Part shown: positions 1 through 32,235 of the stretch, piece after piece
Layout of the letters: every line of letters starts with the position of its first letter
Position numbering within the stretch: position 1 is the first letter of the stretch
NCBI GenBank assembly: GCA_938003855.1
Contig: CALKXD010000060.1
Location: 1-32,235, forward strand
DNA: 32,235 nucleotides
Source of the DNA: an uncultured Granulosicoccaceae bacterium
GTDB lineage: Bacteria; Pseudomonadota; Gammaproteobacteria; Granulosicoccales; Granulosicoccaceae
Direction of reading: 5' to 3'
Made by a program: the position numbers and the translations under genes
The notes under the pieces: model-generated
What the model was told of the DNA's origin: nothing
The model's input: the letters and a program-made list of their open reading frames with translations, nothing else
The model's database searches: none

Positions 1-185
1 ACAGATACATTCCCGAAACAATTTGTCAAATATATGACGCTCTGCGAAGAAAACGCAGATGACGTTGGTTAACCTTGACCCGAATGAGTTGCGCACGCTC
101 ACGCACCGTGCAACAAAGAAGGCTAATCAGGCGCCGTTGTCAAAAGGACCTTTAACCGCTGCGCTCAGGATCGGAAAAGATTTTA

Positions 186-1616
186 ATGAATGCTACTCAT
201 ACACGCGGGAGAACTGCCGCTGCTGCTCAGGGTTCAACCCGAAGCGCATCCGGTCATCACTCGTTTGCTGCGCGTCGATTGTTATTCTGCGATTTGAGTG
301 GATTGCACGGCGACCTTGCAAATGCGATCGAAGCGTCGCAGTGGAACGTCGATGTGGCCAAAACGCTCGACGTTGCCGAAAACTGCCTCTACAACGACGC
401 CTACGAAGTCGGTGTCATTGTTTTGCGGGAAATTGAGCTGGCCGTTATCGATGACATCGAAGTTTTCCTCAATCGGCACGCGCTGAACTGGATTGCAATT
501 GTCGAACATGCTGTCATCGATAATGATCGTGCAGCAGGACTGATTTCCGACAATTGCTACGACTACCACTCCCTGCCCTGTGACACCACGCAACTCGCCG
601 CAACGCTTGGCCATGCCTACGGAATGTCAGTACTCAGGCCTAAGCCGGCCATTAACACGCTGGAAGCAGATGAAGACACGCAGATGGTTGGCGACAGCGA
701 CGCCATGCGCAACCTCTACGCAACCATTAAAAAATCAGCGCGGGTAGACGCACCGGTGATGATTACCGGAGAAACCGGCACCGGCAAGGAACTCGTCAGC
801 CGCGCTCTGCACAATCAGTCGCCAAGATGCGCCGAGCCTTTTATCACTGTCAGCTGTGCAACTATCCCGGCCACCTTGATCGGTGAAGAACTATTCGGCT
901 CTAACAGCAATGGTCCAGGTGCACTTGAAAAAGCCACAGGTGGATCAGTATTTCTCGATTCCATCACTGATCTGCCGGCCGAGCAGCAGATGTTGTTGCT
1001 GCGGTTTATGCAATCCGGCCAGGTTGAGCGCGCCGACAGCACACATCCAATCCCGGTCGACGTTCGAGTGATCACATCAAGCTCTAACAACATCGACGAA
1101 GGCGTAAAGAACGGCCTGTTCAGAGAAGACCTGTACTACCGCCTTAATATCCTGCATATAGAAATCCCTCCGCTGCGGGAACGCATCGGTGACGTCGATC
1201 ACCTGGCTCAGTATTTCTTTGAGCAGTTTTTCAACGAATCTCCGGGGCGCATCAAGGGTTTTTCCCAGCAAGCAAAAATTGCGATGCACCAGCATAACTG
1301 GCCTGGCAATGTTCGCGAGTTATTGAATCGTGTGAGGCAGGCCATGGTGATGTGCGAAAGCAGCTTGATTCAAGCGATTGATTTGGGGCTGGGCTCTCAT
1401 GCCACCACAGAGGCCGATGCCAATACGCCGACCAATCTCGACGAAGTCAGAGCCAAGGCTGAAGGGGAGTTCATCAGAAACGCGCTTGAGCGCAACTACA
1501 ACAACGTGACGGAAACCGCCTCGCAGTTAGGCGTATCTCGCGTCACACTGTATCGACTGATGAAAAAGTACGGGGTCAATATAGCCGGAAGCGGCAGACG
1601 CAGCGCCAGCCGCTAA
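186..1616 (+). CDS. VpsR-like Fis-family transcriptional regulator lacking the sigma-54 loop
   Basis: A 476-residue regulator with the architecture of bacterial enhancer-binding proteins. Residues about 30-150 form a receiver-like domain of the kind seen in VpsR. An AAA+ domain follows (about 165-400), with Walker A GETGTGKE (195-202), the arginine-finger region FREDLYYRLN (312-321) and sensor II GNVREL (374-379). A Fis-type helix-turn-helix lies at about 424-463. Two parts are abnormal. The GAFTGA loop that contacts sigma-54 is absent: the stretch after EELFG (234-238) is short and reads SNSNGPGALEKATGG. The Walker B glutamate is serine (FLDSI, 256-260). VpsR of Vibrio cholerae is reported to lack GAFTGA and to activate sigma-70 promoters with cyclic di-GMP, so a similar role in surface or polysaccharide control is inferred. 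The ATG is preceded by a purine-rich GGAAAAG. The gene converges on sohB. The targets are unknown. Confidence 0.85.
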   Translation: MNATHTRGRTAAAAQGSTRSASGHHSFAARRLLFCDLSGLHGDLANAIEASQWNVDVAKTLDVAENCLYNDAYEVGVIVLREIELAVIDDIEVFLNRHALNWIAIVEHAVIDNDRAAGLISDNCYDYHSLPCDTTQLAATLGHAYGMSVLRPKPAINTLEADEDTQMVGDSDAMRNLYATIKKSARVDAPVMITGETGTGKELVSRALHNQSPRCAEPFITVSCATIPATLIGEELFGSNSNGPGALEKATGGSVFLDSITDLPAEQQMLLLRFMQSGQVERADSTHPIPVDVRVITSSSNNIDEGVKNGLFREDLYYRLNILHIEIPPLRERIGDVDHLAQYFFEQFFNESPGRIKGFSQQAKIAMHQHNWPGNVRELLNRVRQAMVMCESSLIQAIDLGLGSHATTEADANTPTNLDEVRAKAEGEFIRNALERNYNNVTETASQLGVSRVTLYRLMKKYGVNIAGSGRRSASR

Positions 1617-1670
1617 ACGCAACTGCACGGCACCTGTTGTTTATTTTGACTGTCCCTTGTCTGCCTTCTG

Positions 1671-2756
1671 CTAGCTGAAAAAACGTGCGTTTATTGCGCG
1701 TTGCAGCCATCGGTCAATGACCCGATCCAGTGACGCCTCTGTCGCCAGCCCGATTTTTTCGGGTAGCGATTTTTTCGCTTCATACTTTACTCTATAGACG
1801 TCTGCCTGCTCACAGCTTTCAGTAATGTATTGATCACTGGTTTTGATTTCATCAACCAGCTTCATTTGTATCGCCGCCTCGCCACTCCAAACCTCACCGG
1901 TGGCCACTTCTGCAATATTGGTCTGAGGTCGGAATCTGGAAATGAAGTTTTTGAACTGCTCGTGTATGACTTCCAGTTCAGAGATAAACTTCTGGCGGCC
2001 CTTGTCGGTATTTTCACCCATGACCGTCATCGTTCTTTTGTACTCACCGGCGGTCAGCAGCTCTACATCAATATCGTACTTTTTCAGTAGCCGGTGGACG
2101 TTCGGTATCTGTGCCATGACACCAATCGATCCGATAATCGCAAACGGCGCTGCTACGATACGGTTTGCGACGCAGGCCATCAGATAGCCTCCACTCGCCG
2201 CCACCTTGTCGACGGCCACCGTTAATGCAATATTCTTGTCTCTGATACGCTGTAATTGCGAGGCGGCGAGTCCGTAGCCGTGCACGGTACCTCCACCACT
2301 CTCAATGCGGACCAGTACTTCATCGTAGACATCTGCCAGTGACAATACCGCAGTAATCTCGCGGCGCAAGCCACGCACTTGTGAGGCTCTGATATCTCCG
2401 TCAAAATCAAGTAAAAACACCCGGCGACGTTTTTTCTCGTCGACAATGGTTGTGCCGTCGCCACGATTTTTGGCGGCAATTTTTGCGGCCGCTTTTCTCT
2501 CTTTGTTTTCGACTTTGAGCTTTTTCTTTTTCAGCTTGGACGATTCTTTTAGATCTGCAGGATCAAGCACCAGACTTTGCAGCATTTCGCGGCTGTCCTC
2601 GAGTTGCTCGTTTATGTGGGTAACACTGATGCTCCCCTCTTCGCGTCGCCCACGGCCACCCACCGATGACACCAGAATCACTGCCAGCACAAACAACAGG
2701 AAAAAGGTCAGCAACTTTGCTAAGAACAGTCCATAACTGAAGAAAAATTCACCCAC
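1671..2756 (-). CDS. sohB: SohB-type inner-membrane serine protease (peptidase family S49)
   Basis: A 361-residue S49 (signal peptide peptidase A-like) protease anchored in the inner membrane, thought to act on membrane or periplasmic proteins and peptides. One hydrophobic segment (about 10-32) is followed by a very basic stretch (72-112, lysine- and arginine-rich) and then the ClpP-like catalytic fold. The nucleophile is probably Ser188 in VAASGGY and the general base Lys240 in GEYKRTM, matching the Ser/Lys dyad of the family. Its length is close to E. coli SohB (about 350). The start is GTG at 2756, giving GEFFFSYG directly before the membrane segment, with AGGG just upstream. It lies downstream of rlmL on the same strand with a gap of about 100 bases that carries a TATAAT box, so it may have its own promoter. 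Confidence 0.92.
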   Translation of the reverse strand: MGEFFFSYGLFLAKLLTFFLLFVLAVILVSSVGGRGRREEGSISVTHINEQLEDSREMLQSLVLDPADLKESSKLKKKKLKVENKERKAAAKIAAKNRGDGTTIVDEKKRRRVFLLDFDGDIRASQVRGLRREITAVLSLADVYDEVLVRIESGGGTVHGYGLAASQLQRIRDKNIALTVAVDKVAASGGYLMACVANRIVAAPFAIIGSIGVMAQIPNVHRLLKKYDIDVELLTAGEYKRTMTVMGENTDKGRQKFISELEVIHEQFKNFISRFRPQTNIAEVATGEVWSGEAAIQMKLVDEIKTSDQYITESCEQADVYRVKYEAKKSLPEKIGLATEASLDRVIDRWLQRAINARFFS

Positions 2757-2785
2757 TAACCCTACCCCGGAAAAAGAATCAAAGA

Positions 2786-2791
2786 ATTATA
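2786..2791 (-). promoter_or_regulatory. Candidate -10 box for sohB
   Basis: On the minus strand this reads TATAAT, about 30 bases upstream of the sohB GTG. No convincing TTGACA lies 16-18 bases further up. A short GC-rich inverted repeat (CCACC/GGTGG, about 2794-2808) sits immediately upstream. The assignment rests on the -10 match alone. Confidence 0.3.
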
Positions 2792-2856
2792 GGACCACCA
2801 GCGCGGTGGCCTGCTGACAAGACAGTCAGAAGCATATCCCGCAATGCCACGCAGCA

Positions 2857-5139
2857 CTAGTCAGCTTTATGACGAATAAACCAACACTGGTGAATGCGTG
2901 GATTTCGAGCAAAATCTCTCTGCAGGCTCCATTTGCTGCGATCCTCGATGTCAAACTGGCTGTTTAGCCCGACCGCCAGCTTGAAACGTCGATAATTATT
3001 GGAAAACACCAGGGTGCCACCGGGTTTAAGTATAGACAGGCATTCTTCAATCATCACGCGGTGGTCGCGCTGTACATCCCAGTCGCTATCCATGGATGTC
3101 GAGTTTGAAAACGTTGGCGGATCGAGGAAAATCAAATCGAATCGCTCCCCCGGGCTCTTTTTGTAGTCCGCCAGCCACTGAGCGCAATCCGCATGGTGTA
3201 ACTGATGACTGGCCAGCGAAATATCATTCAAGGCGAAGTTCCTGCCTGCCCAGGCAATGTATTTATTTGATTTATCAACACTTATGCTGCTTGACGCGCC
3301 CCCCACGGCCGCGTGCACGGTTGCACTGGCGGTATAGCAATAGAGATTTAATACCCGTTTATTCTGTGCGGCCCTGGCAAGCCACAGACGTACTTTGCGG
3401 TGGTCGAGAAACAACCCCACATCGAGGTAGTCATGCAGATTGATCAGCAGACGGCAGTTGCCCTCCCGCACCTCATGATATCGCTCTAGTTTTTGCAGGC
3501 GCGCGTATTGCGACTCAGCACGCTGCTGAGCACGACGCTTGATCGCCAGATTTTCGATGGTGCAATCAAGCTCTTTGCTGACTACGGCGGCCGCCCCATC
3601 GATACGCTGCTGCGCCAGCAGGGGATCAATATGACCGGGTGCCCGATACTCCTGCAAACTGACATAGTGTTCGTTGGTATCTGCGTCTTGAAACACATCA
3701 AGGGCAAAAGCGTAGTCCGGCAGATCGGCATCATAAAGGCGGTAACTGGAGATTCCGGCCGATTTCAACCAGCCTTTTAATTGCTTGCGATTTTTCCGCA
3801 AACGATCTCGAAACTGATCAAGACCCGGCGCAGTTGTCGGCGTCTCAGAGTCCTCGGCCTGCGTTGCGGGGCTCAATGCCTTTTGGTCTGTCGCAGTGGC
3901 TGGCGAATTCCATGGATTAAAAGCGGCAGCGTGGGTGTGTGAATCCTCCGTCACACGGGCTGCCTGATCCACGACTGACTGCGCAGACGGGGGTGGTATA
4001 TCGGCTATAAACAAACGGCAATCGATACCGCCATTGCCGCACTCAAGCGCCACCCGGCGCGACAGACCGGTGCGATGAAAAAGCGACGGATTACCCGTGA
4101 ACAACGACAGCTTCCAGTTTCCAGCGCGACTTCGAACTGATCGACCCAGTCTGGAATAAAAAACTCCGATCTCACTATTTTTTTCCAGCCGCTCGCCGTA
4201 TGGCGGATTGATCATCAGCAACCCGGGCCCACCAGTGAGTGGCGGCGCTTCGGTAAAAAAATCCCCCTGCTCAATGTGGATAATTGACTCAAGCCCGGCC
4301 GCATTGACATTAGCACGCGCGGCAGCAACCGCCTTGGCGTCGATATCGTACCCCGCCAGCGCTGGTTGATTATCGATCTGACGGGCAGCACTCGCCTCAT
4401 CAATCAGCGCTTGCCAAAGTGCCGGGTCATGCTGTCGCCAGCCGAGGAAACCAAAATAGCTGCGCATTGCACCGGGAGCAATATTAGCGGCGATCATTGC
4501 CGCTTCAATTAAGAATGTACCCGACCCGCACATGGGGTCGACCATCGGTGCACGACTCTTTGCCATTGCTGGCCAATCAGAAGCCAGCAACAAGGCCGCC
4601 GCCAGATTTTCTTTCAGCGGTGCCAGTCCGCCTTGTTGGCGATAATTTCGGCGGTGAAGGCTGCTGCCCGCCATATCGAGGCTGACGCGAGCGCGGTTTT
4701 TATACAGATACACATTAATGCGCACGTCGGGGGTTTGCCGATCAACGGACGGGCGTTCTCCGGTTCGCTCTCGAAACCAGTCAACCACCGCGTCTTTGGT
4801 CAGCTGAGCGCCATACTGACTGTGCGTGATCACCGAGTCAGCGCTAAAAAAGTCCACCGCAAGCGACCCACTTTGCGACAGATGCAACGACCAGTCGTGT
4901 TGCATAAGACTGCTGTAAAAGCTTTTTTCATCACTGACCTTAAAGGCCATCAGCGGATACAGAACCCGATTAGCGACTCTTGACCATAGACAGACCTGAT
5001 AGATCTGCCGCAACTCAACGGTGCAATCAACACCCGCCCGGCGTATTCTCAGCTTTTTAATACCAAGCGATTTAAGCTCGCTGTGGAGAATCTTTTCAAG
5101 GCCAGCTGCACAGGCAACGAAACAGGTAGTGGTGGGCAC
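2857..5139 (-). CDS. rlmL: Bifunctional 23S rRNA methyltransferase RlmKL (m2G2445 and m7G2069)
   Basis: A 760-residue fusion of two SAM-dependent methyltransferases that modify 23S rRNA guanines (E. coli numbering G2445 at N2 and G2069 at N7). A THUMP RNA-binding region (about 45-160) is followed by the RlmL domain, with the SAM motif DPMCGSGTFL (201-210) and catalytic INPPYGERL (310-318). After a linker, the RlmK domain has RVLNLYCYTASATVHAA and the late motif FLDPPTFSNS. It is longer than E. coli RlmL (702). Much of the extra length is a Ser/Thr/Ala/Pro-rich linker at about residues 385-440 between the two enzymes. The start is GTG at 5139, chosen because the next residues match the usual N-terminus (ACAAGLEKIL); no strong ribosome site is visible. 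Confidence 0.95.
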   Translation of the reverse strand: MPTTTCFVACAAGLEKILHSELKSLGIKKLRIRRAGVDCTVELRQIYQVCLWSRVANRVLYPLMAFKVSDEKSFYSSLMQHDWSLHLSQSGSLAVDFFSADSVITHSQYGAQLTKDAVVDWFRERTGERPSVDRQTPDVRINVYLYKNRARVSLDMAGSSLHRRNYRQQGGLAPLKENLAAALLLASDWPAMAKSRAPMVDPMCGSGTFLIEAAMIAANIAPGAMRSYFGFLGWRQHDPALWQALIDEASAARQIDNQPALAGYDIDAKAVAAARANVNAAGLESIIHIEQGDFFTEAPPLTGGPGLLMINPPYGERLEKNSEIGVFYSRLGRSVRSRAGNWKLSLFTGNPSLFHRTGLSRRVALECGNGGIDCRLFIADIPPPSAQSVVDQAARVTEDSHTHAAAFNPWNSPATATDQKALSPATQAEDSETPTTAPGLDQFRDRLRKNRKQLKGWLKSAGISSYRLYDADLPDYAFALDVFQDADTNEHYVSLQEYRAPGHIDPLLAQQRIDGAAAVVSKELDCTIENLAIKRRAQQRAESQYARLQKLERYHEVREGNCRLLINLHDYLDVGLFLDHRKVRLWLARAAQNKRVLNLYCYTASATVHAAVGGASSSISVDKSNKYIAWAGRNFALNDISLASHQLHHADCAQWLADYKKSPGERFDLIFLDPPTFSNSTSMDSDWDVQRDHRVMIEECLSILKPGGTLVFSNNYRRFKLAVGLNSQFDIEDRSKWSLQRDFARNPRIHQCWFIRHKAD

Positions 5140-5221
5140 GGGGAGTCTGCATTAAGGGCGGTCACGACCCGCCACCCTACCCCGTGTCGGTTACAAAATA
5201 AAGCGCTTGCAGCAGAATGTG

Positions 5222-5260
5222 AAAAATACCCGCCGTTAGCCGGCTGCGTCACCGCCGGGT
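5222..5260 (-). terminator. Intrinsic terminator downstream of malQ
   Basis: Reading the minus strand just past the malQ stop, ACCCGGCG (5260-5253) pairs with CGGCGGGT (5235-5228) with one mismatch. The 17-base loop can itself pair in part. A run of five U (5226-5222) follows one base later. It would end the glgC-malQ transcript before rlmL. Confidence 0.6.
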
Positions 5261-5264
5261 CTGA

Positions 5265-6809
5265 TCAGGCTTGACGGCGCTCGGACAACGGCCAGGAGTT
5301 CTCCACCTGATAGCTTTTCGCAGGGCCGGTATCCGGCAATCGGCTGTAGGTGCCTGCAAGCTCCCGAAGTCTGCCCGCCAGACCGTCGTCAATCTGTTCC
5401 CAGTCAAATCGCCATCGCCAGTTTCCCTCGGTCGTACCCGGCGTGTTCATGCGATGCCCCTGCCCGAGTCCCAGAACATCCTGCATTGGCACAATAGACG
5501 TTTGCGCCACAGACATCATGGCACTGCGAATCATCGGCCACGGCATTTCATCATCAGCACATTGATAGTAGCGCCGCACATGGTGTCGGGTTTGCTCATC
5601 CGCCAGGTGATACCACGATGTTGTTGTGTCGTTATCGTGGGTACCACTATAAGCCACCATATCAGCGCTGTGATTATGTGGCAGGTGATGATTATCGATG
5701 TCGCCATCGAAGGCAAACTGCAGCACCTTCATACCGGGTAGTGAAAACTGCTGACGGAGATCATCAACAGCCGAGGTTATAATGCCTAAATCCTCTGCCA
5801 CTAACGGTAGCTCACTGAAGTGCTTGTTAACCTGCTCCAGCAGCTCCGCTCCAGGTGCCTTTACCCAGCGCCCGTCTATGGCAGTAGGTGATTCAGCGGG
5901 AATTTCCCAGTACGATTCAAGTCCCCTGAAATGATCAATACGCACCAGATCAAACAGACTGAAGTGGGTGTGCAACCGATCCAGCCACCAGCCGAATCCA
6001 TCTGCTTTTAATTGTCCCCAGTTGTACAGGGGGTTTCCCCAGCGCTGCCCTTCAGCGGTAAACGCATCCGGGGGAACGCCGGCAACGACATCGCACTGAC
6101 CGTTGTCATCTACGGTAAAGTACTGTCGATTAGCCCAGACATCAGCGCTGTCACCGGATACGAAAATCGGCAGATCGCCAAACAAATAGACACCGTGCTC
6201 GTGGGCATAGTTACGCAACTGCCGCCACTGCACAAAAAATAGATACTGTTCAAACTTTCGAATCTGCAGGGCTCGGGAGCTATTCACCAACGCACTGTCC
6301 ACAGACTTTTTTACATTGCGCCGCAAGTCCTGTGGCCAATCAGACCAGGCACTGCCGCCGTGCATTTCTTTTAAAACAACGTATCGGGAGTAATCTTCCA
6401 GCCAGAAATTCTGGCCCCGGACAAATCGGGCGAAATCTTTGCGGGTGCCGGTATCCATGGTGTCGATTGCGGTATTGCAAGCGCGTTCAAGAGTAGCAAG
6501 ACGCCAGGCAACTGAATCCTCTGCATGGTCCCAGATATTGGCTTCCAGCCAACCCTTATCGACAAGCCAGTCAAGACTGATCAGCAGAGGGTTACCGGCA
6601 TGCGTCGACAGGCATTGATACGGACTTCCATCAGAGTGCGTGGGGCCCAGAGGCATTACCTGCCAGATGGTCTGACCGGCGGCGGCCAGAAATTCTACAA
6701 AGCGATAGGCACTGTGTGAAAAATCTCCCATACACCAGGGGCCCGGCAACGAAGTCGGATGAAGAAGCAGGCCGGTGCGGCGATGTGCGAGCGGGTTATG
6801 CAGTTTCAA
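5265..6809 (-). CDS. malQ: 4-alpha-glucanotransferase (amylomaltase, GH77)
   Basis: A 514-residue cytoplasmic disproportionating enzyme that transfers maltodextrin chains between acceptors and releases glucose. The GH77 signatures are clear. RRTGLLLHPTSLPG lies near the N-terminus (10-23). The nucleophile is Asp292 in VRIDHFRG, the acid/base Glu339 in LVAEDLG, and the stabilising Asp394 in SGTHDND. Length and spacing match the short Thermus-type amylomaltases rather than the longer E. coli MalQ. No ATG exists before the conserved N-terminal motif. TTG at 6809 is the most likely start, placing ten residues before the motif; an in-frame stop lies shortly upstream and the ribosome site is weak. 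It follows glgC on the same strand with an 80-base gap and ends at a terminator, so glgC-malQ probably form one operon. Confidence 0.93.
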   Translation of the reverse strand: MKLHNPLAHRRTGLLLHPTSLPGPWCMGDFSHSAYRFVEFLAAAGQTIWQVMPLGPTHSDGSPYQCLSTHAGNPLLISLDWLVDKGWLEANIWDHAEDSVAWRLATLERACNTAIDTMDTGTRKDFARFVRGQNFWLEDYSRYVVLKEMHGGSAWSDWPQDLRRNVKKSVDSALVNSSRALQIRKFEQYLFFVQWRQLRNYAHEHGVYLFGDLPIFVSGDSADVWANRQYFTVDDNGQCDVVAGVPPDAFTAEGQRWGNPLYNWGQLKADGFGWWLDRLHTHFSLFDLVRIDHFRGLESYWEIPAESPTAIDGRWVKAPGAELLEQVNKHFSELPLVAEDLGIITSAVDDLRQQFSLPGMKVLQFAFDGDIDNHHLPHNHSADMVAYSGTHDNDTTTSWYHLADEQTRHHVRRYYQCADDEMPWPMIRSAMMSVAQTSIVPMQDVLGLGQGHRMNTPGTTEGNWRWRFDWEQIDDGLAGRLRELAGTYSRLPDTGPAKSYQVENSWPLSERRQA

Positions 6810-6889
6810 AGTAGAGGCCGATTGAAAAATTCAAGAGTAGTTTTTTTGCAACGCTTGCCGCCAACGGCCGACCGCGTGTGCAGAGAACC

Positions 6890-8182
6890 CTACGCTATAC
6901 TGTGCAGGCTTTGCCCCAGCATATCAGGGGTGACCAATACTATCCCACCCGGACTGACACAAAATCGTTTCTGGTCAGCGACGGGGTCAACACCGATTGA
7001 GGTATTGTCGGGGATAATACACCCGCGATCCACAATGGCACGCTTGATATGACAGTTCTCGCCGATTACAACGTCTGGCATCACTACCGACTGATCAATC
7101 ACTGTGTGATCGGCTATCGTTACATTGGAGAACAGCAGCGATTCATTGACGGTAGCACCTGAAATAATGCAGCCGCCCGACACCAGAGAGTTAAATGCCG
7201 CGCCTTGCTTGTCAGCCGTGTTGTGGACAAACTTGGCCGGCGGCAGTTGCTCCTGATGCGTCCAGATAGGCCATTCTTTGTCGTACATGTTTAATTCTGG
7301 CAATACCCTGGTCAACTCGAGGTTGGCACCCCAGAAGGAGTCCAGTGTGCCCACGTCACGCCAGTAGCTCTGACCACCACTCTGCTTATCTAGAAAAGAA
7401 TATCCATAGACAGCACTGGTCGGGATCACTCTGGGTATGATGTCTTTACCAAAGTCATGGGTCGAGCCCTCCGTCACATTATCTTCTATCAGTTGCTTGC
7501 AGAGAAACTCCATGTCAAATATATATATTCCCATGGAAGCAAGAGACGTCCCCGGCTTATCGTGAAGCTCGGCCGGGTTCTCAGGTTTTTCGTTAAATTC
7601 TTCAACGCGTCCATCACTCGCCATACTCAGCACCCCGAACGATGACGCGTCTGCAACAGGCACTTCTATGCAGCCAATCGTCAGGTCGGAATGCTGCGCG
7701 ACGTGATAGGCCAGCATCGGTCCGTAATCCATTTTGTAGACATGGTCACCGGCAAGAATAATTACGTGCTTCGGGCCAAAGCTACGCATGATATCGATAT
7801 TCTGATACACCGCATCGGCTGTTCCCTTATACCAGGAGTTTTCATCGATACGCTGTTGCGCAGGCAGAAGCTCGACAAACGGCCCGAAATCACCGCCAAT
7901 CATGCCCCAGCCACGTTGTATATGACGGATCAGCGAATGCGCTTTGTACTGAGTCAATACACCAACCCGGCGGATACCCGAATTCAGACAGTTGGACAAG
8001 GGAAAATCAATAATTCGAAACTTACCACCGAACGGCACTGCGGGTTTGGCACGCCAATCGGTCAGATGCTCCAGCCGCGACCCTCGTCCCCCGGCAAGCA
8101 CCAAAGCGACCGTATCCCGCGTCAGCCGGCTGACGAATCGCCCGGCCGGTGTGGGATTCTGGTTGTACACATTTATTGTCAT
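6890..8182 (-). CDS. glgC: Glucose-1-phosphate adenylyltransferase (ADP-glucose pyrophosphorylase)
   Basis: A 430-residue enzyme that makes ADP-glucose from ATP and glucose-1-phosphate, the committed step of bacterial glycogen synthesis. The nucleotide-binding motif LAGGRGSRL (29-37), substrate-site RAKPAVPFGGKFRIIDF (44-60), catalytic Asp146 (LAGDHVYKMDYG) and Lys199 in FNEKP are intact; they correspond to E. coli Asp142 and Lys195. The C-terminal part is a left-handed beta-helix. The lysine that binds the activator fructose-1,6-bisphosphate in E. coli (Lys39) aligns with Trp43 here, so allosteric control may differ. The ATG at 8182 has only a weak ribosome site. It is divergent from glgB-glgA and upstream of malQ. 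Confidence 0.96.
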   Translation of the reverse strand: MTINVYNQNPTPAGRFVSRLTRDTVALVLAGGRGSRLEHLTDWRAKPAVPFGGKFRIIDFPLSNCLNSGIRRVGVLTQYKAHSLIRHIQRGWGMIGGDFGPFVELLPAQQRIDENSWYKGTADAVYQNIDIMRSFGPKHVIILAGDHVYKMDYGPMLAYHVAQHSDLTIGCIEVPVADASSFGVLSMASDGRVEEFNEKPENPAELHDKPGTSLASMGIYIFDMEFLCKQLIEDNVTEGSTHDFGKDIIPRVIPTSAVYGYSFLDKQSGGQSYWRDVGTLDSFWGANLELTRVLPELNMYDKEWPIWTHQEQLPPAKFVHNTADKQGAAFNSLVSGGCIISGATVNESLLFSNVTIADHTVIDQSVVMPDVVIGENCHIKRAIVDRGCIIPDNTSIGVDPVADQKRFCVSPGGIVLVTPDMLGQSLHSIA

Positions 8183-8411
8183 TTTATTTCAGCTACTCAT
8201 TTCACTGGGTACTCCACACTGGCTTTAGACCGCTCCGGGCTGCGTTGACACGTCCAATTACCAGAATCATCCCTAAGACGCCGCAATTGCAGCTATTATT
8301 AGACACGCCCAGCAATCAACCACCGGAGAATCGGACAGCGTCGCAATAAAAGGTCCAATTCCAGACATCATTTCGATTATTCCGGTCAGACCCGGCACAA
8401 GGAATCCAAAA
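8183..8411. promoter_or_regulatory. Divergent control region between glgC and glgB
   Basis: This 229-base gap must hold promoters for both glycogen transcripts. A perfect TTGACA lies at 8245-8250 on the plus strand but has no good -10 at 17 bases. TATTAT at 8294-8299 could be a -10 without a good -35. No promoter pair can be assigned with confidence. The glgB ribosome site (AAGGAA, 8399-8404) is at its right end. Confidence 0.4.
8399..8404 (+). promoter_or_regulatory. Ribosome-binding site deciding the glgB AUU start
   Basis: AAGGAA ends seven bases before ATT at 8412. It is the best Shine-Dalgarno match in the in-frame region upstream of the conserved GlgB N-terminus. A weaker alternative is AAAGG before ATT at 8358, which would add 18 residues. 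Confidence 0.5.
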
Positions 8412-10604
8412 ATTACACATCCCCCCGTCAACACCAAAGCGCTTACACTCACAAGCGAACTGCGGCGAATCATCGACGCCACCCATCACGATCCGTTCGC
8501 CGTGCTCGGCTGGCACACACTCGATAAGCAATCGGTTATCCGGGTCTTCCAACCACGGGCGAGCAGCGTGCAACTGGCCGCCACCGGTGAATCATTTACC
8601 CGCATCACCGGCACCGATCTTTTTGTACTCACCGGTGACAAACTCGATCCGCAATACCAGCTGACCTTGACCGACAGCAACGCCGGGACACACACCGTCG
8701 ACGACCCTTACCGCTTCGGTCCGACGGTTACTGAATTCGATCTGCACCTGTTTAACGAAGGCCGCCATCTGCGGCTCTATGACGTCCTTGGCGCACATAA
8801 CGCCACGGTCGACGGGGTCAGCGGCATTCGCTTTGCGGTCTGGGCACCATCATCGTCCCGGGTCAGTGTAGTCGGTGATTTCAATCACTGGGACGGGCGC
8901 GTGCACGCCATGCGAAACCGCGGACAAAGCGGCGTGTGGGAGCTGTTCCTGCCCGGGCTGCGCAGCGGTGAACACTATAAGTTCGAGCTACTCAACGCAG
9001 ATACCGGTGCTATCACCACCAAGCAGGATCCCTATGCCAACGAATTTGAAATGCGACCGGCAACGGCCTGCCGCATCAATCACAGCGAATTTACCTGGAG
9101 CGATCAGCAATGGCTTGAGAAACGCGCTGATAATCTATGGCAACAAACGCCGTCAGCCATCTATGAAGTTCACCCCGGTTCCTGGCAGCGCAGTGATAGC
9201 GGTGACTTTTTAAACTACCGGGAAATGGCAGACAAGCTGGTCGAGTACGTGACCTTCATGGGGTTTACCCACATTGAGCTAATGCCGATCACCGAACATC
9301 CGCTGGATGCCTCGTGGGGCTATCAGGTGACTGGCTATTTTGCACCCAGCAGCAGGTTCGGCACACCGGATGATTTTCGCTACCTGGTGAACCTGTGTCA
9401 CAACGCCGACATTGGCGTCATTCTCGATTGGGTCCCGGCGCACTTCCCGCGCGACAGCTTCGGTCTGGCACAGTACGACGGCAGCAGTCTCTACGAGCAT
9501 GCCGACCCACGACTCGGTGAACATCGCGACTGGGGCACTCTCATTTTCAACTATGGCCGTCGTGAAGTCAGCAATTTTCTGCTGGCCTCTGCCCTGTACT
9601 GGTTGCGTGAATTTCACCTGGACGGTTTGCGGGTCGATGCGGTTGCCTCAATGTTATACCTCGATTATTCACGCGAACCCGGCGACTGGCTTGCCAATAA
9701 ATTCGGTGGGCGCGAAAACCTGGAAGCGGTCGAATTTCTGCGTGACCTGACCCGTATCACCCAGACTGAAGTACCCGGCAGCGTTATCATTGCCGAAGAG
9801 AGCACCTCCTGGCCACAGGTCACACGCCCACCCGACCATGGCGGCCTGGGCTTCAGCATGAAATGGAATATGGGCTGGATGCACGACAGCCTTTCCTACA
9901 TGCAGGAAGACCCGATCAATCGCCGACACCACCACAACAACCTGACGTTTGGTTTGTTGTATCTGTACAGTGAAAATTTTGTTCTGCCATTCAGTCACGA
10001 TGAAGTCGTGCACGGCAAAGGATCTATGCTCAGCCGTATGCCCGGTGATGATTGGCAGCAGTTCGCCAATCTTCGCCTGCTGTACAGCTACCAATACACC
10101 TACCCTGGTAAAAAGCTGTTGTTCCAGGGCTGTGAATTCGGCCAGCGCAGCGAATGGGACTTTGACAGCACCCTCGACTGGCATCTGACAGACGCGCCCG
10201 CGCACCGTGGAGTGATGTTGATGGTAGCCGATCTGAACCGTCTCTATACCACTCACCCGGGGCTGCATATCAATGAATTTGACGGTGAAGGCTTTGAGTG
10301 GATTAACGCCGATGATGCGTCTAACTCAGTACTCGCCTATCTGCGGAAAAGTGATACAGAAACCCTGTTGATCGTACTGAATTTTACCCCTATTCCACGC
10401 CACGACTATCAAATCGGCGTGAATCATGAAGGCGACTACCGACAGATATTTAACTCCGACGATGAAAAATACGGTGGCGCCGGCGTTGTCAGCAGCGATC
10501 CATTGCCAACCGTCGAGGATTCCTGCATGGGCAGACCTCACTCCCTTACGTTGACACTGCCGCCTCTGGCCGCTTTAGTCCTGCAACACACACAAACCGG
10601 GTAG
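8412..10604 (+). CDS. glgB: 1,4-alpha-glucan branching enzyme, probable AUU start
   Basis: A GH13 enzyme that moves alpha-1,4 chains to alpha-1,6 positions in glycogen. An N-terminal CBM48 pair is followed by the catalytic barrel, with nucleophile Asp409 ([10 protein letters not shown]), acid/base Glu462 (IIAEEST) and the HDEVVHGK motif. The reading frame opens after TAA at 8274, and the conserved HHDPFAVLG motif starts at 8484. No in-frame ATG, GTG or TTG lies between them. The first GTG, at 8502, falls inside that motif. ATT at 8412 is preceded by AAGGAA (8399-8404) at a suitable distance and gives 730 residues, against 728 in E. coli. The enzyme assignment is very secure; the start is inferred. 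It lies 15 bases upstream of glgA in a glgB-glgA operon. Confidence 0.9.
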
Positions 10605-10619
10605 TCCGCCAGTTCGCCA

Positions 10620-12101
10620 ATGGCCGCAAACAAAAATACTTATAAAGTTCTGTTCGCCTGCAGCGAACTTACGCCCTGGATAAAAACCGGCGGACTGGCA
10701 GACGTCTGTGGCAGTTTGCCACACGCATTGCATCGTGCCGGCAGTGACGTCAGGGTGGTGCTGCCGGGTTACGACTCGGTACTCAGGCAGATTGAATCAC
10801 CGATATTCATCAGCCAGCTCGACCTGCCGCTAGGCCCGGTCGCCCTGTGTCGAACCACACTAAAAGATATCGATGTGTTGCTGGTCACCCACCCCTGTTT
10901 CAGCAACCGAACCGGTAACCCGTATATGTCAGATGATGACCGTGCGTGGGCGGACAATCCGTTTCGGTTTGCGCTGTTTTCACAGGCTATCGATGAAATC
11001 GCCGTAAATCAGGCCAGACTCGACTGGCAGCCGGACATTGTGCATTGCAACGACTGGCAGACTGGCCTGGCTCCGGCACTACTGACCCTGCGAGCGCAAC
11101 GACCCGCCACTGTATTCACCGTGCACAATCTCGCCTATCAAGGCAATATTATGCAGAACGCGTATGAAACCCTGAAACTGCCAACCGAACTATTCCACGA
11201 CAACGGTCTGGAGTTCTGGGGACAAGCCAGCTACATCAAAGGTGGACTCGCCTACGCAGACCGGGTCAATACCGTCAGCGCCGGTTACGCCGACGAAATA
11301 AAAACCGAGCAATTCGGCTGTGGCATGGACGGTTTACTGCGTAGTCGCAGTGATCGTGTCAGTGGCATATTAAACGGCATCGATATGGACGACTGGAACC
11401 CCGAGACCGACACCCATCTGGCCGCCAACTTTTCGTTTAACACCATCAATCTAAAAGCGGTCAATAAAGAAGAATTACAGAAAGCCATGGGACTACCAAT
11501 CGACCCGGATGTGCCTGTGTTCGGTGTGATCAGTCGCCTGGCAGAACAAAAAGGCATCGACGTTATCATTGAAGCGATAGCCAGCCTTCGTGAAGACTAC
11601 TTTCAATTGGCGGTACTCGGTTCAGGTGAAACCCACTTGCAAGTGCAACTGCTGACACTGGAAAAAGAACTGCCGCAGAAAGTTGCGGTCAGAATCGGCT
11701 TTAGCGAACCATTCTCGCGACTCGTTGAGGCTGGTGCTGATGTGTTCCTGATGCCCTCGCGCTACGAGCCCTGTGGATTGAATCAAATGTACAGTCTGCG
11801 CTACGGCACACTGCCCATGGTAACCAATGTCGGCGGACTTGCAGACACCGTCTTCGACAGCGATAGTGATGCTGGAAAAGCCAACGGCTTTGTCATTCAG
11901 GGCGCTACCGGACCGCATCTGGAATCCGGAATGCGAAGGGCAATTGCCGCTTTTACCGATAAACCGGCCTGGAGAAATCTGCAGAAAAACGGTATGACGC
12001 AAAATTTCAGCTGGGACGCAAGCGCACAAAGTTACCTGGCGTTATATCAGGCTGCCATCGACGACGTTCAGACGCTCGGTAAGCAATTGCAGCCTCAGTA
12101 G
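10620..12101 (+). CDS. glgA: Glycogen synthase (ADP-glucose type, GT5)
   Basis: A 493-residue GT-B glycosyltransferase that extends alpha-1,4-glucan from ADP-glucose. The ADP-glucose-binding KTGGLADV motif is at 22-29. NDWQTGLAP (144-152) and TVHNLAYQGN (167-176) mark the N-terminal Rossmann domain. FGVISRLAEQKG (301-312) opens the second domain, and the retaining-GT catalytic glutamate region is SRYEPCGLNQMYSLRYG (380-396), with Glu383. The family is usually about 480 residues, so this is complete. Start ATG at 10620 lies 15 bases after glgB with no strong ribosome site, which suggests translational coupling to glgB. The amino-acid pattern is the bacterial GlgA type rather than MalP/glycogenin-like enzymes. 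Confidence 0.97.
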   Translation: MAANKNTYKVLFACSELTPWIKTGGLADVCGSLPHALHRAGSDVRVVLPGYDSVLRQIESPIFISQLDLPLGPVALCRTTLKDIDVLLVTHPCFSNRTGNPYMSDDDRAWADNPFRFALFSQAIDEIAVNQARLDWQPDIVHCNDWQTGLAPALLTLRAQRPATVFTVHNLAYQGNIMQNAYETLKLPTELFHDNGLEFWGQASYIKGGLAYADRVNTVSAGYADEIKTEQFGCGMDGLLRSRSDRVSGILNGIDMDDWNPETDTHLAANFSFNTINLKAVNKEELQKAMGLPIDPDVPVFGVISRLAEQKGIDVIIEAIASLREDYFQLAVLGSGETHLQVQLLTLEKELPQKVAVRIGFSEPFSRLVEAGADVFLMPSRYEPCGLNQMYSLRYGTLPMVTNVGGLADTVFDSDSDAGKANGFVIQGATGPHLESGMRRAIAAFTDKPAWRNLQKNGMTQNFSWDASAQSYLALYQAAIDDVQTLGKQLQPQ

Positions 12102-12167
12102 CAGGACAACGACGAACCGTCCTTCGTGCAGGTATACTTGCTGTCGAATAAGCAGACGGACTCAATA

Positions 12168-12977
12168 ATGGCCTCCAATCAAGCATTGCTGACTGACGAT
12201 CAGATCTCGGAATTTGAAACAAACGGCGTCATTGTACTTCGCAACGCTTTTACACCGTGGGTAGAAGGCGCCCGCAAGGCGATAGAGCAAAACAAGGAAA
12301 ATCCTAGCTGGCGTGAGCGCACTTACCGTCCTGACGATGGCGGAGCACCGTTTTTTCAGGACTACTGCGTGTGGTCGCAATTCGATGGCTACCGGCAACT
12401 AGTAGAAGCCTCACCGATGGCAGAGTTGGCCGCTCGTCTGATGCGCTCAAAAACCGCGCGTATCTTTCACGACCACATTCTGGTGAAGGAACCCGGTAAT
12501 TCCGTGGTCACACCATGGCATCAGGATAAGCCCTACTATCTGGTCGACGCTGAGCAATCAGTGAGCTTCTGGGTGCCGCTGGATGCAATCCCCAGAGAGC
12601 GCAGTATCGAGTATGTCAGCGGGTCTCATCGATGGGGTAAGCTGTTCAAACCTCAACGCTTTGACGGCACCGATCTTTACGCCAACGACAACTCAGAAGC
12701 CGTGCCTGATATTGACAAACTCAAAGACACCCTGACCATTCAAGGTTGGGAGATGCAACCCGGAGACGCCGTTGCATTCAACTTCGGCACCTTGCACGGC
12801 GCTCCGGCTAACGCTTCTAACAATCGACGACGAGTAATATCGTTACGCTGGGTTGGCGATGACGCACGCTTTGTTCAGCGCTCGGGCAAGACATCGCCAG
12901 CGTTCCCGGATCTGCAATTCGAAGACGGCGCACCGTTTGAAGGCAAGGAATTTCCAGTGATTTATCCCGTTGCGTGA
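12168..12977 (+). CDS. Phytanoyl-CoA dioxygenase (PhyH) family Fe(II)/2-oxoglutarate oxygenase
   Basis: A 269-residue cupin-fold oxygenase. The iron triad is visible: HxD in TPWHQDKPYY (His118, Asp120) and the distal histidine in GTLHGAP (about His210). An arginine cluster (NNRRRVISLRW, about 218-228) is expected to bind the 2-oxoglutarate carboxylate. The family hydroxylates very different molecules, including phytanoyl-CoA, ectoine and small metabolites, and the substrate cannot be read from sequence. ATG at 12168 is preferred to GTG at 12126, because the family motif LTDDQISEFETNGVIVLRN begins a few residues after it. A TATACT box (12133-12138) lies upstream without a good -35. It follows glgA by 66 bases but has no evident link to glycogen. 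Its end overlaps the opposed eamA end by 16 bases. Confidence 0.85.
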   Translation: MASNQALLTDDQISEFETNGVIVLRNAFTPWVEGARKAIEQNKENPSWRERTYRPDDGGAPFFQDYCVWSQFDGYRQLVEASPMAELAARLMRSKTARIFHDHILVKEPGNSVVTPWHQDKPYYLVDAEQSVSFWVPLDAIPRERSIEYVSGSHRWGKLFKPQRFDGTDLYANDNSEAVPDIDKLKDTLTIQGWEMQPGDAVAFNFGTLHGAPANASNNRRRVISLRWVGDDARFVQRSGKTSPAFPDLQFEDGAPFEGKEFPVIYPVA

Positions 12978-13906
12978 TCGCCACTTGATGATGACCTTTT
13001 TCCTGAGCGCACCGCAAAGTAGCCCGCTATAGCGATCAACGCCATGCCGGACAAAGTAACGGCATCGGGTTTTTCTGCAAACAGCAGCCCGCCCCACACG
13101 GCGCTGAAAATCAGATAGGCGTAATCAAAGATTGCGACCACCGATGGCGTGCCCTTTTGATACGCCACCGCCGCTAGCCAGCTACCGATCACTATGACCA
13201 GCGCTAGTACAAAAAAAGCTAACCACTGCGACGCTCCAGGCCATTGCCAGCCGCCGAGTAGAAAGGGGTTAGCGTCGACTCTCGACGGCGCCAAATCACC
13301 AAACTCGAGCAACAAGGTGGCACTCAACCCGATCACCGCAAACGTAATATTGAGCGCAAATGAAAGAACTTTGGGGCTTTCGCGCTGGCATCGGGTACGA
13401 GTGACAATCATTGCGAACGCATACAGCACTGCCGCCAGCAAAGGCAGCAAACCATACCGATTGAAACCTTCGGTCTCTGGTCGGACGATAATTAACACCC
13501 CACCAAAGCCCATCGCGATTGCTATCCACAATGACCTGGCAGGCCGGTCGCCGATGAGCAATGTCGACAGCAAAGCAATAAACAGAGGCGTTGTGTAGTA
13601 CACCGCTGCGGCCACTGACAATTTAATGTGCGGCAGTGCCACGTAATAGCTGATCCACATCAGCCCCAGCAACACACTGCGCAGACTAACCCAGAACAGC
13701 GACAGTGGCAGCAAAGAGGCACTATCCCCGGTGGCTCGCATGAGGACCAGCAAGATTGGCAACGCAATCAATGACCTGATCACATAGATTTGCCAAAGGG
13801 TCACCGTGCCACTGATAAGCTTGATCACAGCATCGCCAAACGACAGCGCCAGTACAGCAATCAGAATCGCAGCTATGGCGTGACTATTATTATCACGCAC
13901 AGCCAA
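12962..13906 (-). CDS. EamA/DMT-family transporter
   Basis: A 314-residue inner-membrane protein with about ten hydrophobic segments in two EamA repeats of five, typical of the drug/metabolite transporter superfamily. The first repeat contains VYYTTPLFIALLSTLLIGDRP, and the second has FDYAYLIFSAVWGGLLFAEKP, both matching the conserved helix-turn before the last helix of each repeat. Members export amino acids, nucleobases or other metabolites; the substrate is unknown here. No ATG is available. TTG at 13906 or GTG at 13900 are the only starts near the frame opening (a TAG lies just upstream). It lies 26 bases downstream of ialB and is probably co-transcribed with it. Its 3' end overlaps the PhyH gene tail to tail. 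Confidence 0.88.
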   Translation of the reverse strand: MAVRDNNSHAIAAILIAVLALSFGDAVIKLISGTVTLWQIYVIRSLIALPILLVLMRATGDSASLLPLSLFWVSLRSVLLGLMWISYYVALPHIKLSVAAAVYYTTPLFIALLSTLLIGDRPARSLWIAIAMGFGGVLIIVRPETEGFNRYGLLPLLAAVLYAFAMIVTRTRCQRESPKVLSFALNITFAVIGLSATLLLEFGDLAPSRVDANPFLLGGWQWPGASQWLAFFVLALVIVIGSWLAAVAYQKGTPSVVAIFDYAYLIFSAVWGGLLFAEKPDAVTLSGMALIAIAGYFAVRSGKRSSSSGDHATG

Positions 13907-13932
13907 TGTCTGTCGGGACTATAAAACGGCGG

Positions 13933-14490
13933 CTACAAAGACCCGTACGCTTTGGTAAAGCCTCGCAGGGAAATTTCAATATCTATTGCTCCAGCGCCTT
14001 CTGCCGCCACCGTAATCACGGCTTTGCTTCCGGCTTTGAGCATTTGTACAACATCGGAACTCAGCGGCTCGCGAACCAGACAACCCTGGGTCTGACAGAT
14101 ACGGAACGGGGCCGAGCGCGGCTCACCGTCGTCAATCTTCAACTGCAAGCCAAAGTCGAGCAACACACCGAGCGGAGTGATGATATCGGCAACCGCATCG
14201 ACTTTAACCCCGTTAATCTCGGCCGCCTCTTCATCAACTTTGCGTACAACAAACTCGATGGCAGGAGATCCTTGTGGATCTTTACCGAGTTGAGTCATTG
14301 CACACTGCCCGCTGCCAGGCTCACACACCAGGCTCCAGTCGCCCACCTGAGTAATCTCGGGCTGCACGGCAGGACCAGCCGGCTCCAGATCACTGAGTTT
14401 CTGCGCAAACACCGGTACCGCGCAGAAAAATAGAAACACAGTGACACAGCGTGCCAAAGGGTTTGATTTAATACTCACAAATCGCCTCAT
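13933..14490 (-). CDS. IalB-family (invasion-associated locus B) secreted protein
   Basis: A 185-residue exported protein with a signal peptide (hydrophobic 14-27, likely cleavage after VFA, residues 27-29). The body has the IalB pattern: GDWSLVCEPGSGQCAMTQL, then VVRKVDEEA, a central ADIITPLGVLLDFGLQLKIDDGE, FRICQTQGCLVREPL and a final beta-rich half. Four cysteines in two CxxxxxC/CxxxxC pairs fit disulphide-bonded folding in the periplasm. The name comes from Bartonella, but most free-living bacteria that carry the family have no host-invasion role, and the molecular function is not known. It is followed by eamA after 26 bases and preceded by a 186-base gap containing a promoter-like sequence. 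Confidence 0.85.
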   Translation of the reverse strand: MRRFVSIKSNPLARCVTVFLFFCAVPVFAQKLSDLEPAGPAVQPEITQVGDWSLVCEPGSGQCAMTQLGKDPQGSPAIEFVVRKVDEEAAEINGVKVDAVADIITPLGVLLDFGLQLKIDDGEPRSAPFRICQTQGCLVREPLSSDVVQMLKAGSKAVITVAAEGAGAIDIEISLRGFTKAYGSL

Positions 14491-14511
14491 TCCATATACT
14501 GGTTAGACCCC

Positions 14512-14540
14512 ATTGCAGCACTCCACGGAGTGACTTGCAA
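14512..14540 (-). promoter_or_regulatory. Candidate ialB promoter with a palindrome in its spacer
   Basis: On the minus strand TTGCAA (14540-14535) and TGCAAT (14517-14512) are separated by 17 bases, each matching four of six consensus positions. The spacer contains a perfect 14-base palindrome, CACTCCACGGAGTG (14519-14532), ending about 28 bases before the ialB ATG. The position suggests an operator, but no regulator can be named. Confidence 0.35.
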
Positions 14541-14557
14541 CTGAAGTGGGTTAATCG

Positions 14558-14590
14558 ACACACTCTTGCGACAGCGTGCCGACAGTGTGT
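14558..14590 (-). other. Hairpin in the glyA-ialB gap
   Basis: ACACACT (14558-14564) and AGTGTGT (14584-14590) are perfect inverted repeats with a 19-base loop, 87 bases past the glyA stop. No U-run follows on the minus strand, so it is not a standard intrinsic terminator. It could stabilise or process the glyA mRNA end. Nothing else was recognised in the gap apart from the ialB promoter candidate. Confidence 0.35.
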
Positions 14591-14676
14591 GGTGGTAACG
14601 CGGTTGTCACAATCAACCAGCAGGACACTGCGCAGCAGACAACCCGCCGCTGCACAGAAATCTTCCCGGTCAATGG

Positions 14677-15936
14677 CTAGCCTGCACGGTAGACAGGAAA
14701 ACGACGGCAAAGTGCGGTCACTTTTTCACGCACTTCTGCGTTGACCGCCTCGTTATTTATGTCATCCAGTACGTCGCACATCCAACCCGCCAGATCACTC
14801 ATTTCCTGCTCTTTGAATCCACGTGTTGTGGCCGCCGGAGACCCGATGCGCAAGCCACTGGTCACAAACGGCGATTGCGGATCCTTTGGCACGGTATTTT
14901 TATTCACAGTGATGTGGGCTCGACCCAGTGCGGCATCCGCCTCTTTACCGGTCAGCCCCTTATCGATCAGATCGAGTAAAAACAAATGATCGTCGGTACC
15001 GTTTGAAACTATCTTATAACCGCGCTGCTGAAATACCGAGCACATCGCTCGGGCATTATCGAGCACCTGCTGCTGATAGGCTTTGAATTCCGGCGCCATT
15101 GCTTCCTTGAAGGCTACCGCTTTTCCAGCGATCACATGCATCAGCGGCCCGCCCTGCATACCGGGGAAAATATTGGAATTGAATTTCTTTTCAAGCTCGG
15201 GGTTGGCGCGCGCGAGAATCATTCCACCACGCGGACCACGCAGTGTTTTATGCGTGGTCGTGGTGACTACGTCCGCAATCGGTACCGGGTTCGGGTACAA
15301 ACCCACCGCAACCAGGCCGGCAACATGCGCCATATCAACCAGCAAATAGGCGCCCACTTCGTCGGCGATATCGCGGAATTTCTGCCAGTCTATAATTTTC
15401 GAGTAGGCAGAAAACCCCGCCACGATCATCTTTGGCTTATGCTCACGGGCAAGGGTTGCTACCTGGTCGTAGTCTATTTCGCCGGTCTCTTCTTCAAGAC
15501 CATATTGCACGGCACTGTAGATTTTACCGGAGAAATTCACGCTGGCACCGTGTGTCAGGTGACCCCCGTGATCCAATGACATACCAAGCACAACATCACC
15601 GGGCTTGCACAAGGCCATGTATACAGCAGCATTTGCCTGCGAGCCGGAATGCGGCTGCACATTGGCGTAGTCGGCACCAAACAACTGTTTAGCGCGATCA
15701 ATGGCCAGCTGCTCAGCGACATCGACAAATTCACAGCCACCGTAATAACGTTTCGACGGATAGCCTTCAGCGTACTTGTTTGTCAGCACGGACCCTTGAG
15801 CCTCAAGGACGCGCGGGCTGGTGTAATTTTCAGAGGCGATCAACTCGACATGATCTTCCTGACGCGCAACCTCCTGCTGCATGGCTTGCCATAACTCATC
15901 GTCAAAGCCGGCAATTTTTTCGTCACTTTTAAACAT
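14677..15936 (-). CDS. glyA: Serine hydroxymethyltransferase
   Basis: A 419-residue PLP enzyme that interconverts serine and glycine with tetrahydrofolate, the main source of one-carbon units. The PLP lysine is Lys230 in [15 protein letters not shown], next to the position in E. coli (Lys229). Other signatures are [24 protein letters not shown] and [12 protein letters not shown]. The start is ATG at 15936, behind GGAGAG at proper spacing; two upstream TTG codons in frame are less likely. It lies 66 bases downstream of cobT on the same strand. A stepped hairpin covers the cobT end in that gap. Confidence 0.97.
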
Positions 15937-15976
15937 CAACAACTCTCCACTAGATAGAAATAGAATCTGTCGCCAT

Positions 15977-16008
15977 GCCTGAACTACACAGACCGCGTGT
16001 CGTCAGGC
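15977..16008 (-). other. Stepped inverted repeat at the cobT end upstream of glyA
   Basis: GCCTGA (15977-15982) pairs with TCAGGC (16003-16008), and inside it ACAC pairs with GTGT. The structure includes the cobT stop codon. No U-run follows on the minus strand. It may mark a weak or factor-dependent termination or processing site before glyA. Confidence 0.3.
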
Positions 16009-17859
16009 GATGCGGATAGGTTTACGCCGCCGGTTGTTTGCAGGGACTGCCTGATCAAACAGGTCGGCAAGCTGTGATGTCATGGCTCCGGCCAGTTCGG
16101 TAACGTTGGCAATGGTCGCGGCACGCCGGTAGTACTGCGTGACATCGTGACCAATGCCGATGGCCGTCAGCTCAACACTGCTGTCTGCTTCAATCTGGGT
16201 AATTATTTCGCGTAGATGGCGCTCGAGAAATTTACCTGGATTCGCCGACAAGGTGGAGTCATCGATGGGAGCACCATCGGAAATCATCATCAGAATCTTG
16301 CGTTTTTCCGGACGGACCGATAAACGCTGATGAGCCCACATCAAGGCTTCGCCATCAATGTTCTCTTTCAGCAAACCCTTGCGCAACATCAAGCCCAGGT
16401 TACCGCGCCCGCGTCGCCACGGAGTATCGGCTGACTTATAGATTATATGACGCAAGTCGTTTAAGCGACCGGGGTTTACCGGATGTCCCTTACCCACCCA
16501 CTGCGCTCTGGACTGCCCGCCCTTCCAGGCGCGGGTGGTAAATCCGAGTATTTCAACGCCGACGCCGCAGCGTTCCAGTGTATTGGCTAGTACATCGGCA
16601 CAGGCCGCTGCAACGATGATCGAACGGCCGTGCATTGAGCCGGAGTTATCGATCAGCAGTGTTACCACGGTATCGCGAAACTGCGCTTCGCGTTCACGCT
16701 TGAATGAAAGTGGCTGCATGGGGTCGGTGACCACACGGGTCAGCCGTGCGGTATCAAGCACGCCCTCTTCCTGATCAAAATCCCACGAGCGATTCTGATG
16801 CGCCAACAGGCGTCGCTGCAACCGGTTGGCAAACCGCCCGACAGACGATTGCAGGTCACCGACATGCTCATCCAGCCGTTCACGCAGGCGGCCGAGCTCG
16901 GTGGTGTTGCAGATGTCCAGCGGTTTCACTATCTCGTCAAAATCGGTGGTATAGATTTTATAGCGATTAGCCGGTGCAAAATGGCCTTCACCGGGAATCT
17001 CCACCGAAGCGCCCGGGCTTTCCGCGGGATCACCCTCCGACGTTTCATTTTCGCTCTCGGTACTCTCGGAACCATCGTCCTGCTGATCGGCATCATCTTC
17101 AAATTTTGCGTCTTCGGCGTCCGCTGCTGAGGAATCACCATCGGCTTCGGTATCCGGCGCTTCGTCACTATCGGGCTCCTGCTCCGAGTCTTCGCCCTGG
17201 TCTTCCCCGGTGTCAACATCGCTCAGTAAGTCCATCGCCACCAGCAGTTTATTCATCTGCTGCGCGAACAGCTGCTGATCGTTGCGCTCAGCGTGCAGAC
17301 GATCCAGCCATTCCGGCGATACTTTCTGCAGCTGGGCGTCACAGCTTTTCAGCAACGCTTTGGCAGCTTGTGTCAGATCACGGCCACTCAGCCGCTGGTG
17401 CAGCAACACACCCAGCGCTTCAGCGAGAACGGCCGGACCGTTTTGCAGATCAAGGTTGGCCAGATGCACCGAGCGGGAGTTTTCCAGATTGCTGGCCACG
17501 CCGTCGAGGTTGCGACAGCCGACAGCCTCCACACGGGCCTGCTCTACTGTATCGAAGACTTTTCTGGCGGTGACTTCCTGTGGCGCATGGCGCTGATGAA
17601 TCTTTGCATCATGGTGGGCACGGCGCAGCGCCATCGCATCGGTCTGGCCGCGCGTTACTGCCAGCTCGGCAGCGCTGATCTCATCAGCCAGATCCTGCAC
17701 GCGCGTGCCGCCAATCTCAACGGTGCCTCGGCCCCGTTCAAAACTGACCGCCAGCGTCTCATCGCCGGACACCGCCCGCGCACAGGCACTCAATGACCTT
17801 TTCAGCAGATCGGTATCGTAGGCTGCATCGTCGCTGGTTTTTCTGGAAGGGCCACTCAT
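16003..17859 (-). CDS. cobT: CobT-like subunit of an aerobic-type cobaltochelatase (VWA domain)
   Basis: A 618-residue protein matching CobT, which with the AAA+ protein CobS powers cobalt insertion into hydrogenobyrinate diamide by CobN. The N-terminal half carries family features such as [25 protein letters not shown]. It is followed by a strongly acidic Asp/Glu/Ser stretch (about 217-280). The C-terminal von Willebrand A domain has an intact MIDAS motif DNSGS (404-408). The preferred start is ATG at 17859, giving SGPSRK like known CobT proteins; TTG at 17880 would overlap the cobS stop. It directly follows cobS. No cobN or other cobalamin gene is in the window, so the metal-chelatase role is inferred from homology only. 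Confidence 0.85.
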
Positions 17860-17872
17860 CGTCGTCGCTGCA

Positions 17873-18856
17873 TCAGCCAATCAGTTCAGCAGCTTCTGAT
17901 ACTTCTTCATCAAAAACACGCTGATAGAGTTCTTCGATTAGTTCACGCTCGACCGGATCACACTTGTTTAGAAAAGTCAGCTCAAACGCCAACGCGATGT
18001 TTTTGAAGAACTCGGCGTTTTCCGTCCAGGTGATAACAGTCCGCGGACTCATGACGGTAGACAGATCACCGTTGCGGAATGCCGACCGGGTCAGCCCGGC
18101 CAACGCCACCATCTTCTCCACCGTGGAGCGCCCTGCATCGTTCTGGAAGTGCGGTGCTTTGGCCAGCACAATCTCTACTTCTTTATCTTCCGCCAGATAA
18201 TTCAACACAGTAGTAATGGACCAGCGATCCATCTGTGCCTGATTTATCTGCTGGGTGCCGTGGTACAGGCCAGTGGTGTCGCCCAGACCAACGGTGTTGG
18301 CTGTGGCAAAGATCCGAAACGCCGCGTGCGGTCGAATCACCCGGCTCTGATCCAGTAACGTCAACCGCCCTGCCGATTCAAGCACTCGCTGAATGACAAA
18401 CATAACATCGGGTCGACCGGCATCGTATTCATCAAAAACCAGTGCAACGTTGCGCTGGTAGGCCCAGGGCAGAATGCCGTCCTGGAATTCGGTCACCTGC
18501 ACTCCGTCCTGCAGCACAATGGCGTCTTTTCCGATCAAATCGATTCTGCTGACATGGCTGTCGAGGTTAATACGCAAACAGGGCCAGTTCAGACGTGCCG
18601 CTACCTGCTCGATGTGGGTAGACTTACCCGTACCGTGAAACCCGGAAACCAGCACACGCCGGTCACTGGCAAAGCCGGACAGTATCGCCAGCGTGGTACG
18701 CGGATCGAAGATGTAGTCTTCATCGATATCGGGGACCAGCTCGCTACGCCCGCTGTAGGCTGGCACCTGCATATCGATGTTGATACCGAACGTCTCTTTC
18801 ACCGGGCATGTGATATCCGGCAAGGGGGCAATAACACTTTCGTTTTGTTTATTCAT
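17873..18856 (-). CDS. cobS: CobS-like AAA+ ATPase of cobaltochelatase
   Basis: A 327-residue AAA+ protein with long near-identical stretches to CobS of cobalamin producers. Walker A is GFHGTGKS (72-79), Walker B VFDEYD (140-145), and the family signatures include [29 protein letters not shown] and [19 protein letters not shown]. It is expected to form a ring that works with the VWA protein CobT. Start ATG at 18856 gives [13 protein letters not shown] before the conserved KETFGIN region. An open frame continues upstream but would cross a terminator, so the longer form is unlikely. The stop is next to the cobT start, so the two are translated from one mRNA. Its own promoter was not found. Confidence 0.9.
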
Positions 18857-18874
18857 AAACCAGTTGCTAATCGT

Positions 18875-18901
18875 AAAAATGCCCCGAGACCAGTCGGGGC
18901 A
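18875..18901 (-). terminator. Intrinsic terminator of the pyrimidine importer operon
   Basis: TGCCCCGA (18880-18887) and TCGGGGCA (18894-18901) form a perfect 8-base-pair stem with a 6-base loop. On the minus strand a run of five U (18879-18875) follows directly. It lies about 55 bases past the binding-protein stop and before cobS, so it separates the two transcription units. Confidence 0.85.
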
Positions 18902-18955
18902 CTTTGTTATGGCTGAGCAGAGTCCTCTGACTCTACCTGCATCGCGCAAAGAACT

Positions 18956-19942
18956 CTACATGGCTTTATCAATCACCATATGAGTCCATGCGCCTTCCGG
19001 TGCTTTGGAAATAACAGGGTCTGAACCTCCGGATAATAGTGTATTCACGGTCCTTTCGTAATCTTCCGGATCAAGTTTTCCGTCAGAACCTGAGGTGAGC
19101 TTGTTGATTTCACCCATCATTCTGCGCTGATGCCTCTCAGTTTGCGCACCTGACGCATCGTTTTCAAGCACGATATCCGCAGCCTCATCAGGATTCTCGC
19201 GGGCAAATTCCCAACCTTTCATCGATGCGCGGACAAATCTTGCCGCTTTGTCGACAAAAGCAGCATCTTCGAGATTCTTCTCAAGAACATAAAGGCCATC
19301 TTCCATTGTCGACACTCCTTGCTCTTCGTACTTAAAAACCAACAGATCATCTGCGGGAATTCCTGCATCAATTATCTGCCAGTACTCGTTGTAGGTCATG
19401 GTGGACACACAATCCGCTTGCTTTTGCAGAATCGGGTCAACGTTAAAACCTTGCTTGAGCACCGTAACACCACCTTCGCTGCCGTCGGTGGCCAACTCCA
19501 GTTTTGCCATCCAGGTCAGGAAGGGGTACTCGTTACCGTAATACCAAACGCCAAGGGTTTTATCGACAAAATCATCCGGCGAGGTGATTCCGGTGTCCTT
19601 GCGGCAGGTCAGCATCATCCCTGAACGCTTGAATGGCTGGGCTATATTTACCAGCGCCACGCCTTTTTCGCGACTGGCCAGCGCAGAAGGCATCCAGTCA
19701 ACCACAACATCCGCACCACCACCGGCGATAACTTGCGGCGGAGCGATATCCGGCCCACCGGGTTTGATTGTGACATTGAGGTCCTCCTCATCATAGAAAC
19801 CCTTGTCCTTGGCGACGTAGTAGCCGGCAAATTGCGCCTGCGTTACCCACTTGAGTTGCAGTGTGAAGTCGTCCTTTGCGTGTGCGAAGCCACTCAACAA
19901 ACCAACACCAAGTGCGCCTGCAGTAATCAACATCTTTTTCAT
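18956..19942 (-). CDS. NMT1/THI5-family ABC transporter substrate-binding protein
   Basis: A 328-residue periplasmic binding protein with a signal peptide (cleavage after HA, residue 22). The mature start, FTLQLKWVTQAQFAGYYVAKDKGFY, is the classic NMT1/THI5 signature, seen in thiamine-precursor (hydroxymethylpyrimidine), riboflavin and aromatic-ring binding proteins. An aromatic cluster (WVTQAQFAGYY, VVDWMPSA, LGVWYYGNEYPFLTW) could stack on a flat ring. Start ATG at 19942 follows GGAGAG; an open frame upstream is not used. It is the last gene of a seven-gene operon with a pyrimidine-catabolic enzyme set, so uracil, thymine, a dihydropyrimidine or a related compound is the inferred ligand. 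Thiamine pyrimidine remains possible, although no thi gene is nearby. Confidence 0.88.
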   Translation of the reverse strand: MKKMLITAGALGVGLLSGFAHAKDDFTLQLKWVTQAQFAGYYVAKDKGFYDEEDLNVTIKPGGPDIAPPQVIAGGGADVVVDWMPSALASREKGVALVNIAQPFKRSGMMLTCRKDTGITSPDDFVDKTLGVWYYGNEYPFLTWMAKLELATDGSEGGVTVLKQGFNVDPILQKQADCVSTMTYNEYWQIIDAGIPADDLLVFKYEEQGVSTMEDGLYVLEKNLEDAAFVDKAARFVRASMKGWEFARENPDEAADIVLENDASGAQTERHQRRMMGEINKLTSGSDGKLDPEDYERTVNTLLSGGSDPVISKAPEGAWTHMVIDKAM

Positions 19943-19956
19943 CGATAACTCTCCGA

Positions 19957-21120
19957 CTAGTTGCGAAACGATGGATGCCAAAACGTAAACATCCGCTCCA
20001 ATAAAGCAATAACCCCGTAGAACATTGACCCGGCCAGTGCAGCGACAGCAATCTCGGCCCATACCATATCCACATTCATTCGCCCGACTTCAGTGGATAT
20101 TCTGAAGCCCATACCAACGATCGGTGTACCAAAAAATTCCGCCACAATTGCGCCGATCAGCGCCAGCGTAGAATTTATTTTCAGGGCATTGAAGATAAAC
20201 GGCAACGCCTGCGGCAGACGCAGCTTGAACAACGACTGCCAGTAGCTCGACCCGTAGGTTTTCATGAGATCCGCTTGCATCGCACTCGACGCAGACAAGC
20301 CGGTAACGGTATTCACCAACATCGGGAAAAACGTCATGATTACTACCACCGCCGCTTTAGATGGCCAGTCAAAACCGAACCACATCACCATGATGGGCGC
20401 GATACCCACCACCGGCAACGCCGATACCAGGTTGCCAATCGGCAGCAATCCACGCTTTAGAAAGCTCGAGCGGTCAATCAGCAGAGCCACCAGTAAACCG
20501 GCACCACAACCCATGGCATAACCAATTAATACTGCTTTTAAAAAAGTCTGCTTAAAGTCTACCCACAGTGTGGCCGTCGACGATACAAATCGCTGCGCTA
20601 TCGCGCTCGGTGCCGGCAGCAATACCTGAGGTACATTGAAGCCACGCGTGCAGATCTCCCAGATAATCAGCAGCCATGCACCAAACGCCAGCGGTATCAG
20701 CACTCTGAGCGCCCACTTCAGCATACTGTTGCGCGAATCAACCATCGAGAGTCGCTCGATGCACAACCACCCTAGCGCCCAGGCAGCAACAACAGCAGCC
20801 CAGAATCCCGTCCCGGGGTGGATACTGTCGAGTGACTCAATCAGTACAAAAGCACCAGAAAAAGAGACCAGGCCAGTCGCCAGTGCCCACCACAACTGCC
20901 GTTTGTCCAGCAACGCGTTTGGTACCAGCCAACTCACGACCAGGAGCAACGCCAGGCCACAAAACAGCAGTATCGATAGCGTCGGTGTTGCTTCGCTCGA
21001 AACCGCTGCGAGACTGCTATGCAGCGGCAGGATAATACTGGCCAGAGCGGCCACACCAGCAAGCAACAGCAGCGCGCGCTGCAGAAGGGTCAACCCCATT
21101 GCGGGTACGGCGGTATTCAT
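19957..21120 (-). CDS. ABC transporter permease with extra N-terminal membrane segments
   Basis: A 387-residue inner-membrane permease. The C-terminal 250 residues are a standard binding-protein-dependent transport domain with the coupling (EAA-like) loop YGSSYWQSLFKLRLPQALPF and SALPVVGIAPIMVMWFG. About 130 residues before it hold roughly four additional hydrophobic segments not found in the usual permease of this type. Its ATG overlaps the end of the preceding permease gene by four bases (ATGA), showing tight translational coupling. It pairs with that permease to form the channel of the importer. The function of the N-terminal part is unknown. Confidence 0.9.
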   Translation of the reverse strand: MNTAVPAMGLTLLQRALLLLAGVAALASIILPLHSSLAAVSSEATPTLSILLFCGLALLLVVSWLVPNALLDKRQLWWALATGLVSFSGAFVLIESLDSIHPGTGFWAAVVAAWALGWLCIERLSMVDSRNSMLKWALRVLIPLAFGAWLLIIWEICTRGFNVPQVLLPAPSAIAQRFVSSTATLWVDFKQTFLKAVLIGYAMGCGAGLLVALLIDRSSFLKRGLLPIGNLVSALPVVGIAPIMVMWFGFDWPSKAAVVVIMTFFPMLVNTVTGLSASSAMQADLMKTYGSSYWQSLFKLRLPQALPFIFNALKINSTLALIGAIVAEFFGTPIVGMGFRISTEVGRMNVDMVWAEIAVAALAGSMFYGVIALLERMFTFWHPSFRN

Positions 21121-22010
21121 TTCGCCATCCCCATGCGATCGAGCACCAGACGATTGGCCATACTGACCAGTGCTACCAGGGACGCTGCCAGAATCGACGC
21201 CATTACCAGCGCGGACCAGATCTGCACCGTCTGTCCATAGTACGAACCAGCCAGCAATCGGGCACCGAGACCTGCCACCGCACCAGTAGGTAATTCACCA
21301 ACAATGGCCCCGACCATAGATATGGCTATGGCGATCTTCATACTGGTAAACAAATACGGAACCGACGCCGGCAATCGCAGCTTCCACAGTGTTTGCCACG
21401 CTGAAGCACTGTACGTGTGCATCAGGTCAATGTGACTGCTGTCCGGTGAACGCAACCCTTTGACCATGCCCACCGCAACCGGAAAAAAACTCAAATAGGT
21501 CGAGATAAACGCTTTCGGCAGCAGCCCTTGAATACCCACCGAGTTAAGTACCACAATGATCATCGGTGCAATGGCAAGTATGGGAATAGTCTGCGAAGCG
21601 ATAATCCACGGCATCAGGCTTTTATCCAACGCACGGTTGTGCACAATCCCCACGGCCAGCAGCACGCCAAGCACCGTACCGAGAAAAAAACCCAATAAGG
21701 CGGTAGACAGTGTGATCCACGAATGAAATACCAGACTACGCTTGGAGGTGATTTTTTTCTGTACCGTTGTTTTATAGATTTCCTGCCCGACCTGGTGCGG
21801 AGCCGGCAATACCGGCCGCTCCTGATTTAAGGTATCGCCTACCAGGGTTGTGAACGATACGTTGTCGAGCTTGGCGCGCTGGTAGATATCGCGTTGAAAG
21901 GGTGTATTAAGCAGCACAGCTGACGCATACCAGACAACCAGCAACACCATAAGCACGACAACCACCGGCCAGACCCGCTGATAACTCTGCGACAGACGAC
22001 CCGGTCTCAT
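21117..22010 (-). CDS. ABC transporter permease
   Basis: A 297-residue inner-membrane permease of the nitrate/sulfonate/pyrimidine-precursor type. An N-terminal membrane segment (about 14-33) precedes an extended periplasmic region (34-95), then five or more helices with the coupling loop YSASAWQTLWKLRLPASVPY and IASQTIPILAIAPMIIV. It is 24 bases downstream of the ATPase gene and overlaps the next permease by four bases. Together they are predicted to import the substrate that the downstream-encoded binding protein captures. Confidence 0.9.
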   Translation of the reverse strand: MRPGRLSQSYQRVWPVVVVLMVLLVVWYASAVLLNTPFQRDIYQRAKLDNVSFTTLVGDTLNQERPVLPAPHQVGQEIYKTTVQKKITSKRSLVFHSWITLSTALLGFFLGTVLGVLLAVGIVHNRALDKSLMPWIIASQTIPILAIAPMIIVVLNSVGIQGLLPKAFISTYLSFFPVAVGMVKGLRSPDSSHIDLMHTYSASAWQTLWKLRLPASVPYLFTSMKIAIAISMVGAIVGELPTGAVAGLGARLLAGSYYGQTVQIWSALVMASILAASLVALVSMANRLVLDRMGMAK

Positions 22011-22034
22011 TCTGGCGACACCCGTGCTATACCT

Positions 22035-22877
22035 CTAGCCTTCATAGCTGTGCCCTTGTCGCAACCCCTCTCGCACCCGGTGTGCAATATCTAGAAACTC
22101 CGGTGTTTCACGGATATCCAGATCACGATCTCGCGGCAGACTAGTGTCAATCACATCGATAATGCGTCCGGGACGGGGTGACATCACCACGATACGAGTT
22201 GACAGAAACACCGCTTCCGGTATCGAGTGCGTTACGAACACCACTGTTTTGCTGGTTTTATCCCATAATTTAAGCAATTGCTCATTGAGATGATCACGCA
22301 CTATTTCATCAAGCGCCCCGAACGGTTCATCCATCAGCAGCAATGCCGGTTCAACCGCTAAGGCACGCGCAATTGAAGCGCGCTGTTGCATGCCTCCCGA
22401 CAACTGCCAGGGAAACTTTTTCGCAAAGCCCGCCAGATTGACAAGCTCTAGGTTACGCTGCACGCGTTCACGCCGCTCACTTCTGGAAAGCCCCATAATT
22501 TCCAGCGGCAGTGCTACGTTGCGTGCAATATTGCGCCACGGATACAACGATGCTGCCTGAAAAACATAACCATAAGCGCGATTCAATCGTGCTTCGTGCG
22601 CGCTGACGCCGTTAACGGTAATGCTGCCATCGGTAGGCTGCTCCAGATCGGCGATCACCCGCAGCAGGGTTGTCTTACCGCAACCCGATGGCCCGATAAA
22701 AGAGACAAAGTCCCCCGCACCAACGCTGAGGTTAACCTCGGATAGCGCATGCACAGGACCATCGCCGGTCTCGAAGGTCAGGGACAAATTTTGCGCATCA
22801 ATGACGCACTCATTGCCAGCCACCGTCGCGCTGGCCAGTGGCTTGGCCGGGCTTACTGATTGATCGGTCTCAGGCAT
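22035..22877 (-). CDS. ABC transporter ATP-binding protein
   Basis: A 280-residue ATPase that drives the importer. Walker A GPSGCGKTT, the Q-loop at YGYVFQ, signature LSGGMQQR, Walker B LLLMDEPF and the switch histidine in FVTHSIPEA are all present. It belongs to the TauB/SsuB/ThiZ-like group that partners NMT1-type binding proteins. The start is ATG at 22877, which shares its A with the TGA of the dihydropyrimidinase gene (TGATG). That overlap joins the enzyme and transport parts of the operon into one translation unit. An open frame reaching 22943 is not needed. Confidence 0.93.
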   Translation of the reverse strand: MPETDQSVSPAKPLASATVAGNECVIDAQNLSLTFETGDGPVHALSEVNLSVGAGDFVSFIGPSGCGKTTLLRVIADLEQPTDGSITVNGVSAHEARLNRAYGYVFQAASLYPWRNIARNVALPLEIMGLSRSERRERVQRNLELVNLAGFAKKFPWQLSGGMQQRASIARALAVEPALLLMDEPFGALDEIVRDHLNEQLLKLWDKTSKTVVFVTHSIPEAVFLSTRIVVMSPRPGRIIDVIDTSLPRDRDLDIRETPEFLDIAHRVREGLRQGHSYEG

Positions 22878-24331
22878 CAGACCCCGGCCGGCATGTTGGC
22901 CGGATCGCGCACTACAGCTCTCGGTGCAGTCAACTCCTTCCACTGAGACAGTGCTTTATTTACGGCTGGATAGGCATCCCGGGGAACAAACCTGCCATGG
23001 CCTTCCTGCGCATTGACAGAGTCCTCCGTAACCGCCACAACTCCGCGGGTCAGGGTAAAGCGCGGCAAGCCCGTCACCTCTATCCCTTCAAACACGTTGT
23101 AGTCAATGGCCGACTGCTGCTTGTCTGCCGTAATCGTCTTACTGCGAACCGGATCCCAGACGATGAGGTCAGCATCGGCCCCTACCATCACCGCACCCTT
23201 TTTCGGATACATGTTGAGAATCTTTGCAATATTAGTGGAGGTAACCGCGACAAATTCATTCAGAGTCAGCCGCCCGGTGGTGACCCCTTTTGTCCACAAC
23301 ACCGGCAGTCGATCTTCCAGACCACCGGTACCATTCGGAATTTTAGTGAAGTCGCCGAGACCGAAACGCTTTTGCTCTGTCGTGAATGCACAATGATCCG
23401 TGGCGACCACCTGCAAGCTACCCGCCTGCAAGCCCGCCCATAGACCATCCTGGTGCTCTTTACTGCGGAACGGCGGCGACATCACCCGACGTGCCGAATG
23501 ATCCCAGTCTTTATTGAAGTATTCACTTTCATCAAGCGTCAAATGCTGCACCAGCGGCTCACCATAAACACGCATGCCTTTCTGTCTGGCCCGGCGAATG
23601 GCTTCATGCGCCTGCTCACAGGACACATGTACTATGTACAGCGGCACGCCTGCCATATCGGCAATCATGATCGCGCGATTAGCAGCTTCACCCTCGACTT
23701 CCGGCGGACGCGAGTAGGCATGTCCTTCAGGCCCGTTATTGCCTTCAGCCATCAACTTTGCCTGCAGCTGCGCAACAACATCACCGTTCTCAGCATGCAC
23801 CAGCGGCATTGCACCCAATGCGGCGCATCGTTGGAACGATGAGAACATTTCATCGTCATCAACCATCAGTGCACCCTTGTAGGCGAGAAAGTGTTTGAAG
23901 GTATTAATGCCACTGTCTACCACAGTCGCCATTTCGTTGAAGACCTGTTCACTCCACCAGGTAATGGCCATATGGAAGGAATAATCACACGATGCCTTGG
24001 AGGTTTTGTTGTCCCACATCTGCCGCGCCTCGAGCAGCGATTGGCCCGGTGACGGCAGACAGAAATCCACAACCGTTGTCGTTCCGCCGGACAAAGCAGC
24101 GCGGGTTCCTGACTCAAAATCATCGGAGGAGTACGTGCCCATAAACGGCATTTCAAGATGGGTGTGCGGATCAATCCCACCGGGCATTACATAACAACCG
24201 TCCGCATCCAGCGTCTCGCTGCCGGTAAGATTCTCACCGATCTGACTAATACGCCCGCCTTCGATCAACACATCAGATTTATACGTTAAATCTGCGGTAA
24301 CAATGGTGCCACCCTTGATTACTGTCGACAT
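22877..24331 (-). CDS. hydA: Dihydropyrimidinase (D-hydantoinase family)
   Basis: A 484-residue amidohydrolase that opens 5,6-dihydrouracil or dihydrothymine to the N-carbamoyl-beta-amino acid, the second step of reductive pyrimidine breakdown. The two-zinc site is complete: His56 and His58 (GGIDPHTHLE), the carbamylated Lys152 (FLAYKG), His179 (LVHAENGD), His235 (YIVHVSCEQ) and Asp312 (VATDHCAF). Length fits dihydropyrimidinases. ATG at 24331 follows GGGAGA at good spacing. The gene sits 11 bases after the ureidopropionase gene and overlaps the ATPase gene by one base. Hydantoinase activity is common in the family, but the neighbouring PreTA genes favour the pyrimidine role. Confidence 0.95.
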   Translation of the reverse strand: MSTVIKGGTIVTADLTYKSDVLIEGGRISQIGENLTGSETLDADGCYVMPGGIDPHTHLEMPFMGTYSSDDFESGTRAALSGGTTTVVDFCLPSPGQSLLEARQMWDNKTSKASCDYSFHMAITWWSEQVFNEMATVVDSGINTFKHFLAYKGALMVDDDEMFSSFQRCAALGAMPLVHAENGDVVAQLQAKLMAEGNNGPEGHAYSRPPEVEGEAANRAIMIADMAGVPLYIVHVSCEQAHEAIRRARQKGMRVYGEPLVQHLTLDESEYFNKDWDHSARRVMSPPFRSKEHQDGLWAGLQAGSLQVVATDHCAFTTEQKRFGLGDFTKIPNGTGGLEDRLPVLWTKGVTTGRLTLNEFVAVTSTNIAKILNMYPKKGAVMVGADADLIVWDPVRSKTITADKQQSAIDYNVFEGIEVTGLPRFTLTRGVVAVTEDSVNAQEGHGRFVPRDAYPAVNKALSQWKELTAPRAVVRDPANMPAGV

Positions 24332-24342
24332 GAGTTTTCTCC

Positions 24343-25590
24343 CTAAGAGACAATTTCAGCGGTTTCAACAACCGCATGGAAAAGTACATTGGTCCCTGCA
24401 GCTGCCCACTGCGGGGTGATTTCTTCCGCTTCATTGTGGGACAAACCATCAACACAGGGGCACATCACCATAGCGGTGGGTGCAACGTGGTTTATCCAAC
24501 AGGCATCGTGACCGGCACCGGACACCAGATCACGGTGGCTATAGCCCAAACGCCCTGCGGCATTACGCACTGCGTCCACACAGCCGGCGTCAAATTCAAC
24601 CGGATCAAAGCCACCGACCTGTTCTATTTCCAGACCCAGTCCCATCTGTTGACAAATTTTTTCGGCACCGGCCCGCAGTCGCGCTTCCATATCGGCAATG
24701 GTTTCTTTAAGCGGGTGTCGAAAATCGATAGTAAACACCACCCGCCCCGGAATAATGTTGCGTGAGTTGGGGTAGACATCGCAGTGGCCTATGGCACCGA
24801 CAGCATCGGGAGCATGGCTCCAGGCGATGTCGTCAACTAGCTGGGTAATTTTCGCCATACCCAAACCAGCGTTACAGCGCATCGGCATCGGTGTGGAGCC
24901 AGTGTGACTTTCCTTGCCGGTAACGGTGACTTCCAGCCACTTCAGGCCCTGCCCGTGAGTGACCACACCAACTTCTTTATTTTCTTTTTCGAGAATCGGC
25001 CCCTGCTCTATATGCAGCTCGAAAAACGCTTTCATTTTACGCGCACCAACTTCTTCATCACCGAGCCAGCCAATCCGTTTTAATTCATCGCCCAGCTTGC
25101 AGCCCTCGGAGTCTTCACGATCATAGGCCCACTGCAATGTATGGACACCGGCAAATACACCGGACGCAACCATCGCCGGTGCAAAGCGGGAACCCTCTTC
25201 ATTGGTCCAGTTAACCACCACAATCGGGTGTCGGGTTTTAACCTTCATCTCATTAAGTTGCCTGACAATTTCAAGCCCGCTCAGCACCCCCAGGACGCCA
25301 TCGTATTTACCCCCGGTAGGCTGGGTATCCAAATGACTGCCGACATAAACCGGCAAGGCGTCCGGATCGGTTCCCGCGCGGGTGGCAAACATGGTCCCCA
25401 TCTGATCGACCGCCATGGACATGCCCGCAGATTCACACCACTGCTGAAACAATTCACGGCCTTTCGCATCGTCATCGGTGAGGGTTTGCCGGTTGTTGCC
25501 ACCGGCAATACCCGGCCCTATCTTCGCCATCTCCATGAGCGACTCCCACAATCGCTCACTGTTAATCTTCATATTGCTTGAAATTATCAC
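24343..25590 (-). CDS. Beta-ureidopropionase / N-carbamoyl-amino-acid hydrolase (M20 type)
   Basis: A 415-residue zinc amidohydrolase of the M20 AmaB/HyuC/AllC group. In this setting it should hydrolyse N-carbamoyl-beta-alanine to beta-alanine, CO2 and ammonia, the third step of the Pyd pathway. Metal-binding elements are GSHLDTQPTGGKYDGVLG, NEEGSRF, ELHIEQGP and the late VDGLSHNEAE; NSRNIIPG is the dimer-arm substrate motif. Allantoate amidohydrolases share this pattern, so the exact substrate rests on neighbours. The start is uncertain: GTG at 25590 has AGGAAG five bases upstream, while ATG at 25572 and GTG at 25626 are also in frame. It lies between the aminotransferase and dihydropyrimidinase genes in one operon. 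Confidence 0.88.
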   Translation of the reverse strand: MIISSNMKINSERLWESLMEMAKIGPGIAGGNNRQTLTDDDAKGRELFQQWCESAGMSMAVDQMGTMFATRAGTDPDALPVYVGSHLDTQPTGGKYDGVLGVLSGLEIVRQLNEMKVKTRHPIVVVNWTNEEGSRFAPAMVASGVFAGVHTLQWAYDREDSEGCKLGDELKRIGWLGDEEVGARKMKAFFELHIEQGPILEKENKEVGVVTHGQGLKWLEVTVTGKESHTGSTPMPMRCNAGLGMAKITQLVDDIAWSHAPDAVGAIGHCDVYPNSRNIIPGRVVFTIDFRHPLKETIADMEARLRAGAEKICQQMGLGLEIEQVGGFDPVEFDAGCVDAVRNAAGRLGYSHRDLVSGAGHDACWINHVAPTAMVMCPCVDGLSHNEAEEITPQWAAAGTNVLFHAVVETAEIVS

Positions 25591-25637
25591 TGTATCTTCC
25601 TGGCTTTTACCAACGGCGACTGTCACGTGGTTAACGA

Positions 25638-26963
25638 TCAGTCGAGTGTTTTCAGAACGCTTTTAAGAACGTCAAAAATTTCATCGATCTGGGATTTTTC
25701 AATAATCAACGGCGGAGACAATGCGATGATATCCCCGGTGGTTCGAATCAACAGATCTTTCTCAAAAGCCTTTAAAAACGCTGTAAATGCACGCTTTGTG
25801 GGCTCACCAGCTATCGGGTCAAGCTCGATCGCCCCGATCAACCCGTAGTTGCGGATATCAATCACATGCGGCAAGCCTTTCAGTGAGTGCAGCGCGTCTT
25901 CCCAATAGCCAGCCAGGTCCGCTGCACGCGCAAACAGATTTTCTTCGCGATAAGTCTCAAGGGTGGCCAATGCGGCTGCACTGGCAATCGGATTGCCGGA
26001 GTAGGTGTAACCGTGAAAAAACTCAATCAGATGCTCGGGACCGGTCATGAACGCATCGTGTATGTCGTCGCGAACAAACACTGCGCCCATCGGAATCACG
26101 CCACTGGTCAGGCCTTTAGCGGTGGTGATGATGTCTGGAACCACTCCGAATACATCGGGTGAAAAGGCCCCACCCATGCGTCCAAAACCAGTAATCACTT
26201 CATCGAAAATCAGCAAAATTCCGTGCTTGTCGCAGATTTCGCGCAATCGCTGCAAATAGCCTTTAGGCGGCATCAGCACACCCGTTGACCCTGCCATCGG
26301 CTCGACGATCACCGCTGCAATTGTCGAGGCATCATGCAACGCAACTATGCGCTCAAGATCATCGGCGAACTCAACGCCGTGCTCCGGCAGTCCGCGGGTA
26401 AATGCGTTGCGTTGGATATCGTGCGTGTGCTGCATGTGGTCAACGCCACCGAGCAACGTGCCAAACATTTTGCGGTTGGAAACAATGCCACCAACCGATA
26501 TCCCGCCGAAATTTACCCCGTGGTAGCCGCGTTCGCGGCCGATCAATCTTGTGCGACTGCCGTCGCCTTTGACACGGTGGTAGGCAATCGCCATTTTCAG
26601 AGCGGTTTCTACTGACTCTGAACCGGAGTTGGTAAAAAACACATGATTCATAGATTCCGGGGCTATTTCGGCCAGTGCCGTGGCGAGTTCAAATACTTTC
26701 GGATGACCCAGCTGGAACGCTGGCGCGTAGTCGAGTTCCGCTACCTGCTGCTGCACCGCCTCGATGATTCTGGGGCGGCCGTGGCCCGCATTGCAACACC
26801 ACAGACCGGCCGTGCCATCGAGTACCTGACGCCCATCGTCCGTCGTGTAATGCATGTCTTTCGCGGCAACAAACATCCGTGGTGTCTGCTTAAACTGACG
26901 GTTGGCCGTAAATGGCATCCAGAAAGCGTCCAGATTATTCGGCCGTGAATTGTTTTTACCCAT
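25638..26963 (-). CDS. Omega-amino acid (beta-alanine):pyruvate aminotransferase, class III
   Basis: A 441-residue PLP aminotransferase. The PLP lysine is Lys283 (ITTAKGLTSG). LIFDEVITGFGR (251-262) holds the cofactor aspartate, and TNSGSESVETALK (111-123) binds phosphate. The N-terminal FWMPFTANRQFKQTPR and GLWCCNAGHGRPRI match the beta-alanine:pyruvate transaminases of Pseudomonas. It would convert beta-alanine (or 3-aminoisobutyrate) plus pyruvate to malonate semialdehyde (or its methyl form) plus alanine, closing the pyrimidine pathway. It is the first gene of the seven-gene operon. Its ribosome site (GAGAG, seven bases before ATG) lies inside a predicted leader hairpin. No semialdehyde dehydrogenase gene is in the window. 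Confidence 0.93.
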   Translation of the reverse strand: MGKNNSRPNNLDAFWMPFTANRQFKQTPRMFVAAKDMHYTTDDGRQVLDGTAGLWCCNAGHGRPRIIEAVQQQVAELDYAPAFQLGHPKVFELATALAEIAPESMNHVFFTNSGSESVETALKMAIAYHRVKGDGSRTRLIGRERGYHGVNFGGISVGGIVSNRKMFGTLLGGVDHMQHTHDIQRNAFTRGLPEHGVEFADDLERIVALHDASTIAAVIVEPMAGSTGVLMPPKGYLQRLREICDKHGILLIFDEVITGFGRMGGAFSPDVFGVVPDIITTAKGLTSGVIPMGAVFVRDDIHDAFMTGPEHLIEFFHGYTYSGNPIASAAALATLETYREENLFARAADLAGYWEDALHSLKGLPHVIDIRNYGLIGAIELDPIAGEPTKRAFTAFLKAFEKDLLIRTTGDIIALSPPLIIEKSQIDEIFDVLKSVLKTLD

Positions 26964-26969
26964 GATGTT

Positions 26970-27018
26970 ACTCTCAGCGCAGTGGCGCTTATATTAACCA
27001 GCCGCTTCCTCTGAGAGT
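26970..27018 (-). promoter_or_regulatory. Leader hairpin that could cover the aminotransferase ribosome site
   Basis: On the minus strand ACTCTCAG-type arms at 27018-27011 and 26977-26970 are perfect 8-base inverted repeats 33 bases apart. The downstream arm, CTGAGAGT, contains the GAGAG ribosome site of the first operon gene. A smaller stem AGCGC/GCGCT (26976-26989) overlaps the downstream arm by two bases, so the two stems compete. The layout could regulate translation; no known riboswitch class was recognised. Confidence 0.4.
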
Positions 27019-27026
27019 TCTGCGGC

Positions 27027-27034
27027 ACTATAAT
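27027..27034. promoter_or_regulatory. Overlapping divergent -10 boxes of the regulator and the catabolic operon
   Basis: The plus strand has TATAAT (27029-27034), fitting a start about 40 bases before the tetR gene. The minus strand has TATAGT (27032-27027), which would begin an aminotransferase leader near 27020, just at the outer hairpin arm. Neither has a strong -35. Confidence 0.4.
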
Positions 27035-27077
27035 CCGCCCGAAGGGTCGAGAGTCCACGCTATCCTAGCCCGGCCCA

Positions 27078-27737
27078 ATGGTCAACGGTATGACAACAAA
27101 CAGAACAACAAAGACATCCGCTGCAAAATCACCCGAAAAAAAATCGCGAATTCAGGTGCAAAACCGCCAACGCATCATCGATGCGGCGCTGGAGGTGTTT
27201 TCCAGCTACGGCTTCCGCGGCAGCACCGTGGCACAAATAAGCGATAGCGCTGCTATGTCCAAAGCCAACGTTCTGTACTACTACAAAACCAAGCAAGCTA
27301 TATACATCGCACTACTGGAACACACGCTGGTTGAATGGCTCGACCCACTCACCGACATTGACCCCGCAGGAGATCCCGCCGAGGAACTGTGGTCTTACGC
27401 ACGTTCAAAACTTGAACTGTCAAAAGCATCACCAGAAGCCTCTCGATTGTTTGCCAATGAAATACTCCAAGGCGCACCGATGATCAGGAATTTTCTGGAG
27501 AACGACTTGAAAGAGCTGGTCACCAGCAAGTGCCGGGTCATCCAGACATGGATAGACGAAGGTAAACTGGCACCGGTTTCGCCGTTGCATCTGATTTTTT
27601 TCATCTGGGCATCCACCCAGCACTATGCCGACTTCAGCGTACAGACAGAAATTCTTTGTGACTCGCCTGACTCAATATTTAATGATGCAGAGCAAACATT
27701 GAAAACGTTGTTACTCAACGGTCTGCTGCCTCGATAA
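27078..27737 (+). CDS. RutR-like TetR-family regulator
   Basis: A 219-residue TetR-type repressor resembling E. coli RutR, which senses uracil and thymine. After a basic tail, the helix-turn-helix runs from about 31 to 78 (IIDAALEVFSSYGFRGSTV, then MSKANVLYYYKTKQAIYIALL). The ligand domain keeps RutR hallmarks: EASRLFANEILQGAP, KLAPVSPLHLIFFIWASTQHYADF and the final LLNGLLPR. These match RutR closely, so a uracil- or thymine-responsive repressor of the surrounding operons is a strong inference. ATG at 27078 overlaps a TGGTCAA half-site; ATG at 27090 is an alternative. The gene is divergent from the aminotransferase operon and converges on preA with 16 bases between. Confidence 0.9.
   Translation: MVNGMTTNRTTKTSAAKSPEKKSRIQVQNRQRIIDAALEVFSSYGFRGSTVAQISDSAAMSKANVLYYYKTKQAIYIALLEHTLVEWLDPLTDIDPAGDPAEELWSYARSKLELSKASPEASRLFANEILQGAPMIRNFLENDLKELVTSKCRVIQTWIDEGKLAPVSPLHLIFFIWASTQHYADFSVQTEILCDSPDSIFNDAEQTLKTLLLNGLLPR
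27079..27085 (+). promoter_or_regulatory. RutR-type half-site at the start of the tetR gene
   Basis: TGGTCAA equals one arm of the E. coli RutR consensus (TTGACCA-N2-TGGTCAA). The other arm is poor here (three of seven). A related left arm, TTAACCA, lies at 26994-27000. On the minus strand this half-site reads TTGACCA, resembling a -35 element. Confidence 0.35.
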
Positions 27738-27753
27738 CCACTACTGCGTTTCA

Positions 27754-29052
27754 TCAGGACCCGGACATAGGATTGTTCGCATGCGTTGTCCAGTTGGCGT
27801 ACTCCCGTCGAATATCATTTTCGGTACGCGGATCTACGCCTGTTGTCAGCTCTTCCATAGTGATGCAATCCTCCACCGGGCAGACACTGACGCATAAATT
27901 GCAACCCACGCATTCTTCATCGATTACTTCAAAATGACGCTTGCCATCGACTTTAAGCGTTATCGCCTGATGGGAAGTATCTTCACAGACAACATGGCAA
28001 CGCCCGCACTGTATGCATTTATCCTGATCAATACGTGCTTTGGTGACATAATTTAAATTCAGGTATTGCCAGTCAGTGACATTGGGTGTGGCTTTACCCA
28101 CAACACTATCGAGCGTGGCGTGGCCTTTCTCGTCCATCCAGTTATTCAAACCGCTGATCATCTCGTCAACGACACGGAATCCATACGTCATGGCTGCCGT
28201 GCACACCTGCACGTTACCGGCACCCAGCGCCATGAATTCAGCAGCATCGCGCCAGGTGGTAACACCGCCAATGCCAGAAATAGGTATGTCAGCGGTTTCG
28301 GCGTCACGTGCTATGTCCGCCACCATATTAAGTGCTATTGGCTTGACCGCCGGGCCACAGTAGCCGCCGTGTGAGCCCTTGCCATCTATAGTCGGTTGCG
28401 GGGCCATTGTGTCGAGGTCTACGCTGACAATAGAACTTACCGTATTAATCAGTGACACAGCATCAGCACCACCCGCTTTTGCCGCGCGGGCGGGAAACCG
28501 GATATCGGTAATATTCGGGGTAAGCTTAACGATCACCGGCAGGTCGGTCGTCTCTTTGCACCAGCGGGTAACCATCTCGATATACTCAGGCACCTGCCCG
28601 ACGGCCGCCCCCATGCCGCGCTCCGACATACCGTGCGGACAGCCGAAGTTAAGCTCCACACCATCAGCACCGGTGTCTTCCACGCGCTTTAAAATTCCTT
28701 TCCAGTTTTTTTCTTCGCAAGGCACCATTAACGACACCACCATCGCTCGATCCGGCCAGTCGCGCTTAACCTGCCGGATCTCGGCAAGATTAACCTCTAA
28801 CGGTCGATCGGTAATCAGTTCGATATTATTCAACCCGATCAAACGACGATCGGCCGAGTGCACTGCCCCGTAGCGAGGACCGTTCACGTTAACGATGGGC
28901 GGGTCTTCTCCCAGGGTTTTCCAAACCACCCCGCCCCAGCCCGCTTCAAAGGCCCGGTTCACATTAAACGCCTTGTCGGTCGGCGGCGCAGAAGCCAGCC
29001 AAAACGGATTGGGCGATTTAATGCCCACAAAATTGTTGCTGAGATCAGCCAT
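27754..29052 (-). CDS. preA: NAD-dependent dihydropyrimidine dehydrogenase, catalytic subunit PreA
   Basis: A 432-residue flavoprotein subunit that reduces uracil and thymine to the 5,6-dihydro forms together with PreT. The FMN-binding TIM barrel holds the substrate loop NFGCPHGMSERGMGAAVGQ, with the likely proton-donor Cys138. Other signatures are LASAPPTDKAFNVNRAFEAGWGG and GIGGVTTWRDAAEF. The C-terminus carries two 4Fe-4S clusters (CIQCGRCHVVC and CVGCNLCVSVCPVEDC). The start is ATG at 29052 behind CGGGA; ten upstream codons are not expected. It follows preT by 68 bases on the same strand. Size and layout match E. coli PreA (about 410). Confidence 0.96.
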   Translation of the reverse strand: MADLSNNFVGIKSPNPFWLASAPPTDKAFNVNRAFEAGWGGVVWKTLGEDPPIVNVNGPRYGAVHSADRRLIGLNNIELITDRPLEVNLAEIRQVKRDWPDRAMVVSLMVPCEEKNWKGILKRVEDTGADGVELNFGCPHGMSERGMGAAVGQVPEYIEMVTRWCKETTDLPVIVKLTPNITDIRFPARAAKAGGADAVSLINTVSSIVSVDLDTMAPQPTIDGKGSHGGYCGPAVKPIALNMVADIARDAETADIPISGIGGVTTWRDAAEFMALGAGNVQVCTAAMTYGFRVVDEMISGLNNWMDEKGHATLDSVVGKATPNVTDWQYLNLNYVTKARIDQDKCIQCGRCHVVCEDTSHQAITLKVDGKRHFEVIDEECVGCNLCVSVCPVEDCITMEELTTGVDPRTENDIRREYANWTTHANNPMSGS

Positions 29053-29120
29053 GTTTTTTCCCGTGCTGAATTGAACGCTCACCTGTCATGGAATGCTGAC
29101 TGCTGTTCATCGAGGCGATA

Positions 29121-30434
29121 CTAGGCACTGATCGCTCGATGGATAGATTCCGCTGCCAGCTTGCCATCCTGCACCGCCGCCACCGTTAAATCTTCGCCAC
29201 CACTGATACAGTCTCCGCCCGCCCAGACCTTCTGATGGCCGGTTCGGTAAGCGCTATCGACCGTCACTCGGTTTGCACCCGACTCGATGACGGTACTGGC
29301 TAGCTGCCCGGCCAGCAGAGTTTGTCCGATGGCCATATAGATGGTGTCAGCCTCGATCTGTATTTTTTCACCGGTCCCTTGCAGCTCGCCACTGACGCTG
29401 CTGGTATATTCGAGTTCAATTGAACCAACAGCACCGCTGGCGTCCGAATGAATTTCTACCGGCTGCAGATAGTGCTTGATCTTCACCCCGTTGATCTGAG
29501 CTAGTTCCTGCTCATAGCGGCTGGCGTTCATCGCATCAGCACCTCTGCGATAGGCAATGGTGACATCTTCTGCACCAAGCATACGGGCTTGTACTGCGGC
29601 GTCGATGGCAGTCATTCCGCCTCCGATAATCACCACCTTACGGCCAACCTGCAGGGAGTCGTAGTCCGTTGTTTGCCGGAGCCTGGCAATAAACTCCACG
29701 GCGTTCTCAACACCAGCCAAATCACTACCGGGCAGCCCGGCCTGATTCACACCATCCAGACCAAGACCTAGAAACACGGCATCGTACTGATCTATCAACT
29801 CATCGAGCATCACATCCGACCCGACACGAACACTGTTTTTCAAGGTTATGCCACCAACAGAAAGTACAAAATCAACTTCTCGCCGGGCAAAATTCTCAAC
29901 CGTTTTGTAGGTCGCAATACCATACTCATTCAGACCACCGGGCTTGCTTTTCGCGTCGAGCATGGTGACTCGATGACCGTAAGTCGCGAGCCTGTGGGCA
30001 CAAGCAAGACCCGCGGGCCCGGCACCGACGACACACACCTGCTTACCACTGTCGCTGCCTTGTTGATAGGGATGTTCGACGTCACCCAGAAAATGGTCCG
30101 TGGCAAAACGCTGCAATTGACCGATTTTGACTGGTTTCGATTCAGCGGTCTGGCGCACGCAGGCCTGTTCGCACAGGGTTTCCGTGGGACAGACACGGGC
30201 ACACATTCCGCCAAGTATATTTTCATCAAATATGGTTTTTGCCGCCCCGGCCCGGTTTCCAGCCTGTATCTGGCGGATAAACAGCGGCACGTCAATGCCA
30301 GTGGGACAAGCGGTCACGCAGGGGGCGTCGTAGCAGAAGTAGCATCGATCAGACTCGACGCTGGCCTCATGCCGGCTGAGGGCTGGGTGTAAATCGGTCT
30401 CGAGCCCGGGATACGCCTTTTCATCTTGCTGCAT
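29121..30434 (-). CDS. preT: NAD-dependent dihydropyrimidine dehydrogenase, electron-transfer subunit PreT
   Basis: A 437-residue FAD and iron-sulfur subunit that passes electrons from NADH to PreA. Eight N-terminal cysteines in two groups (31, 34, 39, 43 and 78, 82, 88, 92) hold 4Fe-4S clusters. The FAD fold has GAGPAGLACA (137-146), and an NADH fold has IIGGGMTAIDAA near 275. It resembles the GltD-like half of mammalian DPD. ATG at 30434 has an excellent ribosome site (GAGGAA, six bases before). It is the first gene of preT-preA, with a promoter and a RutR-like operator visible upstream. Confidence 0.95.
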   Translation of the reverse strand: MQQDEKAYPGLETDLHPALSRHEASVESDRCYFCYDAPCVTACPTGIDVPLFIRQIQAGNRAGAAKTIFDENILGGMCARVCPTETLCEQACVRQTAESKPVKIGQLQRFATDHFLGDVEHPYQQGSDSGKQVCVVGAGPAGLACAHRLATYGHRVTMLDAKSKPGGLNEYGIATYKTVENFARREVDFVLSVGGITLKNSVRVGSDVMLDELIDQYDAVFLGLGLDGVNQAGLPGSDLAGVENAVEFIARLRQTTDYDSLQVGRKVVIIGGGMTAIDAAVQARMLGAEDVTIAYRRGADAMNASRYEQELAQINGVKIKHYLQPVEIHSDASGAVGSIELEYTSSVSGELQGTGEKIQIEADTIYMAIGQTLLAGQLASTVIESGANRVTVDSAYRTGHQKVWAGGDCISGGEDLTVAAVQDGKLAAESIHRAISA

Positions 30435-30452
30435 CAGTGTTCCTCAACGACC

Positions 30453-30469
30453 ATGCTTGCCTCAAGCAT
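30453..30469. promoter_or_regulatory. Palindrome overlapping the preT -10
   Basis: ATGCTTG and CAAGCAT form a perfect 7+7 inverted repeat with a 3-base centre, covering the predicted -10 and start site of preT. It does not resemble a RutR site and could bind a second regulator, or form a short hairpin in the leader. Confidence 0.4.
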
Positions 30470-30494
30470 AAACATTTTTTATCCGATTGGTCAA
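30465..30494 (-). promoter_or_regulatory. Predicted preT promoter
   Basis: On the minus strand TTGACC (30494-30489) and TATGCT (30470-30465) are 18 bases apart, matching five and four consensus bases of six. Initiation would fall near 30458, leaving a leader of about 24 bases. Confidence 0.5.
30479..30494. promoter_or_regulatory. RutR-like operator over the preT -35
   Basis: TTATCCGATTGGTCAA matches 11 of the 14 specified bases of the E. coli RutR consensus TTGACCA-N2-TGGTCAA, with one arm perfect. It covers the predicted -35 of preT, which suits repression by the RutR-like protein encoded at 27078-27737. Confidence 0.55.
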
Positions 30495-30537
30495 ATAATC
30501 ATGATCGGACAGCGTCGAATGGTCGATCAGAGCAGTG

Positions 30538-30567
30538 TTGTCATAGCGGGCAGACTGCTACTATACC
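30538..30567 (+). promoter_or_regulatory. Predicted promoter of the fold-type IV aminotransferase
   Basis: TTGTCA (30538-30543) and TATACC (30562-30567) are 18 bases apart, with five and four consensus matches of six. Initiation near 30574 would give a leader of about 28 bases before the ATG at 30602. Confidence 0.4.
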
Positions 30568-30601
30568 GCTCTTGATTCACTCCATAATTCAGAGGCAGAA
30601 A

Positions 30602-31462
30602 ATGGCGGTCGGCGAGACAATTTTTACCTACTTCAAAGGCAAGTGGGAGAAAGGCAATACCCCGATTATGGGTGCAGCCGACCATGGCACATGGCTGGGC
30701 ACACTGGTTTTTGACGGCGCGCGCAAATTCAACGGCAAAACGCCGGACCTGGATAGCCATTGTGAACGTGCAAATGAATCTGCGCTGGCCATGGGCTTGA
30801 AGCCCGGCCTGACTACTGAGCAAATGGTCGACATTGCGCTCGATGGGCTGAGCAACTACGCCGACGATGCGACTGTCTATATCCGCCCCATGTACTGGTC
30901 GCGCGAGTCGGGCCCGTCAGTGGTTGGCGGCGATCCTGACTCGACCGAGTTTTGCATGTGTCTGGAAGACGTACCCATGCCTGACGCAGATGCCAGCATG
31001 ACGCTCGGCACTACCCGTTTTTGCCGCCCCATGCTGAGCATGCAGCTTGTCAATGCCAAAGCGGCCTGCCTGTACCCGCACAACGCGCGCATGCTGCGTG
31101 AGGTCAATGCCAACGGTTTCAAGAACGCCATCGTCTGCGATGCCCTGGGCAACGTGGCGGAGACCGCAACCTCTAATCTGATGATGGCGTGCGACGGCGA
31201 AATATTCACCCCCGCGCCGAACGGCACCTTCCTAAACGGCATCACCCGCAAACGCTTCACACATTTGCTTCAGGACGCCGGAAAAGTCGTCCACGAGACT
31301 ACCCTGACGCTTGATGATTTCCGCCAGGCCGATGAGATATTCGCAACCGGTAATATCGCTAAAATCACGCCGGTAACACAGCTTGAGGACAAGCACCTGC
31401 AAGCAGGGCCAATCGCCAGAATGTGTCGTGAGTTGTATTGGGACTGGGCAGCCAGCGAGTAG
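30602..31462 (+). CDS. Fold-type IV PLP aminotransferase (branched-chain/D-amino-acid type)
   Basis: A 286-residue member of the BCAT/D-alanine aminotransferase/ADC-lyase superfamily. The PLP lysine is probably Lys153 (LVNAKAACLYPHN), and the cofactor-binding glutamate is Glu187 in LGNVAETATSN. FLNGITRKRF and FATGNIAKITPV are late motifs of the fold. It is shorter than E. coli IlvE (309), and its substrate side-loop does not identify the substrate, so branched-chain, D-amino-acid or another omega-amino-acid use are all possible. ATG at 30602 follows AGAGG; an open frame upstream to 30437 has no family similarity. It is divergent from preT and shares its control region, so a link to beta-amino-acid metabolism is possible but unproven. 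Confidence 0.85.
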   Translation: MAVGETIFTYFKGKWEKGNTPIMGAADHGTWLGTLVFDGARKFNGKTPDLDSHCERANESALAMGLKPGLTTEQMVDIALDGLSNYADDATVYIRPMYWSRESGPSVVGGDPDSTEFCMCLEDVPMPDADASMTLGTTRFCRPMLSMQLVNAKAACLYPHNARMLREVNANGFKNAIVCDALGNVAETATSNLMMACDGEIFTPAPNGTFLNGITRKRFTHLLQDAGKVVHETTLTLDDFRQADEIFATGNIAKITPVTQLEDKHLQAGPIARMCRELYWDWAASE

Positions 31463-31563
31463 CCGATATTGCACGGTAAAAAACGGCAGAGTTATCAGGA
31501 TGCCCTGCTCGTCCACGTGCTCCACCTGAAAAGAATCGGCAAGTACTGCCATGATTAACCTTG

Positions 31564-32235
31564 ATGGATAATAGCGAGCACCCGCTGCAGTTTCAGCCCG
31601 GCACTGAACGTGACTATAGCGCTCTGAAATCAACGCACATTGTGCTCACATCCCTGAATGCACGCTACATTCATGCGTCACTCGGCCTGCGCTATCTACA
31701 CGCCAACATGGGTGATCTGGAAGCTGCAACGACGCTCGTCGAGTTTACGATAAATCAAAGACCACACGACATCGCCGAACAACTGCTGGCGTTATCACCG
31801 AAGATAATCGGCTTCGGCATCTATATCTGGAATATCAAAGAAACAACCGAAGTCATTGAACTCATAAAAACCATAGCACCTGATATTGATATAATTATTG
31901 GCGGTCCGGAAGTCAGTTACGAGTACCAACACACCCGGGCGTTTGCCGTCTGCGACCATCTTATTACCGGTCAGGCAGACTTTGCCTTTGCCTTTGTGTG
32001 TCGCGGCCTGATAGACAGGCAAAAAAACACCGGCAATACCCTGTCGATGACCCGCCCCGGTAAAGTAACCAATGCTGCTACACCGCCCGTCGATCAACTG
32101 ACTCTCCCTTACCATCTTTATAGCAACGACGATCTGCAACATAGAATTGTTTATGTTGAAGCCTCACGCGGCTGCCCGTTCAAGTGTGAATTCTGTCTTT
32201 CAGCACTCGATAAAACAGCATGGCCTTTCAATGTT
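31564..32235 (+). CDS. B12-binding radical SAM protein (partial, runs off the window)
   Basis: The first 224 codons of a protein with an N-terminal cobalamin-binding-like Rossmann domain (about 24-140: HIVLTSLNARYIHASLGLRYL, IIGFGIYIWNIKET, DIIIGGPEVSYEY). The start of the radical SAM domain follows, with the cluster motif CPFKCEFC (about 205-212) in VEASRGCPFKCEFCLS. This arrangement, including the IHASLGLRYL opening, resembles DUF4080-containing radical SAM proteins, whose reaction is unknown. The N-terminal domain lacks the DxHxxG motif of base-off B12 binders. ATG at 31564 is the first in-frame start; upstream codons in this frame give nothing similar. It lies 101 bases after the aminotransferase, and no terminator is seen between them. 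The C-terminal part is outside the window. Confidence 0.85.
   Translation, partial: MDNSEHPLQFQPGTERDYSALKSTHIVLTSLNARYIHASLGLRYLHANMGDLEAATTLVEFTINQRPHDIAEQLLALSPKIIGFGIYIWNIKETTEVIELIKTIAPDIDIIIGGPEVSYEYQHTRAFAVCDHLITGQADFAFAFVCRGLIDRQKNTGNTLSMTRPGKVTNAATPPVDQLTLPYHLYSNDDLQHRIVYVEASRGCPFKCEFCLSALDKTAWPFNV

Follow-up and report, generated by a model that had tools for sequence, protein, structure and literature searches.

The window, by which we mean the whole stretch of 32,235 nucleotides analysed here, comes from an uncultured Granulosicoccaceae bacterium. Judged by its predicted gene products it carries a reductive pyrimidine catabolism cluster (Table 1), and this gene cluster is kept in most of the 36 regions fetched from relatives (L052-L087). 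The ABC transporter is probably a pyrimidine uptake system, the substrate being read from the gene neighbourhood.

Table 1. Annotated and predicted features of the pyrimidine catabolism locus, in window coordinates
Feature	Position	Strand	Basis or detail
ABC transporter genes	18956-22943	-	ATPase 22035-22943; permeases 21117-22010 and 19957-21120; substrate-binding protein 18956-20062
Dihydropyrimidinase	22877-24331	-	TIGR02033, 599 bits, above cutoff
Amidohydrolase, allantoate/ureidopropionase (hydantoinase-carbamoylase) family	24343-25626	-	NF006769 and TIGR01879, above cutoff
Omega-aminotransferase (AptA type), probable beta-alanine step	25638-26963	-	NF052567, 763 bits, above cutoff
Degenerate rutR operator (predicted)	27070-27085	+	CCGGCCCAATGGTCAA, 10/14, TGGTCAA arm perfect; relatives up to 14/14 there
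rutR-like TetR-family regulator (PydR-like)	27078-27737	+	TIGR03613, E 6e-66, 222 bits; E. coli RutR structures
preA, NAD-dependent dihydropyrimidine dehydrogenase subunit	27754-29052	-	NF006183, 742 bits, cutoff 335
preT, FAD/NAD-linked dihydropyrimidine dehydrogenase subunit	29121-30434	-	Named by position beside preA; family matches GltD-like
-10 of preT	30465-30470	-	TATGCT, 18-bp spacer from the -35
RutR operator of preT (predicted)	30479-30494	-	TTGACCAATCGGATAA, 11/14, 44 bp 5' of the preT start
-35 of preT	30489-30494	-	TTGACC, first six bases of the perfect operator arm; relatives align alike
Branched-chain aminotransferase-like gene (PRK13356), divergent	30602-31462	+	Profile match

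The similarity of the window regulator to RutR extends over the full length of the TIGR03613 model (positions 1-202 of 202), and its best solved relatives are the E. coli RutR structures 6z1b and 3loc. Since the NCBIfam equivalog model for RutR requires 368 bits and the protein reaches 222, it is better called RutR-like or PydR-like. In E. coli RutR, according to the accessible part of PMC10891134, K52 and K62 belong to the DNA-binding motif, while W77, Y97, W167, Q171 and Q179 hold uracil. All seven residues are identical in the window protein and are kept in nearly all relatives; in the recognition helix, T53 of the E. coli protein is replaced by A in the window protein and by A or P among the relatives. 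The closest named RutR match was found in the Bugula neritina symbiont AB1 (84% identity), followed by uncultured Granulosicoccus. Four genomes of the window's own genus (L083-L086) encode a more distant RutR of 45-48% identity; at their preT sites TTTACCA replaces TTGACCA, and three of the four sites end in TCAA.

The RutR operator consensus we take to be the 16-bp palindrome TTGACCAnnTGGTCAA. Positions 30479-30494 read TTATCCGATTGGTCAA on the + strand and TTGACCAATCGGATAA on the strand of preT, and comparison with TTGACCANNTGGTCAA gave 3 mismatches, that is 11/14, the TGGTCAA arm being perfect. The earlier note had counted 11 of the 14 specified bases and one perfect arm, which proved exact on rereading. 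It had also set the site on the best -35 of preT-preA. The promoter scan of 30300-30700 yielded one promoter-like site only, on the minus strand (9/12, 18-bp spacer), and since the scan places the start of TTGACC at 30494, the perfect arm of the operator contains the -35 hexamer, in agreement with that claim. By its location, overlapping the -35 and the spacer of preT-preA, the site belongs to a pyrimidine catabolic operon. By its letters it falls among the RutR-type palindromes, with 11/14 in the window and 10-13/14 in 29 relatives; the literature, in the portions accessible, words the RutR site as an 'approximately 16 bp palindromic sequence'. At 30453-30469 a hairpin with a 7-bp stem (ATGCTTG, loop CCT, CAAGCAT), flagged as terminator-like on the + strand, lies over the preT -10 region.

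The preT start could be located in 29 of the 36 fetched regions; L058, L062, L063, L069, L077, L081 and L087, where it is cut off or missing from the locus, were left out of the preT count. All 29 readable relatives, which are not independent of one another, have a RutR match at preT, the best score being 13 in seven, 12 in twenty, 11 in one and 10 in one. Their operator is found 27-81 bp 5' of where preT is projected to begin, and it persists in relatives whose fetched region is without a PRK13356-type gene. In the alignment, which is anchored on the consensus itself, 13 of the 14 specified columns hold 1.28-2.0 bits and one holds 0.48, and the columns beyond the promoter block mostly 0-0.3 bits. 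An unanchored check was provided by counting 7-mers with no use of the E. coli motif: TGGTCAA, on either strand, was the top shared 7-mer, present in 27 of 30 preT regions and 20 of 34 rutR regions. The spacer-side arm (TGG..AA), for which a promoter would have no use, is conserved as well. The window copy ranks among the three weakest of the 30 preT sites.

The conserved order in the site-anchored alignment of the relatives is an A-rich flank, TTGACCA, two free bases, TGGAWAA, AAATTG and TTTAAT. The -10 of preT is mostly TTTAAT in the relatives, with a 17-bp spacer and TG in front. As predicted from these letters, the conserved block is an extended -10 promoter overlaid by the operator.

Matches as good as that of the window copy are not rare. 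The window itself has 6 places as good as 30479-30494 (shuffle mean 1.47), and a search of the whole genome (6,835,285 bases) gave 563 at three or fewer mismatches; the reversed pattern, used as control, gave 410. In the 167-bp intergenic region that holds the operator, chance alone would give about 0.013 of them, and when the preT region of the window was put through 300 dinucleotide shuffles, a score of 11 was reached in 2. Because 563 genome places are as good or better, the single-sequence match is only suggestive, and the E. coli consensus alone was dropped as evidence for the site. The earlier note had named many equal or better matches at random genome positions as the outcome that would speak against its reading; with the E. 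coli consensus this outcome is literally what was obtained. The strict preT form TTGACCANNTGGAWAA, at one mismatch or fewer, occurs at 6 places in the window's genome, the preT site being the sole one outside a long open frame. With a matrix made from 16 distinct sites of the relatives, the window excluded, the window site scored 22.1 bits (the relatives 16.2-25.6) and was the top score of the window, ahead by 6.6 bits.

In the 48 family genomes the strict form was found at 27 places in 25 genomes, and its reversed control at 6. Nineteen of the 27 places lie at the preT of fetched loci, one is a coding place in the window's genome, and one further place, in G019, was found upstream of preA, on its contig and strand and about 1.45 kb away from it; 6 make up the remainder. 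In the Fisher comparison, which counts G000 through its coding match at C14, the strict form was present in 24 of 36 genomes with rutR versus 1 of 12 without it.

Among the matches listed, at least 50 genome places score 12-13/14, and more 12/14 places are possible. The context was checked for 28 of these 50. Every one of the 28 falls in a frame free of stops, which has at least 155 codons in 27 cases and 63 in one (L015), thus the context check revealed no second regulon member among them. Intragenic binding of RutR is known in E. coli. Since E. coli RutR binds within genes, the coding matches may still be active.

The upstream region of rutR was compared in 34 cases, with lengths from 88 to 1959 bases. 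The best score there was 14/14 in 13 regions, 13 in 4, 12 in 1 and 11 in 3, the other 13 regions staying at 10 or below. Many of these rutR operators lie directly 3' of a conserved ctatcgta element, and the CCGGCCCAATGGTCAA of the window is found at the same place. Two RutR-like sites 34 bp apart were seen upstream of rutR in L054 (13/14 and 11/14) and in L056 (11/14 and 14/14), which suggests paired operators or two start points. L063 (G017) has tandem RutR-like genes at 6829-8117, 59% and 37% identical to that of the window, and in the same locus a perfect operator adjoins aptA.

In the family the distribution of the regulator follows that of preA, although several of the comparisons given here draw on related genomes and do not count as independent events. 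Of the 95 genomes searched for a RutR-like protein, 36 encode one, and these include the genome of the window. Of the 48 family genomes 36 have preA, and they are the same 36 that have rutR; the other 12 are without either. At the threshold used, 6 of 276 class genomes have preA, again with the window's own among them, and when the regions of the other five were examined, two were found to carry rutR together with sites. One of these genomes, G220, belongs to another family; besides rutR it has a site of 14/14 at preT and one of 13/14 upstream of an amidohydrolase operon. In the other, G094, the rutR is distant and a 12/14 site lies 5' of an aminotransferase gene. In the fetched regions of G199, G115 and G060, which contain no rutR, no site of 12 or more was found. 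The loci L048-L051 encode RutR relatives and gave no match to preT or preA; of these four, L050 (Microbulbifer aggregans) alone has sites scoring at least 12, namely a 13/14 site, TTGACCAAAAGGTCAA, at 5871, about 3 kb from the RutR relative, and a 12/14 site at 5278. In L092, from a distant genome that encodes a RutR relative, several overlapping repeats of the TGACTAA/TTGACCA type precede an aminotransferase gene at 15440-15600.

We consider it highly probable, on the evidence of the compared sequences, that the RutR-like repressor, the product of 27078-27737, controls preT-preA through 30479-30494 as its operator, and that uracil releases it. A RutR dimer would sit on the imperfect palindrome with one arm over the -35 hexamer and the other within the promoter spacer, and since the arms cover the -35 and the spacer, bound RutR would exclude RNA polymerase. 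Uracil would be sensed in the conserved pocket, RutR would leave the DNA and the reductive breakdown of uracil would be switched on. Directly observed were the sequence and its conservation, the overlap with the promoter, the joint occurrence of regulator and target and the conserved contact and pocket residues; binding by RutR, repression of preT and the role of uracil as effector are what we infer from them. Some features weigh against this reading, namely the low scores of the two window copies, the frequency of 11/14 matches in the genome, the RutR score below the equivalog cutoff and the A at the place of T53. The assignment to RutR had been made in the earlier note from the match to the E. 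coli consensus; the 11/14 score is insufficient for it alone, and it now stands on the conservation at preT (29/29), the palindromes at rutR, the copy in G220, the joint occurrence of rutR and preA and the residues of the uracil pocket.

It is also conceivable, though unlikely, that the operator is real in the family and that the window copy has decayed (11/14 at preT, 10/14 at rutR), so that repression is weak or lost in this organism. The nearest relative has 12/14 at preT and 11/14 at rutR, other relatives reach 14/14, and at position 10 the window and L083, alone among the 30 regions, have C instead of T. However, on the matrix of the relatives the window site stays inside their range and leads all other places in the window, and the residues of the window RutR are intact. 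The best site in the E. coli rutA/rutR intergenic region, which was taken as the functional site by assumption, likewise scores 11/14.

That TTGACC is merely a -35 hexamer and its likeness to an operator accidental seems very improbable to us. The hexamer does align as a -35, at 17-18 bp spacing with a conserved extended -10 next to it, and 11/14 matches are common across the genome, but in the arm on the spacer side the T, the GG and the closing AA hold 1.65-2.0 bits, which an ordinary spacer would not show, and perfect palindromes occur at rutR. Against accident stands, moreover, that where the left arm is TTTACC, as in four relatives, three of the right arms end in TCAA. Use of the palindrome by another repressor with a similar half-site, of the TetR family or otherwise, can practically be set aside, for although the window regulator lies below the RutR equivalog cutoff, rutR is situated within the cluster, its own promoter bears the same palindrome in many relatives, and regulator and preA are jointly present or absent in 48 of 48 genomes.

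If RutR is the repressor, the form of the preT operator may carry a further meaning, which we put forward tentatively and with considerable doubt. The preT site, composed of an arm that is both -35 and half-site and of TGGAWAA instead of TGGTCAA, would be purposely asymmetric compared with the perfect palindromes at rutR in many genomes, so that preT would be released at lower uracil than rutR, the species of the window standing further down this scale.

A weak single-sequence match has in this way been turned into a family-wide prediction, namely that in Granulosicoccaceae the reductive pathway is under uracil control of the RutR type, and the prediction specifies the regulator, the operator and the promoter geometry. 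The predicted operator arm that doubles as the -35 makes a clean example. Leyn et al. (2016, PMC5343134) predicted RutR regulons of pyrimidine catabolism for 13 taxonomic groups of Proteobacteria, in 68 genomes altogether, and the accessible part of that work reports taxon-specific changes of the RutR motif; no mention of Granulosicoccaceae was found in the portion of its main text that was available. The literature search, with subscription journals mostly outside its reach, brought up no work on Granulosicoccus that deals with RutR or with regulation by uracil.

Two known systems invite comparison. With E. coli RutR and its operator between rutA-G and rutR the system of the window shares, as far as the accessible part of PMC10891134 describes it, the TetR subfamily, the 16-bp palindrome, the residues of the uracil pocket and a regulator gene located beside catabolic genes. 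The targets differ: in E. coli they are the Rut pathway and carAB, whereas those predicted in the window are the reductive preT-preA genes. In this respect the closer parallel is PydR of Pseudomonas putida, reported as a RutR-like repressor of dihydropyrimidine dehydrogenase (Hidese et al. 2012, as cited in the accessible text of PMC7332683). Since PydR was already known, RutR-type control of the reductive pathway is, as far as that text goes, not new in kind. The P. putida system belongs to another lineage and is likened to ours by its regulator and pathway, not by the sequence of its operator; the logic, a RutR-like repressor placed over the reductive pyrimidine pathway, would be the same in both.
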